From NCBI GenBank assembly GCA_944320595.1, contig CALUIB010000005.1:79061-143060 (forward strand): a stretch of DNA of 64,000 bases, read 5' to 3'. The translations under genes were made by a program, and so were the position numbers. How positions within the stretch are numbered: the first letter of the stretch is position 1; each line of letters starts with the position of its first letter. Shown here in pieces: positions 1 to 64,000 of this stretch. The notes beneath the pieces were generated by a model, which worked only from the letters and a program-made list of their open reading frames with translations, was not told where the DNA came from and did not search any database. This stretch comes from an uncultured Muribaculaceae bacterium. GTDB lineage: Bacteria > Bacteroidota > Bacteroidia > Bacteroidales > Muribaculaceae.

Positions 1-1504
1 TCACATAAATCTTGAATCGGTCCATATTGCGCCGGTAACGATAGGCGAAATCGAATATGCCGATGGCCGCCGACAATGCCTCGTCGTCGTTGTCAACTGC
101 CACCACCACGTAATTCAGTTCGTCTATAATTTCTTTGAGCTTGTTCCAAAAGTCTTGGTCATGGGTGGTCATACCGTCGAGCCATTCTATCGACTGGCTG
201 CCAGATAGAGCCGGTGCGGTTTCAAGGAATTTGGTCTTCAGCCTGGCAAGTTCGCCATCGGCAACATATATTCGGCGTGACTGCTCCTCTACGTCATCAA
301 GCCCGTCGCTGCCAGTTTTCACCCCCTTGATAAACGAGCTGAACTCGTAAAGGAACTTGAACACGTCGCTGCCGGTTTCTCCGAAACCCACTACCAAAGC
401 CGTGAATACCGATGAAACTGTGGCCGTGGCAGCATCGACATCCACGAAATTCACTGGGTGGCTGCGGCCATCTTCCTTCAGCTCCAAAGCAGCCAGCATC
501 GACGAATCTATCAAGTGCGCCTTGTGTTCAAGCCCCGGGCAGCCAAGCAGGTTGTTGCTGAAATGGCTGCGGCGGGCATGGCAATATACTGTTATAGCAT
601 CGGGCAACAATTCTTTGCCACGGGGCGTGGCGGCAAATTTCTTCAATGCACTCAACGATGCAACATTGTTATGCTCGCCGTCGGAAAGGAAGAAAAACTC
701 TACCGTCGCATATAGCGACAACACCTTGCCGAGCCGTGCCAACTTGAGCTGCTTGAAGAAATCGCCATCCTTCGGCTTGCCCTTTGCAGAAAGTACTATT
801 GCACCAAGTGCCTCAATTCGGTTCACGTATTGCTCTATGCCATCATCGCCGGTATGGAAAAAATGGCTGAAAGTGAACCGCGACGAATGATGCTCATGGT
901 GGCTGTAAGGAACTTTCACAAACACTATGAGGTCGCCCGGACGCAGCATGATGCTTTCGGCCACGGTAATGGAATTTTCGTTCACATCCCAAAACACATA
1001 CAGCTTGCCGCCCTTGCGGAACTTTGCCAGCAGCCGCAGCATCGAAAGCAACCGCAACCCAAACACGCGCAATATCACAATGGCACTCACAAACACGGCC
1101 GAGAAATGCGTCAGGGCAAAAAAGGTCATATACAAGTGGTCGTATTTCAGCGAATGCTCAACTTCGAGCAAATCGGTCTCGGAAACAAACATCTCAATCG
1201 ACGACACAGTGGCACGCATCAGCAGCGCAAGCACGTTGCCCTGACTGCCTTCCCAGTTGAATCCTATGAAGTAAAGCACTATGCCTGCGGCAAACACCAT
1301 GGCGGCAATCAACTTCAAGTGTGAAAAAACGGCTTTGCGCCACTTGGTGACAAAAATGCACAGGGCAAACAGCAGCACGAAAACCGCCGCAAGCGGCGTG
1401 GTGAACACCCATTCGCCCAGCAGCCCACCATCGCACTCCACGACATCGGCTGCCCCATGAACATTCATGGCCAGTACCCCGGCTATATAACTTATAATAC
1501 CCAT
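1..1504 (-). CDS. Membrane protein with C-terminal Rossmann-like (TrkA-N-like) region, 3' end outside window
   Basis: The minus-strand frame opens at ATG 1504 and runs off the left edge after about 501 codons with no stop. Three hydrophobic segments lie near residues 33-51, 65-82 and 125-147, which places the N-terminus in the inner membrane. A soluble part follows. It contains a glycine-rich loop GFGETG near residue 369, preceded by a hydrophobic strand, as in NAD(P)-binding TrkA-N/RCK domains. This suggests a membrane protein with a nucleotide-binding regulatory domain, possibly channel-like, but I do not recognise the family. The frame is clean and codon use is like that of the neighbours. 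The 105-nt gap to the upstream gene holds no clear promoter. Confidence 0.75.
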   Translation of the reverse strand, partial: MGIISYIAGVLAMNVHGAADVVECDGGLLGEWVFTTPLAAVFVLLFALCIFVTKWRKAVFSHLKLIAAMVFAAGIVLYFIGFNWEGSQGNVLALLMRATVSSIEMFVSETDLLEVEHSLKYDHLYMTFFALTHFSAVFVSAIVILRVFGLRLLSMLRLLAKFRKGGKLYVFWDVNENSITVAESIMLRPGDLIVFVKVPYSHHEHHSSRFTFSHFFHTGDDGIEQYVNRIEALGAIVLSAKGKPKDGDFFKQLKLARLGKVLSLYATVEFFFLSDGEHNNVASLSALKKFAATPRGKELLPDAITVYCHARRSHFSNNLLGCPGLEHKAHLIDSSMLAALELKEDGRSHPVNFVDVDAATATVSSVFTALVVGFGETGSDVFKFLYEFSSFIKGVKTGSDGLDDVEEQSRRIYVADGELARLKTKFLETAPALSGSQSIEWLDGMTTHDQDFWNKLKEIIDELNYVVVAVDNDDEALSAAIGIFDFAYRYRRNMDRFKIYV

Positions 1505-1609
1505 TATCAAAACAATATGCTTAACGCCGTAAAATTACAACAATACGGTCACACTTGCAATTGTGCCCGTGAATTTCATTCTCTGCACGGCAAAACTGGT
1601 TGCTATAAA

Positions 1610-2956
1610 TCATAGTAAACCTGTTAAATCAACTTTGTAATAAACTGGAGCCGTGTCATCTTGTTTCAAAAACATCACCATATAAACTGGTGCATAAATA
1701 ATTTTCCCTTCTGCCCTCAAATTGCTGTTGCTGAGAACCACTGCCGTGGGTATATTATATTCATCGCATTCCATAATATTAGAAAGCGCCCTATGTAATT
1801 CATAGTCTTTCCCCGATTTTACTTCTATCGGCAATGCATTCCCATTATATTCAATGACGAAATCAAGTTCGCCGCGTTTCTTGTTGTTGTAATAGTAAGG
1901 CTGAAATCCATGAGCGACTAATTCTTGCGCCACGGCATTTTCATAAATTGCGCCATAATTGATGGCTGCGTCGCCGTTTATGACACGCAGTTGCAGTCCG
2001 CCAGCATATTGTGCGGCCAGCAACCCGACATCATTTTGGAACAATTTGAACAAATTACGAGACCGAGCGAGCAATAGGGGCACTTTGGGTTCTTCCACGT
2101 TATATACGGGCAATGCCACACCAGCATTGGCCAACCACAGGAAACTATTGCGGTAACGCTCGAATTTCGCATTTTCCCTTACGTTTTTCAGTATAAATCG
2201 TTTGTTCTTGGCATTTAGTTCTGGAGGTATGAGGTTGAAAATATCTTCTATATATTGTTTGTTGTTAGGATCATATTTGGCAATATCACGTTTGTACATA
2301 TTTATGATGCCCTTTTGCACCGACATCACGTTCTGCAAATTATTGCTTTCAATATATTCGTTCACGGCTGCCGGCATGCCACCTATCACCAAATACAGAC
2401 GGAACAATTCAAGCATTTTTGAATGTATGAGGTCATCGACGATGGTGTGGTTTATCCAAGCATCATGCAGCGCGTCAATGACTTGGGCGTTTACTCCTAT
2501 ACCTAAGATGAATTCTTCGAAATCAAGAGGATGCATTTCTTTTACGTCCATATATCCCACAGGTTCAGAACGCAGGTCTTTAAGTTCCACGTCAAGCAGC
2601 GAGCCGCTTAGTATATAACGATAACTCCCATCATCAACAAGGAATTTGACGGCGGTTACAATATCCTTACATTCTTGTACTTCATCAAAGAAAATAAGAG
2701 TTTCCCCCTTGATTAGAGGGTTGGTGGTCATGGCCGAAAGACGCAACAGTATGTCGGTGCTGTTTTTTGCTCCTTTGAATATCCCTACGGCATCGGGATT
2801 TTCCACAAAATTTATTTCAATGAAACTTTTGAATGTTTTCCCAAATTCACGTATGGAATACGTTTTGCCGGTTTGTCTGGCACCGGTAACAAGCAACGCA
2901 TTGCGAGATGTCGCATAATAATTGCGTATATAACTGTCTATTTTGCGTTTAAGCAT
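1610..2956 (-). CDS. AAA+ ATPase with C-terminal DUF4143 domain
   Basis: This 448-residue protein has a Walker A motif GARQTGKT at residues 25-32 and a Walker B motif LIFFDEVQ at 87-94, in the AAA_14 arrangement. The C-terminal third is a DUF4143 region. It carries GELDFVI followed by LPIEVKSG, the spacing of a degenerate PD-(D/E)xK nuclease fold. Proteins of this type are very common in Bacteroidales, often in many copies per genome, and their role is not settled. The length is typical and no motif is broken. It lies 81 nt downstream of neuB on the same strand, but nothing suggests a role in sugar synthesis. Confidence 0.93.
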   Translation of the reverse strand: MLKRKIDSYIRNYYATSRNALLVTGARQTGKTYSIREFGKTFKSFIEINFVENPDAVGIFKGAKNSTDILLRLSAMTTNPLIKGETLIFFDEVQECKDIVTAVKFLVDDGSYRYILSGSLLDVELKDLRSEPVGYMDVKEMHPLDFEEFILGIGVNAQVIDALHDAWINHTIVDDLIHSKMLELFRLYLVIGGMPAAVNEYIESNNLQNVMSVQKGIINMYKRDIAKYDPNNKQYIEDIFNLIPPELNAKNKRFILKNVRENAKFERYRNSFLWLANAGVALPVYNVEEPKVPLLLARSRNLFKLFQNDVGLLAAQYAGGLQLRVINGDAAINYGAIYENAVAQELVAHGFQPYYYNNKKRGELDFVIEYNGNALPIEVKSGKDYELHRALSNIMECDEYNIPTAVVLSNSNLRAEGKIIYAPVYMVMFLKQDDTAPVYYKVDLTGLL

Positions 2957-3037
2957 TTATTTGTCTTTTTTCCAAGGCAAAAATGGCATAAAAACGCCAC
3001 TTTTCCAACTTTTTTCCAAGTCTTTCACTGCCTTGGA

Positions 3038-4051
3038 TTAGGACAAGCGGATAAGCGTGTCGCGAGGGAAGTCGGCTATGGCTCGTGTGCCTACCACGCT
3101 GTCCCACAGCATGGGCGAGATGCCGTTGCCAGGGCGTTTCACAGTAATATTCTGCTCGGTTAGCAAGTCGCCCTTCTTTATATCGGTGGCAGCCACTATA
3201 CTCTTGCGAGCCACCACCATGTTGGGCCGCTCGCTCTCCGACACGTGCTTGTGGCCGTCGCCGAGGGCCTGTTCTATGTTGCGTATCGACTCTACCATCC
3301 GTGCCAGTTCCGCAGGTTCAAGCGATGCCTTGTGGTCGGGGCCAGGCAGGTTGCGGTCGAGCGTGAAATGCTTTTCTATCACTGTCGCGCCAAGTGCCAC
3401 GGCAGCTATTGGCACTTCAATACCCACCGTGTGGTCGCTATATCCCACTTTCACGCCAAAGTGGGCTGCAAGCTCGTTCATGGCACGCAGGTCCACATCG
3501 GCCATCGGTGTGGGATATTGCGTGTTGCAGTGCAGCAGCGTTATGTCGTCAAGTTGCAGCCCGCCTGCGGTGAGCACGTCGATAGCCGCACCTATCTCGT
3601 CGAGCTCGCACATCCCGGTTGACATTATCACAGGCCTCCCTTTCGATGCTATTTTGCGCAAATATGGCAGATTAGTGATTTCACCCGACGGTATTTTATA
3701 GTAATCCATGCAAAGCGGTTCGAGCGTATCGATTGAAACAAGGTCGAAAGGTGTGCTCATGAAGCCTATCCCCTCCTCGTCGCACACCTGCTTGAGCGGT
3801 GCGTAGGCCGAGAGAGGCAAGTGTATGGCGCGGCACATTTCAAGCTGGCTCTGTTCGCTGCCAGTCGTTTCTTTTTGGTACTCGGCCTTTGGCGCAATTG
3901 ACGAAATCACCAGTTCGGGTACCGCCGTCTGGAACTTCACATAGTCGGCACCGGCCATCTTGGCCTCGTGCACCATCTTCACCGCAAGGTCGTAATTGCC
4001 GTTGTGGTTCACACCGGCCTCAGCTATGATTATAACATGGTTGCTCATCAT
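3038..4051 (-). CDS. neuB: N-acetylneuraminate / nonulosonic acid synthase (NeuB/LegI family)
   Basis: The family condenses phosphoenolpyruvate with a 6-carbon amino sugar to make a 9-carbon nonulosonic acid (sialic, legionaminic or similar) in the cytoplasm. The N-terminal TIM barrel starts with EAGVNHNG and contains the PSGEITN segment. The last 60 residues form an antifreeze-like SAF domain (KKGDLLTEQNITVKRPG). At 337 residues it has the family's usual length. There are two consecutive ATG codons; the upstream one overlaps the stop of the ATP-grasp gene by 4 nt, so the genes are translationally coupled. Which nonulosonic acid is made cannot be told from this locus. The legB gene upstream favours a legionaminic-like product. 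Confidence 0.95.
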   Translation of the reverse strand: MMSNHVIIIAEAGVNHNGNYDLAVKMVHEAKMAGADYVKFQTAVPELVISSIAPKAEYQKETTGSEQSQLEMCRAIHLPLSAYAPLKQVCDEEGIGFMSTPFDLVSIDTLEPLCMDYYKIPSGEITNLPYLRKIASKGRPVIMSTGMCELDEIGAAIDVLTAGGLQLDDITLLHCNTQYPTPMADVDLRAMNELAAHFGVKVGYSDHTVGIEVPIAAVALGATVIEKHFTLDRNLPGPDHKASLEPAELARMVESIRNIEQALGDGHKHVSESERPNMVVARKSIVAATDIKKGDLLTEQNITVKRPGNGISPMLWDSVVGTRAIADFPRDTLIRLS

Positions 4052-5031
4052 AATATCTTGTCGTTGAAAAACACCACTTCTTTCATATATCGCGTCATAA
4101 GCACGCCTTCATGCCAAATCTTGGCCGGAATGGCATTGAAACCAATGCTCTCTTCAAGTATCATCTTGGCAATGTTGGCTCCGGCATATATCGAGCATAT
4201 CACGCCGCCGCCAAGCCGCGGATTTACCTCCATGAGCAAGAAATGCCCCGTTTCGAGGTCGCGTATAAACTGCAACGTCACCGCGCCCTGCAATCTCAGC
4301 ATCTTCAGCGTCCTCCATGCCATTTCTTCGAGCAGTGGCAGGTGCCTCGTTTCGGTCTTGGTCACCTCGCCACCTGCCGTAGCCATGCGCAAGCGCGGCA
4401 CGGCGCATTTCACTTCGCCGTCTTGCATTCCCACGTAGCAGTCAACGGTGTACTCCTCACGTTCGGGCACGTAACGCTGTATCAGGTATTCGTCGATACT
4501 CCGCTTGGCAAGGCGCAAATCGGCCTCATCGGTGGCAATGATTATGCCTTGCGATGCCGAGCCGCACCGCGGCTTTAAGATGGCCGGGTACTTGATGCTG
4601 CCGGGAGTGTAAGTTTCCGGCACGGGTATTCTGTGGCTATCAAACAACCGCGCGGCCAGCACCTTGTCAAACATATCATGTGCCACGTCGGCATCCGACA
4701 CCGGCACGAACACGTTGACATGGCGGTTGCGGCAACGTGCGGCCACTTCTATGGCCGGGTCTATGAATGGCAGTACCACATTTATGTCGTTGTCCTCGAT
4801 TATTCCGTCAAGTTCGGCATCTATTTCCGGCGAGGAATATTTGCTGCCGACAATAATCTTGCCCACCGACGCGATAGGCTCGCAATTGTCAAGTTCGTGG
4901 CTGAAAACCGACACTTCCATGCCATATTCCTTGCCTGCCTTTATCAGCTGCTCGGCAAAAGCCACCCGTTTCGCCCCTCCAAGGAACAAAACATTTATAT
5001 TGCGGCGGCGGTGGAAATATTCATTCATCAT
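4048..5031 (-). CDS. ATP-grasp enzyme of nonulosonic-acid operon
   Basis: This 327-residue protein has a CarB-like N-terminal Rossmann domain (NVLFLGGAKRVAFAEQL), a central ATP-grasp fold with the lysine-bearing strand PAILKPRCGSASQGI, and a metal-binding strand LLMEVNPRLGGG near the C-terminus. ATP-grasp enzymes ligate a carboxylate to an amine or thiol through an acyl phosphate. It overlaps neuB by 4 nt and follows legB by 8 nt, so it very probably acts on the same sugar or its activated form. The exact substrate is unknown. Similar enzymes recur in surface-sugar loci. The start is ATG ATG at 5031; either codon could be used. Confidence 0.88.
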   Translation of the reverse strand: MMNEYFHRRRNINVLFLGGAKRVAFAEQLIKAGKEYGMEVSVFSHELDNCEPIASVGKIIVGSKYSSPEIDAELDGIIEDNDINVVLPFIDPAIEVAARCRNRHVNVFVPVSDADVAHDMFDKVLAARLFDSHRIPVPETYTPGSIKYPAILKPRCGSASQGIIIATDEADLRLAKRSIDEYLIQRYVPEREEYTVDCYVGMQDGEVKCAVPRLRMATAGGEVTKTETRHLPLLEEMAWRTLKMLRLQGAVTLQFIRDLETGHFLLMEVNPRLGGGVICSIYAGANIAKMILEESIGFNAIPAKIWHEGVLMTRYMKEVVFFNDKIL

Positions 5032-5039
5032 TATTGCGG

Positions 5040-6017
5040 TTATTGGTTATAAATGCCCGATTTGTATTTTGCAAGATTGTCGCGGCACGAGAACCATTCT
5101 ATGGTCTCGCGCAATCCGTCTTCGAGCGAATACTGCGGCCTCCACTGGGTGAGGCTTGTGATTTTGCTGTTGTCGCCAAGCAGGCGGAACACTTCGCTCT
5201 TGCGAGGGCGCATACGCTGCTCGTCTTGCACCCATTTCACATCGGCCTCCATAAGCCGCGCAATCATTTGCAGCGTGTCGGCCATGCTTATTTCGGTGCC
5301 TGTGCAGATGTTTATTTCCTCTCCTTCAATGGCGTCGGTGGAGGCCAGCGCAAGGAACCCACGGCAAGTGTCCTTCACATAGTTGAAGTCACGCGTAGGC
5401 GTGAGGTCTCCTACCTTTATCTCCCTTGCCCCGTCGGCAATTTGCGTGATTATGGTGGGGATTATGGCGCGTGCGCTTTGCCGCGGCCCGTAGGTGTTGA
5501 ACGGGCGGGCAATAACCACTGGCAAGCCAAACGCGTTGTAGAAACTTTTGGCAATGGCATCGGCACCGATCTTCGTAGCCGAGTATGGCGACTGCGGCTG
5601 CCGCGGGTGACGCTCGTCGATAGGCACATATTGCGCTGTGCCATATACTTCGCTCGTCGATGTCACCACTATGCGCCTCACACCGCAGTCTCGCGCAGCC
5701 TGGCACATATTCAGTGTGCCGCGTATGTTGGTGTCAACGTAGCTGTCGGGCGCGACGTAACTGTAAGGTATGGCAATCAGCGCGGCCAAGTGCAGCACAG
5801 TGTCGCAACCACGAGTAATGTGGCGGCAAAAGTCACCATCGCGCACATCGCCGCACACCACCTCAAGCCTAGGGTTGCGCACGTCGTCGAGCCACCCCCA
5901 GTAGTTGAACGAATTATATTGGCTCAATGCCCTCACTTCATACCCCTCGGCAAGCAACAAATCCACCAAGTGCGAACCGATAAACCCGTCGGCTCCTGTC
6001 ACAAGAACTTTCTCCAT
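5040..6017 (-). CDS. legB: NAD-dependent UDP-N-acetylglucosamine 4,6-dehydratase (LegB-type SDR)
   Basis: This extended short-chain dehydrogenase of 325 residues has the dinucleotide motif GADGFIG at residues 8-14, a catalytic region TSTSEVYG near 119-126 and the YxxxK pair at Y145/K149. The signature RALSQYNSFNYWGWLDD near residue 29 and the substrate-loop phrase RPFNTYGPRQSARA are typical of the LegB family. That family makes the 4-keto-6-deoxy sugar that starts legionaminic acid synthesis. ATG 6017 is chosen because it begins the MEKVLVTGADG Rossmann strand, and an upstream in-frame ATG (6056) lies inside the promoter. It is first gene of the legB - ATP-grasp - neuB operon. Promoters sit in two copies of a repeat just upstream. 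Confidence 0.9.
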   Translation of the reverse strand: MEKVLVTGADGFIGSHLVDLLLAEGYEVRALSQYNSFNYWGWLDDVRNPRLEVVCGDVRDGDFCRHITRGCDTVLHLAALIAIPYSYVAPDSYVDTNIRGTLNMCQAARDCGVRRIVVTSTSEVYGTAQYVPIDERHPRQPQSPYSATKIGADAIAKSFYNAFGLPVVIARPFNTYGPRQSARAIIPTIITQIADGAREIKVGDLTPTRDFNYVKDTCRGFLALASTDAIEGEEINICTGTEISMADTLQMIARLMEADVKWVQDEQRMRPRKSEVFRLLGDNSKITSLTQWRPQYSLEDGLRETIEWFSCRDNLAKYKSGIYNQ

Positions 6018-6042
6018 AAATTGCCATTCTTTTTCTGTAAGG

Positions 6043-6074
6043 CAAAGATAGTGCAAGTCGAGCGCAATGGCAAA
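6043..6074 (-). promoter_or_regulatory. Promoter in repeat copy 1, proximal to legB
   Basis: On the minus strand TTTG (6074-6071) is followed after exactly 20 nt by TATCTTTG (6050-6043). This is the Bacteroidota housekeeping consensus TTTG-N19/21-TAnnTTTG. The expected transcription start is near 6036, leaving a leader of about 20 nt before legB. Confidence 0.8.
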
Positions 6075-6122
6075 TCATGCTCGCATGATTTTTGCCCATT
6101 GCCGAGACGCAGCCCGTCTTAT
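6043..6122 (-). repeat. Hairpin-promoter repeat, copy 1
   Basis: This is one of three related elements of about 75-80 bp. Read on the minus strand it has a palindromic part (arms AATCATG / CATGATT around a 4-nt loop) and then the conserved tail CCATTGCGCTCGACTTGCAC followed by TATCTTTG. Its minus-strand 3' end lies 25 nt upstream of the legB start. The tail and flank match copy 2 almost exactly, while the hairpin stem differs in sequence but keeps its pairing. Confidence 0.85.
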
Positions 6123-6123
6123 C

Positions 6124-6155
6124 CAAAGATAGTGCAAGTCGAGCGCAATGGCAAA
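6124..6155 (-). promoter_or_regulatory. Promoter in repeat copy 2, distal to legB
   Basis: On the minus strand TTTG (6155-6152) is followed after 20 nt by TATCTTTG (6131-6124), a full consensus match. Transcripts would pass through copy 1 before legB, so the operon appears to have two stacked promoters. Confidence 0.7.
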
Positions 6156-6193
6156 AAAACAGCTCGCTGATTTTTTGTCATTGCCGAGGCGTA
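6124..6193 (-). repeat. Hairpin-promoter repeat, copy 2
   Basis: This tandem neighbour of copy 1 has the same tail and a different palindromic core (ACAGC tc GCTGA with A-rich and T-rich flanks, closed by CAATG/CATTG). It has the same orientation as copy 1. A 31-nt stretch at its promoter end is shared with copy 1 almost without mismatch. Confidence 0.85.
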
Positions 6194-6233
6194 CCAACAT
6201 ACAGTGGCATCTCCCCCCTTGCCTTGGGGGCAT

Positions 6234-6268
6234 GAAAAAAAGCGCACCCTCATGGAGGATGCGCTTTT
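6234..6268 (-). terminator. Terminator of the ribosomal protein block
   Basis: On the minus strand the inverted repeat GCGCATCC ... GGGTGCGC with a short loop is followed by seven T residues. It begins about 27 nt after the rplQ stop. An A-run on the other side means it could also work on the plus strand, but no plus-strand gene lies nearby. Confidence 0.85.
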
Positions 6269-6294
6269 CATTCTATCGGTGAATACCCTTTGGA

Positions 6295-6816
6295 TTACTC
6301 TGCCTTGGGGGCTTCTTCAGCTGCTGCGGGAGCTGCCTCTTCGGCCTTTACTTCCTCGGTTGCAGGAGCTGCGGCCTCGGCTTTCTCGGCAGCCGACTTG
6401 CGGCGCGAACGGCGAGTGCGGCTCTGCTTCTTCTCCTTGCCTGCGGCGAGCATGTTTTCGTTGTAGTCAACGAGCTCGATAAAGCAAGTCTCGGCACCGT
6501 CACCCTTGCGGAAACCAGTCTTGAGGATGCGCAGGTAGCCGCCGGGGCGGTTTGCGATCTTTTGGGAGATTTCGTTGAAAAGCTCCTTGATGGCTTCCTT
6601 GTTCTGCAAGTAGCTGAACACGAGACGACGGTTAGCAGTGCTGTCGTCCTTGGCACGGTTGATAAGCGGCTCGGCATATACGCGCAAAGCCTTGGCCTTT
6701 GGCAAGGTGGTGAATATCCTCTTGTGTTGGATAAGAGAGATAGTCATGTTGGCCAACATTGCGTCGCGGTGGCCCTTCTTCCTGCCCAAGTGGTTGAATT
6801 TCTTATTATGTCTCAT
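6295..6816 (-). CDS. rplQ: 50S ribosomal protein L17
   Basis: The first ~125 residues are canonical L17, beginning [18 protein letters not shown]17 binds 23S rRNA near the peptide exit tunnel. The 173-residue protein is longer than the E. coli form (127) because of a C-terminal tail of about 50 residues. The tail has a basic [13 protein letters not shown] stretch followed by an Ala/Glu/Lys-rich stretch, a low-complexity extension seen in Bacteroidota. It is the last gene of the alpha cluster, 5 nt after rpoA, and ends just before a terminator. Confidence 0.98.
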
Positions 6817-6821
6817 CGTTA

Positions 6822-7814
6822 TTACTCTTTATCTAATTTATACTTAGAGATGTCCATTCCGAACGACAAGTTCAGATTGGCAAGCAACTCATCGAGTTCC
6901 GTAAGCGACTTCTTGCCGAAGTTGCGGAACTTCAACAGGTCGGTTTTGTTAAACACTACCAATTCGCCAAGTGTTTCTACCTCGGCCGACTTCAAGCAGT
7001 TGAGAGCTCGCACCGAGAGATCCATGTCCACAAGCTTGGTCTTAAGCAGCTGGCGCATGTGGAGCACTTCCTCGTCGAATTCCTCGTTTTCCTCGTTTTC
7101 GGGAGTTTCGAGGGCGATTTTCTCGTCGCTGAAGAGCATGAAGTGGTGAATGAGTATCTTGGCGGCCTCCTTCAGGGCATCCTTGGGGAGAATCGACCCG
7201 TCGGTAGTTATCTCAAGCACCAGTTTCTCGTAGTCGGTCTTTTGCTCTACGCGATAGCTTTCGATGGCATACTTTACATTGACAATTGGAGTGTAAATAG
7301 AATCAATAGCGATAACGTCAATGGCATCGTTCGGATTCTGGTTCTCCTCGGCGGGGACATATCCACGGCCCTTGTTGATGGTGAGGTCGATTTGGAAACC
7401 GGTAGTGGGATCCAAATGACAGATAACCAAATCCGGGTTAAGGACTTCAAAACCCGTCAACGCCTTGTTAATGTCACCGGCCTTGAACACATCTTGACCC
7501 GAAACTTTGACAGTAACCTTCTCGGCCTCGGTGTCTTCGACGATACGTTTCAAGCGCACTTTCTTCAAGTTAAGAATGATGTTGGTGACATCCTCCTTAA
7601 CACCCGGTATAGTGGCAAACTCGTGCTTCACGCCATCGACGCGGATCGACGAGATTGCAAACCCTTCGAGCGATGAAAGCAAGATACGGCGCAAGGCATT
7701 GCCTATGGTCACACCATATCCCGGCTCCAATGGCCTGAACTCGAACTTGCCGAAGAAATTGTCGGCCTCCAACATTAATACTTTGTCGGGTTTTTGAAAT
7801 GCTAATATAGCCAT
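6822..7814 (-). CDS. rpoA: DNA-directed RNA polymerase subunit alpha
   Basis: This 330-residue alpha subunit has the N-terminal assembly domain ([20 protein letters not shown] near residues 33-52) and the C-terminal DNA-contacting domain with its helix-hairpin-helix ([18 protein letters not shown] near 290-307). The subunit dimerises and nucleates assembly of the core enzyme. The linker between the domains is acidic ([10 protein letters not shown]). It lies in the usual place between rpsD and rplQ. Confidence 0.99.
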
Positions 7815-7829
7815 GAATCGTTATTAATT

Positions 7830-8438
7830 TTATTGTTTTGAATACAATTCCACAATCAGCTGCTCCTTGATGTTCTCGGGGATGTCTTCGCGTTGCGGCA
7901 GGTGCAACAACTTGCCACCCTTAACGCTTTCGTCCCATTCAATCCAGGGATACTTGCTGTGGTTGAAACCGGCAAGAGCGTCGGCGATTACTTCGAGCGA
8001 CTTGCTCTTTTCACGCACGGCAACCACCTCGCCGGGAGTAACCGAGTAAGACGGAATGTTAACAACCTTGCCATTGACAGTGATGTGGCGGTGCAGCACC
8101 AGCTGGCGAGCTGCGGCGCGCGTGGGGGCTATGCCCAGGCGGTAAACCACGTTGTCGAGACGGGCTTCGAGCAATTGCAAGAGCACTTCGCCCTTCACAC
8201 CCTTCATGCGAGAGGCTTTCTCGAAGAGGTTGCGGAACTGGCGCTCAAGCACGCCGTAAGTGTATTTAGCCTTTTGCTTTTCGCGCAACTGAGTTCCATA
8301 TTCCGAGAGTTTCCGTCTCTTGTTCACACCATGCTGGCCCGGTGGGTAATTCTTCTTTGCAAGAACCTTGTCTTCACCGAAAATGGCTTCGCCAAAGCGG
8401 CGAGCGATCTTTGTTTTTGGTCCGGTATATCTAGCCAT
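7830..8438 (-). CDS. rpsD: 30S ribosomal protein S4
   Basis: At 202 residues this is full-length S4, with the S4 RNA-binding domain [20 protein letters not shown] in the middle and the [14 protein letters not shown]-terminal region. S4 binds 16S rRNA early in 30S assembly. It lacks the N-terminal cysteine cluster of zinc-binding S4. A 141-nt gap separates it from rpsK, unusually long for this block. Since S4 represses the alpha operon in E. coli, that gap may be a control leader. Confidence 0.99.
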
Positions 8439-8579
8439 TGTTGTTTTTTTGACTTTTAAATAAATTAAACTGACACTTTCAAGTGCAGCCGCGATTACAG
8501 AGAGGTTAGCTAAGAATGTAATCTATTTCACTATGAAAGCCTCGAAATTGTTGTAATTGTAAAAAAGCGGGAATTGAGA
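8439..8579 (-). promoter_or_regulatory. Long intercistronic leader before rpsD (candidate S4 control region)
   Basis: There are 141 nt between rpsK and rpsD, where most gaps in the block are under 60 nt. On the minus strand it can pair GATTAC (8523-8518) with GTAATC (8498-8493) and form a CACTT/AAGTG hairpin closer to the start codon. The regulatory role is an inference from position. Confidence 0.35.
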
Positions 8580-8969
8580 TTAAACCCTACGCCTTTTGGG
8601 AGGACGGCAACCATTGTGGGGCAGCGGAGTGACATCGATAATCTCGGTCACTTCGATTCCGGCACCATGCACCGTGCGGATAGCAGACTCGCGTCCGTTA
8701 CCGGGTCCTTTCACATAAGCTTTCACCTTGCGCAAGCCCAGGTCGTAAGCGACCTTTGCGCAGTCTTGGGCTGCCATCTGGGCTGCATACGGGGTGTTCT
8801 TCTTCGACCCGCGGAAACCCATCTTGCCGGCACTCGACCACGAGATAACCTGGCCTTCGCTGTTGGTTAGGCACACGATAATGTTGTTGAAAGAGGAGTG
8901 CACATGAAGTTGGCCAGCGGCATCAACTTTGACGTTTCTCTTCTTTGCTGCGACTGTCTTTTTTGCCAT
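8580..8969 (-). CDS. rpsK: 30S ribosomal protein S11
   Basis: This 129-residue S11 has the conserved core [14 protein letters not shown] and [20 protein letters not shown], and the C-terminal signature [19 protein letters not shown]11 forms part of the 30S platform near the mRNA exit site. It lies 9 nt after rpsM in the standard order rpsM-rpsK-rpsD. Confidence 0.99.
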
Positions 8970-8978
8970 AGTTTAATG

Positions 8979-9359
8979 TTATTTAGTAGCTTTCTTCTTG
9001 TTAGCAACTGTTTTCTTTTTGCCCTTGCGAGTGCGCGCATTGTTCTTCGTGCTTTGGCCGCGCACCGGCAAGCCAAGGCGGTGACGGATGCCACGGTAGC
9101 AACCGATGTCCATCAGGCGCTTGATGTTCAATTGGATTTCGCTTCTCAAGTCGCCCTCCACTTTGTACTCGCTGCCTATGATTTCGCGAATTTTGGCGGC
9201 CTGAACGTCAGTCCAGTCCTTAACTTTGATATCCTTGTCGATTTCGGCCTTGGCAAGTATCTTGTTTGCCGAGCTGCGGCCGATGCCGAAGATATATGTT
9301 AAGGCAATTTCACCTCTCTTGTTTTGGGGCAAGTCCACCCCAACGATTCTTACTGCCAT
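8979..9359 (-). CDS. rpsM: 30S ribosomal protein S13
   Basis: This 126-residue S13 starts [20 protein letters not shown] and carries the helix-two-turn-helix region ([14 protein letters not shown]). Its basic tail [17 protein letters not shown] reaches towards the P-site tRNA in the 30S head. It follows the short rpmJ gene after 50 nt. The length and motifs are normal. Confidence 0.99.
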
Positions 9360-9409
9360 ATCTTAACTTATATTGTTTTTGTTGCTTCGTCCAATGACAC
9401 TGGCTGCCA

Positions 9410-9526
9410 TTATCCTTGGCGTTGTTTAAACTTAGGGTTCTTTTTACAAATCACATACAAGCGGCCCTTGCGACGAACTATCTTGCAGTCGGCCGAACGT
9501 TTCTTTATTGAGGCTCTTACTTTCAT
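9410..9526 (-). CDS. rpmJ: 50S ribosomal protein L36 (zinc-free form)
   Basis: This short gene of 38 codons plus stop encodes [20 protein letters not shown] and then [18 protein letters not shown], which is L36. Only two cysteines remain (C14, C27). The CxxC pair and the histidine of zinc-binding L36 are missing, so it is a C-minus version. It sits in the usual place between infA and rpsM. Confidence 0.97.
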
Positions 9527-9543
9527 ATAGCGTTTTCGTTTTT

Positions 9544-9762
9544 TTATTTATATCTAAAAGCAATTCTTCCCTTGGTAAGGTCGTAGGGAGACATTTCCAC
9601 TTTCACCTTGTCACCCGGCAGGATTTTGATATAGTGCATGCGCATCTTGCCCGATATGTGGGCGGTTATCTCATGCCCGTTTTCAAGCTCCACGCGGAAC
9701 ATTGCGTTTGACAATGCCTCTACGATTACTCCGTCTTGTTCGATTGCAGTCTGTTTTGCCAT
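9544..9762 (-). CDS. infA: Translation initiation factor IF-1
   Basis: This 72-residue OB-fold protein contains the typical IF-1 phrases [39 protein letters not shown] and [14 protein letters not shown]-1 binds the ribosomal A site during initiation and assists IF-2 (encoded here at 43498-46404). It lies 9 nt downstream of map and 17 nt before rpmJ. Confidence 0.99.
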
Positions 9763-9771
9763 ATAATTACT

Positions 9772-10557
9772 TTAAATTGATTTATCACCCAACACTTCTT
9801 CGATGAATTGGAACGACGACAATATGTCGGCCTTCCCGTCCTTGATGGCCACCGTGTGCTCGTAGTGAGCCGAAGGCTTGCGGTCCTTGGTGCGGCACGT
9901 CCACCCGTCGGCCTCAATTACGATGTTCTTGCTCCCGAGGTTTATCATAGGCTCGATGGCTATGCACATTCCGTTCTTGATGAGCGGCCCCGTGCCACGC
10001 CGCCCGTAATTGGGCACGTCGGGGTCCTCGTGCATATCACGGCCTATGCCGTGGCCGCAAAGTTCGCGCACCACGCTGAAACCGCGTTTCTCGCAATATT
10101 CCTGTATGGCGTGGCCAATGTCGCCTATGCGGTTGCCGACGACTGCCTTGCTTATGCCCACGTAGAGCGACTCTTTCGTGGTCTTGAGCAGCCGCATCAC
10201 ATCGTCGCTCACCTCGCCAACCGGAAAGGTGTAGCACGAGTCGCCGTTGAACCCGTCAATCACTGCACCGCAGTCAACCGACACGATGTCGCCCTCGCGA
10301 AGGGCATAATTCGACGGGAAGGCATGCACCACATTCTCGTTGACCGACACGCAAAGCGTGTAAGGATAGCCAGCATAACCCAGGAAACCAGGCACTGCGC
10401 CCTGCGAGCGTATGAAATCCTCGGCCACCTGGTTGAGCTTCAGCGTGGTCACACCTGGCTCTATGTGCTTGGCCACCTCGCCCAGTGTGCGGGCCACGAC
10501 CATGTTGGCAGCCCTCACAAGTTCTATTTCTTCGTCAGTCTTCAGGTAAATCATCAA
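9772..10557 (-). CDS. map: Methionine aminopeptidase, type I
   Basis: This 261-residue MetAP removes the initiator methionine from new proteins. The metal ligands are visible: two aspartates in VSVDCGAVIDGFNGDSCY, the histidine in CGHGIGRDMHEDP, and glutamates in CIAIEPMI and near the C-terminus (YEHTVAIKDG). It lies 18 nt after secY, the usual bacterial arrangement, and 9 nt before infA. Two ATG codons stand in tandem at the start. Confidence 0.98.
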   Translation of the reverse strand: MMIYLKTDEEIELVRAANMVVARTLGEVAKHIEPGVTTLKLNQVAEDFIRSQGAVPGFLGYAGYPYTLCVSVNENVVHAFPSNYALREGDIVSVDCGAVIDGFNGDSCYTFPVGEVSDDVMRLLKTTKESLYVGISKAVVGNRIGDIGHAIQEYCEKRGFSVVRELCGHGIGRDMHEDPDVPNYGRRGTGPLIKNGMCIAIEPMINLGSKNIVIEADGWTCRTKDRKPSAHYEHTVAIKDGKADILSSFQFIEEVLGDKSI

Positions 10558-10575
10558 TCCTGTTCTCCTATAGCT

Positions 10576-11904
10576 TTAAATGCCCGAACGTCCGGCAATC
10601 TTGCCCGATTTCATAAGCCCGTCGTAATGGTGCATCTTCAAGTGGCTCTCGATTTGCTGGAGCGTATCGAGCACCACGCCAACGAGGATGAGCAACGATG
10701 TGCCTCCGAAGAACTGGGCAAAACTATGGTTGATGCCGCACACCCCGGCGAATGCCGGCAAGATAGCGACGCAACCAAGGAACAACGACCCTGGGAAAGT
10801 AATTCTCGTCATAATCGAATCAAGGTACTCGGCTGTCTTCTTGCCCGGCTTGATGCCAGGGATGAAACCGTTGTTGCGTTTCATGTCCTCGGCCATCTGG
10901 GTGGGGCGCACCGTGATGGCGGTGTAGAAATAAGTAAACGCCACAATCATCACGAAGTAAACTGCATTATACCAAAAACCGTTCATGTCGGAGAACGCGC
11001 GGAAGAATCCCGAAGGATTTTGGTTGGCTCCAAAACCCATGAGCGTGATGGGGATGAACATGATAGCCTGCGCGAAGATGATAGGCATCACGCCGGCTGC
11101 GTTCACCTTCAAGGGGATATACTGGCGCACACCGCCATACTGCTTGTTGCCGACGATGCGCTTTGCATATTGCACAGGCACTCTGCGAGTTCCCTGCACT
11201 AGCAATATGGCACCGGCAATAACGGCAAACAGTATCACAATCTCAACGATGAACATGACCAAGCCGCCCTCGGCCGTGGTGAGGCGATTGGTAAACTCTT
11301 GCACGATGGCACCCGGGAAACGGGCGATGATACCCACCAAGATTATGAAAGAGATACCGTTGCCAATGCCGCGGTCGGTGATTTTCTCGCCGAGCCACAT
11401 GATAAACATACTACCGGCTGCGAGTATCACAGTCAGGTAGGCAGTAGTCCAAAAGCCGAAATGGGCAGCACCGCCGGCCGCATTCACCTGCACTTGCAGG
11501 TTGATGAGGTAGGCAGGCCCTTGCAGCAGCAGGATAAGCACGGTGAGGTAGCGGGTGTACTGATTGAGCTTCATGCGCCCGCTCTCGCCCTCGCGCTGCA
11601 TCTTCTGGAACGAAGGCAGCACCATGCCGAGCAGCTGGATTACAATCGACGCCGTGATGTAGGGCATGATGCCGAGGGCGAAGATTGATGCCTGTGAGAA
11701 CGCGCCGCCCGAGAACATATCGAGCAGCTGCATCAATCCGCCGCTGGCAAAGCTGCGCAGGGCGTCGATTTCAGAAGGACTGATTCCCGGAAGAACCACG
11801 TAACAACCAAACCGGTACACGAGTACCAGCAAGATTGTTATCGTGATTCGTTTCCGCAAATCGTCGATCTTCCAGATATTCTTTACTGTGTCGATGAATT
11901 TCAT
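10576..11904 (-). CDS. secY: Protein translocase subunit SecY
   Basis: This 442-residue polytopic membrane protein has about ten transmembrane segments and forms the SecYEG channel. It begins with the conserved KNIWKIDDLRKRITITILLV. The cytoplasmic loop with RRVPVQYAKR is present. Its ATG overlaps the rplO stop by 4 nt, giving translational coupling of ribosome and translocon genes, as in most bacteria. Confidence 0.99.
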   Translation of the reverse strand: MKFIDTVKNIWKIDDLRKRITITILLVLVYRFGCYVVLPGISPSEIDALRSFASGGLMQLLDMFSGGAFSQASIFALGIMPYITASIVIQLLGMVLPSFQKMQREGESGRMKLNQYTRYLTVLILLLQGPAYLINLQVQVNAAGGAAHFGFWTTAYLTVILAAGSMFIMWLGEKITDRGIGNGISFIILVGIIARFPGAIVQEFTNRLTTAEGGLVMFIVEIVILFAVIAGAILLVQGTRRVPVQYAKRIVGNKQYGGVRQYIPLKVNAAGVMPIIFAQAIMFIPITLMGFGANQNPSGFFRAFSDMNGFWYNAVYFVMIVAFTYFYTAITVRPTQMAEDMKRNNGFIPGIKPGKKTAEYLDSIMTRITFPGSLFLGCVAILPAFAGVCGINHSFAQFFGGTSLLILVGVVLDTLQQIESHLKMHHYDGLMKSGKIAGRSGI

Positions 11905-12353
11905 TTCTTAACAGTTTGAATAGTTCCACCGGCGGCTGTGATAGCCTCCTCGGCCTTCTTCGAGAAGGCATGGGCTTCTACTTCCACCTTCGACTTCAGT
12001 TCACCGTTGCCGAGCACTTTCACCAGCTGCTTCCTCGTTGCGAGGCCGGCGGCAATCATGTCGTCAAGAGTGACCTTCTCCAATTGCTTGGCATCGACCA
12101 ATGCCTGGATTGCGTCGAGGTTTACTGCTTTGTATTCAACACGGTTCCTGTTCTTGAAACCGAACTTCGGCACACGGCGTTGCAACGGCATCTGTCCGCC
12201 CTCGAAACCTACCTTAGTAGAGTAGCCCGAACGCGACTTTGCGCCCTTGTGTCCGCGAGTCGATGTGCCGCCCTTGCCCGAGCCAGCACCACGACCCAGC
12301 CTTTTACCTTTTCTATTTGAACCGGCTGCGGGTTGTAAATTGCTTAAATCCAT
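11901..12353 (-). CDS. rplO: 50S ribosomal protein L15
   Basis: This is L15 of 150 residues. The start is taken at ATG 12353 because it gives MDLSNLQPAAGSNRKGKRLG, the canonical N-terminus; an upstream ATG at 12386 would overlap the end of rpmD. The glycine-rich GRGAGSGKGGTSTRGHKGAK stretch binds 23S rRNA. The stop overlaps the secY start. Confidence 0.98.
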   Translation of the reverse strand: MDLSNLQPAAGSNRKGKRLGRGAGSGKGGTSTRGHKGAKSRSGYSTKVGFEGGQMPLQRRVPKFGFKNRNRVEYKAVNLDAIQALVDAKQLEKVTLDDMIAAGLATRKQLVKVLGNGELKSKVEVEAHAFSKKAEEAITAAGGTIQTVKK

Positions 12354-12382
12354 AGTTCTTGATAAGTTTTTTAATGTTTGAC

Positions 12383-12559
12383 TCAATCAACAATTTTCAC
12401 CAAGTGGTGAACCTTGTTAATCATACCCCTTATTGATGGACAATCTTCCTTCTCCACCACCTGATTCATCTTCCTCAACCCGAGCGAGTCAAGAGTCCTC
12501 TTTTGAACAGCCGGACAATTGATGCGGCTTTTCACTTGCTTAATCTTTATAGTTGCCAT
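12383..12559 (-). CDS. rpmD: 50S ribosomal protein L30
   Basis: This short gene encodes 58 residues: it begins MATIKIKQVKSRINCPAVQK, continues with TLDSLGLRKMNQVVEKEDCP, and ends MINKVHHLVKIVD. These are typical L30 phrases (LGLRK and the NKVHHLV end). It lies in the normal order rpsE-rpmD-rplO, 18 nt after rpsE. Confidence 0.98.
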   Translation of the reverse strand: MATIKIKQVKSRINCPAVQKRTLDSLGLRKMNQVVEKEDCPSIRGMINKVHHLVKIVD

Positions 12560-12577
12560 TTCTCTTATCCGAATTTA

Positions 12578-13096
12578 TTATCCTTTAAACACTCTGTCAA
12601 TCGAGATACCCCTTTGACGGGCTATAGTCTCGGGACTGCGCATTTCGTCGAGAGCCTTGAAAGTGGCTTTCACGAGGTTGTGAGGGTTGGACGAGCCTTT
12701 CGACTTGGCAAGCACGTCGGTAATGCCCACGCTTTCAAACACGGCACGCATTGCACCACCGGCCTTAACACCGGTACCGGGCGATGCCGGGCGGATAATC
12801 ACGCGCGAGCCGCTGAACTTGGCCTCTTGCTCGTGGGGCACGGTGCCCTTGTGGATAGGCACGCGGATAAGGTTCTTCTTGGCAGCCTCCACGCCCTTGG
12901 CGATGGCGGCAGTCACTTCGTTGGCCTTGCCCAAGCCGTAGCCGATTACGCCGTCTTCATTGCCCACAACCACGATTGCGGCGAAGGTGAAGGTGCGTCC
13001 TCCCTTTGTAACCTTGGTTACGCGGTTGATGGCGACAAGGCGATCCTTGAGTTCTATATCGTTAGTCGATTTTACTCTGTTGTTCTTCTTTATCAT
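12578..13096 (-). CDS. rpsE: 30S ribosomal protein S5
   Basis: This 172-residue S5 has the double-stranded-RNA-binding-like N-domain ([37 protein letters not shown]) and the C-terminal domain [21 protein letters not shown]5 sits at the mRNA entry site and influences decoding accuracy. It is 5 nt after rplR. Confidence 0.99.
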
Positions 13097-13101
13097 AATC
13101 G

Positions 13102-13443
13102 TTAAAATTTAAGTCCGGCCTTGCGAGCGCCTTCAGCCACTGATTTCACTCTCCCGTGGTACAGGTAACCATTGCGGTCGAATACCACCGTGGTGATGCC
13201 TGCCTCCATTGCCTTCTTTGCTGCCAACTCGCCCACTTTCTCCGAGATTTCGCACTTTGTGCCTTCGGTCATGCCTTTCGACGATGCCGATGCCAAGGTG
13301 TGGCCGGTGGTGTCGTCAACAAATTGCACATAGATTTGCTTGTTGCTTCTGAATACCGTCATGCGGGGGCGTGCGGCACTGCCGGAAATTTTCCCACGGA
13401 TGCGGGTCTTGATTTTTTGTCTTCTCTGTAACTTGTTTACCAT
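13102..13443 (-). CDS. rplR: 50S ribosomal protein L18
   Basis: This 113-residue L18 binds 5S rRNA together with L5 (rplE, in this cluster). Visible signatures are [20 protein letters not shown] near the N-terminus and the ending [19 protein letters not shown]. It is 16 nt after rplF. Confidence 0.99.
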
Positions 13444-13459
13444 GATGACGTCAAATTAA

Positions 13460-14014
13460 TTATTTGGCAGATGCCGATTTACCAGATTTGCGACGAATAA
13501 CCTCGCCGACGAACTTAATACCTTTACCCTTGTAAGGTTCGGGCTTGCGCAACGAACGAATCTTGGCGCACACCTGGCCCAGGAGCTGCTTGTTGCTCGA
13601 CTCCAGGATGATGAGCGGGTTCTTGTTGCGTTCGCTCTTAGCTTCCACCTTCACTTCGTTGGGGAGCTTGATATATATGGCGTGCGAGTATCCCAGTGCG
13701 AGTTCCAGCACTTGGCCGGTGGCAGTTGCACGGTAGCCCACACCTACTAATTCCATTTCCTTCTTGTAGCCTTCGCTCACACCCACCACCATGTTGTGGA
13801 TAAGGGCGCGGTACAAGCCGTGCTGAGCGCGGTGAATGCGGTCGTCGGTAGGACGTGTCACATGGATTTCGCCGTCTTTCAATTCCACGTTGATGTCGCT
13901 GTGGACGGCTTGCGACAATTCGCCCTTCGGGCCTTTCACACTAACTACATTGTCCTTGATTGTTACAGTCACGCCTGCGGGCACTGCAATTGGCAATTTT
14001 CCTATTCTTGACAT
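13460..14014 (-). CDS. rplF: 50S ribosomal protein L6
   Basis: This 184-residue L6 starts MSRIGKLPIAVPAGVTVTI and has the usual two repeated domains. The C-terminal signature KPEPYKGKGIKFVGEVIRRK is present. L6 lies near the sarcin-ricin loop and the factor-binding site. It follows rpsH by 15 nt. Confidence 0.99.
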   Translation of the reverse strand: MSRIGKLPIAVPAGVTVTIKDNVVSVKGPKGELSQAVHSDINVELKDGEIHVTRPTDDRIHRAQHGLYRALIHNMVVGVSEGYKKEMELVGVGYRATATGQVLELALGYSHAIYIKLPNEVKVEAKSERNKNPLIILESSNKQLLGQVCAKIRSLRKPEPYKGKGIKFVGEVIRRKSGKSASAK

Positions 14015-14029
14015 ATCTCGTACCCTCCA

Positions 14030-14428
14030 TTAATAAACGTAACACAATACTTCGCCACCAATCTGCTGTGCGAGGGCTTCCTTGTTGGTCATGATGCCCT
14101 TAGAGGTAGAAAGGATGGCAATACCTAAACCGTTCAATACGCGAGGCATATTCTTGTAGCCCGTGTACTGGCGCAATCCCGGACGCGAAACGCGCGTCAG
14201 GCACTTGATTGCGTTGACCCTGTCAACCGGGTCGTATTTCAAGGCTATCTTGATGGCCCCCGAAGGAGTGCCGTCATCGACGAACTTGTAGTTCAAGATG
14301 TAGCCTTTCTCGAAAAGGATTTTGGTTATCTCCTTTTTCATTTTCGAAGAAGGGATTTCAACGACCCTGTGCTGGGCCTTGATCGCATTCCTCAGACGTG
14401 TTAAATAATCTGCTATTGGATCAGTCAT
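14030..14428 (-). CDS. rpsH: 30S ribosomal protein S8
   Basis: This is S8 of 132 residues. ATG 14428 is chosen because it gives the canonical start MTDPIADYLTRLRNAIKAQH; the frame is open a further 11 codons upstream to 14461. The C-terminal region LGIAILSTSKGIMTNKEA is typical. S8 binds helix 21 of 16S rRNA and, in E. coli, represses the spc operon. A 138-nt gap precedes it. Confidence 0.98.
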   Translation of the reverse strand: MTDPIADYLTRLRNAIKAQHRVVEIPSSKMKKEITKILFEKGYILNYKFVDDGTPSGAIKIALKYDPVDRVNAIKCLTRVSRPGLRQYTGYKNMPRVLNGLGIAILSTSKGIMTNKEALAQQIGGEVLCYVY

Positions 14429-14566
14429 AAATAATTTGTTTAAATTGATCCGGTAGTTCACGCCCCCAGCGGAGGCGGGGCGCTCCCTTTGCCGAACAAT
14501 ATTTAATACTAAGTTATTTCTCTTGTCTTGTAATCTGCTTTTTTCTTCACATTTGGCTCACGCACA
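14429..14566 (-). promoter_or_regulatory. Long leader before rpsH (candidate S8 control region)
   Basis: There are 138 nt between rpsN and rpsH, with a GC-rich stem on the minus strand: GCGCCCC (14483-14477) pairing with GGGGGCG (14467-14461). The stem lies about 33 nt upstream of the start codon. A control role is inferred from the length, the structure and the known autoregulation by S8. Confidence 0.35.
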
Positions 14567-14836
14567 TCACCAGCTTGCCTTCTTCACGCCGGGGATAAGG
14601 CCCTTCGATGCCATTTCGCGGAACTGGATACGCGAGATGCCGAACTGGCGGATATACCCTTTGGGGCGGCCGGTAATCTTGCAGCGGTTGTGCAGGCGCA
14701 CTGCGCTGGCGTTGCGGGGTATCAACTGGAGTGCCTCGTAATTGCCTTCGGCCTTCAGCTGTGCCTTCTTGGCGGCATACTTGGCAACCAACTTGGCGCG
14801 TTTCACCTCGCGGGCCTTCATCGATTCTTTTGCCAT
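14567..14836 (-). CDS. rpsN: 30S ribosomal protein S14 (zinc-free form)
   Basis: This 89-residue S14 is the long C-minus type. It begins [20 protein letters not shown] and ends with [20 protein letters not shown] then KKASW. It has a single cysteine, so no CxxC zinc site. S14 is part of the 30S head. It follows rplE by 8 nt. Confidence 0.99.
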
Positions 14837-14844
14837 ATTGTTCT

Positions 14845-15393
14845 TTATTTAGCGTTTTTAAATGGAAGACCAAACTCTTTCAGCAGGGCGTAACCCTCTT
14901 CGTCGGTAGCGGCCGATGTCACGAAAGTGATATTCATACCCATCAGCTTGCTTATCGAGTCGATGTTGATTTCAGGGAAGATGATTTGCTCGGTGATACC
15001 CACGGTGTAGTTGCCGCGTCCGTCGAGCTTGCTATCGATGCCCTTGAAGTCGCGTATGCGAGGCAAGGCGATGCGGATAAAGCGTTCCATGAACTCATAC
15101 ATGCGGTCGCGGCGCAGTGTCACGCGCACGCCGATAGGCATTTTCTTGCGCACCTTGAAGTTAGATATGTCCTTGCGCGACAAGGTGGCGACTGCCTTCT
15201 GGCCCGTGATTGCGGTGATTTCGTTGATGGCGGTCTCGATAATCTTCTTGTCGCCGGTGGCTTCGCCCAGACCCTCGTTGATGACAATCTTCAGCAGGCG
15301 CGGAACTTGCATCGTCGAAGTGTAGTTAAACTTCTTCATGAGAGCAGGCGCAATTCTCTCGGCATAATCCTTTTTAAGACTTGTTGAACTCAT
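14845..15393 (-). CDS. rplE: 50S ribosomal protein L5
   Basis: This 182-residue L5 binds 5S rRNA and contacts the P-site tRNA. Visible signatures are [15 protein letters not shown] near residue 31 and the [20 protein letters not shown] region near residue 125. Its ATG shares the A of the rplX stop TAA (TAATG), so the two genes are tightly coupled. Confidence 0.99.
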
Positions 15394-15713
15394 TACTTAA
15401 TCTCCTCTCCTGACTTTTTAGAATAACGTACCTTCTTTCCTTCCTCGTTGACGCGGTAACCGATGCGGGTGGGCTTGCCGCTCTTGGGGTCGATGAGGCT
15501 CAAGTTGGAAACATGGATGGGAGCCTCCATCTTGATGATGCCACCCTGCGGGTGCTTTGCGCTCGGCTTCACGCTTTTCGACACCATGTTGATACCTTCT
15601 ACCACGGCGCGGTTCTTCTTGACAAGCACGCGCACCACGCGTCCTGTCTTGCCGCGGTCGTTGCCGGCATTGACATAAACTGTGTCACCCTTCTTTATAA
15701 ACAAACTATTCAT
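15393..15713 (-). CDS. rplX: 50S ribosomal protein L24
   Basis: This 106-residue L24 has the KOW motif near the N-terminus ([20 protein letters not shown]) and the conserved [21 protein letters not shown]24 initiates assembly of the 50S subunit. It overlaps the rplE start by one base and follows rplN by 24 nt. Confidence 0.99.
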
Positions 15714-15737
15714 TGCGTTCTATTATCTTCGTCGTTT

Positions 15738-16103
15738 TTATAATACTTCGGGAGCGAGCGAGACAATCTTCATGTTGGTCGCACGAAGTTCACGTGCCAC
15801 AGGGCCGAAGATACGGGTGCCGCGCAGCTCGCCGGCGTTGTTCAACAAAACACAAGCGTTGTCGTCGAAACGGATATACGACCCGTCGGGACGACGCACT
15901 TCCTTCTTAGTTCTAACTATCACAGCTTTCGATACAGTACCTTTCTTCACGTCCGACGAGGGGATTGCGCTCTTCACTGTAACTACAATCACGTCTCCGA
16001 GCGAGGCGTAACGGCGTCCCGTGCCACCCAAGACGCGGATGCACAGCACTTCCTTTGCGCCACTGTTATCTGCAACTGTTAATCGGCTTTCAGTCTGTAT
16101 CAT
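15738..16103 (-). CDS. rplN: 50S ribosomal protein L14
   Basis: This 121-residue L14 begins [20 protein letters not shown] and contains [13 protein letters not shown] near the C-terminus. It lies at the subunit interface. It is 2 nt after rpsQ. Its length equals that of the E. coli protein within a few residues. Confidence 0.99.
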
Positions 16104-16105
16104 GA

Positions 16106-16369
16106 TTACTTAACTTTTTCGATTATTTCTACTAATCTCCATCTCTTGGTCTTGCTCAGCGGACGAGTTTCCATCAGGCGCACCTTGTCGCCTATGCTGC
16201 ATTCGTTCTTCTCGTCATGGGCATGGTACTTCTTTGACTTGTTGACAAATTTCCCATAAATCGGGTGTTTCTCCTTCCAGCTGACAGTCACCGTGATGGT
16301 CTTGTCGGCCTTGTTGCTGGTCACTATCCCGACCCGTTCCTTCCTTAAATTTCTTTTCTTCTCTTCCAT
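16106..16369 (-). CDS. rpsQ: 30S ribosomal protein S17
   Basis: This 87-residue OB-fold protein shows the S17 signatures [40 protein letters not shown] and [16 protein letters not shown]. It binds 16S rRNA in the 30S body. It is 4 nt after rpmC. Confidence 0.99.
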
Positions 16370-16373
16370 TGTC

Positions 16374-16580
16374 TCACTTAGGATTACTAATCTTTAGCTC
16401 GCGGGCGCGCAACTCGGTTTTCACTCTCGCAATCATTCGGCGGTCTTGCGTAATCTTGGCAGGACTATCAAGAGGGCTGATAGAATGATTCATCTTCATT
16501 TGGAGGTATTCGCGCTCCATTGTCTCCAAGCGTTCCTTTAGTTCCTTGTCGCTCAGTTCCTTTATTTCTTCCTTCTTCAT
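16374..16580 (-). CDS. rpmC: 50S ribosomal protein L29
   Basis: This 68-residue helical protein begins [20 protein letters not shown] and ends with [15 protein letters not shown] plus a short tail. L29 sits by the peptide exit tunnel. It is in the standard order rplP-rpmC-rpsQ, 17 nt after rplP. Confidence 0.98.
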
Positions 16581-16597
16581 AATCTACTTTCCTTGAA

Positions 16598-17029
16598 TTA
16601 CACGTTTTGGTTGGGGTCGTAATCGCGGCGAACCACAAACTTGGTGGTGACGGGCAGCTTTTGTGCGGCCAGGCGCAAAGCTTCCTTTGCAACCTCGTAG
16701 CTCACGCCGTCAACTTCGATGAGAATGCGGCCCGGGGTGACCGGAGCAACAAACCCTTCGGGGGCACCTTTACCTTTACCCATTCGCACGTCGGCCGGTT
16801 TCTTGGTAATAGGCTTGTCAGGGAAAATCCTTATCCATATCTGACCTTCACGCTGCATGTAACGAGTAACGGCCACACGGGCAGCCTCGATTTGGCGAGC
16901 GGTAATCCACTTCGTCTGAAGCGTCTTTATTCCGAACGACCCGTGGGCAAGCTCGTAGCCGCGGTGCGCGAAACCCTTGCTCACCCCCTTTTGGGGTCTC
17001 CTGTATTTAACTTTCTTAGGCTGTAACAT
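16598..17029 (-). CDS. rplP: 50S ribosomal protein L16
   Basis: This 143-residue L16 starts [20 protein letters not shown] and carries [20 protein letters not shown] and [20 protein letters not shown]. These flank the A-site tRNA in the peptidyl transferase region. It follows rpsC by 28 nt. Confidence 0.99.
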
Positions 17030-17057
17030 TGTTGTCTCTTACAATTTCAAATGGCGT

Positions 17058-17792
17058 TTAACGATTGTTCTTCTTGTTACGGAACCCGCCACGGCGCTGC
17101 CCACCGGCGTTGCCGCCATTGCGGTTTTCCTTGGCATTCGAGGTGAACTGCGGAGCCAGGTCGCGCTTGCCGTAAACTTCGCCACGGCATATCCACACCT
17201 TAACGCCGACCACGCCCACCTTGGTGTGAGCCTCCACGAGCGCATAGTCGATGTCGGCACGGAACGTGTGCAGCGGCGTGCGGCCTTCCTTGAACATCTC
17301 GGAGCGGGCCATCTCGGCGCCGTTGAGGCGGCCGCTAACCTGCACCTTGATACCCTCTGCCCCGGCCCTCATGGTGCCGGCCACTGCCATCTTCACGGCG
17401 CGGCGGTAGGCAATCTTGCCTTCGATTTGGCGGGCGATGTTGGTTGCCACAATTTCGGCATCGAGTTCGGGACGCTTCACCTCGTGGATGTTGATTTGAA
17501 CATCCTTGTCGGTGACTTTCTTCAATTCTTCTTTGAGCTTATCGACTTCGGCACCGCCCTTGCCGATGATGATACCCGGGCGCGAGGTGCACACGGTGAT
17601 TGTCACCAACTTCAAGGTGCGCTCGATGACGATGCGCGACACGCTGGCTTTGGCCAGGCGAGTGTTCAGGTAGTTCCTTATCTTGCTGTCTTCAAGCAAG
17701 GTGTCGCCGTAATTCCTTCCGAAGTACCAGTTTGAGTCCCAACCGCGGATAATACCCAAGCGGTTGCTGATAGGATTAACTTTTTGTCCCAT
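17058..17792 (-). CDS. rpsC: 30S ribosomal protein S3
   Basis: This 244-residue S3 has the KH-2 domain with [18 protein letters not shown] and the C-terminal S3 domain ([20 protein letters not shown]). S3 forms the mRNA entry channel and has helicase activity with S4 and S5. Its tail is Asn/Gly/Arg-rich. It begins 1 nt after the rplV stop. Confidence 0.99.
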
Positions 17793-17793
17793 A

Positions 17794-18210
17794 TTAAGCG
17801 TTCTCTACTGCGTTAGTTTTTTGGATAGTATCTACGTACAATGTCACATGGTTAGAGCGTTTGCGGATACGGTATCCACGGCCTTGCGGCGCAGTGCGCA
17901 AACGTTTCAACATGGGAGCACAATCCACGAAGATTGTCTTTATGTACAACTCGTTATTCTCTGCCTTGCGTCCGTTCTTCTGTTCCCAGTTGGCAATGGC
18001 CGAGCGGAGCAGCTTCTCCACCTTCAATGCCGGTTCCTTCTTGGTGAAGTGCAGGATGCCCAAAGCCTTGAACACCTCTACGCCGCGCACCAAATCAACC
18101 ACGTAGCGCATCTTGCGGGGCGAAGTGGGGACGTTCCTCAATTTTGCGAAGCTCTGAGTGCTGCGTTCTGCCTTGATCGCTTCGGCTGATATTCTTTTTC
18201 TTTTACCCAT
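17794..18210 (-). CDS. rplV: 50S ribosomal protein L22
   Basis: This 138-residue L22 has the core ATS-type motif [18 protein letters not shown] and the tunnel-lining beta hairpin followed by [18 protein letters not shown]. It carries an N-terminal extension of about 20 residues ([20 protein letters not shown]). It is 43 nt after rpsS. Confidence 0.98.
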
Positions 18211-18253
18211 TGTCTTAATTCTTTTTCAAAAATTTTGCTTCCTGTGGCCCTGC

Positions 18254-18523
18254 TTATTTCTTCTTGTTGCCCGAGTGGCCGCGGAAGGTGCGCGTGAGGG
18301 CGAACTCGCCCAGCTTGTGACCTACCATGTTCTCGGTTACATACACGGGAATAAACTTGTTACCATTGTGAACTGCGAAAGTATGCCCCACGAAATCGGG
18401 AGAAATCATCGAGGCGCGTGACCAAGTCTTGATAACCTGCTTGTTGCCGCTCTTCTCCATTTCGGCTACTTTCTTTTCCAGCTTTACACTGATATATGGG
18501 CCTTTTTTTAATGAACGACTCAT
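18254..18523 (-). CDS. rpsS: 30S ribosomal protein S19
   Basis: This 89-residue S19 starts [20 protein letters not shown] and contains [20 protein letters not shown] and [20 protein letters not shown]. It pairs with S13 in the 30S head. It is 19 nt after rplB. Confidence 0.99.
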
Positions 18524-18542
18524 AATTAATCAATTAATCAAA

Positions 18543-19367
18543 TTACTTTTTCCTTCTTTCGATAATGTATTTCGAAGACAGTTTCTTCGGCGAGCGTGTC
18601 TTCAGGCCCTTAGCATACAAGCCTTTGCGTGAACGAGGATGACCACCCGACTGACGGCCTTCGCCACCACCCATGGGGTGATCCACTGGGTTCATTACCA
18701 CACCACGGTTGTGAGGGCGGCGGCCAAGCCAGCGGCTGCGTCCGGCCTTGCCCGAACGCTCAAGCGCGTGGTCGCTGTTCCCTACTACACCCACCGTAGC
18801 CCTGCACGCGGCAAGTATCTTGCGGGTTTCTCCCGAAGGTAATTTGACAATTGCGTAGTCGCCTTCGCGCGACACCAGCTGGGCGAACGTGCCGGCACTG
18901 CGTGCCATCGACGCTCCCTGGCCGGGACGCAACTCGATGTTGTGAATTAAGGTACCAACAGGTATGTTGCTAAGCGGGAGGGCGTTCCCGATTTCGGGAG
19001 CCACGTCCTTGCCGCTTACCACCGTAGCGCCAACTTCCAAGCCGTTGGGTGCGATGATGTAAGCCTTTGCTCCGTCAACATAGTAAAGCAATGCGATGCG
19101 AGCCGAGCGGTTGGGGTCGTACTCGATTTGCTTTACCTTTGCCGGCACACCGTCCTTGTTCCTCTTAAAGTCGATGATGCGGTATTTGCGCTTGTGGCCC
19201 CCGCCCATGTAGCGCATCGTGCGGTGGCCTTCGTTGTTGCGGCCACCCGTCGATTTCTTTCCGACCGTAAGAGATTTCTCTGGTGTACGTGTAGTAATGT
19301 CGCTGAATACACCAATAACCTTGTGTCTCTGCCCCGGTGTTGTGGGCTTAAATTTCCTTACTGCCAT
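18543..19367 (-). CDS. rplB: 50S ribosomal protein L2
   Basis: This 274-residue L2 starts [19 protein letters not shown] and has the universally conserved [20 protein letters not shown], whose histidine is near the peptidyl transferase centre. Other regions such as [20 protein letters not shown] also fit. It is 2 nt after rplW. Confidence 0.99.
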
Positions 19368-19369
19368 TT

Positions 19370-19663
19370 TTATTGTATGTTGCTATAAAAATCAATAGTA
19401 TCGCCCTCGGCAAGCGTCACAACGGCTTTCTTGAAAGCGTTGGTGCGACCCTTGATGAGGCCACCCTTGGTGTAGCGGTTCTTCTTCTTGCCGCTGTAAA
19501 TCATCGTGTTGACCGAAACTACTTTAACGCCATAGAGGTCTTCCACAAGCGCCTTGATTTGAGCTTTGTCGGCCTTGGGAGAAACCTTGAACGTAAATTG
19601 ATTTCTCTTTGCACTGAGGTTGTTGGCCTTTTCAGTGACTACCGGTAATATCATTATGTCCAT
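19370..19663 (-). CDS. rplW: 50S ribosomal protein L23
   Basis: This 97-residue L23 starts [20 protein letters not shown] and has the RNA-binding loop [21 protein letters not shown]23 docks trigger factor and the signal recognition particle at the exit tunnel. It follows rplD by 19 nt. Confidence 0.98.
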
Positions 19664-19682
19664 AGTTTATACCTCCTGTAAG

Positions 19683-20306
19683 TTAAAATTCGTTCACGAC
19701 TGGAACTGCACTCTCGCTTAACACCAGCACCTTGTTGTCAAGGATTACATAAGTGTTTAAGTCAGATGCAGTTGCAATTTTCACACCCTCGATGTTTCGA
19801 GCCGACAAATATACGTTTTTATTCTGGTCTGCTAAAACCCAAGTGGCTTTCTTGCCGTTAATTTTGAGATTATTAGCAATATTTACAAATTCTTTTGTTT
19901 TCGGAGCTTCAAAAGTGAAGTCTTCCACTACCAGAATTTCGTTGTCGGCAGCCTTCAGCGTGAGGGCCGAACGGCGAGCCAAGTCTTTTGTCTTCTTGTT
20001 GAGCTTGAAACGATAGTCGCGCGGACGCGGACCGAACACGCGGCCACCACCAGTCAACAGCGGCGAATTGATGTCGCCACGGCGTGCGCCACCGCCACCT
20101 TTTTGACGGCCGAGCTTGCGCGTACTGCCCGACACTTCGCTTCTCTCCTTTGCCTTGTGCGTACCCTGGCGTTGGTTGGCAAGGTATTGCTTAACGGCGA
20201 GGTAGATAACGTGCTGGTTGGGTTCTTCTACCGCGAAAACAGCATCGTTAAGCGTAACCTTCTTGCCGGTGTCTTCTCCTTTTATGTTATATACTGCGAG
20301 TTCCAT
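19683..20306 (-). CDS. rplD: 50S ribosomal protein L4
   Basis: This 207-residue L4 has the long arginine/glycine loop [20 protein letters not shown] that lines the exit tunnel. In E. coli L4 also represses the S10 operon; no long leader stands in front of this operon segment here. The ATG overlaps the rplC stop by one base. Confidence 0.99.
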
Positions 20307-20923
20307 TATTTCTCAATTAATACGATTGAACCTTTATAGCCCGGAACCGATCCCTTGATTACCAACAGATTGTTTTCAGGCATAACCTTTACAACTTGTA
20401 GATTTTGCACAGTCACGCGCTCGTTGCCCATCTGGCCTGCCATGCGCATACCCTTGAACACCTTGGCCGGGTAAGAGCAAGCACCTATTGAACCGGGGGC
20501 GCGCAAGCGGTCGTCCTGGCCGTGGGTCGATTGGCCCACACCGCCGAAACCGTGGCGTTTTACAACACCTTGGAAACCATGTCCCTTGGAAGTGCCTATA
20601 ACGTCAACAAACTCGGCATCGGCAAACAGGTCAACGGTTATCGTGTCGCCTAACTTGTACTCGCCTTCGAAACCTTTGAACTCGGCCAAGTGCCGTTGCG
20701 GAGCTACGCCGGCCTTCTTGAAGTGGCCCTGTAGCGGCTTGGTGGTGTGCTTCTCCTTCTTCTCGATGAAACCGAGCTGGAGTGCCTCGTAGCCGTCTGT
20801 TTCCACTGTCTTAACCTGAGTAACTACACAAGGACCTACTTCGATAACAGTGCACGGTATGCTTTTACCGTCGGCACTGAATACGGATGTCATTCCGATT
20901 TTCTTTCCTAATAATCCTGGCAT
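20306..20923 (-). CDS. rplC: 50S ribosomal protein L3
   Basis: This 205-residue L3 starts [20 protein letters not shown] and has the signature [20 protein letters not shown], which reaches the peptidyl transferase centre, and [20 protein letters not shown]. It is 60 nt after rpsJ. Confidence 0.99.
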
Positions 20924-20983
20924 TTCTCTTAATTTAAATGTTTCTCTGTTAAAGTCTTCTTTCTCTCGGAGTTTCGCCGCCTA

Positions 20984-21289
20984 TCACACCTTTATCTCTA
21001 CGGCCACACCGCTAGGCAATTCGAGCTTCATGAGGGCATCGACTGTCTTGGCAGTGCTGTTGTAGATGTCGATCAAGCGCTTGAACGACGACAATTGGAA
21101 CTGCTCACGCGACTTCTTGTTGACGAAAGTCGAGCGGTTAACGGTGAAAATCCGCTTGTGCGTAGGCAGTGGAATAGGACCGCTAACCACAGCTCCGGTT
21201 GCTTTCACAGTCTTGACGATCTTCTCGGCCGACTTGTCAACCAAGTTGTGATCGTAAGATTTCAATTTGATTCTTATTCTTTGATTCAT
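20984..21289 (-). CDS. rpsJ: 30S ribosomal protein S10
   Basis: This 101-residue S10 starts [20 protein letters not shown] and has the conserved [20 protein letters not shown]. Besides its place in the 30S head it is the NusE transcription factor, linking it to NusA at 46543-47805. It follows fusA by 20 nt. Confidence 0.99.
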
Positions 21290-21309
21290 ATCTTGTTAAG
21301 ATGATTATT

Positions 21310-23436
21310 TTATTTCAACAAATCAACTCGTCCCTTGCATTCGGTCAATACCTGCTTTGCGATTGAGGTGCTTACCTCGGCATAGTGAGAGAACGACATG
21401 GTGGAAGTGGCGCGGCCCGAGGTAATGGTACGCAATGCCGTAACATAACCAAACATTTCGGCAAGCGGGGCTTTTGCCTTCACGATGCGAGCACCGCTGC
21501 GGCTCGACTCCATGGCCTCTACCTGTCCGCGACGCTTGTTAAGGTCGCCGATAACGTCACCCATGCTCTCTTCGGGAGTAACTACTTCAACCTTCATGAT
21601 AGGTTCGAGCAATACCGGGCCGGCCTGCTCGCAAGCCTTCTTGAATGCCTGGATGGCACAAAGTTCAAATGACAACTGGTCGGAGTCAACCGGGTGGAAC
21701 GAACCGTCGAGAACTGTAACCTTGAGGTGTTCAACCGGGTAACCGGCAAGAACGCCGTTCTTCATTGCGGTTGTGAAACCTTTCTGTATGGCGGGGATGA
21801 ATTCCTTTGGAATGTTACCGCCCTTCACCTCGTCAACGAATTGCAGGTTGCCCTCGAAACCTTCGTCAACCGGTTCTACACGGACGATGATGTCGGCAAA
21901 CTTACCGCGACCACCAGTCTGCTTCTTGAACACTTCACGCAATTCCACCGGCTTGGTGATTGCTTCCTTGTAGGTTACTTGCGGGCGGCCTTGGTTACAT
22001 TCTACCTTGAATTCGCGGCGCAAGCGGTCGATAATAATGTCGAGGTGCAATTCACCCATACCGCTGATGACGGTTTGGCCAGTCTCCTCGTTGGTAGCAA
22101 CACGGAATGTCGGGTCTTCCTCGGCCAACTTCTGCAAGCCCACGCCGAGCTTGTCGAGGTCTTTCTGCGTCTTGGGCTCAACGGCGATACCGATAACCGG
22201 TTCGGGAAAGTCCATTGCCTCAAGCACAATCGGGTGAGCCTCGTCACACAGTGTGTCGCCTGTGCGAATATCCTTGAAACCTACGCCTGCGCCGATGTCG
22301 CCGCAACCGATTGTTTCCATCGGGTTCTGCTTGTTGGAGTGCATCTGGAACAAGCGCGAAATGCGTTCCTTCTTGCCCGAGCGAGAGTTGAGAACGTAGC
22401 TGCCGGCATCGATTTTGCCCGAGTAAACACGGAAGAATACAAGACGGCCAACGTAGGGGTCGGTTGCAATCTTGAATGCGAGCGCGCACATGGGTTCTTC
22501 AAAGAGCGGCTTGCGAGTAACAACGGTGTCGGGGTCGTCAACTGCATGGCCCACAACCTCGGCAGTGTCCTCGGGGCTGGGCAAGTAAGCGCATACTGCG
22601 TCGAGCAGCGTCTGTACGCCCTTGTTCTTGAACGAGCTACCGCAAAGCATCGGCACAATGCTCATCTTCAGCGTGGCAGCACGCAAGGCACGCTTTATTT
22701 CTTCGGGAGTGATTGTCGAGGGATCGTCAAAGTATTTTGCCATCAAGTCATCGTCGAATTCGGCAATACTTTCAAGCATCTTGTCGCGCCACTCTTCGCA
22801 CTCGGCGAGCATATTTTCGGGAATCGGGCCGCGAGTATATTCGGCACCCATCGTCTCGTCGTGCCATATAAGCGACTCCATAGTGATGAGGTCAACCACG
22901 CCCTTGAAAGTCTCTTCAGCACCTATGGGCACTTGTATCGGGCACGGGTTTGCGCCGAGGATTTCCTTCATTTGGCGCACAACCTCGAAGAAGTTGGCAC
23001 CCGAGCGGTCCATCTTGTTGACGTAACCGATACGGGGTACATTATATTTGTCGGCCTGGCGCCAAACGGTTTCAGACTGCGGTTCCACGCCACCAACGGC
23101 ACAGAAAGTAGCAATGGCGCCATCGAGCACACGCAGCGAACGCTCAACTTCAACGGTGAAGTCAACGTGTCCCGGAGTGTCGATAAGGTTTATCTTGTAC
23201 TTCTTGCCCTCATAGTTCCAGAATGTGGTGGTGGCAGCCGAGGTAATAGTGATACCACGCTCCTGCTCCTGCTCCATCCAGTCCATGGTGGCGGCGCCAT
23301 CGTGCACCTCGCCAATCTTGTGGGTCAAACCGGTGTAGAACAGGATACGTTCCGACGTTGTGGTCTTGCCGGCATCGATGTGAGCCATGATACCGATGTT
23401 GCGCGTAAAAACTAATTGCGAATCAGTTGTAGCCAT
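21310..23436 (-). CDS. fusA: Elongation factor G
   Basis: This 708-residue translational GTPase drives ribosomal translocation. The G-domain shows [19 protein letters not shown] (P-loop), [20 protein letters not shown] and [10 protein letters not shown]. Domain II, the domain III phrase [17 protein letters not shown] and domains IV-V (ending [19 protein letters not shown]) follow in order. It lies between rpsG and rpsJ; the tuf gene that follows fusA in many bacteria is absent from the window. Confidence 0.99.
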
Positions 23437-23459
23437 CTTTATAATGTTCTCAAATTTAA

Positions 23460-23936
23460 TTAAAACCTGAAGTGTGCGAATGCGCGGTTAGCCTCGGCCA
23501 TCTTGTGCATATCCTCTTTGCGCTTGAATGCGCCACCTTGTTCGTTATATGCGTCAACAATTTCCGAAGCGAGCTTGTCGGCCATAGTCTTGCCGCCACG
23601 CTTGCGTGCGTATGAAATAAGATTCTTCATTGAGATCGACTCCTTGCGGTCGGGGCGAATTTCGGTAGGTACTTGGAAAGTGGCACCACCCACACGGCGA
23701 GACTTCACTTCCACTTGCGGCGTAATGTTCTCCAACGCCTTCTTCCATATTTCGAGGGCGCTCTTTTCCTCGTTAGGCATCTTCTTCTTAACTAATTCGA
23801 GCGCGGTATAGAAAATCTTGTACGACGTGTTCTTCTTGCCGTCATACATCAAGTGATTTACGAATTTTGAAACTCTTACATCACTAAAAACGGGATCGGG
23901 TAAAACGACCCTTTTCTTTGGCTTTGCCTTTCTCAT
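23460..23936 (-). CDS. rpsG: 30S ribosomal protein S7
   Basis: This 158-residue S7 begins [20 protein letters not shown] and contains the conserved [21 protein letters not shown]7 nucleates assembly of the 30S head and in E. coli represses part of the str operon by binding the rpsL-rpsG spacer. Here that spacer is 214 nt, the longest inside the block. Confidence 0.99.
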
Positions 23937-24150
23937 TTCAATTTTAAAAGTTGCGTTTTTGTTCGCTTGGTTGTTGTCTTACATCATCTTCAACGGACAT
24001 TCTCCAATGTCTCATTTACTCAACCGTAATACCAATTCCAATAAAACCAAAAACTAAGTTTGATACTTGTTCTTTTTGTTTTGTGTCGCCGGCATCTATC
24101 CGGCTTTTAAGTAAGAGGCAGTGTCACTGCGCGTTGCACAAACGCGTGTA
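23937..24150 (-). promoter_or_regulatory. Long rpsL-rpsG spacer (candidate S7 control region)
   Basis: There are 214 nt between rpsL and rpsG. On the minus strand two hairpins can form: CGCGTT/AACGCG (24146-24130) directly after rpsL, and GCCGG/CCGGC (24104-24088). The remainder is A-rich. An attenuator or S7-binding leader is plausible from position, but I cannot fold it reliably by eye. Confidence 0.4.
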
Positions 24151-24537
24151 TTACTTCTTTGCTCCTGCCTTAGGACGCTTGGCACCGTATTTCGAACGGC
24201 GTTGTGTGCGGCCTGCCACGCCTGCGGTATCGAGTGTTCCGCGAATGATGTGGTAACGAACGCCGGGGAGGTCTTTTACACGTCCGCCCCTGACCATAAC
24301 GATCGAGTGTTCTTGCAGGTTGTGGCCTTCGCCGGGAATGTAGGAGTTAACTTCCTTGCCGTTGGTCAACCTCACACGAGCCACTTTACGCATTGCCGAG
24401 TTAGGCTTCTTAGGCGTAGTGGTGTAAACGCGCACGCACACGCCACGACGTTGCGGGCATGAATCGAGTGCGGGCGACTTGCTCTTGTCAACCAGTGTCA
24501 CACGGCCTTTTCTTACTAATTGCTGAATTGTAGGCAT
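24151..24537 (-). CDS. rpsL: 30S ribosomal protein S12
   Basis: This 128-residue S12 starts [20 protein letters not shown] and has the decoding-centre loops [19 protein letters not shown] (with the lysine whose mutation gives streptomycin resistance) and [19 protein letters not shown]. Both positions look wild type. It is the first gene of the block. Confidence 0.99.
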
Positions 24538-24672
24538 CTTAGTTCTTTTTGTTTATTAAAAAATACTTTTATTTTAGTCTTATTGTCTTGCTTGCGGCAT
24601 TGCGGTGCACATTCCGCACACTAAATCAACGACTTAGACAGGATTTTTGCACACGTCAGCCGAAAAACTTTG

Positions 24673-24704
24673 CAAAGATAAGCACTAATATTCTAATTAC
24701 CAAA
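24673..24704 (-). promoter_or_regulatory. Promoter of the ribosomal protein block
   Basis: On the minus strand TTTG (24704-24701), 20 nt, then TATCTTTG (24680-24673) gives a full Bacteroidota promoter consensus. The predicted start near 24667 leaves an A/T-rich leader of about 130 nt before rpsL. Confidence 0.8.
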
Positions 24705-24792
24705 TGTTTTTACCCCACATTATTGCGACACAGCACTGATCTTCTTGTCCTTACGCCTTGGCATAGGGGGTTGAGAAATTTATGTGTTAATA

Positions 24793-25347
24793 TTATTTAT
24801 TATTAATTACATTTATTTCACTTAACAATACCCCCCGCTTGTCCTTCTCCGACAGGTTAAGCGTCATGCCCTCGGTTGGCCAATCAATGCCCAGCGCAGG
24901 GTCGTCGTAGCGCAGTGTGGCCTCGGCCTGAGGGGCATATACATTGTCAACCTTGTACTGGAACTGAGCCACGTCGCTCAACACCAAGAACCCATGGGCG
25001 AAATGGCGCGGTATGAAGATTTGCCTGCCGTTCTCCTGGCTCAGCTCCACGGCCACGTGCTTGCCGAATGTGGGGGAGCCGGCCCGCAAGTCAACAGCGA
25101 CATCAAGCACTCTGCCCATCGACACCCTCACAAGCTTGGCCTGGCTGAACTCACCGCGCTGGAAATGCAGTCCGCGCAACACGCCGCGTGAAGACACCGA
25201 CTCGTTGTCCTGCACAAAATCGACACGGCCCACTACCTGCTCGAATTCCGACTGCTTGAACGTCTCGCAAAAATAGCCTCGCGCATCGCCATGCCTCACG
25301 GGGTCGATGACCCACACCCCCTTGATATATTGTTCCTTAAATTCCAT
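24793..25347 (-). CDS. rfbC: dTDP-4-dehydrorhamnose 3,5-epimerase
   Basis: This 184-residue cupin is of the RmlC family, third enzyme of dTDP-L-rhamnose synthesis. Visible are the RGYFCETFKQSEF N-terminal part, the catalytic-histidine motif GVLRGLHFQRGEFSQAKLVR and the FIPRHFAHGFLVLSD segment. It stands alone: rmlA, rmlB and rmlD are not in this window. A lone TAnnTTTG box (TATTTTTG, minus strand 25391-25384) lies about 37 nt upstream of the ATG. Confidence 0.95.
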   Translation of the reverse strand: MEFKEQYIKGVWVIDPVRHGDARGYFCETFKQSEFEQVVGRVDFVQDNESVSSRGVLRGLHFQRGEFSQAKLVRVSMGRVLDVAVDLRAGSPTFGKHVAVELSQENGRQIFIPRHFAHGFLVLSDVAQFQYKVDNVYAPQAEATLRYDDPALGIDWPTEGMTLNLSEKDKRGVLLSEINVINNK

Positions 25348-25480
25348 CTGCTGTATCTATATGCATTAATGCCACAAAATTAGCAAAAATACGGCAAGAC
25401 AGTTTGAACTACGGCATTTTATTATTACTTTTGGGAAAAATCGCAAACAAATCACATTAACATTCACCTATCATCAAGAC

Positions 25481-27340
25481 ATGACAACAAAATTACTAAC
25501 CTCACTCATCGCGGCATTGGCGTGCGCAATGCCAATGACAGCACAAGTAGGAATTACACGGGCACAGGTGACACAAGACACAAGCTGCACCGGGGCCGGC
25601 AACCCTAACGACCCGGTACTAAAGATAACCGTGACAGCATCGAGCACCTCTGTGGAAGTGAAGTCGATGGACATAACACTTGACGGCACCACCGACATCA
25701 ACGACTACGAAAAAGTGAAAATATATTACGACGGCAACGACTTGTCAAAGCGTTTCGACGAGCGCAACGCCGAAGGCTCCACGCTGCTCGGCGAATTTGA
25801 GCCGCAAGCCGGAACCATGACTTGCAACTTCAGCAACACGGTGGAAATAAGCGGCAGGGGCAACACGTTCTATGTCGTGGCCTCGGTGGCCGACAATGCC
25901 ACCGAAGGCAACCACATCGATGCCTCCCTGCTGTCAATCACCACGGCTGGCGGGACATACAGCGTTAACGACGGAGCTCCCGAAGGCGCCCGCGAGATAC
26001 TGATGCTGCGCAAGCTGCTTTACGCCCCCGGCGACAACGGCTCGGTGGCCTACCGAATACCATCAATGGTAATCCTGCCAAACGGCAACATCGTGACTGC
26101 CATCGACCGCCGCTGGAACAGCGAGGCCGACTTGGCCAACCGCATCGACATCATAGCCCGCATAAGCGAGGATGGCGGATACACCTGGAGCGAGGAATAT
26201 ACTATAGCCGAGGCTACTGACGACCAAAACGGGCGAGGCGACTGCGCGATGGTGGTGGCCGCCAACGGCGACATTGTGGCCGCATTCGTGGGCGGCAACA
26301 GCCTGTGGAACTCCACCGAGGCCGACCCTATGGTATCGTTCATAAGCCGCTCAAGCGACGGCGGCAAGACGTGGACTCCGGTAGAAGAAGGTGGTCAAGG
26401 CGACATCACAAAACAAATATGGGGCTCGGAATGCGGTGGCGACGCAACCCGCATAGGCGGCACGGCAGCATTCTTCGGCTCGGGTCGAGGGCTGTGCCTG
26501 ACGCGGCAGACGGGCGACAACGCTGGCAAGAACGGCCGCATAATGTTTGTCACCGGCGTGCGCAACAACGGCAAGCTTTACAACTATGCCGTATATTCCG
26601 ATGATAACGGACTCACTTGGAAAGTATCGGAACAAGCATTCGCCGAGGGTGATGAATCTAAGGTGGCCGAACTTAACGACGGCACCATACTGATGAGCGT
26701 GCGCAACAGCAACGGTTGCCGCGGATACGCCCGCTCGACCGACGGCGGCGAAACATGGACCGAACAGGGCACTTGGAGCGACCTCAACGTGAATGCCTGC
26801 AACGGCGACATACTTGAATACACGGCAATCGCCGATGGCGACGACAAGAACCGCACACTGCACTCGCTGCCTATAAACGACGGCCGCAAGCAGCGCGAGA
26901 AAATATCGGTTTACCTGAGCTACGACGAAGGCCAGACGTGGGAACGCAAGAAACAGCTGTTTGGCGGCCTGTCGGCATACTCCACAATGATAAAGCTCCC
27001 CGACGGCACAATAGGCATATATGCCGAAGACCAGCAAGGCAACAAGACCAGCAACTACTTCATGCGCTTTTCACTTTCATGGCTCACCGACGGCGAAGAC
27101 TCCTACAATGCCTCAATCGACAACACGGCAGCAGCCGACAACAGTAACAGCGTATTGATAAATGCAAGTAACGGCTGCATAGAAATAACCGCCGCCGACA
27201 CGCTTACCGCCGACATATACAACATCGACGGGCTGCTCGTGAAAAGCTCAACCGTCCAGCAAACCGATGTCATCCCCATACCCTCGGGTGCATACATCGT
27301 CAAGGCAGGCGACACCACCCAAAAAGTGATAGTAATGTAA
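25481..27340 (+). CDS. nanH: Secreted exo-alpha-sialidase with T9SS-like tail
   Basis: The 619-residue protein should hydrolyse terminal sialic acids from host or dietary glycans. It starts with a signal peptide (MTTKLLTSLIAALACAMPMT). A beta-sandwich domain of about residues 25-175 is of the kind that precedes bacterial sialidase propellers. The catalytic six-blade propeller starts with YRIPS, the first active-site arginine. Five Asp boxes follow near residues 229 (SEDGGYTW), 291 (SSDGGKTW), 373 (SDDNGLTW), 419 (STDGGETW) and 480 (SYDEGQTW). The last ~75 residues resemble a type IX secretion sorting domain (NIDGLLVKSS ... IPSGAYIVKAGDTTQKVIVM). It is divergent from rfbC. No sialic-acid catabolic genes are adjacent. 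Confidence 0.92.
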   Translation: MTTKLLTSLIAALACAMPMTAQVGITRAQVTQDTSCTGAGNPNDPVLKITVTASSTSVEVKSMDITLDGTTDINDYEKVKIYYDGNDLSKRFDERNAEGSTLLGEFEPQAGTMTCNFSNTVEISGRGNTFYVVASVADNATEGNHIDASLLSITTAGGTYSVNDGAPEGAREILMLRKLLYAPGDNGSVAYRIPSMVILPNGNIVTAIDRRWNSEADLANRIDIIARISEDGGYTWSEEYTIAEATDDQNGRGDCAMVVAANGDIVAAFVGGNSLWNSTEADPMVSFISRSSDGGKTWTPVEEGGQGDITKQIWGSECGGDATRIGGTAAFFGSGRGLCLTRQTGDNAGKNGRIMFVTGVRNNGKLYNYAVYSDDNGLTWKVSEQAFAEGDESKVAELNDGTILMSVRNSNGCRGYARSTDGGETWTEQGTWSDLNVNACNGDILEYTAIADGDDKNRTLHSLPINDGRKQREKISVYLSYDEGQTWERKKQLFGGLSAYSTMIKLPDGTIGIYAEDQQGNKTSNYFMRFSLSWLTDGEDSYNASIDNTAAADNSNSVLINASNGCIEITAADTLTADIYNIDGLLVKSSTVQQTDVIPIPSGAYIVKAGDTTQKVIVM

Positions 27341-27421
27341 ATATCATATAACTCTCCACGGCAGGGATATGGCCACCTACCATACTCCTGCCGTGAATTT
27401 TCAAGCAAGTTATGTCGAAAA

Positions 27422-27453
27422 CTTGCACGACACTGCAAAAATGCTTATCTTTG
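27422..27453 (+). promoter_or_regulatory. Promoter of tRNA-Leu
   Basis: CTTG (27422-27425), 20 nt, then TATCTTTG (27446-27453) is a near-consensus Bacteroidota promoter about 57 nt upstream of the tRNA. Confidence 0.65.
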
Positions 27454-27509
27454 CAGCACTTTTATGCCGACCGCCTGCCCCACCGTGGGCTTGCACACAT
27501 AAAAAGTTG

Positions 27510-27592
27510 CTCGGATGGTGGAATGGTAGACACGAAGGACTTAAAATCCTTTGGCCATTGCGGCTGTGCGGGTTCAAGTCCCGCTCCGAGTA
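27510..27592 (+). tRNA. tRNA-Leu (anticodon TAA)
   Basis: The 83-nt cloverleaf has acceptor arms GCTCGGA / TCCGAGT with a G-T closing pair. The anticodon stem AAGGA/TCCTT encloses CTTAAAA, with anticodon TAA. A long variable arm typical of leucine tRNA is present, and the T arm is GCGGG TTCAAGT CCCGC. CCA is not encoded. The 3' end doubles as the attachment site of the integrated element; the tRNA itself is intact. Confidence 0.95.
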
Positions 27593-27610
27593 CAAAACAA
27601 ATCGCTAACT
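27579..27610 (+). repeat. attL direct repeat
   Basis: The 32 bp are identical to 33968-33999. It starts in the tRNA-Leu T-arm (TCCCGCTCCGAG) and ends in AAATCGCTAACT. Homology to the right copy continues imperfectly for about 30 bp more and includes the second arm of a terminator-like hairpin (AAATCGC / GCGATTT). Confidence 0.9.
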
Positions 27611-27648
27611 ATCAGTATATTAGATGGTTGGCGATTTTGCTTTATCCG

Positions 27649-27675
27649 TTTTGTCCTCCTTTTGTCCTCCAAATC
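27649..27675 (+). repeat. Left copy of 27-bp element-end repeat (candidate integrase arm site)
   Basis: Two adjacent TTTTGTCCTCC units (27649-27659 and 27660-27670) are followed by AAATC. The same 27 bp occur at 33831-33857 near the other end. Position inside each att end is that expected of arm-type binding sites of a tyrosine integrase. Confidence 0.6.
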
Positions 27676-27683
27676 AAATTCAA

Positions 27684-27722
27684 GGTAAAAACAAGGGTGC
27701 AAGCCATCGCGGCTGACACCCT
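27684..27722 (-). terminator. Terminator of the element's minus-strand operon
   Basis: On the minus strand AGGGTG (27722-27717) pairs with CACCCT (27699-27694), with a further inner GGC/GCC pairing, followed by TTGTTTTTACC. It lies between the last cargo ORF and attL. Confidence 0.6.
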
Positions 27723-27879
27723 CTTATTTACGCTTGAAATTACCTTTATGGCAATTTGTCACAAAGATAGCAACATCATTCGTGTAAAAAAAACGCTCCA
27801 ACCATTTACGTAGTATTACAGTCGGCTCACGGTGGCGGCGGTTTCAGTTTGGATTTGCCACAGCCACCACTATTATCCA

Positions 27880-28131
27880 CTAAAATAGTTGCCCCCAGTT
27901 TCTGAATTGACGTACAAAAAACGGGCTTAGCGTCGCTGCCTCGCCCATATCTTTCTTTATGTGGAATATATCCGTTTTTGCGCCGTCGGGGTTGGGCAAG
28001 CCCACAAACGCCGTCATTTGCGTTCTGACGGCGTTTTGCCCGTCGGCTGATAGTTTTACCTCCCACGGCGTGGAACGCCGCCATATCGCATTACCGCAAG
28101 CCGTGGGGCATAACATAAACAGTGCCGTCAT
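27880..28131 (-). CDS. Small hypothetical protein of the element
   Basis: This 83-residue frame begins MTALFMLCPTACGNAIWRRS and ends FFVRQFRNWGQLF. I chose ATG 28131 because a GAGG stretch stands 7 nt upstream; a GTG three codons earlier is the other option. It follows the preceding gene by 28 nt in the same direction and ends before the operon terminator. I see no known domain. It could be a chance frame. Confidence 0.4.
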   Translation of the reverse strand: MTALFMLCPTACGNAIWRRSTPWEVKLSADGQNAVRTQMTAFVGLPNPDGAKTDIFHIKKDMGEAATLSPFFVRQFRNWGQLF

Positions 28132-28159
28132 GGCTTTCACCTCAACGGCACTGCATCTC

Positions 28160-28510
28160 TTAGTCGCTGCATTCCCCCCTTAAAGCCTTGTCCCGGTAGT
28201 CGAGCAACCTGTCCGCCATCTCGCATATCACGTCATCGGGCACCATAGACAAATCGATTATCGGTTCTTGCTGCCTGTCGCTCGTCACTGAAAGCTCCGT
28301 CTTTGGCTTTGGCACTATGTACTGCATGAATTTTTCAAGCACCGCAAGCCGCTCCCTCGGTTCAAGCTGCCGCAAATCCTCCTCAATCTGCTCCCTATTA
28401 CGGTCTATGAGGTCGGCAAGCCACTCCTTTACCGTTCCCGTCACCTTGTTGGGCGTTCCTTTCTTGCGGCCTCCCATGCGCCCCTTGCCGTCGTTCTTTT
28501 GTCGTGCCAT
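28160..28510 (-). CDS. Small phage-type protein with basic GRKKGTPNK motif
   Basis: This 116-residue protein starts MARQKNDGKGRMGGRKKGTP. The basic G-R-x-x-G-T/S-x-N-K phrase is common at the N-terminus of small phage proteins encoded beside terminases (DUF5681-like). An acidic helical middle part follows (RNREQIEEDLRQLEPRERLA). It is possibly DNA-binding or a terminase-small-subunit-like protein, but the similarity is only local. It follows the RusA-like gene by 53 nt. Confidence 0.55.
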   Translation of the reverse strand: MARQKNDGKGRMGGRKKGTPNKVTGTVKEWLADLIDRNREQIEEDLRQLEPRERLAVLEKFMQYIVPKPKTELSVTSDRQQEPIIDLSMVPDDVICEMADRLLDYRDKALRGECSD

Positions 28511-28563
28511 AGTCTCTTGTCTTTGAATTAAACAAACTAATTAAAACTACCATAGTATCAACG

Positions 28564-28947
28564 TCAACCGAAAAGCCGTTTTTGCTCGTTCACTTCCAAC
28601 AGGGCGAACTCCACCCTCGGGCTGCACCTGTCGATATGCTTTTCAGCCTCGATTTGGTAACATAGCCTGTCATCGGTTATCGCCTCCGCCATTTGCAGAC
28701 AATCCAAAAGCGTCTTTATGCTGTTGTCAAGGTCGAAACGCTCCGAGCCGTGCCACACACGGGCAAACAGCTTGAAACGTGAGGATATGCGCCTGCCCCT
28801 GTACTTGGTGCATTGCCGCAAGAAACTACGCTCGTAAGCTCGTATCGCCGCGTCTTTGATGATACGCCGTGTGCCACCCTTGCCAGGCACAGCTTGATAG
28901 TGGTTGGCCTTGCCGACTATCTGCCCGAATATCGTTTCAGTCTCCAT
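28564..28947 (-). CDS. RusA-like Holliday junction resolvase
   Basis: This 127-residue protein has the RusA arrangement of acidic residues: FDLDNSIKTLLDCLQ near residue 74, then ITDDRLCYQIEAEKH. These give the D-x-D-N-x-x-K and D-D motifs that bind metal in RusA endonucleases. RusA resolves four-way DNA junctions and is usually prophage-borne. Its place after the primase-like gene suggests work on the element's own replication intermediates. It lies 39 nt from the upstream gene. Confidence 0.82.
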   Translation of the reverse strand: METETIFGQIVGKANHYQAVPGKGGTRRIIKDAAIRAYERSFLRQCTKYRGRRISSRFKLFARVWHGSERFDLDNSIKTLLDCLQMAEAITDDRLCYQIEAEKHIDRCSPRVEFALLEVNEQKRLFG

Positions 28948-28986
28948 GCCTCAAATGAAATTTACGTTTGCCCTGCTCGGACTGAC

Positions 28987-29967
28987 TTAATAATCTTCGA
29001 GCCACTTGCACACTTGCCCCAACGTGGCACGTGACTTGCTGCCAATGATGTGGTCGGCAATGTCAAACTTGGGGGCGCAGCTTTCCCAACCTCGGTCATC
29101 GGGGGTGGGATAGCCCTCACGTTCAGCCCACGGCGATAGCATTACCGAATGGCAGATACCTTGCAACATTGGCAACTTGTCTCGCCACAGCGGTATCGCG
29201 TCAATGTCGGGGAACACCATAACACGACGGCCTGCAAGCGATGCGCACCGAGCCTGTGTCAACCCTTGGCAACCTCCGCACGATAACCAAATGTACTGCG
29301 GCACTTCCATTGCGCATATTACGGCGGTCTTTTCTCCCTCAACTACACAAACAGTCGTATCGGGCTGCCAAGGCAACAGATGCTCCCCAAACAGGCATTG
29401 CCGCAATTGGTAGTCGGCAGTGGTCTTGCCCTGTTTGCGCATAAGACGCGCGTGTAGCCAATCCACATGGTCGCCCATGTCGGACTTTACCCTGTGTCCG
29501 TCCAAGCCATACTGCATTATCTTTCCCGTGCGGCACTGCCCTGTCGTGTCAATCTGCGGATAAATCACTTCACGGCGACGGGTACTGCCGAGGTGGTAGA
29601 GTGCCGTAACAGTCGCAAGCTGCCCTTTGTCATAGTATCTGCCAAGCCAATCCATGAGCGTGTTGGCGATGCTTTCGCTCCGTTCTACCAACTGCATCGG
29701 AATGTAGCTCGTTTGGGCGGGCATTGCCCTCGGCGTTGAGGCCGCGAAATTCCGTGCCGTGCGTCTTGTGGAATTGGCTGCGAAATAGTCTCGCGGCGTA
29801 AAGTGATACCCACACTTGTTGATGTGGTCGCACTTCCCGACTTCGGGCGATAATGGGTTTCCGCTGCTGTCAACATACAGCGTGAAACAATTCGGGCGGT
29901 GGCAGCTGGGGCAAGTGTGGCGGCTGCCACGCCCGGCGTATTTTTGTAGTTTATATTTTGCTGTCAT
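28987..29967 (-). CDS. Primase-like protein with N-terminal zinc finger and Toprim-like core
   Basis: This 326-residue protein has a zinc-finger region at the start: CPSCHRPNCF near residue 19 and CDHINKCGYH near residue 46. The middle and C-terminal part contains VCVVEGEKTAVICAM, a Toprim-type glutamate, and VMVFPDIDAIPLW, a Toprim-type D-x-D. This is the layout of mobile-element primases of Bacteroidales (DUF6371-like). Together with the RepA-like ATPase upstream it forms a replication pair, and the iteron region lies directly upstream of its start. Confidence 0.78.
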   Translation of the reverse strand: MTAKYKLQKYAGRGSRHTCPSCHRPNCFTLYVDSSGNPLSPEVGKCDHINKCGYHFTPRDYFAANSTRRTARNFAASTPRAMPAQTSYIPMQLVERSESIANTLMDWLGRYYDKGQLATVTALYHLGSTRRREVIYPQIDTTGQCRTGKIMQYGLDGHRVKSDMGDHVDWLHARLMRKQGKTTADYQLRQCLFGEHLLPWQPDTTVCVVEGEKTAVICAMEVPQYIWLSCGGCQGLTQARCASLAGRRVMVFPDIDAIPLWRDKLPMLQGICHSVMLSPWAEREGYPTPDDRGWESCAPKFDIADHIIGSKSRATLGQVCKWLEDY

Positions 29968-30002
29968 TTTGCATCAATAATAAATATTAAAAAATGGAGT
30001 TT

Positions 30003-30103
30003 GGTATAAGGTATAATTAGGTATAATTTAAGGTATAATATACCTGTGCAGGGATTGGTATAAACAATCCCCCCTATATGTAATATAGGGGGTTGGTTAT
30101 ACC
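30003..30103. other. Iteron array plus palindrome, candidate origin of element replication
   Basis: Five direct GGTATAA units (30003, 30010, 30020, 30032, 30057) and one inverted TTATACC (30097) surround a palindrome. Its arms CCCCCTATAT (30070-30079) and ATATAGGGGG (30083-30092) are perfect with a 3-nt loop, and GATTG/CAATC (30052-30068) flanks it. It lies between the RepA-like gene and the primase-like gene. It could equally be an operator for the primase operon. Confidence 0.6.
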
Positions 30104-30110
30104 TACTGCA

Positions 30111-31142
30111 CTACACCCTTGTTTCCTGCTTTTTAGGTATAAGTACATACGCCCTATTTTTAGTCTGTAACATTCCCATCTCCTTGGCTTGCCGAATGTG
30201 GTTCTTTGCCGTTGGGCAAGAAACAGCCGCCTCGACTTGGTAAGCTGCCACTAATTCACTATACCCCATCTCCGGCTGCTTATTGAAACACAATTCAAGC
30301 ACACGGCGTATTTTAACCTCCCTTTCATTGCCGTCGGCCTGGATAGCTCCGCATTTGAAACACCCCTCGCTGTCGATTGTGAATGACACGTCAGAGCATG
30401 GAATATTGCGGCTGTCGGTGCAAGTGACTGTAAAGCACCCGTCTTTCTTTCTCACCTCAAAGCAATCGGCCAACTTGTTCAATAGCTCCGTGCCAAGATG
30501 CCCTCGCATATTGTCATCGTCACGTGCCTTGTTTTGGTGCAACACGCACAAAATGGTACAGCCCTGCTCGGCTGTGAGCGTGAGCAACCATTGTATCACC
30601 TCGCTGCTTTCGTTGAGGTCGTTGAAATTGTGCAACAGGTCTCGAATGCCGTCGATAACCACCATAGTGGGCTGCTCCGCCGAAATGGCCTGGGTGATGT
30701 ATTGGCGGCGTTCCTCGGGTGTCTGGCTGCGCATGGTGAACGGCATGAAGTCTGCATGGTTAGCCGACGAAGTGCGTCCTGCCAATCGCAGCGCACGGCG
30801 GCAACACTTATGCAGGCTTGCTCGGCTCTGTTCGGTGTCGAACACAAGCACCTTGCCTTGCTTAATTATAGGGGTCACGTTACCTCTCTGCTCGCCTGCC
30901 AACATCGCCCCTGCAAGGTAGTAGGCAAATTGGCTCTTGCCCATCTTCGCCCGTCCTTTGATGCCTATCAGTTCACCTGCCGGGATTGTAGGAACTCCGC
31001 CAATGCTGAACAAAAAACGCGTGTCAGCGGTGTCGGTGGATAGGTCAAGCAAATATTGCAGGTACTCTCGCTCCTGCTGTTCGGCTTGCTCTTGTAGCCG
31101 TCGCTCGTCTGCGGCAAGCATTGCGGCCATGTCGTTACTCAT
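30111..31142 (-). CDS. RepA-like RecA-fold ATPase/helicase
   Basis: This 343-residue protein has a Walker A motif GIKGRAKMGKSQF near residue 60 and a Walker B strand PTMVVIDGIRDLLHNF near residue 160, followed by LCVLHQNKARDDDNMRGHLG. It is of the AAA_25/RepA class of hexameric DNA helicases. The last ~75 residues look like a winged-helix region (SELVAAYQVEAAVSCPTAKN). Its start overlaps the HTH gene by 8 nt, so the two are coupled. It is likely the replication initiator or helicase of the element. Confidence 0.82.
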   Translation of the reverse strand: MSNDMAAMLAADERRLQEQAEQQEREYLQYLLDLSTDTADTRFLFSIGGVPTIPAGELIGIKGRAKMGKSQFAYYLAGAMLAGEQRGNVTPIIKQGKVLVFDTEQSRASLHKCCRRALRLAGRTSSANHADFMPFTMRSQTPEERRQYITQAISAEQPTMVVIDGIRDLLHNFNDLNESSEVIQWLLTLTAEQGCTILCVLHQNKARDDDNMRGHLGTELLNKLADCFEVRKKDGCFTVTCTDSRNIPCSDVSFTIDSEGCFKCGAIQADGNEREVKIRRVLELCFNKQPEMGYSELVAAYQVEAAVSCPTAKNHIRQAKEMGMLQTKNRAYVLIPKKQETRV

Positions 31143-31428
31143 GGTTCAGCCCCTCCGTCAGCCTTGCGACATCGCTGCCGCGGTAAAAGATTTTCTTGCC
31201 GATTTTCACCTTTCGCAGGTAGCCTGTCTTGTCCCACCGCCATAGTGTGGAAAGGTCAACGGATAGCCGCTCGGCGCATTCCTTGGCCGTGAGGTAGGTT
31301 TCTTCCTTTTGCTGCTTGGCTGCCGCCTGTGCCTCTGCCTGCCATTCAAGGAACAGCTCCCGCAGGTCGAGCGCATTGACAACAAGCTGCACACTTGCGC
31401 CCGTATTAATTATGTCTTTGACGTTCAT
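31135..31428 (-). CDS. Excisionase/MerR-type helix-turn-helix protein
   Basis: This 97-residue protein has a C-terminal HTH_17 domain: YLTAKECAERLSVDLSTLWR, then WDKTGYLRKVKIGKKIFYRG. This is the usual form of excisionase-like regulators in Bacteroidales mobile elements. The N-terminal 45 residues are helical. The perfect inverted repeat ACGTTCA (31421-31427) / TGAACGT (31441-31447) spans its start codon and could be an operator. Confidence 0.82.
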   Translation of the reverse strand: MNVKDIINTGASVQLVVNALDLRELFLEWQAEAQAAAKQQKEETYLTAKECAERLSVDLSTLWRWDKTGYLRKVKIGKKIFYRGSDVARLTEGLNHE

Positions 31429-31447
31429 ATTTTAGATTATTGAACGT
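31421..31447 (-). promoter_or_regulatory. Inverted repeat across HTH start codon, candidate operator
   Basis: The 7-bp arms ACGTTCA and TGAACGT are perfect with a 13-nt AT-only-rich centre. One arm contains the ATG of the HTH gene. Autoregulation is inferred. Confidence 0.4.
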
Positions 31448-31512
31448 GATGGGCGGCGTTGCTCCCCTTGCTGTCGGTTTACACTTCTTTCCCAATATTT
31501 CCGCGCCCTCAA

Positions 31513-31620
31513 CGGCGGTACAGCTTTACCGCCTCCGACATTGCAAAGGTATGTGCCGAGTACAAGGGCATAAAAAAATTTAGATTTATGTGGGTTTATA
31601 TAAACCTACATAAACCTACG
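31513..31620 (-). promoter_or_regulatory. Control region of the element's HTH-rep operon
   Basis: Read on the minus strand this gap holds a palindrome centred near 31600 (ATGTGGGTTTA / TAAACCTACAT, one mismatch). A further TAAACCTACRT direct copy follows to 31620. A TACCTTTG -7 box lies at 31551-31544, and a GGCGGTA/TACCGCC hairpin at 31533-31514 sits in the transcribed leader. The palindrome lies upstream of the -7 box, where a regulator would act. Confidence 0.55.
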
Positions 31621-31640
31621 TTTGCAGTCAAACGCAATAG

Positions 31641-32315
31641 TTACTTAAATTTAATTAGTATCTTATTCGCCCTATCAAGCGCATTCTCATTGTTATCACT
31701 CATGTAATTTGCTATTGCCTGCCAAGTACCAATCAAATTAAATTCACTCCTAAACTCTGCTTGTGTCGGGTTTCTTGTCAGATAACCGTCAAGCCGTGCT
31801 TTCAACAGCACAGCCCCAACATCTGCTCCTCTCCTGCCATCAATCAAGCCGTGCAGCCGTTCAAGTACCTGTTCCTTATTTTGGTGCTGAATGATTGATG
31901 CAAATGTCGGCTTGGGCTTTTCCTTTTTCACCGGCTCTTTATTCGCTGCCTGCTGCCCGGTCGCTGTCGGTTGGGGCTGAATATTCGCCAGTTCCAATAA
32001 TGCGGCTTTTACAGCCTCCGCAAGCACATAATTCCAAATAATGATGCCAACATTGTACCTGTCGCACTTCATGTCATCATTTGCAAAAGTCCGCATCGCC
32101 CTCATTTCGCGCTCCCATTCTGCAATCCTGCTATCAAGATATTCTTCACGGCCAACAGTGGTATCGTTTAACTTTGCGACTTCTACCCCCACCCAATGTG
32201 CCAATTTTCCATCAAATCCCAATGCGGCCATATTGTCCTTAAACGCTTGTACAGCCTCATCAAATCCATGCTTGTGTAAAATATCGTATAACCACTTATT
32301 CTGCTTGTAATCCAT
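31641..32315 (-). CDS. Hypothetical protein of the element
   Basis: This 224-residue protein, not recognised, begins MDYKQNKWLYDILHKHGFDE. It has two helical regions separated by a Pro/Lys/Gln-rich linker (QPQPTATGQQAANKEPVKKE). The C-terminal part includes GRRGADVGAVLLKARLDGYL and IGTWQAIANYMSDN. There are no membrane segments. It is 17 nt after the integrase gene, so probably co-transcribed with it. Codon use is more AT-rich than that of the ribosomal genes. Confidence 0.75.
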   Translation of the reverse strand: MDYKQNKWLYDILHKHGFDEAVQAFKDNMAALGFDGKLAHWVGVEVAKLNDTTVGREEYLDSRIAEWEREMRAMRTFANDDMKCDRYNVGIIIWNYVLAEAVKAALLELANIQPQPTATGQQAANKEPVKKEKPKPTFASIIQHQNKEQVLERLHGLIDGRRGADVGAVLLKARLDGYLTRNPTQAEFRSEFNLIGTWQAIANYMSDNNENALDRANKILIKFK

Positions 32316-32332
32316 ATTACTGCCTATTTAAG

Positions 32333-33772
32333 TCATTCTATAAGTTTCACTATTTCCATTTTCAGTTCATCGTCAATCTCACGGTACCGGGCAAATGCAC
32401 GGCTCCCTTCTGAATGTCCGCTCATAGGGGCTATGAGGTTTGGGTCTTTCACTTGTTTATAAATGTTGCCCACAAAGCAACGGCGAGCCATGTGCGACGA
32501 TGCAACCTCGTTGATTGGGCGTTGCACTTCCTGCCCCGTCACGCTGTCGAGTATCGTAACAAGCCGGGTAATTCCACACACCGTAAATATTTCCTTAATT
32601 GCATTGTTGTATTTCTGTGCCGATATGAATGGCAGCAACTTGCCACTGGGGGCTGTACCACGCCACTTGCTTAGTATCTCGGCAGCCCTATCATTGAGGG
32701 GAACACGCACCACCTTTGGGCGTTCACCCTTGGTTTTCGTGGGAATATATTCCACAAATCCATTGACAACATTCTCATTGGTCAGACGCAACAGGTCGCT
32801 CACCCTGCAACCGATGCAGCACTGAAAGATGAAAACATCACGCTGCACCTCCAGCGCAGGGTGTTCCGATAGGTCAAAGTCGGCAATGGCGTTGCGTTCT
32901 TCAAGCGTGATGTAATATGGAGTGCCATAACGCTCCGATGTTGTTCCCTCAAACCCTCGGAAAGGGTCATTGTCTGTTATGCCCTTTTCATTTAGCCAAT
33001 GGAAAAACGCCCGTAGCTTGTTGAACAGCGCGGCAATTGTATTGCTCCCCCTCGGCTGTGGCTTTGGGCTGCGCCGCTTGGTGTCGGTGGTGGCTGGGAA
33101 CTTGTCAAACACCCTGGGATATTCTTCAAGCAAAGAATGTTCGTTGCTAAGATACGACTCAATATCTTCAAGCGTTTCATGGTCAACGGTATCAATGTCG
33201 AGCGCAAAGTCTTTTCGCTTGCGGTCGGTCAGGCGGACAAACATCTCGTAACGGTGCAGGGCGCGAACCAACACGTCAAAATTCCTTTTCCACACTTCCG
33301 ACTTGTCACCCTCGCGCTTGCCGTTCACCCGTTTCTTGGCATTGTTGCGATAGTCTGCCATAAGGTCAAAAAAGGAATAGCTTGCATATTGCTCCGGGTT
33401 TTGCGCACGTTCAATCAAAGTGCTTACAGATGCCGCCGTCAATGATGCAGCATCTAAATTCTTGCACAACGATAGCACATTCTCAACCCAATCTTTTGTA
33501 ACAATATCATTCGGGAACATTTCACAAAGCCTCAACACTTTCGCCTCGAACTGCTTTAATTGTGTTTCCTTTTCGGCCATTTCGATGCGCTCCATGCCCA
33601 CGGACTTGCCATAATTCATGCGTTCCTTTACGGCATCCCATCTCTTTTCGGGAATGAAGATGCCAGTCTTTAACCGCAGTTTTTGATTTTTGTTGATTGA
33701 TACGCGAAATAGTATTTGACTATATCCGCGCCCGTCCTTTTGTGCCGACAATGACTTCTTAATTGTTGCCAT
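32333..33772 (-). CDS. Tyrosine-type site-specific integrase
   Basis: This 479-residue integrase has an arm-binding N-terminus (MATIKKSLSAQKDGRGYSQI), a SAM-like core-binding domain and a complete catalytic domain. The catalytic set is visible: the arginine in CCIGCRVSDLLRLT, the lysine in IPTKTKGERPKVV, SHMARRCFVGNIY (H-x-x-R), SGHSEGSRAFARY and the nucleophile tyrosine in RYREI. It lies next to attR and reads inward. A TACCTTTG box at 33804-33797 (minus) is its likely -7 element. It should catalyse integration at tRNA-Leu. Confidence 0.95.
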   Translation of the reverse strand: MATIKKSLSAQKDGRGYSQILFRVSINKNQKLRLKTGIFIPEKRWDAVKERMNYGKSVGMERIEMAEKETQLKQFEAKVLRLCEMFPNDIVTKDWVENVLSLCKNLDAASLTAASVSTLIERAQNPEQYASYSFFDLMADYRNNAKKRVNGKREGDKSEVWKRNFDVLVRALHRYEMFVRLTDRKRKDFALDIDTVDHETLEDIESYLSNEHSLLEEYPRVFDKFPATTDTKRRSPKPQPRGSNTIAALFNKLRAFFHWLNEKGITDNDPFRGFEGTTSERYGTPYYITLEERNAIADFDLSEHPALEVQRDVFIFQCCIGCRVSDLLRLTNENVVNGFVEYIPTKTKGERPKVVRVPLNDRAAEILSKWRGTAPSGKLLPFISAQKYNNAIKEIFTVCGITRLVTILDSVTGQEVQRPINEVASSHMARRCFVGNIYKQVKDPNLIAPMSGHSEGSRAFARYREIDDELKMEIVKLIE

Positions 33773-33813
33773 AATATATATTGTTCAAGCGTGTCACAAA
33801 GGTAATTAATTTA

Positions 33814-33857
33814 GGAGGACAAAAGCAATTTTTTGTCCTCCTTTTGTCCTCCAAATC
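33814..33857 (+). repeat. Right element-end repeats (candidate integrase arm sites)
   Basis: An inverted GGAGGACAAAA (33814-33824) is followed by two direct TTTTGTCCTCC units (33831-33841 and 33842-33852) and AAATC. The last 27 bp are identical to 27649-27675. The region overlaps the -33 side of the integrase promoter, so integrase could repress its own gene here. Confidence 0.6.
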
Positions 33858-33967
33858 TCAATTTAGCACAATTTAACGCAATTTTGGGCAATCGCCTTTT
33901 AGTATAACACACTGAAAATCAATACTATTAGATTGAATGACATTTTGCGGCATTTTATATTTAATAT

Positions 33968-33999
33968 TCCCGCTCCGAGTACAAAACAAATCGCTAACT
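33968..33999 (+). repeat. attR direct repeat
   Basis: The 32 bp are identical to the tRNA-Leu 3' end at 27579-27610. The following bases again form a hairpin (AAATCGCTAACT ... AGTTAGCGATTT) with a T-rich tail, so both att sites carry a terminator-like stem. Confidence 0.9.
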
Positions 34000-34070
34000 G
34001 TCAACATATTAGATAGTTAGCGATTTTCTTTTACCCTTAATGTCACTTGGATGCCGCAGCATCTTGGGCA

Positions 34071-34226
34071 TCAGCCATTCTCCGTGCCGTTGCCCTCCTT
34101 TTCACGGGCAAGGCGCTGCTTGTAGGCTTTCAGCTGCTTTTGGAAAAGCAACTTCTTTTGCCGTTCCTTGGCTGCTTTCCGTGCAAGGTAGGCTTCATAC
34201 TGGTTTTCAAGATAATTGTCGGCCAT
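34071..34226 (-). CDS. Small conserved basic protein
   Basis: This 51-codon gene encodes MADNYLENQYEAYLARKAAK followed by ERQKKLLFQKQLKAYKQRLA and an REKEGNGTENG end. It is a single long charged helix, probably a coiled coil. It starts 9 nt after the SIMPL gene and so shares its promoter. Short Lys/Gln-rich proteins of this kind occur in other Bacteroidales; the function is unknown to me. Confidence 0.7.
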   Translation of the reverse strand: MADNYLENQYEAYLARKAAKERQKKLLFQKQLKAYKQRLAREKEGNGTENG

Positions 34227-34235
34227 AGTCCATGC

Positions 34236-34943
34236 TTATTTTAATTCAAAACGCACCCTCACTGTTGCTTGCAGCGTTATGGTGCGGAAGTTGTCGTATC
34301 CCCCGGTAGTGTTGCTTGCCACATTGCTCGCTTGCAGGCTTGCAGCAGCGGTTTCCATAAAGCCTCCGCCGGCAGGCTCTTCAATCGACAGCACATTCCC
34401 TACTTGCGCACCCAAAGCCTGCGCCATGTAGCAGGCTTTATCACGCGCAGCCTCCAGCGCCTCGATGCGGCACTGATGCCTGTAGCGGTCGATGTTGTCA
34501 CATTCGAGTTGCCCCACTCGCATATACTCCACCGCGCGGCGGTCGATAGCGGCATTAATCGAGTCGATTGTCGCAAAATCATTGAGTGTTACATCGTAGC
34601 ACTTCGATATGCAAAAAGGTTTCCCCTCGTTGCGCCACCCATAATCGCCTACTTCCACCACCCTTACGCAACTGTCGGCAATGCCTATACTGCGCAATCG
34701 GGCTGTAAACATCGAGTCTATTTGCGCCATTGGCACCTGTGTGCGGTATTCTTCGGGCTTTTTGCCTTCAAATTCTTCAATGAAGTATTCCTTCAAGCTC
34801 ACCATGTAATGAATCTTGTCGGGTACGACCTTGACTTGCGACACGCCGCTCACCTCGATATACCTCGCCCCTACAGTCTCGGCTTGCAATGCCGCCATCG
34901 ACGACATTACCACGGCCATGAACATCATTAATACAGTTTTCAT
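34236..34943 (-). CDS. SIMPL-domain (DUF541) protein, exported
   Basis: The start is taken at ATG 34943, giving MKTVLMMFMAVVMSSMAALQ, a signal peptide; an ATG 11 codons upstream lies against the promoter. After export the 235-residue protein has one SIMPL domain: RYIEVSGVSQVKVVPDKIHY at its start, and KACYMAQALGAQVGNVLSIE near the end. SIMPL proteins are periplasmic and linked to envelope or oxidative stress; no specific role can be read here. Confidence 0.88.
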   Translation of the reverse strand: MKTVLMMFMAVVMSSMAALQAETVGARYIEVSGVSQVKVVPDKIHYMVSLKEYFIEEFEGKKPEEYRTQVPMAQIDSMFTARLRSIGIADSCVRVVEVGDYGWRNEGKPFCISKCYDVTLNDFATIDSINAAIDRRAVEYMRVGQLECDNIDRYRHQCRIEALEAARDKACYMAQALGAQVGNVLSIEEPAGGGFMETAAASLQASNVASNTTGGYDNFRTITLQATVRVRFELK

Positions 34944-34964
34944 AACAACAATAGTTAAGTTGCC

Positions 34965-34996
34965 CAAATTTAGCATAACTTACCGACAACTGCAAA
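34965..34996 (-). promoter_or_regulatory. Promoter of the SIMPL gene
   Basis: On the minus strand TTTG (34996-34993), 20 nt, then TAAATTTG (34972-34965) is a full consensus match, with the start codon about 21 nt downstream of the -7 box. Confidence 0.8.
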
Positions 34997-35070
34997 TTGC
35001 CCTGCCGCACACATGGCCAGGAGAAACTATAATTCACATTCCATATTATCGTCATTTTCACATAAATGAC

Positions 35071-35078
35071 TATTTTTG
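35071..35078 (+). promoter_or_regulatory. -7 promoter box of the ABM gene
   Basis: TATTTTTG fits TAnnTTTG and lies 32 nt upstream of the ATG. The -33 element is only TTTT-like. Confidence 0.5.
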
Positions 35079-35110
35079 CAATAGGCTATAATCACATAAC
35101 AACTAACGCA

Positions 35111-35386
35111 ATGATCAGACTGAATGTTTTTATCCAAGTGGGAGACGAGAACCGTGCGGCACTCATCGAGGCTGCAAAGAAACTTGTGGCGGCATCGCTG
35201 AACGATGAAGGCTGCATAGCCTACGACCTTTTCGCAAGTGCCACACGTGCCGACGTTTTCATGATTTGCGAGACATGGGCCACCCCCGAGGCACTGGCCA
35301 AGCACGAAAATTCGGCACACTTCACAACGCTTGTTCCCGAGATGGAACGCCTTGGCTCGCTGAAACTCGAAAAGTTCAATTTCTGA
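35111..35386 (+). CDS. Antibiotic biosynthesis monooxygenase (ABM) fold protein
   Basis: This 91-residue protein begins MIRLNVFIQVGDENRAALIE and shows the ABM/YgiN layout: SLNDEGCIAYDLFASATRAD in the middle, then MICETWATPEALAKHENSAH and FTTLVPEM. These dimeric ferredoxin-like proteins act as cofactor-free quinol oxygenases or heme-degrading enzymes; the substrate is not clear. ATG 35111 is chosen because the earlier in-frame ATG at 35066 precedes the -7 box. Confidence 0.88.
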   Translation: MIRLNVFIQVGDENRAALIEAAKKLVAASLNDEGCIAYDLFASATRADVFMICETWATPEALAKHENSAHFTTLVPEMERLGSLKLEKFNF

Positions 35387-35412
35387 CCCCGTTGTAGGCG
35401 AGACGGCGATAA

Positions 35413-35455
35413 AAAGGAGCGACGACCGAAGGATTTGCCTTTAGCCGTCGCTTTC
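35413..35455 (-). terminator. Terminator between ABM gene and tRNA-Tyr
   Basis: The arms AGCGACG (35418-35424) and CGTCGCT (35446-35452) form a stem. On the minus strand the stem is followed by TCCTTTTTATC, ending the tRNA-Tyr transcript. On the plus strand it may also stop the ABM gene, with a weaker T-tract. Confidence 0.65.
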
Positions 35456-35463
35456 TCATTATG

Positions 35464-35546
35464 TGGGTGGTGATGGATTCGAACCACCGAAGGTGAAAAC
35501 CAGCAGATTTACAGTCTGCCCCATTTGGCCGCTCTGGAAACCACCC
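35464..35546 (-). tRNA. tRNA-Tyr (anticodon GTA)
   Basis: The 83-nt cloverleaf on the minus strand has acceptor arms GGGTGGT / ACCACCC. The anticodon stem GCAGA/TCTGC encloses CTGTAAA (anticodon GTA). A long variable arm of the class II tRNA type is present, and the T loop is TTCGAAT. CCA is not encoded. Confidence 0.95.
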
Positions 35547-35578
35547 GTGCCAAATTTGCGGTGCAAAGTTACTAAAAA

Positions 35579-36091
35579 TTATTGGAACCTGAAAGTATTT
35601 TCAAGTTTTTCATTGCTTTTTTTATTGAAGTCGCACATTTTTATTGCACACTCGGCTGCCTCGGCACCCTTGTTGCCAAGTTTGCCGCCAGCGCGGTCAA
35701 GTGCTTGCTGCTCGTTCTCGGTGGTAAGCACCCCGAATATCACTGGAACCATCGCACGTGCGTTGAGCATGGTCACACCTTGGGTAACACTTTGGCACAC
35801 ATAGTCGTAATGCGACGTTTCGCCTCGTATCACGCACCCAAGCACGATTATCCCAGCATATCCGCGCACCCTCTCAATAAGATACGCGGCGGCGTAGGTC
35901 AATTCCACCGTCCCGGGAACACGGAACACATCGATTGCGTCTTCAGGCACTCCGGCCTGAGCAAAGCGTTTCAGTGCGCCATCGAGCAGCGCGTCGGTGA
36001 TATTGCTGTTCCACTCGGCTGCCACCACGGCAAACCGCAAGCCGGCAAGGTCAATCTTCGGCAGAGGCGTAGTATCTTTTTTTGTTGACAT
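35579..36091 (-). CDS. ribH: 6,7-dimethyl-8-ribityllumazine synthase
   Basis: This 170-residue protein makes the last intermediate before riboflavin. Conserved regions are FAVVAAEWNSNITDALLDGA, the substrate-binding RVPGTVELTYAA, and GCVIRGETSHYDYVC with the catalytic histidine, then FGVLTTENEQQALDRAGG. It follows the helical-repeat gene by 35 nt on the same strand and may be the last gene of that run. Other rib genes are not in the window. Confidence 0.97.
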   Translation of the reverse strand: MSTKKDTTPLPKIDLAGLRFAVVAAEWNSNITDALLDGALKRFAQAGVPEDAIDVFRVPGTVELTYAAAYLIERVRGYAGIIVLGCVIRGETSHYDYVCQSVTQGVTMLNARAMVPVIFGVLTTENEQQALDRAGGKLGNKGAEAAECAIKMCDFNKKSNEKLENTFRFQ

Positions 36092-36126
36092 ATATATTTT
36101 TTATGGTAATAATGTTTCGATTATTG

Positions 36127-37086
36127 TCACTTGAACAGTTTTTTCCAAAAAGCCGCAATGTCGAAAGTTCCGCCATCGCCATCGGCAAGCAGAGAATTTA
36201 TCTCCTCGGCCTCGGCTGTGGCTCCCATCTTTTCGGCAAGCGGCAAGATGGAGCACAACAATTGCTCGCCGGCGGCACGGCGATTGGAAAGGTGCAGCAG
36301 GGCGCGGCCCAAATTGACCGATATGCGCAACTCCTTCTCCCCCATCGACGCGCTTATGCGTTTTTGGTACCGCAACGCCTTGGTATAAAACTTCACGGCA
36401 TCGCGGTAGTTGCCCATTTTCAAGTGTATGTCGCCCTCGGCGGTGATGCTGTCCACAAGGCTGTTGATAGCATCAGTAATGCCTGCCGACACCTTTCCCT
36501 GATACAACTCGGTCGCCACCTGATAGTGGGCAAGCACGTTCATCTTCTTCAATTTCGACTTGAACACCTCGGTCGATGCCTCCACGGCTGCCATCAGTAC
36601 CGGGGCAAAACGGTCGTTGTCTTTCTTGGCCAGACGTTCATACAGCTTTTGCGCCTTGCCAAGCTCCTTTTCGGCCTTCTTGCTTTCCCCCTCGCTGTAA
36701 TGCGCGAGTGCAAGCAAGTAGATGGCGGCGGCCACCAGCGACAAGTATTCCACCCCCGAGCGGTCAAGGACAGCCACCAACGTGTGCAACACATCCACAC
36801 CGCAAGTCACCACGGCCTTGTAATCACCGGCAGCGGCGAGCATCCACATCTGCATTACCTGCACCCATGCCAGCAGAAGGCCGCCGCGCATACGCAGCTC
36901 GTCGGCCATCTGGCCAAGCGTCGCGGCTGCGCCGTCATTGTCGCCAGTGCGCAGCGCATCCATCACCTGTGCCACACGAGCGTCGATAAGCAGCACATTC
37001 ATCTCCACATATCCGGCAGCCCGTGCTGCGGAACCGCCATACACCTTAGGCTGCAAAGTATCGAGCGGCAAAAGTTTCATAATCAT
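36127..37086 (-). CDS. Helical-repeat (TPR-like) protein, function unknown
   Basis: This 319-residue protein lacks a signal peptide. It is nearly all helical, with TPR-like pairs, for example DIHLKMGNYRDAVKFYTKAL near residue 220 and ALAHYSEGESKKAEKELGKA near residue 130. It is probably cytoplasmic and a protein-protein adaptor. Its start overlaps the end of the PfkB-like gene by 4 nt, so the two proteins are likely made together. Confidence 0.75.
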   Translation of the reverse strand: MIMKLLPLDTLQPKVYGGSAARAAGYVEMNVLLIDARVAQVMDALRTGDNDGAAATLGQMADELRMRGGLLLAWVQVMQMWMLAAAGDYKAVVTCGVDVLHTLVAVLDRSGVEYLSLVAAAIYLLALAHYSEGESKKAEKELGKAQKLYERLAKKDNDRFAPVLMAAVEASTEVFKSKLKKMNVLAHYQVATELYQGKVSAGITDAINSLVDSITAEGDIHLKMGNYRDAVKFYTKALRYQKRISASMGEKELRISVNLGRALLHLSNRRAAGEQLLCSILPLAEKMGATAEAEEINSLLADGDGGTFDIAAFWKKLFK

Positions 37087-38060
37087 TCGCTTTTGTCATT
37101 TAAATTCATCAACGCCGACTGCAGTTCCGCAGCCCTTGCCTGGGCAAATTCCGAGTCGATGCAGTTGCTGCCACTGGCAGCCGCATTGGCGGCAAATTGC
37201 ACAGCCGTGCCGATTATACGCTTCATGGCGGCGTCGTCCACGTCGTCCATGCTGCCGTGCATTATCCCGCCTGCGAACAGTGCATACACCAAGCCGCTTA
37301 CCAGCCCAGCCTGCCATCCGAGGGGGTTGGCCGAAATCATGCCGCGGCTCATGTCGAAAAAGCTCTTCGCGCCATTGCGGCGGTAAACCGTTATGCACGA
37401 ATCGCCATCAATATACAAGAAATTGGCGCAGTAAAACTCTATGTGGTTTTTAAATGCCTCGTCGGCCGTCTCGCCAGGGAAAATGTCGGCGAGGTCGCCT
37501 TCGGTTGCCACCACTATGTCGGCAATCTCCAGGTTCTCAAGTATGCCCGGCATCACCTTTGTGATGCGGCAACTTATCCCGTGCTGGCAGCCGAGCAGGT
37601 ATATGAGTATGGCCTTGCGTTCGCGAGCATACTTGACAAGTTCGTAGAAACGGTCGCGCATAACAGTGTCGATGGAATAGAACGACCCGAACAGCACCAC
37701 GTCGTCCTCGTCGATGCGCGGCCAAACCACGTCGAAACGGTCTTCGGGGTAGTTGTAGAAGTTAATCATCTTCTTGCCGCCACCGTTCTCCTGATAAAAG
37801 ACCATCGACACCGCCGTGCTGCCGTCGGTGAAACGGTCCACCGAGCCGGTTCCCACGTGGTGGCTTTCCAAAAAACTGGTGATGATGTCGCCAATGTGGT
37901 CGTTGCAGCACTCGCTCACCATCTCCACCGGCACCCCGGCCGATGCCGCCGATGCCGCAGCATTTGCAATACGTCCGCCCACGAAACTATCCACCGGGCG
38001 GTCGTCGCGAAAAACGGTGTCGAGCACCGACTCGCCTATCGCTATGTTTTTCCTTGCCAT
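37083..38060 (-). CDS. PfkB/ribokinase-family protein with altered catalytic motif
   Basis: The 325-residue protein has the PfkB substrate-site phrase SFVGGRIANAAASAASAGVP near the N-terminus. However, the C-terminal signature that should read G-A-G-D is GWQAG in NPLGWQAGLVSGLVYALFAG, so the catalytic aspartate is replaced by alanine. The fold is kept but phosphotransfer is doubtful. ATG 38060 is chosen because MARKNIAIGESVLDTVF is the natural first strand; longer starts would overlap the SIS gene. It follows the SIS gene by 4 nt and overlaps the TPR-like gene. Confidence 0.85.
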   Translation of the reverse strand: MARKNIAIGESVLDTVFRDDRPVDSFVGGRIANAAASAASAGVPVEMVSECCNDHIGDIITSFLESHHVGTGSVDRFTDGSTAVSMVFYQENGGGKKMINFYNYPEDRFDVVWPRIDEDDVVLFGSFYSIDTVMRDRFYELVKYARERKAILIYLLGCQHGISCRITKVMPGILENLEIADIVVATEGDLADIFPGETADEAFKNHIEFYCANFLYIDGDSCITVYRRNGAKSFFDMSRGMISANPLGWQAGLVSGLVYALFAGGIMHGSMDDVDDAAMKRIIGTAVQFAANAAASGSNCIDSEFAQARAAELQSALMNLNDKSE

Positions 38061-38064
38061 TTTC

Positions 38065-38673
38065 TTAATCCTCCTCCTTCCGGCTCTTTTGCCCAAGGTA
38101 GCCGCCATGATGGCGCAGCGCATACTGCTCGCGCGTGAACCCCGTGGCAAGCATGGTGTTCACCACAAGCACGTCGCCCATCACCGTCATCATGGTGGTG
38201 GAAGTGGTGGGTGTAAGCCCCAACGGGCACACCTCGGGTGCGCCGCCAGTGCACAGGCATATATCGGCCACCCGTGCCAAGGGGCTGTCTTCGTTACCCG
38301 TTATCACTATGAACTTCAATTGCGGATACAGATTGCGGGCAAGTGTCACCAAATCGACAATCTCCGACGTCTTGCCCGAATTCGAGAGCAGCAGCATCAC
38401 GTCGTCGGGCTGCAATATGCCCAGGTCGCCGTGCTGCGCCTCGCTCGGGTGCAGGCACACCGCCGGTATGCCCGTCGAGCAGAACGTGGTGGCGATGTTC
38501 ATGGCTATCTGCCCAGCCTTGCCCATGCCCGAAGTGACAAGTTTGCCCCCCTTCTCATGCACCTGTTTCACAATAAGGTTTACGGCTTCTTCATATTGGT
38601 CGGTTACAGGTATGTTAAGAATAGCTTTGCTTTCGGCTTCAAGTATCTGCCGCATAGAGTTCTTTATATCCAT
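38065..38673 (-). CDS. SIS-domain sugar-phosphate isomerase
   Basis: This 202-residue single SIS domain resembles the KdsD/GutQ arabinose-5-phosphate isomerase core: TSGMGKAGQIAMNIATTFCS, PSEAQHGDLGILQPDDVMLL, SNSGKTSEIVDL and the ending ALRHHGGYLG. The C-terminal CBS domains of full KdsD (about 320 residues) are absent, which is common in Bacteroidota. The natural substrate could also be another ketose/aldose phosphate. ATG 38673 gives MDIKNSMRQILEAESKAI. It is first gene of the SIS - PfkB-like - TPR-like (- ribH) run. Confidence 0.88.
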   Translation of the reverse strand: MDIKNSMRQILEAESKAILNIPVTDQYEEAVNLIVKQVHEKGGKLVTSGMGKAGQIAMNIATTFCSTGIPAVCLHPSEAQHGDLGILQPDDVMLLLSNSGKTSEIVDLVTLARNLYPQLKFIVITGNEDSPLARVADICLCTGGAPEVCPLGLTPTTSTTMMTVMGDVLVVNTMLATGFTREQYALRHHGGYLGQKSRKEED

Positions 38674-38699
38674 CTTGGTGCAATTTAACATATATGCTG

Positions 38700-38707
38700 C
38701 AAAGTTA
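38700..38707 (-). promoter_or_regulatory. -7 promoter box of the SIS gene run
   Basis: TAACTTTG on the minus strand lies 26 nt upstream of ATG 38673; no clear TTTG is found 20 nt further up. Confidence 0.5.
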
Positions 38708-38846
38708 TGCAATATGCACGAAAAATAGAAATTTTCGCCCGTGCCTGTTTCACGATTTTCTTGCCGCAGTTTTTTTGCTAATTTGGAGAATAACGCCTAA
38801 TTTTGAGCCGCACAAAAATCATTATGAATTACAAAATTATCGTTTT

Positions 38847-39827
38847 ATGAAGAAATTACTGTTTTTCATGGCAGCTGTGGCTTTGCTCGCATCGTGCGGC
38901 GACAGCAACAAGTATTCGGTGACAATGACACTGCCAAGCACCGACCTGGCTGGCAGCACCGCCTACCTTATCGACATTGACAGCGAAGACACCGTTGCCA
39001 CAGCAACCGTGGCCGACTCGGTGGTGAAGTTCGAGGGCACGACCGACAAGGCATTCCTGGCCGGCGTGAAAGTGGGCTTTGGCAGCGCAATGATAGTGGT
39101 CGAACCGGGCGAGATAAACGTCGATGCCACTGGCAAGGCCGCTGGTACCGAACTCAACAAGTCGCTTGAGGCATTGGTCGATTCGCTACAGTCAGCACAA
39201 AGTCAGGAAGACCTCGCCGCCATCCTGAAGTCGGCATACGAGACCAACAAGGATAACCCAATAGGCATTTTTGCCTTCCTCAACTATGTGCAAGTGGCCG
39301 AAATGGGCTTGGCCGACGTAGAGGCCGAACTGGCCGGTGCGCCAGTAATTGCCGCATCGAAACAAATGACCAAGATGCTTGAATCGCTGCGCAGCGTGGA
39401 AAATACCACCGAAGGGAAAATGTTCACCGACTTCACCGTGACTGGCGACGACGGCAAGGAGCAACGCCTGTCGGACTATGTGGGCAAGGGTGACTACGTG
39501 CTTGCCGACTTCTGGGCAAGCTGGTGCGGACCGTGCCGCATGGAACTCCCCAACATCAAGAAAATATATGACAAGTACAACGGTAAAGGCTTGACGGTAA
39601 TAGGCATTGCCGTGTGGGACAAGCCTGAAGACACACGCAAGGCCATCGAGGAAGAGCAAATACCTTGGCCCCAAATACTGAATGCCGGACACGTACCCAC
39701 CGACATCTATGGCATCCAAGGCATCCCGCACATCATTCTTTTCGGCCCCGACGGCACAATCATTGCCCGTAACCTGCGCGGCGACGACATGGCCGCAAAG
39801 GTGGACGAAGTGATGAAGAAGAAGTAA
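38847..39827 (+). CDS. Thioredoxin-like (TlpA-type) lipoprotein with N-terminal DUF4369-like domain
   Basis: The 326-residue protein starts MKKLLFFMAAVALLASCGDS, with a lipobox LLASC, so it is an envelope lipoprotein. An N-terminal beta domain of about 100 residues (DUF4369 type) and a helical linker precede a thioredoxin domain with the active site ADFWASWCGPCRMELPNI near residue 230. Such proteins reduce or isomerise disulfides in the periplasm. ATG 38847 is the only start that gives the signal peptide. Confidence 0.93.
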   Translation: MKKLLFFMAAVALLASCGDSNKYSVTMTLPSTDLAGSTAYLIDIDSEDTVATATVADSVVKFEGTTDKAFLAGVKVGFGSAMIVVEPGEINVDATGKAAGTELNKSLEALVDSLQSAQSQEDLAAILKSAYETNKDNPIGIFAFLNYVQVAEMGLADVEAELAGAPVIAASKQMTKMLESLRSVENTTEGKMFTDFTVTGDDGKEQRLSDYVGKGDYVLADFWASWCGPCRMELPNIKKIYDKYNGKGLTVIGIAVWDKPEDTRKAIEEEQIPWPQILNAGHVPTDIYGIQGIPHIILFGPDGTIIARNLRGDDMAAKVDEVMKKK

Positions 39828-39877
39828 TCGGCCACAACACACACTATTGCCCTCTTAGCGACATGGAGAGGGCTAAC

Positions 39878-39920
39878 AACGGCTGCAAGAGGCACTATCA
39901 CCCCGCCTCTTGCAGCCGTT
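39878..39920 (+). terminator. Perfect 15-bp hairpin after the thioredoxin-like gene
   Basis: The arms AACGGCTGCAAGAGG and CCTCTTGCAGCCGTT are perfect with a 13-nt loop. No T-run follows on the plus strand (CCCATTTCCC), so it is an atypical terminator or another kind of structured element. Confidence 0.5.
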
Positions 39921-39961
39921 CCCATTTCCCGATAGCACCTCCATATACCCTCCCGCAGAGA

Positions 39962-41410
39962 ATGTATCAAAAATACAGACATGGGGCAGCAGAGCCGTAT
40001 ATACACGAAACCAACCTCGCCATATACGTAGATGACATCTTCGACATCACCTACGCTTTCACTGCCGAAGAGTTCCTCAACGGCGAAGTTAACCAAAGCC
40101 AGTATGTGGCCATCGACGAAAACGGTGTACTCTCGCTTACCAACGCATACGGCTCGGTGGGCATGAAACCGCTTATCAAGGTTGACGCAAAATATGGCGA
40201 AACTGTGCTTGCCACTGCCTACCTAGTGATAGACGTGAAGGCACAAGACGACGTTGACGGCTTGACCGTAACTGCCGAAACGCTCAACTTCAACTACAGC
40301 AAGCTTACCGCCAAGGGAGAAGACAACACTGCAAAGGTATTCGACTTCGCTACTGTAAAGGCTGAAGTTTACGACATACTTGACATTGCAGCAGCCGATT
40401 TCGGCGCATACTACAACACTACCCCGACCATCGAGGGCGCATACGAAGGCGACCACTCTATCATGTCGGTAGGTGTGAATGTGGCAGCACTCCCGACTGC
40501 CGATGGCGAAGAGGGCTTCATCACATTCCGCATCAACAACAAGGCTCTGACCCAGCTTGAAGAACCGGCCGAAGTGAAGGTTACTTACGCCGCTACCAAC
40601 GCCAACTATCCCGACGTAACATTCGTGATACCTTATGTTGTTACCGACGATTGCGACCTTGCCAACACCATCCCGGCTTACAGCAACTGGGTTGAAAACG
40701 ACGAATACCTCGTTATCGGACGTATGCACTCGGGCAACGACTACGAGATGGCAGGCTTCCTCTTCAACGCCTACACTGGATTTGAAAACTGGCTCGAAAG
40801 CGCAACACAGATTGCCAACCACAAGCTCTCGTTCCGTTTCAAGGAAGGTGTTGACCACACCGGCATCAAGCTCGACGGCACTGAAATCCTTCAGCAGAAA
40901 GTAATGCTCGAAAAGCCTTGGGAGAAAGAGATGACTTGCACCGTTGAACTCGTGGCTACGCTCGAAAACGGCGAAACCCACGCCGTGGATGAATTCAACG
41001 TGCGTTTCATCAACCCGTTCTCGATGGATACACCGACGCTTGAAATCACCGACAACGGTAGCGAAAAGGTAGGTGAAACAGGCAACGTCTTGTCGATGTT
41101 AGTCATCCGCTCAAGCTCTAACAACGATGTTATCTACAACGGTGCAAATGCAGATGCAGCCGAAGGAGCTACCACCGATGCCGGCAAGAACGACTTCGGC
41201 CTCGAAGACAGCAACTTCAAGTTCACCTACTCGCTTGCAAGCGGTGAAACCAACAACTTCAGCGTAACGTCTGACGGCACAATCATATTCGATCCTAAGG
41301 GTTCGCCGGTTGTGAAAGACTGGAACGCCACAGTTGATGTTGAGGTTAGGATTTCCAACCTGGTAATCATGACCGGTACTGTGAACGTAGTGGTAAAGCC
41401 TGCTCAATGA
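39962..41410 (+). CDS. Beta-rich repeat protein without visible secretion signal
   Basis: The protein is not recognised. From ATG 39962 it has 482 residues, acidic and Thr/Val/Asn-rich, with beta-sandwich-like segments (for example ETVLATAYLVIDVKAQDD, AEVKVTYAATNANYPDVTFV, and near the end VDVEVRISNLVIMTGTVNVV). This is the look of a Bacteroidales cell-surface protein. However, the start MYQKYRHGAAEPYIHETNLA is no signal peptide and the frame begins in mid-domain. The frame is open upstream to 39863, but that stretch is the hairpin. It may be the 3' part of a larger gene cut off by recombination, or its true start is missed. Confidence 0.6.
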   Translation: MYQKYRHGAAEPYIHETNLAIYVDDIFDITYAFTAEEFLNGEVNQSQYVAIDENGVLSLTNAYGSVGMKPLIKVDAKYGETVLATAYLVIDVKAQDDVDGLTVTAETLNFNYSKLTAKGEDNTAKVFDFATVKAEVYDILDIAAADFGAYYNTTPTIEGAYEGDHSIMSVGVNVAALPTADGEEGFITFRINNKALTQLEEPAEVKVTYAATNANYPDVTFVIPYVVTDDCDLANTIPAYSNWVENDEYLVIGRMHSGNDYEMAGFLFNAYTGFENWLESATQIANHKLSFRFKEGVDHTGIKLDGTEILQQKVMLEKPWEKEMTCTVELVATLENGETHAVDEFNVRFINPFSMDTPTLEITDNGSEKVGETGNVLSMLVIRSSSNNDVIYNGANADAAEGATTDAGKNDFGLEDSNFKFTYSLASGETNNFSVTSDGTIIFDPKGSPVVKDWNATVDVEVRISNLVIMTGTVNVVVKPAQ

Positions 41411-41502
41411 GCCATATTACCACGATAGGAGGATTTTGACAACGACTATATAGGTACGGAAATGGAAAATATATAGTTTAATAGAAGTCCTTAATAATGA
41501 CG

Positions 41503-41541
41503 CAGCGGGGAGAGCCTCACGGCCATCCCCGCTGTTTCTTT
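41503..41541 (+). terminator. Terminator after the beta-rich protein gene
   Basis: The arms CAGCGGGGA (41503-41511) and TCCCCGCTG (41526-41534) are followed by TTTCTTTGTTTT on the plus strand. Confidence 0.8.
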
Positions 41542-41615
41542 GTTTTAGCGTATCGGTGCATGGCTTTATGAATGCCATCAGGCTTCCGAAATGCAAAATC
41601 ACCCGTATGGGGTGG

Positions 41616-41669
41616 GCAAAACAAATGGCAGGGAAAGGGACGAATCAGCCACCTTTTTCCTGCCATTTG
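41616..41669 (-). terminator. Terminator of purT
   Basis: The perfect 11-bp arms CAAATGGCAGG and CCTGCCATTTG are, on the minus strand, followed by TTTTGCCC. The stem starts 31 nt after the purT stop. Confidence 0.7.
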
Positions 41670-41700
41670 CTATGATATTCCTATGTAACGACTTTTGCTA

Positions 41701-42894
41701 TTAGGAGCGAGGGAGAAGGGTCACTTTCAGTTTGCCATATGCTCGCTCGGCCTTTGCACGGGCCTCCTCCACGGTGTCGGCTGTGGCCAGTATCACTGCC
41801 ATGCGGCGATGCCCGCACACTTCGGGCTTGCCGAAGATGCGCATTTGTGTACCGGGTTCTTCAAGCACTCGTTCTATGCCCTCCATTTCAAAGCGATTGG
41901 TGTCGCCCTCCACCACCACTGCACGTGATGCCGACGGGCCATAAAAACGTATTTCGGGCACAGGCAGGCCAAGCAAAGCTCGGGCATGGAGCGCAAACTC
42001 GCTAAGGTCTTGCGAAATCATTGTCACCATGCCGGTGTCGTGCGGGCGCGGCGACACTTCGCTGAATATCACGTCGTCGCCCTTGACAAACATTTCTACC
42101 CCGAATATGCCATAGCCGCCAAGTGCATCGGTCACGCGGCGGGCTATCTCCTGAGCCTGCTGCCGGGCGGTCTGGCTCATGGCTTGCGGCTGCCACGAAT
42201 AGCGGTAGTCGCCATCCACTTGTATGTGGCCTATCGGCTCGCAGAATCGTGTGCCGCTGATGCTGCGCACGGTGAGCAAGGTAATTTCATAGTCGAAGTC
42301 GATAAAGCCCTCCACTATCACGCGGCCCGCGCCTGCACGTCCGCCCTCTTGTGCCACTTGCCAGGCATGGTCGATGTCGCCGACAGAACGCACCACGCTC
42401 TGCCCGTGACCCGACGAACTCATAATGGGCTTTACCACACACGGCACACCTATTGCGGCCACTGCGTCGCGAAACTCCTGCTCGGTGGAGGCGAAACGAT
42501 AAGGCGACGTGGTGATGCCCAGCTCCTCGGCGGCAAGGCGGCGTATCCCCTCGCGGTTCATCGTCAGCCAGGCGGCACGTGCCGTCGGGGTGACGTGGTA
42601 GCCCTCTTTTTCAAGTTCCACGAGCGTGGGCGTGGCTATCGCCTCTATCTCGGGAATTATATGGTCGGGCTTTTCAAGCTCGATGATTTCGCGCAACTTG
42701 TCACCATCGAGCATATTCAGCACATAACTGCGGTGCGCCACCTGCATGGCAGGTGCATCGGCATATTTGTCGCAAGCTATCACTTCCACGCCCATGCGCA
42801 TAAGTTCGATAGCCACCTCCTTGCCAAGCTCGCCGCTGCCCAGCAGCAGGGCCTTGTGGGCTATCGGCGATAAAACAGTACCTATTCGTGTCAT
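41701..42894 (-). CDS. purT: Formate-dependent phosphoribosylglycinamide formyltransferase (GAR transformylase 2)
   Basis: This 397-residue ATP-grasp enzyme makes formyl-GAR from GAR, formate and ATP in purine synthesis. It shows the N-terminal [20 protein letters not shown], the [18 protein letters not shown] segment, the ATP-grasp strand [17 protein letters not shown] and [20 protein letters not shown]. The length equals that of E. coli PurT. A TATATTTG box (minus, 42927-42920) lies 25 nt upstream of the ATG. Confidence 0.97.
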
Positions 42895-42942
42895 TGGGGA
42901 AAATTTTTTAGAGTGTGTGCAAATATATGAAAATAAAACGGA

Positions 42943-43422
42943 TTATGCCTGCTGCACGGCTGCAAGTTGCCGCAACATCTCGCCCGGTGTGAGTTTGGTG
43001 CGAGGGTGCGTCCATGCCGGGGCAAGCTCCTGCATGGGAATGATGTAGAAGTCACGCTCGGCAAAATGCGGGTGCGGCACCTTGAGCGTGGGCGAATCGA
43101 TGGTCATGCCGTCGATTGCCACGATGTCGATGTCAATTACGCGGTCGCGGTAAGAGCCGTCGGCATTGCGGTGCGACGTGTCACTTATCGAGCGTTCAAC
43201 CTGCTGCAAAGCGGCAAGCACGTCGAGCGGCTGGCGGTCGGACTGCAGCACTATCCCCTCGTTGACAAATGTGTTGGCCGAGCTGAACCCCCACGGCTCG
43301 CTTTCCACCGGGCGGCTGCACCGCACTGTGGTGCCGAATGTGCTGTTTATCATTCCCACGGCGCGTGAGATATTGCGCCGCCGGTCCCCTATGTTGGAAC
43401 CTATGTTCAAATAATAATTCAT
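42943..43422 (-). CDS. folK: 2-amino-4-hydroxy-6-hydroxymethyldihydropteridine pyrophosphokinase (HPPK)
   Basis: This 159-residue folate-pathway kinase has the N-terminal YYLNIGSNIGDRRRNISRA and the HPPK signature region YRDRVIDIDIVAIDG followed by KVPHPHFAERDF. It transfers pyrophosphate from ATP to the pterin. It lies 75 nt after infB and before purT on the same strand. The catalytic aspartates are present. Confidence 0.96.
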   Translation of the reverse strand: MNYYLNIGSNIGDRRRNISRAVGMINSTFGTTVRCSRPVESEPWGFSSANTFVNEGIVLQSDRQPLDVLAALQQVERSISDTSHRNADGSYRDRVIDIDIVAIDGMTIDSPTLKVPHPHFAERDFYIIPMQELAPAWTHPRTKLTPGEMLRQLAAVQQA

Positions 43423-43497
43423 CTTCTGTATAAAAAACGGAGGGCGGTGCGTCCTTTTTGAGTAGCACCGCCGCTGCCATTTTACGTTGGTAATGGG

Positions 43498-46404
43498 TTA
43501 TAGCGTCTTTTTCACTTCCACTTCCTCGAACGACTCGATGAAGTCGCCCACCTTTATGTCGTTGTAACCTGCCACGCTGAGGCCGCAGTCGAATCCCGAG
43601 GTCACCTCCTTCACGTCGTCCTTGAAACGCTTGAGCGAACCAAGGTCGCCGGTATATATCACAATACCGTCGCGGATTATGCGCACCTTGCAATTGCGTT
43701 TCACCTTGCCTTCGCGCACTATGGCTCCGGCTATGGTGCCCACCTTCGAGATATGGTAGGTTTGCAGCACCTCGGCCGAACCTAAGATTTCCTCCTTTAT
43801 CTCGGGCGAGAGCATGCCTTCCATTGCGTCCTTCACCTCTTCGATGGCCTTGTATATGATGGAGTACAGGCGTATGTCAACGCCGTCGCGCTCGGCAAGG
43901 CGGCGTGCGGCAAGCGACGGGCGCACCTGGAATCCTATGATGAAGGCATCGGATGCAGCCGCCAGCGTCACGTCGCTTTCGGAAATTGCGCCCACGGCCT
44001 TATGTATCACATTCACTTGCACCTCGGGCGTTGACAGCTTTATGAGCGAGTCGCTCAGTGCCTCTATCGAGCCGTCAACGTCGCCCTTGACGATGATGTT
44101 AAGCTCGTTGAAGCTGCCAAGTGCCTTGCGGCGGCCTATGTCTTCGAGCGTCACGCGCTTTTGCGTGCGCAAGCCCAATTCGCGTTGCAGCTGCTCGCGC
44201 TTGCTTGCTATTTCGCGCGCCTCCTGGTCGGTGTCCATCACTATGAACTTGTCGCCAGCGGTAGGTGCGCCGTTAAGCCCCAGTATCAATGCCGGTTCCG
44301 ACGGGCCTGCCTCGGTGATGCGCTGGTTGCGCTCGTTGAACATGGCCTTCACCTTCCCGTAGTGCGTACCGGCAAGCAAAATGTCGCCCACCTTCAATGT
44401 GCCGTTCTGCACAAGCACGGTGGCCACATATCCGCGGCCCTTGTCGAGCGACGACTCTATGATAGAACCCACGGCGCGGCGTTTCGGGTTGGCCTTCAGT
44501 TCAAGCATCTCGGCTTCAAGCAGCACCTTGTCGAGCAGCTCGGTCACGCCAATGCCTTTCTTTGCCGAAATATCCTGCGACTGGTATTTGCCGCCCCACT
44601 CTTCCACAAGATAGTTCATATTGGCCAGTTCCTCCTTTATCTTCTCGGGGTTGGCGGCAGGCTTGTCTATCTTGTTGATGGCAAATATGATGGGCACTCC
44701 GGCAGCCGATGCATGGTTGATGGCCTCCACCGTCTGCGGCATCACATTGTCGTCGGCAGCCACAATGATGATTACAATGTCGGTAATCTTGGCACCGCGG
44801 GCACGCATGGCGGTAAATGCCTCGTGACCTGGTGTGTCGAGGAACGTGATGTGCTGGCCGTTCTTCAATTTCACGTTATATGCGCCTATGTGCTGCGTGA
44901 TGCCGCCGGCCTCGCCGGCTATCACATTGGCGTTACGTATATAGTCGAGCAACGAAGTCTTGCCATGATCGACGTGGCCCATGACGGTCACCACCGGCGG
45001 ACGCGGAACCAAGTCTTCGGGCTTGTCCTCCTCGTCGTCGTGGCTGTGTATGGCCTCCGACACTTCGGCACTCACATACTCGGTCTTGAACCCAAACTCG
45101 TCGGCAACGATATTGATGGTTTCGGCATCGAGCCGCTGGTTGATTGATACCATCACGCCAAGGCTCATGCAGGTGCCTATAACCTTGTTGACCGGCACGT
45201 TCATCATTATGGCAAGGTCGTTGGCAGTGACAAACTCGGTGAGTTTCAGTGTTTTTTCTTCACGTGCTTCGAGTTCGGCTGCTTCGCGCTCGCGCTCCTC
45301 CACGGCTTCGCGTTTCTCCTTGCGCCACTTGGCCGACTTCTTAGGAGCCTTGGCGGTGAGGCGTGCAAGCGTCTCCTTCACCTGTTTCTGTACGTCCTCG
45401 TCGCTAATCTCGGCCTTGAACGGGCGTTTGTTCTTGCGGTTCTTGCGGTTCTTGCTGCCGGCATCGTCGGCCTGCGAGGCTGCCTGGCCGCCACCGCCCT
45501 TACCCTGCTTGGGCTGCGAGGCAATCTGGTTGACGCTCTTTTCAATGTCAACCTTCTCCTTGCCGCCTATGCGCTTGCGCTTCTTGCGGTCGCCCTGACC
45601 ACCTTCGCCCTGCGGCTGATTGCCGTGCGCTGCCGATTCTTGCCGTGCTTTTTCTTGACGCTCGCGTCGCTTTTCCTCCTTTGACTTCTTCTTGGGGCGC
45701 GTCTGTGAGTTGATGGCCGACAAGTCGATTTTTCCTATTACCTTGGGCTGGTTCTTCAGCACTGGAGTGCCCAGGGTGAAGATTTCGTCTTCCTGCCGTT
45801 TGGGCGTTTCTTCTTGTTCGTTGTTACCGTTGTCCATTGCGGTTGCTGCTTGTGCTACTGTTACATCATCGTGCCGCGCCTCGTCGTCGGCTGCCTTGGG
45901 CTGCGCCTGCCGGGCCGGCTGCTGTGCGGCTGCTATGGGGTTGTTGTCTGCTTTTACTTTTTCTTCATCTTGGGCATTTGCCACCGTTTCCTTCTTCGTT
46001 TCCTGTTGCTGCGGCTTTTCGTCCTGGGTGGTCGGTTGCCCGGTGCTCACCTCTGCTTCGGGCGCGGGAGCAGGTGCCGGTTTCGGCTTTCCCGCTTGCG
46101 ACAAGTCGATTTTCCCCACGATTTTTGGCGTGGGTATTTGAGATTCGGTCGAGATGAAATCCTCCTCCTTGCGTTTCCGCTCGGGCTTTGAACGCTCTTG
46201 GCGACGTTCGTTGATGAAGTTGTCCGATTTTATGCGCTGGTCCTTGTCGGTACGGAACGCATCGAGCAGCATCTTGTAATGTTCGTCCGATATGCGGGCG
46301 TTGGGATTAGATTCCACTGTAATGTTCTTCTTGCTCAGGAACTCGATGATGGTCGAGGTTCCCACATTCAGGTCTTTTGCTACTTTGCTTATCTTTACGG
46401 GCAT
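43498..46404 (-). CDS. infB: Translation initiation factor IF-2
   Basis: This 968-residue IF-2 starts with the IF2_N domain [21 protein letters not shown] very long charged Lys/Glu/Gln/Ala-rich linker of about 340 residues follows, with a second IF2_N region near residue 385. The GTPase domain begins near residue 473 ([42 protein letters not shown]). The C-terminal fMet-tRNA-binding domains follow. It is the last gene of rimP-nusA-infB. Confidence 0.99.
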
Positions 46405-46542
46405 ATATGATTATTGAAAACTCTTGTGTAATAATGTCTCTCGAAGCATAGATGGTCTCAGCCGGTGGAAGGGTAGCCGGGCTGCATGCGCACACACGTT
46501 GCGCCGCCACGTTGCCCGGCCCGGGGCTATAATGGATTCCGC

Positions 46543-47805
46543 TTAGTTCTCGAACTCGGCCTTGAGCACCTTGATGACATTGTCAACGGTGTCTTCTTCA
46601 AGGTCGGCCTTCTCGATGAGTTCCTCGCGCGGCATGTTGAGAACTGCCTTTGCGGTGGCGCAGCCTATGTCTTTAAGCGCGTCGATTACCCACGAGTCGA
46701 TTTCGTCCTTGAACTCGTCGAGGTAGATGTCTTCCTCGCTCTCTTCAAGGTCGCGGTAAACGTCGATTTCATAGCCAGTGAGCATCGTGGCGAGGCGTAT
46801 GTTAAGGCCGCCCTTGCCGATGGCCAGAGAAACCTCCTCGGGCTTGAGGAACACCTCGGCGTGCTTGTTCTCCTCGTCGATGCGTATCGACGAGATTTTG
46901 GCCGGGCTCAATGCCCGTTGTATGAACAGCGAGGGGTTGCTGGTGTAATTGATAACGTCGATATTCTCGTTGCGCAGCTCGCGCACGATGCCATGAATGC
47001 GAGCGCCCTTCACACCCACGCAGGCACCCACGGGGTCGATGCGGTCGTCATACGACTCCACGGCTATCTTGGCGCGTTCGCCAGGGATGCGGGCAATGGC
47101 GCGTATCAGTATCAGACCGTCGTGTATCTCGGGCACTTCAAGCTCGAAGAGGCGGCGCAGGAATGTGTCGCTGGTGCGCGAAACAGTGATTTTGGGGTTG
47201 TTGTTCTTGTTGTCAACATTGTAAATCACGGCCTTCACGGTGTCGCCCTTGCGGTAGAAGTCGGTGGGTATCTGCTGGTCCTTGGGCAGCAGCAGCTCGT
47301 TTTTGTCCTCGTCGAGGAGCAAGATTTCCTTCTTCCACAGCTGGTAAACCTCGCCCGTCACCAGTTCGCCCTCCATCTCCTTGAACTTGGTGTAGATGGC
47401 ATCCTTCTGCAAGTCGAGGATTTTGCTGGCAAGCGTCTGGCGCAAGTTAAGGATTGCGCGGCGGCCAAACTTGGCAAAGTCGATTTTCTTGGTGTGCTCC
47501 TCGCCCACCTCGCAATCGGGGTCGGGGTTGTCGGCATCGTTGCGCGCGTCGCTCAGGCTGATTTGCCTCACGGGGTCCTCCACCTTGCCGTCGGGAACGA
47601 TTTCAAGGTTTTGGTATATTTCACAGTCGCCCTTGTCGGGGTTCATGATTACGTCGAAGTTCTCGTCGCTGCCAAACATCTTGGCTATGACGCTGCGGAA
47701 CGACTCCTCCAGGACGCTTATCATTGTGGTCTTGTCGATGTTACGCAACTCCTTGAACTCCGAGAAGCGGTCCACCATGTCGATTGATTCCTCTTTCTTT
47801 GCCAT
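46543..47805 (-). CDS. nusA: Transcription termination/antitermination protein NusA
   Basis: This 420-residue NusA has the N-terminal polymerase-binding domain (VDRFSEFKELRNIDKTTMIS), an S1 domain (ELVTGEVYQLWKKEILLLDE), and two KH domains with GACVGVKGARIHGIVREL and AIGKGGLNIRLATMLTGYEI. It modulates pausing and antitermination. It follows rimP by 22 nt and precedes infB by 138 nt. Confidence 0.99.
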   Translation of the reverse strand: MAKKEESIDMVDRFSEFKELRNIDKTTMISVLEESFRSVIAKMFGSDENFDVIMNPDKGDCEIYQNLEIVPDGKVEDPVRQISLSDARNDADNPDPDCEVGEEHTKKIDFAKFGRRAILNLRQTLASKILDLQKDAIYTKFKEMEGELVTGEVYQLWKKEILLLDEDKNELLLPKDQQIPTDFYRKGDTVKAVIYNVDNKNNNPKITVSRTSDTFLRRLFELEVPEIHDGLILIRAIARIPGERAKIAVESYDDRIDPVGACVGVKGARIHGIVRELRNENIDVINYTSNPSLFIQRALSPAKISSIRIDEENKHAEVFLKPEEVSLAIGKGGLNIRLATMLTGYEIDVYRDLEESEEDIYLDEFKDEIDSWVIDALKDIGCATAKAVLNMPREELIEKADLEEDTVDNVIKVLKAEFEN

Positions 47806-47827
47806 GTTTCTTTATGTCTGTGTGTGA

Positions 47828-48292
47828 TTAATCTATGATGTTTTTAGTGTATTTCACGTCGCCGTAGCCGAATGCCTCGTCCTCCTCCACCATTACGGGG
47901 CGCTTGGCACCCTCGGGCTTCACTTTCCGCGAGGTGGTGAGGGTAAAGCCGTTGTCGTCGGCCTGCTTCAGCGTACCGCGCAGCTTTCGTCCGTCGCAGG
48001 TAAGCACCTCCACCGGGTTGCCGCAGTTCTTCACATACTGAGCCACTACCTTGAAGGGCGACGTCAGCCCGGCCGACCCCACTTCAAGCTCGTAGTCCTC
48101 CTTGTCGCGGTCGAAGTTGGCCTCTATCAAGTTGTTTATCTCCACGCAATCGTCGATGGTGATGTTGCCGCTATGGCGTTCTATCTCTACCACGATGCGG
48201 TTGTCGGCCGAAACCTCGGTCGAGACCAGGAAAATGTCGCTGTCTGCAAGCGCGTCGGCGACCACTTTGTCAAGGGCTTTTTTGTCTATCAT
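47828..48292 (-). CDS. rimP: Ribosome maturation factor RimP
   Basis: This 154-residue protein has the RimP N-domain with DDCVEINNLIEANFDRDKED and YELEVGSAGLTSPF, and the C-terminal SH3-like part. It helps late 30S assembly. It is the first gene of the rimP-nusA-infB operon, a widespread order. A TATATTTG box at 48377-48370 (minus) lies 77 nt upstream. Confidence 0.96.
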   Translation of the reverse strand: MIDKKALDKVVADALADSDIFLVSTEVSADNRIVVEIERHSGNITIDDCVEINNLIEANFDRDKEDYELEVGSAGLTSPFKVVAQYVKNCGNPVEVLTCDGRKLRGTLKQADDNGFTLTTSRKVKPEGAKRPVMVEEDEAFGYGDVKYTKNIID

Positions 48293-48612
48293 TTAGGGGT
48301 CTTGTTGTATTAATTAAAAAAATGAGGGAGCCGCCTGCCCCCTCCACTTAACTTTTCAGTTTCCGCCTGCAAATATACTCATTTGCCCCCTTATTTACAA
48401 TATTATTTAATCAAGCAAGCCCCAATCTCACGCAAATATACGATTATTTATTATAATTTAACTTTATTTACAACGATTATACGACTGTACAGCGGTTTAT
48501 TCCTTATCAGCCATGCACTGCGCATCGCATTAGTATTTATTTTGTGCAAATGCATTTGCCAAATTTTTCTATAAATTTGCGGTATTAACACACAACTAAA
48601 AAGCATAAATCT
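48293..48612. other. AT-rich divergent intergenic region
   Basis: There are 320 nt between rimP (leftward) and the NADAR gene (rightward). It holds the rimP -7 box (48377-48370) and, for the NADAR gene, TAAATTTG at 48572-48579 with TTTG only at non-optimal distances. A GAGGGAG/CCCCCTC inverted repeat lies at 48325-48346 in the rimP leader. I see no further gene or RNA. Confidence 0.5.
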
Positions 48613-49164
48613 ATGGAACATAATAAGTTGTGCCTATTGTGTACCGACAGGATTTACACAAGAGAAGATTTTGTGTTTTTCTGGGGGCATACAAGCAAAA
48701 GCTCAAATGTCGGCAAGCATTGCCTTAGCCAATGGTATATGTGTTCGTTTATGGTGGATGACGTGTGCTACAATTGTGCAGAACAATACATGATGGCAGA
48801 AAAGGCACGTTTATTTGGAGATGATGAAGTGTGGCATCAAATAATGGAGTCGTGCGACCCCATGGCGATAAAGAAATTTGGGCGCATGGTAAAAAACTTC
48901 AATGTTGATGTGTGGGCGAGAAATTGTCGCGAGATTGTCAAGAAAGGGAATTTTGCCAAGTTCTCACAGAGCAATCAACTGATGGAATACCTGCTCGGCA
49001 CTGGCAACAAGATATTGGTGGAGGCATCGCCTAAAGACACCATTTGGGGCATCGGGCTTTCGGAGGATTCCCCCAAGGCTTGCAACCCACATCTATGGAG
49101 AGGTGAGAACCTGCTTGGTTTCGCACTTATGGATGTGAGGGATATGCTGAATATCATCGCATGA
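48613..49164 (+). CDS. NADAR-family (YbiA-like) N-glycosidase with cysteine-rich N-terminus
   Basis: This 183-residue protein has the NADAR core. The parts are FVFFWGH near residue 20, YNCAEQYMMAEKARLFGD (residues 53-70) with the conserved E-Q/H-Y-x-x-x-x-K element, ILVEASPKDTIWGIGL, and NLLGFALMDVRDMLNII at the end. NADAR proteins cleave N-glycosidic bonds of ADP-ribose-type or riboflavin-intermediate substrates, and some act in phage defence. A C7-x-x-C10 pair plus cysteines 37, 44, 52 and 55 hint at a metal site not usual for YbiA. The gene is more AT-rich than its neighbours and stands alone, so it may have been acquired. Confidence 0.88.
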   Translation: MEHNKLCLLCTDRIYTREDFVFFWGHTSKSSNVGKHCLSQWYMCSFMVDDVCYNCAEQYMMAEKARLFGDDEVWHQIMESCDPMAIKKFGRMVKNFNVDVWARNCREIVKKGNFAKFSQSNQLMEYLLGTGNKILVEASPKDTIWGIGLSEDSPKACNPHLWRGENLLGFALMDVRDMLNIIA

Positions 49165-49330
49165 TTTTGGATTGCATTTTCGATGCTAATTGTTTTTGTC
49201 TGCCTTAACCATAATTGGTGGCTTTATTTTGCACCAGATTAATAAATTAACTTAAATCGCTGGATTATTCCTGCTTAATGCAAAAAAAATTAGTATCTTG
49301 CGGATTAAACCCATTTGACTGCAAAATGTT

Positions 49331-51772
49331 ATGAAATATGTGATAATAGGAGGCGTGGCAGGCGGTGCCACTGCCGCAGCAAGGCTGAGAAGGATTGACG
49401 AAGCTGCCGAGATAATATTGCTTGAAAAAGGCAGTTACATATCGTATGCCAATTGTGGGCTGCCCTATTACATAGGTGGCGTGATAGCGCAGCGTGAACG
49501 GCTGCTGGTACAAACGCCGCAGTCGTTTGGCCAGCGGTTTCGCGTGGACGTGCGAGTCCTCAACGAGGCGGTGGCCATCGACACTGCCAAAAAGACTGTG
49601 GCGATTAAGAATGCTGCCACAGGGAAAACTTATTCCGAAAGCTACGACAAGCTGCTGCTCTCGCCCGGCTCCACGCCGGTGAGGCCGCCGCTCGCGGGTA
49701 TCGACACTGAGGGCATCTTCACCCTGCGCACCGTGGACGACACCGACAGCATAAAGGATTACATGGAGCGCAAGCAGCCGCGCCGCGCCGTGGTGGTGGG
49801 CGCAGGCTTCATTGGGCTTGAAATGGCCGAGAACCTGCACCACGCAGGGCTTGACGTGGCAATAGTGGAAATGTCCAACCAGGTGATGGCTCCCATCGAC
49901 TACTCGATGGCGGCGATGCTGCACGGCCACCTGTCGCAAAAGGGGGTATCGCTCTACCTTGAAGAAAGCGTGGAGTCGTTTGCCCGAAATGCCAACGGCG
50001 GCATCGACGTGTGCCTGAAAAGCGGCGGCCGCATACCAGCCGACATGGTGCTGCTGTCGATAGGTGTGCGCCCGGCCACCGCGCTGGCACGGCAGGCAGG
50101 ATTAGAAATAGGCGAGGCAGGCGGCATAAAGGTGAACGAATATCTTGAAACGTCGGCACCAGGCGTGTATGCCGTGGGCGATGCCATCGAGTACCCCCAC
50201 CCCATCACCGGCAAGCCGTGGCTAAACTACCTTGCAGGCCCGGCCAACAGGCAAGGCCGCATAGTGGCCGACAACATGGCGCGCGGCAACCGTGTGAAGT
50301 ATGAAGGCTCGATAGGCACATCGGTGGCAAAGGTGTTCGATCTCACTGTGGCCTCGACCGGGTTGCCGGCAAAGAGGCTAAAGCAGTGGGGCATAGACTA
50401 CGCAAGCTCCATCACTCACTCGTCGTCGCATGCAGGCTATTACCCCGATGCCATGCCGCTGACCATAAAGCTGACTTTCGACAAGGCCACTGGCAGGCTG
50501 TATGGGGCGCAATGCGTGGGGCACGAAGGTGTTGACAAGCGCATCGACCAAATAGCCGCCATCATCAAGCACGGCGGCACTGTTTACGACCTCATCGAAA
50601 CCGAGCATTGCTATGCACCGCCATTTTCGTCGGCAAAAGACCCCGTAGCCATTGCCGGATATGTGGCAAGCAACATAATAAACGGCGATATGCCTGCCAT
50701 AACGTGGCGGCAGCTTGCCGAAGAGAAAGACCGGGTGATGCTTATCGACACACGTACCCCCGAAGAGTTTGCCTTCGGCGCAATACCGGGAGCGGTGAAC
50801 ATCCCCGTTGACCAACTGCGCGACAATCTCGACAAAGTGCCACGCGACAAGCCAGTGGTGGTGTATTGCGCCGTAGGGCTGCGTGGGTACATAGCCTTGC
50901 GCATACTCGCAGGGCGCGGCTACGACAAAGTGCGCAACCTCATTGGCGGCTACAAGACCTATTCAGCCGCCACCGCCCCACTGCCCAAGCCTGCGGCAGG
51001 CAAGCCACGGGCAACACAAGCAGGCAGCAGCCACGAGCCGAAAGTGTCGCTCCGGGTGAACGCCTGCGGAATGCAATGCCCAGGCCCCATCATGGAGGTG
51101 AAGAAAGCCATCGACAGCCTTGGCGACGGGGAATCGGTGGAGATAACAGCCACCGATGCCGGATTTGCCCGTGATGCCTCGTCGTGGTGCGCCACCACCG
51201 GCAACCGCCTTGTAAGCCAAACCGAGGATAAAGGCCGATACACCGTGGTAATAGAGAAGTGCCGCGCAAAGCAACCGTCGTCGGCAGGAGAGCAGCCGAC
51301 AGGCAAAGGGAAAACATTAATTCTGTTCAGCGACGACCTCGACAAGGCACTGGCAACATTCGTCCTGGCCAATGGCGCGGCAGCCACCGGGCAGAAGGTG
51401 TCGATATTCTTCACATTCTGGGGACTAAATGTGCTGAAGAAGGTGCACAAGCCACGAGTGCAGAAAGACCTGTTCGGGAAAATGTTTGGCATGATGCTCC
51501 CGTCAAGCTCGCTGAAACTGAAACTCTCGAAGATGAACATGATGGGCATAGGCCGCCGCATGATGCGGTCGCTTATGGCAAAGAAGGGTGTTGATTCGCT
51601 CGAAACCCTGCGCGACCAAGCTCTGCGGCAAGGTGTGGAGTTCATCGCCTGCCAAATGTCGATGGATGTGATGGGCATAAGCCGCGAGGAACTAATCGAT
51701 GAAGTGACTGTGGGCGGAGTGGCAACCTACATGGAACGCGCCGAGCAAGCCAATGTGAACCTGTTTATCTAA
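49331..51772 (+). CDS. CoA-disulfide reductase-like fusion: FAD reductase - rhodanese - TusA - DsrE
   Basis: The 813-residue cytoplasmic protein has four modules. Residues 1-440 are a pyridine nucleotide-disulfide oxidoreductase (IGGVAGGATAAARLRR dinucleotide fold) with the single active-site cysteine of CoA-disulfide reductases in YISYANCGLPYYIGG (C43). Residues ~465-545 are rhodanese (LIDTRTPEEFAFGAIPGAVN, active loop VYCAVGLRG). Residues ~570-645 are TusA-like (VNACGMQCPGPIMEVKKAID). Residues ~658-813 are DsrE-like. It probably moves sulfane sulfur or protects against persulfides. No neighbouring sulfur gene is seen. The 166-nt gap upstream shows no clear promoter. Confidence 0.93.
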   Translation: MKYVIIGGVAGGATAAARLRRIDEAAEIILLEKGSYISYANCGLPYYIGGVIAQRERLLVQTPQSFGQRFRVDVRVLNEAVAIDTAKKTVAIKNAATGKTYSESYDKLLLSPGSTPVRPPLAGIDTEGIFTLRTVDDTDSIKDYMERKQPRRAVVVGAGFIGLEMAENLHHAGLDVAIVEMSNQVMAPIDYSMAAMLHGHLSQKGVSLYLEESVESFARNANGGIDVCLKSGGRIPADMVLLSIGVRPATALARQAGLEIGEAGGIKVNEYLETSAPGVYAVGDAIEYPHPITGKPWLNYLAGPANRQGRIVADNMARGNRVKYEGSIGTSVAKVFDLTVASTGLPAKRLKQWGIDYASSITHSSSHAGYYPDAMPLTIKLTFDKATGRLYGAQCVGHEGVDKRIDQIAAIIKHGGTVYDLIETEHCYAPPFSSAKDPVAIAGYVASNIINGDMPAITWRQLAEEKDRVMLIDTRTPEEFAFGAIPGAVNIPVDQLRDNLDKVPRDKPVVVYCAVGLRGYIALRILAGRGYDKVRNLIGGYKTYSAATAPLPKPAAGKPRATQAGSSHEPKVSLRVNACGMQCPGPIMEVKKAIDSLGDGESVEITATDAGFARDASSWCATTGNRLVSQTEDKGRYTVVIEKCRAKQPSSAGEQPTGKGKTLILFSDDLDKALATFVLANGAAATGQKVSIFFTFWGLNVLKKVHKPRVQKDLFGKMFGMMLPSSSLKLKLSKMNMMGIGRRMMRSLMAKKGVDSLETLRDQALRQGVEFIACQMSMDVMGISREELIDEVTVGGVATYMERAEQANVNLFI

Positions 51773-51905
51773 TTAGGAATTAGGAATGAGGAATTAGGAA
51801 TTAGGAATTGGAAATTAGGAATGAGAAATTAAAATGTGTTTATAGTCAATTTCCAATTCCTAACTCTTAATTTCTAACTCCTAACTCCTAATTCCTAATT
51901 TTTTA
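51771..51905. repeat. AATTAGGA tandem/inverted repeat cluster
   Basis: About eight degenerate GGAATTA units (51774-51835) face about seven inverted TAATTCC-type units (51848-51902) across a short AT-rich loop. The whole can form a long imperfect hairpin. It lies between the reductase fusion stop and the TonB receptor promoter and may act as a transcription stop. Arrays like this occur dispersed in other bacteria. Confidence 0.75.
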
Positions 51906-51962
51906 AGTAATTCTGGTTATCCCAACCATGATTTTTATACTGTGCCATTGCTGGTGTAGATG

Positions 51963-51970
51963 TATCTTTG
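51963..51970 (+). promoter_or_regulatory. -7 promoter box of the TonB receptor gene
   Basis: TATCTTTG fits TAnnTTTG. It implies transcription from about 51977, which excludes the ATGs at 51960 and 51975 as starts and supports ATG 51999. No TTTG lies at the right distance upstream. Confidence 0.55.
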
Positions 51971-51998
51971 CACCATGATTTATAGCATATACACGACA

Positions 51999-53891
51999 AT
52001 GGCAAAAAAAACACTGCTTTTTACCCTTATCGCCGTCATGCTCGCTGCAATGCCGGCCACGGCTCAAACCGACACCACTCGAAACATATTGATGAACGAC
52101 GTGGTGGTGACCGGTACGCGAAACGAAACCGACATACGCCACCTGCCAATGACCATCTCGGTTGTGGGGCGTGCGCAAATCGAGCAAGACCACCAATCAT
52201 CCATCCTGCCGGTACTTAACACGCAGGTTCCGGGATTTTTCTCCACCTCGCGCGGCGTGATGGGATATGGTGTCTCGACGGGCGGGTCGGGGCAAATGTC
52301 GATGCGCGGCATAGGAGGGCCGGCACAAGCCGGGCTGCCCACCACAGGGCTGCTCGTGCTTATCGACGGCCACCCTCAATACATGGGGCTGATGGGGCAT
52401 CCCTTAGCCGATGCCTACCAGTCGATGCTGGTGGAGCGTGTGGAAGTGGTGCGCGGCCCGGCATCGGTGCTTTATGGCTCAAATGCCATGGGCGGAGTAG
52501 TCAACATTGTGACCCGGCGCATGGCCGTGGACGGCATCAAGACCGACATCGACCTTTCGGGCGGCTCGTATGGCACATTCAAGGGCGAGGCAGCCAACCG
52601 CATACGCCGCGGCAAGTTCTCAAGCACCATCACCGCATCTTACAGCCGCACCGACGGTCACCGCACCGACATGGGCTTTGAACAATACGGAGGATACTTG
52701 AAACTTGGCTACGACTTTTCACAACGATGGAAGTTGTGGGGCGACGTGAACATCACGCACTTCAACGCATCGAACCCCGGTGCCACCTACCAGCCGTATA
52801 TCGACAACGACCAACGAATAACTCGCGGAATGGCCTCGCTTGCGCTTGAAAACCACTACGACCGCACCTCGGGAGCATTAAGCCTGTTTGTGAACTGGGG
52901 CGACCATTACATCAACGATGGCTACGAGCCGGGCGACGAACCGCTCGACTACCGTTTCAACAGCAACGACCAGATGCTGGGTGTGTCGTGGTACCAAAGC
53001 GCACAATTCTTCAAGGGCAACCGCGTGACGGTGGGGTTTGACTACTTCCACTTCGGCGGCAAGGCATGGAACCAATTCTTCGACGGCAGACGGGTGATAC
53101 AGGCCGACCAGCGGCAAGACGAGGTGGCCGCCTACGCCGACTTCCGCCAAGACATCATGCCGTGGCTCACGATAGATGCCGGTGTGCGTTTCGACCACCA
53201 TTCACACACTGGCAACCAGGTTATCCCACAGGCCGGACTTGCATTCCGCCTGCCTGGCAATTCCGAGGTCAAGGCCATGGCGAGCCGAGGTTTCCGAAAC
53301 CCGACTATCAGGGAAATGTATATGTTCCCACCCCAAAATCCCGACTTGGAACCTGAGAGCCTGTGGAACTATGAATTGTCATACACAGGCCGTGGCATAG
53401 ACAACCGCTTGACATATAGCGCAAACCTGTTCTACATAAATGGCGACAACTTGATATTGCGCCTCCCTAATCCTAATAAAAGTGGTATGCTTAACCAAAA
53501 CTCGGGCCACATCGAAAACTTCGGTGCCGAGGCGGCTGTGGATTTCGCCATCAACCGCCACTGGAGCGTCAATGCCAACTATAGCTGGCTGCACATGGAA
53601 AACCCGGTGCTCGCCTCGCCCGAACACAAGCTATATGGCGGGGCAAGTTTCACTCATGGCCGTTGGAACGCATCTACAGGCCTGCAATATGTGAAGGGGC
53701 TCTACACCGACCTCGACACCCACCAGCAAGAAGAGTTCGTGCTGTGGAACCTGTCGGCAAGTTTCCGCGCCACCAAATGGCTATCCCTGTATGTACGCGG
53801 CGAAAACCTGCTTGCCCAGAAGTATGAAATCATGGCCGGTTACCCCATGCCTCGTGCCACATTCATGGGCGGAGCTCACCTAAGCTTCTGA
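51999..53891 (+). CDS. TonB-dependent outer membrane receptor
   Basis: The 630-residue protein starts with the signal peptide MAKKTLLFTLIAVMLAAMPA. It goes directly into a TonB-box-like DVVVTGTRNETD and a plug domain (residues ~38-150, with VERVEVVRGPASVLYGSNAM). A 22-strand-type barrel follows, ending in HLSF as outer membrane barrels do. There is no carboxypeptidase-like or STN extension. The compact BtuB/FepA-like form suggests a vitamin, siderophore or metal-chelate ligand rather than a SusC-type glycan. No SusD partner follows. Confidence 0.92.
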   Translation: MAKKTLLFTLIAVMLAAMPATAQTDTTRNILMNDVVVTGTRNETDIRHLPMTISVVGRAQIEQDHQSSILPVLNTQVPGFFSTSRGVMGYGVSTGGSGQMSMRGIGGPAQAGLPTTGLLVLIDGHPQYMGLMGHPLADAYQSMLVERVEVVRGPASVLYGSNAMGGVVNIVTRRMAVDGIKTDIDLSGGSYGTFKGEAANRIRRGKFSSTITASYSRTDGHRTDMGFEQYGGYLKLGYDFSQRWKLWGDVNITHFNASNPGATYQPYIDNDQRITRGMASLALENHYDRTSGALSLFVNWGDHYINDGYEPGDEPLDYRFNSNDQMLGVSWYQSAQFFKGNRVTVGFDYFHFGGKAWNQFFDGRRVIQADQRQDEVAAYADFRQDIMPWLTIDAGVRFDHHSHTGNQVIPQAGLAFRLPGNSEVKAMASRGFRNPTIREMYMFPPQNPDLEPESLWNYELSYTGRGIDNRLTYSANLFYINGDNLILRLPNPNKSGMLNQNSGHIENFGAEAAVDFAINRHWSVNANYSWLHMENPVLASPEHKLYGGASFTHGRWNASTGLQYVKGLYTDLDTHQQEEFVLWNLSASFRATKWLSLYVRGENLLAQKYEIMAGYPMPRATFMGGAHLSF

Positions 53892-53904
53892 GAAAATAAC
53901 TTAC

Positions 53905-53979
53905 GCCCAGGCGGCTCGGCAAATGCGCAAAAATCAGCTTGCTGTTTTTTGCATTTGCGCTCGCCTTGCACTAACTTTG
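53905..53979 (+). repeat. Hairpin-promoter repeat, copy 3
   Basis: This is the same family as 6043-6193 but in plus orientation. A stem made of CAAATGCGCAAAAATCAGC and GCTGTTTTTTGCATTTG is followed by the tail GCTCGCCTTGCAC and TAACTTTG. Aligned to copy 2 (reverse complemented) about three quarters of positions agree. Confidence 0.82.
53948..53979 (+). promoter_or_regulatory. Promoter in repeat copy 3, ahead of the ECF sigma operon
   Basis: TTTG (53948-53951), exactly 20 nt, then TAACTTTG (53972-53979). The sigma factor ATG is 84 nt downstream of the -7 box. The match is as good as the ribosomal block promoter. Confidence 0.72.
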
Positions 53980-54062
53980 CCCACAAATGTGGCGACTTCG
54001 CGCCGACAGGAAAATATCGAGCAAAAAATTTGGTAAAAAACTGACATAAAATTGTCATTTTT

Positions 54063-54680
54063 ATGAAAGAGGCCATAAAGTGGTGCGACATAGTGGAGGG
54101 TCGTGAGGCGGCATACAATGATTTGTATGACTGCTACAGCGACTTGCTTTATGGCTACGGCATGAAAATCATTGCCGACGAGGCGGCGGTGATGGACGCG
54201 ATACAGACGCTGTTCATGAATATTTTCGAGAAACGCAAGTCGCTATCTGCACCCAATTCCATAGCCGCTTACTTGTGCCGGGCATTGAAGAACCTGCTCA
54301 TCAATGAGATGCAAAGTGCCACCACCCGCAACACTTGCAAATGGGACGACGAGGAGGCGGCCGCCGACTACGACTTCGACCTACAGCCCGATGCCGAAAG
54401 CGCAATAATTGCCAACGAGAGCAACAACGAGAGGTTCAGAGTATTCAAGGAGGAACTTGGAAAACTAAGCCGCCAACAGCGCGAGATATTGTACTTGCGA
54501 TACTATAAGGGCCTTGCCATAGAGGAAGTGGCCGAAATACTGGCGGTGAGCAAGCGAACGGTGTATAACACGTCGAACAATGCCCTTACCCGGCTGCGCG
54601 AGAACAAGGTGCTTGCACGGTACTTCGGCGAGGCGGCAATAGCGTTTCTGTTGAGTATAAAGGAGTTTTACATTATATAA
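54063..54680 (+). CDS. ECF-type RNA polymerase sigma-70 factor
   Basis: This 205-residue sigma factor has region 2 (AYNDLYDCYSDLLYGYGMKI, DAIQTLFMNIFEKRKSL) and region 4 (KLSRQQREILYLRYYKGLAI, then EEVAEILAVSKRTVYNTSNN). It belongs to the large FecI-like group of Bacteroidales paired with FecR anti-sigma factors. The anti-sigma gene follows 19 nt downstream. The operon promoter lies in repeat copy 3, so basal transcription appears to come from the housekeeping sigma factor. Confidence 0.95.
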   Translation: MKEAIKWCDIVEGREAAYNDLYDCYSDLLYGYGMKIIADEAAVMDAIQTLFMNIFEKRKSLSAPNSIAAYLCRALKNLLINEMQSATTRNTCKWDDEEAAADYDFDLQPDAESAIIANESNNERFRVFKEELGKLSRQQREILYLRYYKGLAIEEVAEILAVSKRTVYNTSNNALTRLRENKVLARYFGEAAIAFLLSIKEFYII

Positions 54681-54699
54681 TAAGAGACTATCACGCAGA

Positions 54700-55644
54700 A
54701 TGGACATTGAAAAAATCGACATCGGCAGTTTTCCCTTGAAACATGAAGTGTTTGCAAGGAAGCGCGAGCTGGGCGAGGCAATTGCCCGGCAAAGGGCGGC
54801 CATGCGCCGCGCCGAGCAGGCCGCAGCCCGACACCGCCGCAGAAGGATGGCTACGGGCTGGATAGTAGCCGTGTCGGTTGCCGCAGTGGTGGCGGCTGCC
54901 GTGTTCATGCTTAGGGTGGCCACCATAGCCACAGGGGGGCAGACGCAGCAAGTGGTGCTGCCATGCGGCTCCACGGTCGTGGTATATGCCCATAGCGAGG
55001 TTTCCTACAGGCCACACTTGTGGGGCATCATGGGGAGGACGGTTAACCTGCTCCACGGAGCGGCCTGTTTCTCGGTGGAGGAAGGTAAACGGTTCAAAGT
55101 AGAAACAGCAGAGGGCGACGTAACGGTGACAGGCACGGAGTTCAAGGTGAAATCAAGCCAAGGCTGCCTTGAAGTGGAATGCTTCGAGGGCAGCGTGATG
55201 GTGGAACCTGCCAGTGCAACGTCACAGAGCGAGGCAATAACGCTTGAGGCCGGTGAAGAAGCGGTGGTCAAGGACGGTAAGGCCGAAAAGACTGCAATGG
55301 CCGACACCAAGCAGGACGAGACTCCCATGCCGAAAACCAGTGAAGATGGAGCCGCCGACACTGGCGAGGACGAAAAGGCAGCAATGGCCGCCGACACTAA
55401 TGCCCACAACGACTATAACAAAATAATCAATTTCAAAAACGCGCCCCTGTCCGAGGTAGCGACCACGATGGAACGCATATTCAACATAACGGTAACGGAC
55501 AAGGACTTGTGCGAGGGCTTGGCTTATACAGGCATTTTCGATTGCGGCGACATGGCCTTGACGCTCGAAGTAGTGTTCACCTCATGCGGACTTGATTACA
55601 CCGTCGGTGACAACGGAGAAGTGTCGTTGAGTAAAATAGAATGA
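54700..55644 (+). CDS. FecR-family anti-sigma factor
   Basis: This 314-residue inner membrane protein has a cytoplasmic basic N-terminal part of 50 residues and one transmembrane helix at 53-71 (GWIVAVSVAAVVAAAVFML). A periplasmic FecR domain follows (VVLPCGSTVVVYAHSEVSYR, FKVETAEGDVTVTGTEFKVK). After an Ala/Glu/Asp-rich linker comes a C-terminal DUF4974-like domain (IINFKNAPLSEVATTMERIF), which is related to STN. It should hold the sigma factor inactive until a periplasmic signal arrives. It ends 7 nt before the next gene. Confidence 0.95.
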   Translation: MDIEKIDIGSFPLKHEVFARKRELGEAIARQRAAMRRAEQAAARHRRRRMATGWIVAVSVAAVVAAAVFMLRVATIATGGQTQQVVLPCGSTVVVYAHSEVSYRPHLWGIMGRTVNLLHGAACFSVEEGKRFKVETAEGDVTVTGTEFKVKSSQGCLEVECFEGSVMVEPASATSQSEAITLEAGEEAVVKDGKAEKTAMADTKQDETPMPKTSEDGAADTGEDEKAAMAADTNAHNDYNKIINFKNAPLSEVATTMERIFNITVTDKDLCEGLAYTGIFDCGDMALTLEVVFTSCGLDYTVGDNGEVSLSKIE

Positions 55645-55651
55645 AAACACA

Positions 55652-56575
55652 ATGATGAAACAACTGATTGTAGCAACCCTGTTGTCCCTATTCTACGTAA
55701 TGGCAGCGCAAGCCGCAATTCCACTGACCGAGGCAATAGAGCATATTGCAAACGAATATAGCATAACTGTGTCGTACTGCCCCTCACTTACCGACAGTGC
55801 GGCAGTAACACGCAAGTCGTGCGGCGACAGTGCCGACGAATGCCTACGGGAATTGCTGCGCGACACCGATTTCGACTACACTAGCATCGACTGCACGTGT
55901 TATTACGTGTGGCCGAGCCGGGAGAAGATTGCCGCGCGCAAGGAATACATGGAAAAGCTACGCCGCCAGCGCGAAGAACGACTCATGGCGGCAAAGCCGG
56001 GCGCACTGATTGTGCCACAGCCGGGAGTTTCCCCTTCACCCACCGACATATATGTGGGCAACAGACAAACCAAGCCTGCATGGCCTTTATTTTCGCTAAA
56101 GACCAACGCATTGCTGCTGGCTGCAATGTCACCAAATATTGCGGTTGAAACAAGGCTTGGCAAGTGCGTCACTGTGGAAGTGCCTGTCAACTTCAGTATG
56201 TGGACTTTGGGTGATTGCAGGCTCGACTACGTGGCCGTTTTTCCGACAGTTAAATACTGGGTTGGTGGCGAGGCATTCAGGAACGATTATATAGGAGCCT
56301 ACGTCGGGTATGCGCGGTTTGACATCGGCGGCATAAAACCGCTTGGTGGCACCCTTGAAGATTACTATTATGCCGGCGACTTGTATTCGGCCGGCTTGGT
56401 TTACGGCCACCGCTTTACGCTAAGTCGGCACTTCGCACTTGAGGCCGAAGTGGGAGTGGGCTATGTATATACGTCATACACCCAAACGCCCCTAAACAGG
56501 AACACGCCACAAAGCCACGACAAGCACAAGTGGAGCCTCACACGCCTGGCCCTGAACGTGTGCTACACATATTGA
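55652..56575 (+). CDS. STN-like domain fused to DUF3575 outer membrane barrel
   Basis: The 307-residue protein starts with a signal peptide (MMKQLIVATLLSLFYVMAAQ). Residues ~25-85 look like an STN domain (PLTEAIEHIANEYSITVSYC, CLRELLRDTDFDYTSIDCTC), the part that in FecA-type receptors touches FecR. A charged helix and Pro-rich linker follow. The rest is a DUF3575-type barrel (FSLKTNALLLAAMSPNIAVE ... VYTSYTQTPLNRNTPQS ... RLALNVCYTY). It is co-transcribed with the sigma/anti-sigma pair, so it is a candidate sensor in place of a TonB receptor. Confidence 0.82.
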   Translation: MMKQLIVATLLSLFYVMAAQAAIPLTEAIEHIANEYSITVSYCPSLTDSAAVTRKSCGDSADECLRELLRDTDFDYTSIDCTCYYVWPSREKIAARKEYMEKLRRQREERLMAAKPGALIVPQPGVSPSPTDIYVGNRQTKPAWPLFSLKTNALLLAAMSPNIAVETRLGKCVTVEVPVNFSMWTLGDCRLDYVAVFPTVKYWVGGEAFRNDYIGAYVGYARFDIGGIKPLGGTLEDYYYAGDLYSAGLVYGHRFTLSRHFALEAEVGVGYVYTSYTQTPLNRNTPQSHDKHKWSLTRLALNVCYTY

Positions 56576-56615
56576 CCTTATCCGCCGCCTGCAACAAGTA
56601 TATGGCACAATGATT

Positions 56616-56681
56616 ACTAATGTGGAAATGAACATTGCACACCCTTTTATGGAAGGGAATGGCCGTGCCACCCGCACATAA
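56616..56681 (+). pseudogene. Fragment of a Fic-domain protein gene (active-site motif)
   Basis: A plus-strand frame reads VEMNIAHPFMEGNGRATRT and then stops. It contains the full Fic active-site motif H-P-F-x-E-G-N-G-R-x-x-R and the E-M-N-I-A lead-in typical of bacterial Fic AMP-transferases. Only about 22 codons remain; the helices that should flank the motif are missing on both sides. It lies in the gap between the barrel gene and the prs terminator. I read it as the relic of a deleted fic gene. Confidence 0.6.
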
Positions 56682-56730
56682 AAATTTTGCACCCCGGTAG
56701 TTGCCATTGTGGCAAGTGCCGGGGTGCAAA
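56681..56730 (-). terminator. Terminator of prs
   Basis: The arms TTTGCACCCCGG (56686-56697) and CCGGGGTGCAAA (56719-56730) are perfect. On the minus strand the stem is followed by ATTTTTATG. Confidence 0.85.
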
Positions 56731-56760
56731 GTATTCTTGAGGCTTGCGCCTATATATTCA

Positions 56761-57699
56761 TTACAGCAGGTATTGCGAGCTTATCGAGCGGTTTTCATGT
56801 ACGCGCTTGATGGTGTCGGCAAAGAGACCTGCGATGCTAAGTATGGTCACCTTGGGGCATTCCTTGTGGAACGGTATGCTGTTCGAGAAAATCATCTCGG
56901 TGAGTGCGCTGTCGGTCACGCGTTGCGATGCAGGGTCGCTCATTATGGCGTGTGAGGCAAGGGCGCGTACCGAGCGTGCGCCGTTTTCTTTCATAAGGTT
57001 GGCCGCGCGGCAGATGGTACCGGCGGTGTCAACCATGTCATCGACGAGGATTACATCCTTGTCGCGCACGTCGCCTATGATGGTCATGTTTTCCACCACG
57101 TTGGCCTTGATGCGCTGCTTGTGGCACAGCACGAGCGGCGTGTTCAGGTATTTGGCATAGTTGTTGGCTCTTTTGGCTCCACCCACGTCGGGCGACGCGA
57201 TAACCATGTTTTCGAGCTTGAGCGATTGAATGTAGGGGATGAAGCACGACGATGCATAAAGGTGGTCAACGGGCACGTTGAAAAAACCTTGTATCTGATC
57301 GGCATGCAAGTCCATGGTGATGAGGCGGTTGATGCCTGCCGTGCTGAGCAAGTCGGCTACAAGCTTCGATGCTATCGACACACGCGGCTTGTCCTTGCGG
57401 TCTTGGCGAGCCCAACCGAAGTAAGGCACCACGGCGATTATCGACTTGGCCGACGCGCGTTTGGCAGCATCGACCATCAGGAGTAGTTCCATCAGGTTGT
57501 CACTGTTCGGGAACGTCGATTGGATGAGATACACCTCGCAACCGCGGATTGACTCTTCAAACGACACTTCAAACTCACCATCGGCAAAGTGCTGGATGTT
57601 CATTTGGCCTAACTCAACGCCAAGGTTCTGGCAGATTTCCTTTGCAAGGTACATGGAGTTTGTACCCGAGAAAATCTTGAATGGAGTTAAAGAATTCAT
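56761..57699 (-). CDS. prs: Ribose-phosphate pyrophosphokinase (PRPP synthetase)
   Basis: This 312-residue enzyme makes PRPP from ribose 5-phosphate and ATP. It shows the N-terminal FKIFSGTNSMYLAKEICQNL, the VPYFGWARQDRKDKPR flexible loop, the MDLHADQIQGFFNVPVDHLY metal site and the PRPP-binding KDVILVDDMVDTAGTICRAA. ATG 57699 gives the usual N-terminus; an ATG 14 codons upstream lies at the promoter. A TAACTTTG box (minus, 57746-57739) precedes it. Confidence 0.98.
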   Translation of the reverse strand: MNSLTPFKIFSGTNSMYLAKEICQNLGVELGQMNIQHFADGEFEVSFEESIRGCEVYLIQSTFPNSDNLMELLLMVDAAKRASAKSIIAVVPYFGWARQDRKDKPRVSIASKLVADLLSTAGINRLITMDLHADQIQGFFNVPVDHLYASSCFIPYIQSLKLENMVIASPDVGGAKRANNYAKYLNTPLVLCHKQRIKANVVENMTIIGDVRDKDVILVDDMVDTAGTICRAANLMKENGARSVRALASHAIMSDPASQRVTDSALTEMIFSNSIPFHKECPKVTILSIAGLFADTIKRVHENRSISSQYLL

Positions 57700-57753
57700 A
57701 AGTTTTTTTATAATAAAGGGCTTGTGAAAAAACTGGTGCAAAGTTAATATTAT

Positions 57754-59478
57754 TTAATCGTTTTCAGGCTCTTTGCCCTCAACTTTTTTATCGCCGTCGG
57801 TTTCTATCGGGAGCAGTTTCCATATCACCGCGCCATTGGCCGGGATGTCGGTGCCAAAAGGTGAGCCAATTGCGAAATGGCAGTCGCGCGAGTGGCCTGC
57901 CAGCAGCTCGCTGCCGTGGTAGCGGCCCTGCTTTATCTTCAGGCACGAGAATGCCAAAGGCGGCACGTCGAGGCTTATGTGGCACGGCGTGTTGTCGAAG
58001 TTGACGGCAATGAGCAGCACCTCGTTGCCGTAAGCTCGCAAGTAGGCATACTGGCGATGTGGGTTGAGGTTGCCATAGTTGACATACATCAAGTCGAAGA
58101 ACGAGCCGTCGCTCACCGCCTTTTCGCGGTTGCATATCGACAATATCCGTGCGTATGTGCTGCGCAGCCTTATCTCGAATTGCGACAGATGCTCCTCGTT
58201 GCACTTGCCGTGGTTATACCAGCGGCGTACCGTCGGTATGCTCCAATAGTCGAATATGGTAGTACGTCCGTCACGCCCACTGTAGCCCTCGGCATCGATG
58301 GCCCGCTCGCCAAGTTCCTGCCCTGCATATATCATCATTGCGCCGCGGTTGATGGTGGCGCACACCACAAGCGACGGCACCACAAGGGCGGCATTACCGG
58401 CATATTCCCATGAGGCAAACCGCTGTTCGTCGTGGTTCTCAAGGAAGTTGAGCATGTGGTCGCTTATCCCGTCCACCGTCTGCCAGCAATTGGTGAGCGT
58501 GGCGGCCGATGCGTTGTGGCACTGTATGTTGCGCAGCGTGTCGTATAGCGTCACCTTGTCATACAGGTAGTCAAACTTGCCGTTATACAAGTAGTCGCGG
58601 TACAGACCCACGTCGTATATCTCGGCTATGAACAGTATGTTGGGGTATTTCTCCTTTACTTGAGGTATCGCCCACTTCCAAAATTGCACCGGCACCATGT
58701 GTACCATGTCGCAGCGGAACGCGTCGATGCCCTTCGATGCCCAGTAGCGCAGGAAGTGCAGCATCTTGAACCACGTGTTAGGGATGGGGTCGAAGTGCTC
58801 GGTGTGGTCGCCGTAGTCGCGCCCGTAGTTTATCTTTATGGTCTCGTACCAGTCGTTTTTCGATGGGAATGCCGTGAAACAGTCGTTGCCCGTTGCCTTG
58901 GCCGGAAATTCTATATAAGAGTCCTTGCCTTCGCCCAGGAACACATCGTGGGGCATGAATTGCTGCCGGGGAATGTAATAAAAGTTGTTGTTGGGGTCGA
59001 AGTGCTTGGTGCGATCGTCATCGGCACCCAAGTCCTCGATGCCAGCAGGCTTAACGTCGCTGTGGTACTGGCGCGCCACATGGTTAGGCACAAAGTCGAT
59101 TACCACCTTCAACCCGGCGTTGTGGGTGCGCTTCACCAAAGCCTCAAACTCGGCCATGCGATTAGGCACATCGACGGCAATGTCGGGGTCGATGTCGTAA
59201 TAGTCCTTGATGGCGTATGGCGAACCGGCCTTTCCCTTCACTATGTGCGGATTGTCGCGAGTGATGCCATATTGCGAGTAATCGGTGGTGGTGGCGTGTT
59301 CTATCACTCCCGTGTACCACACATGGGTGACCCCCAGCGCACGTATCGAGTCGAGCACCCGACCGGTGATGTCGTTCATCTTTCCCACGCCGTTCTGTTC
59401 GATTGTGCCATAATGCACGCACGACGAGCATTGGTTAGTAAACAGGCGAGGCAGCAGTTGGTATATTACAGGTTTCAT
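57754..59478 (-). CDS. GH13 alpha-amylase family glycoside hydrolase, cytoplasmic
   Basis: The 574-residue protein lacks a signal peptide. It has the GH13 TIM barrel with region I VVIDFVPNHVAR, the nucleophile aspartate in GIDAFRCDMVHM (near residue 254), the acid/base glutamate in LFIAEIYDVG (near 284) and the third aspartate in FLENHDEQRF (near 347). A beta domain closes the C-terminus. It probably processes internal glycogen or imported maltooligosaccharides. It follows the patatin gene by 9 nt in reverse order (patatin gene is downstream). Confidence 0.93.
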   Translation of the reverse strand: MKPVIYQLLPRLFTNQCSSCVHYGTIEQNGVGKMNDITGRVLDSIRALGVTHVWYTGVIEHATTTDYSQYGITRDNPHIVKGKAGSPYAIKDYYDIDPDIAVDVPNRMAEFEALVKRTHNAGLKVVIDFVPNHVARQYHSDVKPAGIEDLGADDDRTKHFDPNNNFYYIPRQQFMPHDVFLGEGKDSYIEFPAKATGNDCFTAFPSKNDWYETIKINYGRDYGDHTEHFDPIPNTWFKMLHFLRYWASKGIDAFRCDMVHMVPVQFWKWAIPQVKEKYPNILFIAEIYDVGLYRDYLYNGKFDYLYDKVTLYDTLRNIQCHNASAATLTNCWQTVDGISDHMLNFLENHDEQRFASWEYAGNAALVVPSLVVCATINRGAMMIYAGQELGERAIDAEGYSGRDGRTTIFDYWSIPTVRRWYNHGKCNEEHLSQFEIRLRSTYARILSICNREKAVSDGSFFDLMYVNYGNLNPHRQYAYLRAYGNEVLLIAVNFDNTPCHISLDVPPLAFSCLKIKQGRYHGSELLAGHSRDCHFAIGSPFGTDIPANGAVIWKLLPIETDGDKKVEGKEPEND

Positions 59479-59487
59479 GATTTGGTG

Positions 59488-60306
59488 TTATTCTCTATTG
59501 TTTGCGTTGTTGTCAGTCTGTTTCACAAAATCCTTCATGACAGCCATTGCTTCGTCATACCCCGATTTTATGATTTTATTTTTAGGTTTTATGTTGAACA
59601 CATTAAGCTCGCTTATGCCATGCGGCTGTATGGCTATGTCGCACAGCGCGATGTCTTCGCGGGCATTGCCGCGCGACATTATGTCGTATGACCGCGACGC
59701 AATGTCGAGCAGCGTGTTGCGGTACTTGGTGCCTGGCATGGGGCTCACGTTCACGCCCACCAGCACGTCGCACTTGTCGCGTATGGCCCAAGCGGGCAGA
59801 TTGCGCAGCACGCCGCCATCCACGTAGGTGGTGCCGCCGATTTTCACCGGCTGGAACACTATCGGTATGCTGCACGACGCAGTCACGCAGTCGCCGATGG
59901 GACCCTGCTCGAACGCCACAGGGCGGCAATTGTCGAAGTCGGTGGCACACACCACCGCCTTCAGCGGCAACTCCTCGATGCGCGTGGCGGCAATGCGCTT
60001 TTTCAGGAACTCCTTCAGCTTTGTAAGCTTCATGAACCCGTTCTTGGGAATGGCTATTTCGGCAAAGTCGCCCATCGACATTTCCCCGAAAGCCTGCGCT
60101 ATGTCGGCCGCCTTCATCCCAGAAGCCTTCATCACTGCCACGATGCTGCCCGCGCTCACCCCGGCCACGATGCTCGGCTCTATGCCCAGCTCCTCCAATG
60201 CCTGCAGCACGCCCAAATGGGCAAACCCACGTGCGCCCCCGCCGCTCAAGGCCAGGCCCACGCGCTTGTTGCCGAATATAGTTGCAGCATCACCGTCCAT
60301 ACCCAT
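59488..60306 (-). CDS. Patatin-like phospholipase (RssA type)
   Basis: This protein of about 272 residues has the patatin oxyanion loop SGGGARG (residues 21-27), the nucleophile elbow GVSAG (serine 51) and the dyad aspartate in TYVDGGVLRNLPAW. It should be a serine acyl hydrolase on lipids; the real substrate is unknown. ATG 60306 or 60300 is the likely start, since an upstream in-frame ATG adds 26 hydrophobic residues that overlap the rpmE promoter region. It is 9 nt upstream of the GH13 gene. Confidence 0.9.
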   Translation of the reverse strand: MGMDGDAATIFGNKRVGLALSGGGARGFAHLGVLQALEELGIEPSIVAGVSAGSIVAVMKASGMKAADIAQAFGEMSMGDFAEIAIPKNGFMKLTKLKEFLKKRIAATRIEELPLKAVVCATDFDNCRPVAFEQGPIGDCVTASCSIPIVFQPVKIGGTTYVDGGVLRNLPAWAIRDKCDVLVGVNVSPMPGTKYRNTLLDIASRSYDIMSRGNAREDIALCDIAIQPHGISELNVFNIKPKNKIIKSGYDEAMAVMKDFVKQTDNNANNRE

Positions 60307-60464
60307 GTCGCAAAATACACACGATAGCACAAATTTAATAATAAATAATGAGATGCGAGAAAAAGAACACACAGAAATATTCAACTATTTTGTTTCCAAG
60401 CCCCCCAACACGCACCCTGCGACACTATTTGCGGCCAAATCATGCAACTTACTGCAGAAAAATT

Positions 60465-60494
60465 TTTGTAATTGCCGAAATATGCGTAAATTTG
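60465..60494 (+). promoter_or_regulatory. Promoter of rpmE
   Basis: TTTG (60465-60468), 18 nt, then TAAATTTG (60487-60494), near consensus, with the ATG 74 nt downstream. Confidence 0.65.
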
Positions 60495-60568
60495 CAGGCC
60501 ATTGCAAAATCCACGCTACCAACGTGGTAATAACAGTAGTATCAAAACAATAAATAAAAGATAGCACA

Positions 60569-60826
60569 ATGAAAGAAGGTATTCATCCGAGTAACTACCG
60601 CGAAGTAGTATTCAAAGATATGTCGAATGGCGAAACATTCATCACTCGCTCGACTGTCGCTTCGAAGGAAACCATCGAAATTGATGGCGTGACTTACCCG
60701 TTGGTAAAGCTTGAAATCACAAGTTCGTCGCACCCCTACTTCACCGGCAAGCAAAAGCTGGTTGACACCGCAGGCCGCGTCGATAAGTTCATGCAACGTT
60801 ACGGCAACCGCAAGAAACAAGCCTAA
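60569..60826 (+). CDS. rpmE: 50S ribosomal protein L31, type B (zinc-free)
   Basis: This 85-residue L31 begins [20 protein letters not shown] and contains [20 protein letters not shown] and [11 protein letters not shown]. It has no cysteine, so it is the zinc-independent B paralogue. L31 bridges the subunits. It is followed by a strong terminator. It is monocistronic and far from the main ribosomal block. Confidence 0.98.
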
Positions 60827-60852
60827 ACAAAGGCAAACGGATAAAAAACGCT

Positions 60853-60889
60853 GCAAGCCCCGGCCGCCCCAAGAGCTGCCGGGGCTTGC
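60853..60889 (+). terminator. Terminator of rpmE
   Basis: The arms GCAAGCCCCGG and CCGGGGCTTGC are perfect with a 15-nt loop. The T-tract is weak. Confidence 0.75.
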
Positions 60890-60971
60890 CGTATCCACCC
60901 CCTCCTCAAGCAATAGGCAAGGATAACAGAATTTGCTTTTTGCTACCCGTTCCCTATTGTTAATTCCTAAA

Positions 60972-61073
60972 TCAAGCCGAGTGCCGTTTCTCCTTGTGCA
61001 GCTGAATATTCGACCAAATGCCAGCAACTACGGCAATGGCTATGAACACCGACAAAAACACTATAAGTTCCAT
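60972..61073 (-). CDS. Candidate membrane micro-protein (33 aa)
   Basis: From ATG 61073 the frame encodes MELIVFLSVFIAIAVVAGIW followed by SNIQLHKEKRHSA. It is one transmembrane helix with a basic C-terminal tail, the usual look of a small single-pass membrane protein. It begins 6 nt after the stop of another short minus-strand frame. No promoter box is evident. Confidence 0.45.
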   Translation of the reverse strand: MELIVFLSVFIAIAVVAGIWSNIQLHKEKRHSA

Positions 61074-61079
61074 ATCTGA

Positions 61080-61211
61080 TTATTTTTTGGATTTAGACAA
61101 TGCCATGAAAGACAATCCGACAAAAGCAAACACGATTACTGCTATCCCCCACCCGTTATGAACAATAATGATTGGTTCATCAATCTTGTAAATGAATTGG
61201 CGCAAGGGCAT
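61080..61211 (-). CDS. Candidate membrane micro-protein (43 aa)
   Basis: From ATG 61211 the frame reads MPLRQFIYKIDEPIIIVHNG and then WGIAVIVFAFVGLSFMALSK plus SKK. It has one hydrophobic helix near the C-terminus and is 6 nt upstream of the 33-residue frame, so they could be a pair. The 5' half is opposed by a plus-strand frame (61158-61322); at most one of the two is likely real. Confidence 0.35.
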   Translation of the reverse strand: MPLRQFIYKIDEPIIIVHNGWGIAVIVFAFVGLSFMALSKSKK

Positions 61212-61322
61212 AAAGTAATAGTGGAAGTAGATGCAGGAGATAACTTCAGAACCATTTACGTAAAATTTTTTGATGGCAGGGCTGCGCTATACTTTCGGCG
61301 CAGCCTTGCGCTTTTTCGTTAG
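61158..61322 (+). CDS. Candidate small protein (54 aa), alternative to minus-strand micro-ORF
   Basis: The frame reads MNNNDWFINLVNELAQGHKV, then IVEVDAGDNFRTIYVKFFDG and a basic end. Its composition is protein-like. However, the last codons coincide with a GGCTGCGC/GCGCAGCC hairpin and it overlaps the 3' end of the TonB receptor gene by 4 nt. No promoter box is visible. Confidence 0.3.
   Translation: MNNNDWFINLVNELAQGHKVIVEVDAGDNFRTIYVKFFDGRAALYFRRSLALFR
61282..61319 (+). terminator. Hairpin at the 3' end of the TonB receptor gene
   Basis: The arms GGCTGCGC and GCGCAGCC have a 10-nt loop. On the plus strand TTGCGCTTTTTCG follows; on the minus strand the T-rich stretch is further away (AAATTTTA). 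Its direction is uncertain. Confidence 0.5.
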
Positions 61323-63739
61323 AAACGGAGGGAGAGGCGGACGTTGAACTGGCGGCGGGTGAGGTAGTTGGGGACGGCGTACTGGATTTGGTTCACATCG
61401 GTCACCCAGTAGTAGCTGCTCACGTTGGAAATGTCGAGTAGGTTGAACACGTCCACGCCTATCCAGATGTCCTTGAAGTGGCTTAGCAGGCCGGTGGTGG
61501 GGCGCGACTGGCCGCCCACGAGCTGGTAGGAGATGCCCACGTCCACTCGCTTGTAGGCCGGGGTGCGGAAGTAGCCCTGGTCGCGCGTGGAGCGCGGGGC
61601 GGTGGTGGGCAGGCCATCGGAGTATATTCCGCGCAGGCTGAATTTCATCTTGGGAAACTTGGGGAAGTAGTCGGTGAAAAACAGGGCTATGCTATAACGC
61701 TGGTCGGTGGGGCGCGGCACTTTCACCCCGTTAAGGTTCTCTTGCGTCTTCATCAGCGACAGGCTTATCCACGAATCGGTTCCCTCAACGAACTGACCGA
61801 AGAATTTCATGTCGATGCCCGCCACGTAGCCCTTCGAGCTGTTCACGCCCGTGTAGGCCAGTTTAAGGTTGTCGATTTCGTATGGCACAAGGTTCGACAG
61901 GTTCTTGTAATACAGCTCGGCCGAGAGGCGGAAGGGGCGGTTCATGGCACGGAATGTATAGTCGCCGCCCAGGATCAGGTGTACGCTGCGTTGCGAGCGT
62001 ATGTCGCGGTTCAGAACCACGTTGGTGTTGCCGCGTTCGTCGGTCTGCTCCATGCGGTATTCCTTGTAGAACGGAGCCTGGTAATACAGGCCGGTGGCAA
62101 AACGCAGCGATATTCGCTCGTTTCGTGCCGGCACGAACCCCACACTTGCACGGGGGCTTACAAGGAACTCGCGGTTGAAGTCCCAGTAAGTACACCGCAC
62201 ACCGCCGTTGAAAGTGATATAGCCGGCATCGTTCACTATGCGGAAAGCGTCTTGCGCATAAAACGACAGCCGGTTCGATGAAATGTCGTGCTTCGACGTG
62301 AGGTTATACACCATGTTCACGCCCGTGCCAGTGTGCGGCAGCGAGTAGCCCGCCGAGTCGCGCTGCTCCCATTCACGGGTGCGGTCGTGTATGTTCTCGT
62401 GCTGGTAGGTGATGCCATAGCTTATATTGTTGTTGCTTATCGACGTATTCCCCTTTAGCGTGAATGCAAACACGCTTGCCTTCAGTCGGTTCCGGGCGTG
62501 TTCATGGTACATTCCCACACCAAGCTCGCCGCCTATCGACTCGTCGCCACCAGTGTCGTTGGTGCCAGCCTCGTCGAGCCAGTATTCGCCATGTATGTCG
62601 TAAGTTACAAGTTCGTTGGTAAGATACCCCGACGCAAGCAGCGTAAGGTCGGTGCTACGCGAGTGCCGATAATTAAGCGACAGCGCCCCAAAGTAGGTTT
62701 CAAAGCGGTCTTTCTCCTGCCCGTCGAAATATACGGTGAAGGTGCGGGCGTTGTTCATCGTACCAAAGTTGGTTTCGCGCGTCTCGGGCGTGAAACGGTA
62801 GTCGTTGATTGATATATTGCCCAGGAACGAGAGTTTCCACCGGTCACCGACTTGGAAATTCAAGTTAGTCTGGTAGTCGAAATATTGCGGGTCATATTCC
62901 CCCTTCGATTCGAGCGAGCCAAGCAGCGACGAATTGCGCTTGTATCGGAACCCGTGCAGCTGCGAAAACCGCCCGCTCCCCTGCCCCACGGCCACGCTGC
63001 CCCCCATGAGGCTCGCCGACACCGACCCTTCCAACGCCTCGGGCTGGCGGTAGGTTATATCGAGGGTCGATGACATCTTGTCGCCATATTCGGCACTGAA
63101 ACCGCCGGTCGAGAACTCCACCTGCCCCACCAGGTCGGGATTGATGATGCTAAGGCCCTCCTGCTGCCCAGAACTAATAAGCTGTGGACGGTAGATTTCT
63201 ATGCCGTTGATGTACACGCTGTTCTCGTCATACGAGCCGCCTCGCACCATATACTGCGAGCTCATCTCGTTTTTCTGGCTCACGCCGGCCATTGTGGATA
63301 GCACAGCCTCGATACTGCCGCCGCTAACGTCGGGCGTTAGTCGTGCCGCATTCACGTCGATTGTCTGCATTTGGCTCGTCTGCCGCTTGTATTCGGTGAT
63401 TTCGATGTCTTTCAGTTCGAGCGACTTTTTCAGCAACTTCACATCGAGTGCCACCTCGCCTTGCGCATCGGCGAGTTTTCGCGTCACTTCGGTGTAGCCC
63501 ATGCAGCTGAATATCACGGTAATGGTGTCGGCTTGCGGCACGGTGAGGCTGTACCGCCCGTCTAAGCCTGTAGTCGCGCCTATGGCAGTACCGCCGATGC
63601 GCACCATTGCAAATTCCACCGGGGCGTTGTCGCCATCGGTCACACGCCCCGACAGCCTCACGTTGGCAGCCACCGCGGCCACTGCGGCCACGCATAGCAG
63701 TAGCATAAAAAGTATATATCTCTTGCAGGAAATATCCAT
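61319..63739 (-). CDS. TonB-dependent receptor with N-terminal carboxypeptidase-like domain
   Basis: The 806-residue outer membrane protein starts with a signal peptide (MDISCKRYILFMLLLCVAAV). A carboxypeptidase-regulatory-like beta domain follows (residues ~28-105, VRLSGRVTDGDNAPVEFAMV), then a plug (~115-225, SGGSIEAVLSTMAGVSQKNE, SSQYMVRGGSYDENSVYING) and a large barrel ending SLRF. It resembles the non-SusC TonB receptors of Bacteroidales. No SusD-like partner follows. The ligand is unknown. The 261 nt upstream hold no consensus promoter that I can find. Confidence 0.94.
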   Translation of the reverse strand: MDISCKRYILFMLLLCVAAVAAVAANVRLSGRVTDGDNAPVEFAMVRIGGTAIGATTGLDGRYSLTVPQADTITVIFSCMGYTEVTRKLADAQGEVALDVKLLKKSLELKDIEITEYKRQTSQMQTIDVNAARLTPDVSGGSIEAVLSTMAGVSQKNEMSSQYMVRGGSYDENSVYINGIEIYRPQLISSGQQEGLSIINPDLVGQVEFSTGGFSAEYGDKMSSTLDITYRQPEALEGSVSASLMGGSVAVGQGSGRFSQLHGFRYKRNSSLLGSLESKGEYDPQYFDYQTNLNFQVGDRWKLSFLGNISINDYRFTPETRETNFGTMNNARTFTVYFDGQEKDRFETYFGALSLNYRHSRSTDLTLLASGYLTNELVTYDIHGEYWLDEAGTNDTGGDESIGGELGVGMYHEHARNRLKASVFAFTLKGNTSISNNNISYGITYQHENIHDRTREWEQRDSAGYSLPHTGTGVNMVYNLTSKHDISSNRLSFYAQDAFRIVNDAGYITFNGGVRCTYWDFNREFLVSPRASVGFVPARNERISLRFATGLYYQAPFYKEYRMEQTDERGNTNVVLNRDIRSQRSVHLILGGDYTFRAMNRPFRLSAELYYKNLSNLVPYEIDNLKLAYTGVNSSKGYVAGIDMKFFGQFVEGTDSWISLSLMKTQENLNGVKVPRPTDQRYSIALFFTDYFPKFPKMKFSLRGIYSDGLPTTAPRSTRDQGYFRTPAYKRVDVGISYQLVGGQSRPTTGLLSHFKDIWIGVDVFNLLDISNVSSYYWVTDVNQIQYAVPNYLTRRQFNVRLSLRF

Positions 63740-64000
63740 CTATAGTTTCACAGAAAAATTGTCACACGTTAATAACGGCAAACCGCCCCGTTTCAGTATA
63801 GCAACCACAGAAGATTTGCGGCTCAGCAAAGGAAAAATCATATCAATTCATAAAAAAGTTGCCGCTTATCCGACTCACATTAGTAAAATAAAGTATTTAT
63901 CAGCCAAGCATAGTATGATGCAGATTCACTACTGTCCCGTTTAAACTAACTCATACTAAATAAGTTAGGATATTCATCAGTTGAAACGGAATTTTGATTT

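What the first reader, a model, noticed from the sequence alone, without database searches (positions are those of the whole stretch)
6043..6193. A dispersed hairpin repeat that carries a perfect promoter
Three elements of about 75 bp (6043-6122, 6124-6193, 53905-53979) share a tail CTTGCACTAnCTTTG preceded by a palindromic stem. In all three the stem sequence differs but pairing is kept, and in all three TTTG stands exactly 20 nt before TAnnTTTG, the Bacteroidota housekeeping promoter. All three point at the next operon at close range. REP-like repeats are usually seen at gene ends; here the repeat looks like a mobile or amplified promoter cassette whose hairpin overlaps the -33 box.
Basis: partly seen in the sequence, partly recalled or inferred. 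Interest (0 to 1): 0.75.

Follow-up and report, generated by a model that had tools for sequence, protein, structure and literature searches.

The report
Promoter-docking hairpin repeat of Bacteroidales
This bacterium and its closest relatives carry dozens of copies of an 80-letter hairpin-shaped DNA repeat lying just where the predicted on-switches of genes are, and the repeat likely spreads by slipping into such switches and rebuilding them, so that the gene would stay on.

Summary
A covariance model finds 104 units in 70 places of this 2.73 Mb genome. The tail faces gene starts: ORFs of 150 codons or more begin within 60 nt on the tail side in 43 of 70 places, on the head side in 3 of 70. 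TTTG stands 18-22 nt before the box in 92 of 104 units. The hairpin includes the -7 box: its free base n1 covaries with the head (165 of 183 units, shuffled mean 99). In arrays, the gene-proximal unit is followed by G in 64 of 70, internal units in 3 of 34. At four orthologous genes the genus's genomes carry 0-3 units. The family is patchy across Bacteroidales, had no exact match in the viral contigs and does not track REP transposases. Best reading: a non-autonomous hairpin element that docks at -7 boxes and rebuilds the promoter. Mobility and transcription starts are inferred. A sister class with other arms, in genome G061, is not promoter-oriented.

The parts
6044..6120 (-). gene-proximal (last) unit in front of legB
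   Evidence: covariance model, C5:85104-85180, 78.4 bits
6125..6200 (-). upstream (internal) tandem unit; one of 3 of 34 internal units whose box keeps the G
   Evidence: covariance model, C5:85185-85260, 56.9 bits
53898..53978 (+). single unit in front of an ECF-type sigma factor gene
   Evidence: covariance model, C5:132958-133038, 62.6 bits
6043..6050 (-). -7 box TATCTTTG of the last unit
   Evidence: consensus TAnnTTTG in PMC7366714 (passages)
6071..6074 (-). -33 box TTTG in the 3' arm of the hairpin, 20 nt from the -7 box
6124..6131 (-). -7-like box TATCTTTG of the internal unit
6152..6155 (-). TTTG of the internal unit, 20 nt from its box
53972..53979 (+). -7 box TAACTTTG of the third unit
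53948..53951 (+). -33 box TTTG of the third unit, 20 nt from the -7 box
5040..6017 (-). downstream gene, legB (NAD-dependent 4,6-dehydratase)
   Evidence: TIGR04180, 490 bits, cut-off 475
54063..54680 (+). downstream gene, sigma-70 family (ECF) sigma factor
   Evidence: TIGR02937, 80.7 bits, cut-off 42.9

Best explanation
It is an 80-bp palindromic repeat, 104 units in 70 places of this genome, whose 3' half in most units matches the -33 and -7 boxes of the housekeeping promoter, and it likely spread by inserting at the -7 box of existing promoters and supplying a replacement promoter. Shown: hairpin pairing that includes the -7 box; tail-first orientation towards gene starts; tandem arrays in which usually only the last unit has an intact TAnnTTTG; presence and absence at the same gene between genomes of one genus. 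Inferred: in a single-stranded or extruded form the head would pair with the tail box, and an unidentified enzyme, or replication or repair acting on the hairpin, would join a unit just after TAnnTTT(G). The old box would be left upstream and the new box joined to the host's G and leader, so the gene would stay expressed. A second round at the same place would give a tandem array whose upstream boxes would then be silent and decay.
For: 104 units in 70 arrays. Tail-side ORFs of 150 codons or more within 60 nt 43 of 70, head side 3 of 70. Base after TAnnTTT is G in 64 of 70 last and 3 of 34 internal units, p 4e-17; in other lineages internal boxes are broken in several different ways, intact 11 of 60. 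n1 of the box pairs with the head in 165 of 183 units, x with x' in 164 of 183. Units per gene vary from 0 to 3 within the genus at typA, ychF, lpxB and legB, and are absent outside it in the loci examined. At typA GCACCC follows the box in 8 of 8 genus genomes with units and in 6 of the 13 printed without. At legB, G003 has a plain CTAACTTTGCAGAAAACAA; G008 has ACAAACTTTGCA, then one unit, then TATCTTTGCAGGAAACAA. First units have TAnnTTT exactly 11 nt before the head in 17 of 70, against 0-3 at any other offset from 7 to 39. G061 has a class with the same core and other arms.
Against: No enzyme is known: Y1 transposases are absent here and do not track the copies; other recombinases were not searched for. 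No exact match in viral contigs, none in plasmids and two weak matches in phage records, where a freely mobile element might be expected (most of those records are not from carriers, so this is weak). No pair of genomes with both flanks alignable and one lacking the unit was found. Outer pairing and the -33 box do not differ between last and internal units. Of the 17 left-flank boxes at offset 11, 11 look by eye like stubs of older units. No transcription data.
Confidence: 0.5

Rival explanations
1. A host promoter module, not a mobile element: a cruciform-forming upstream region kept for regulation (for example by supercoiling), homogenised between loci by gene conversion and expanded by slippage.
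For: Copies found almost only in chromosomes; core swapped while head and tail stay, between the own genome and G006 at one locus; units of one array alike; the same genes keep units across the genus (typA 8 of 9, ychF 7 of 8).
Against: Internal units with broken boxes keep the hairpin as well as last units do; the genus's genomes without units have plain boxes; the G061 class has no promoter role.
Confidence: 0.22
2. A conventional MITE of an unseen insertion sequence or tyrosine-integrase element whose target happens to be TAnnTTTGC (the CTnDOT attB core GTANNTTTGC is recalled, not found in a call).
For: TTTGCA on both sides of the unit at legB of G008 and at L139.
Against: No such element was found beside the copies examined; integrases were not searched for; a hairpin arm that covaries with the box is not expected of a double-stranded integrase site.
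Confidence: 0.13
3. An intrinsic terminator or insulator placed before promoters.
For: Many cores read A-tract, short GC stem, T-tract.
Against: Upstream neighbour co-directional in 28 and divergent in 29 of 57 places; cores without a long T run are common, e.g. CATGCAAGCATG; rplQ, upstream of the window's array, already has a terminator-like hairpin near 6235-6269 (read).
Confidence: 0.07
4. A REP element moved by a RAYT (Y1) transposase.
For: Single hairpin with a paired tag at its foot, dispersed, about 100 copies.
Against: No PF01797 match in this genome; none in G001, G004, G005, G006, G012, G032, G034, G035, G036 or G057, which hold many copies, though some copy-rich genomes (G002, G003, G007, G008) do have one; consensus carries no GTAG tag; not at gene ends.
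Confidence: 0.04

Closest known systems
Correia elements and other promoter-bearing MITEs (PMC10969869, passages)
   Same: Short dispersed palindromic repeats without genes that carry promoter sequences, often immediately upstream of genes.
   Different: Here the promoter box is itself one arm of the hairpin and covaries with the other arm; the orientation is nearly fixed; tandem arrays have one live box; no related transposase was seen.
BrickBuilt MITE of Porphyromonas gingivalis (PMC4596501, abstract and passages)
   Same: Bacteroidales, strictly intergenic, tandem repeats, promoter activity.
   Different: BrickBuilt is a 23-nt minisatellite between terminal repeats such as GAGACCTTTGCA, 19 copies in ATCC 33277, bidirectional promoters; here an 80-bp palindromic unit with AAGATAG/CTATCTT arms and one direction.
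REP elements, GTAG and CGTC types (PMC3733652, passages)
   Same: Chromosomal palindromes in high copy; CGTC REPs lack a transposase and occur in Bacteroidetes.
   Different: Other tags, 20-40 bp, reported downstream of genes; here about 80 bp and upstream of genes.
Housekeeping (sigma-ABfr) promoter of Bacteroides (PMC7366714, passages)
   Same: TAnnTTTG at -7 and TTTG near -33.
   Different: That paper's passages describe single promoters without this repeat.
Integron attC sites (recalled)
   Same: Two paired boxes around an internal loop and a bulge, then a variable central stem; arrays.
   Different: Outer box AAGATAG/CTATCTT, not RYYYAAC/GTTRRRY; no gene cassette; integrase not searched.

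Membership tests
REP/RAYT (GTAG type) | GTAG tag at one end | tested here: not met
   consensus ends AAGATAGG and CTATCTTT
REP/RAYT (GTAG type) | RAYT (Y1) transposase in carrier genomes | tested here: not met
   0 of 1 own; 36 of 61 relatives, without tracking the copies
REP/RAYT (GTAG type) | mostly at gene ends | tested here: not met
   tail-side gene starts
CGTC REP | CGTC tag at one end | tested here: not met
   CGTC occurs only inside some units (GCGTCTCGG), not at an end
MITE | 50-1000 bp, dispersed, no coding capacity | tested here: met
   units of about 80 bp
MITE | terminal inverted repeats | tested here: met
   outer 7-bp arms, 87.6% of cells paired
MITE | target-site duplication | tested here: inconclusive
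   TTTGCA on both sides in a few cases, but it is also common promoter context
MITE | related autonomous transposon | tested here: inconclusive
   only Y1 was searched
BrickBuilt | 23-nt tandem repeat with GAGACCTTTGCA-like ends | tested here: not met
   by eye, consensus against the ends given
Housekeeping promoter | TAnnTTTG and TTTG near -33 | tested here: met
   60 of 70 last units have TAnnTTTG; TTTG at 18-22 nt in 92 of 104 units
Housekeeping promoter | transcription start about 7 nt downstream | not testable with these tools
   no transcript data for this genome
Integron attC | RYYYAAC/GTTRRRY boxes (recalled) | tested here: not met
   arms AAGATAG/CTATCTT

The most novel reading that the evidence does not exclude
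A new class of mobile DNA that uses the bacterial promoter as its attachment site: a single-stranded hairpin whose outer 7-bp arm is an interchangeable address. CTAnnTTT arms send it to -7 boxes in a fixed orientation, CAAACGTT arms send the sister class in G061 elsewhere, and every landing rebuilds the promoter it breaks, so the element rides in front of housekeeping genes across Bacteroidales.
Probability: 0.22. Interest if true: 0.9.

Novelty: new variant of a known kind. Interest (0 to 1): 0.67.

Why it matters
If true, dozens of predicted promoters per genome in copy-rich Bacteroidales, some of them in front of housekeeping genes, are built from one repeat family. Promoter turnover there would be partly driven by a repeat, and promoter annotation and expression engineering in these bacteria would have to allow for it. 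It is also a testable case of an element that is near neutral because it breaks a regulatory box and rebuilds it, and it poses a clear question: what recognises a hairpin whose arm is a -7 box.

Tried and rejected
RAYT/REP origin: disfavoured as a present driver. RNA family: no Rfam family on the units in the window or, up to E 1, in seven carrier loci. Terminator/insulator as main role: no bias of upstream neighbours. Phage or plasmid carriage: no exact match in viral contigs, none in plasmids, two weak matches in unannotated phage records. Selection on pairing for promoter use: pairing and the -33 box do not differ between last and internal units. Clean empty/filled pairs: sought in G006 against G004 and own, at xerD in relatives of G061 and at legB; only legB of G008 against G003 is suggestive. 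Autonomous relative: the variant tail in G061 was followed and proved a second repeat class; only ORF positions beside it were looked at, its neighbours were not identified. Literature: ten searches, of which 19 and 59 returned nothing, listed no description of this sequence or of a promoter-nested repeat of this form in Bacteroidales; only titles and abstract starts were seen for most, and subscription papers and preprints are not in that library.

Full report
OBSERVATION. The tail CTTGCACTAnCTTTG is exact in all three; TTTG stands 20 nt before TAnnTTTG in each; each folds better than its shuffles, z -2.1 to -2.4. In the whole genome (2.73 Mb, 40 contigs) the tail has 81 matches with up to one mismatch and the reversed control 0. 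A covariance model built from 37 units finds 104 full-length units at E 0.01, with 150 of 2185 candidates scored, in 70 places: 46 single, 15 double, 8 triple, 1 quadruple.

ANATOMY. A unit reads, in the common form, head AAGATAGGC(T/G)GCGxCTCGGCA, then a variable AT-rich palindrome, then tail TGCGCTCGx'CTTGCACTAnnTTT. Two helices covary. The outer 7 bp pair the head with the -7 box itself: n1, a base free in TAnnTTTG, is Watson-Crick paired with the head in 165 of 183 distinct units (AT 121, TA 22, GC 21; shuffled mean 99), and x pairs x' in 164 of 183 (GC 91, CG 45, TA 28; shuffled mean 70). Both x and the head partner of n1 were free positions in the patterns used to select units. On the 37-unit alignment 10 of 17 pairs show changes on both sides, and 91.3% of cells pair against 80.4% shuffled and at most 55.6% in slid versions. 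Related sequences inflate such shuffles. In the own genome the outer G-C pair is flipped in some units (AATACAC/GTATATT). Not every outer position is good: the fifth head base pairs in only 130 of 183. The centre varies between recurring cores such as CAGCAAGCTG, CATGCAAGCATG and CAAATAAATTTG; at one locus (own C6:95401, a RuvX-like gene named from memory) head and tail are kept between the own genome and G006 while the core is swapped.

PROMOTER. The tail is the published -7 consensus of the housekeeping sigma factor, with TTTG near -33 (passages of PMC7366714). TTTG lies 18-22 nt before the box in 92 of 104 units, mostly at 19 or 20, and 60 of 70 last units have TAnnTTTG. ORFs of at least 150 codons start within 60 nt of the tail in 43 of 70 places but on the head side in 3 of 70; with a 60-codon limit the numbers are 47 and 12. 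A crude gene call on the 60 tail-pattern places puts a same-strand gene downstream in 49, an opposite one in 4 and leaves 7 unassigned; upstream neighbours are 28 co-directional, 29 divergent, 3 unassigned. Of the downstream proteins I named eight: ychF, lpxB, pfkA, rpoN, miaB, the window's legB and sigma factor (all over their cut-off), and typA (a partial protein, just under it).

THE LAST-UNIT RULE. The base after TAnnTTT is G in 64 of 70 last units but in 3 of 34 internal ones (p 4e-17). In other lineages internal boxes are broken in other ways (TA deletion CACACTTTG, TATCGTTG, TACTTTG, TACTCTG): intact in 11 of 60 internal against 98 of 128 last units (p 3e-14). The last-unit figure there is biased by the search seed and the loose pattern adds noise. 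The window's own internal unit is one of the three exceptions. The -33 box and the outer pairing do not differ between internal and last units, which speaks against promoter use as the reason for the pairing.

COMPARISON OF SPECIES. I ran the model on 72 of the 99 loci fetched for four genes (legB 14 of 14, typA 21 of 29, ychF 20 of 29, lpxB 17 of 27). Counting the own genome, typA has 1-3 units in 8 of 9 genomes of the genus and none in 12 others; ychF in 7 of 8 and 0 of 12; lpxB in 2 of 8 and 0 of 9; legB, the window's gene, in 6 of 9 and 0 of 5 (a decayed seventh copy, in G001, is visible by eye). Some of these are weak (20-34 bits). At typA the leader GCACCC follows the box in all 8 with units and in 6 of the 13 printed without, so the tail stands in place of the native -7 box; at ychF the leader is less constant (GCACTC in 4 of 7 with units, 2 of 13 without). 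At legB, G003 has a plain promoter CTAACTTTGCAGAAAACAA; G008 has ACAAACTTTGCA, one unit, then TATCTTTGCAGGAAACAA: what an insertion at the box would leave. The flanks further upstream do not align well, so this is suggestive only. In own first units TAnnTTT stands exactly 11 nt before the head in 17 of 70, 0-3 at any other offset from 7 to 39; by eye 11 of these are stubs of older units and 6 look like host boxes.

DISTRIBUTION. Abundant in all nine genomes of the genus (35-76), patchy elsewhere: 26 of 61 genomes at E 0.001, own included (strict filters, at most 77 candidates scored per genome). The window's genome is probably Muribaculaceae, an inference from those titles. No exact match in 2.9 million viral contigs, none in plasmids, two weak ones in unannotated phage records. 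Y1 transposases do not track the copies. No Rfam family fits.

A SECOND CLASS. In G061 (the genome of L097) 17 listed tails read CTTGCACAA(A/G/T)CGTT instead. Of the 16 fetched, 9 have a head that complements CAAACGT at 6 or 7 of 7 positions (ACGTTTG, ACCTTTG, ATGTTTG), with the same inner core (counted by eye). They are not promoter-oriented: downstream gene on the same strand in 8, opposite in 7, unassigned in 1. So the outer arm can change while the core stays.

READING. Commitment: a non-autonomous hairpin element that docks at the -7 box and rebuilds the promoter (0.5). Shown are the structure, the orientation, the last-unit rule and the presence/absence; inferred are mobility, enzyme and expression. 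The strongest facts against it are the near absence from phages and plasmids, the lack of any known mover, and the lack of a pair with both flanks alignable. A host promoter module spread by gene conversion remains possible (0.22).

NOVELTY. It fails the tested tags of GTAG and CGTC REPs and the repeat of BrickBuilt, meets the general form of a MITE, and differs from Correia elements (passages of PMC10969869) in that the promoter box is a covarying hairpin arm. The ten paper searches listed no description.

Noticed in passing
window 27579-27655 and 33968-34044: 77-nt direct repeat, 86% identical, one copy overlapping the 3' end of a tRNA (27509-27592): looks like the ends of an integrated element of about 6.4 kb.
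   Followed up: no
window 8486-8523 (-): S4-Bacteroidia ribosomal protein leader.
   Followed up: no
window 51771-51831: Simple tandem repeats of AATTAGGAATGAGG type between genes.
   Followed up: no
G061, e.g. L299 3923, L306, L309: Second class of the hairpin with ACGTTTG/CAAACGT-like arms, 17 listed copies, no orientation bias.
   Followed up: partly
L142 1460, L315: Short units of G061 lie inside a repeat with GGGCGTTTT upstream and AAAACGCCCC downstream.
   Followed up: no
own contigs C8 end, C11 start, C12 start, C18 start, C24 end: Assembly breaks fall inside or beside units, so arrays may be under-counted.
   Followed up: no
L013 1-1919 against G006:C3: 99.6% identical over 1.9 kb with the same two units, while other own-to-G006/G004 stretches are about 75-96% identical: recent transfer or an assembly matter.
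   Followed up: no
L197, first typA unit of G006: An almost perfect palindrome in which the head is the reverse complement of the tail core; the model also hits the opposite strand there.
   Followed up: no
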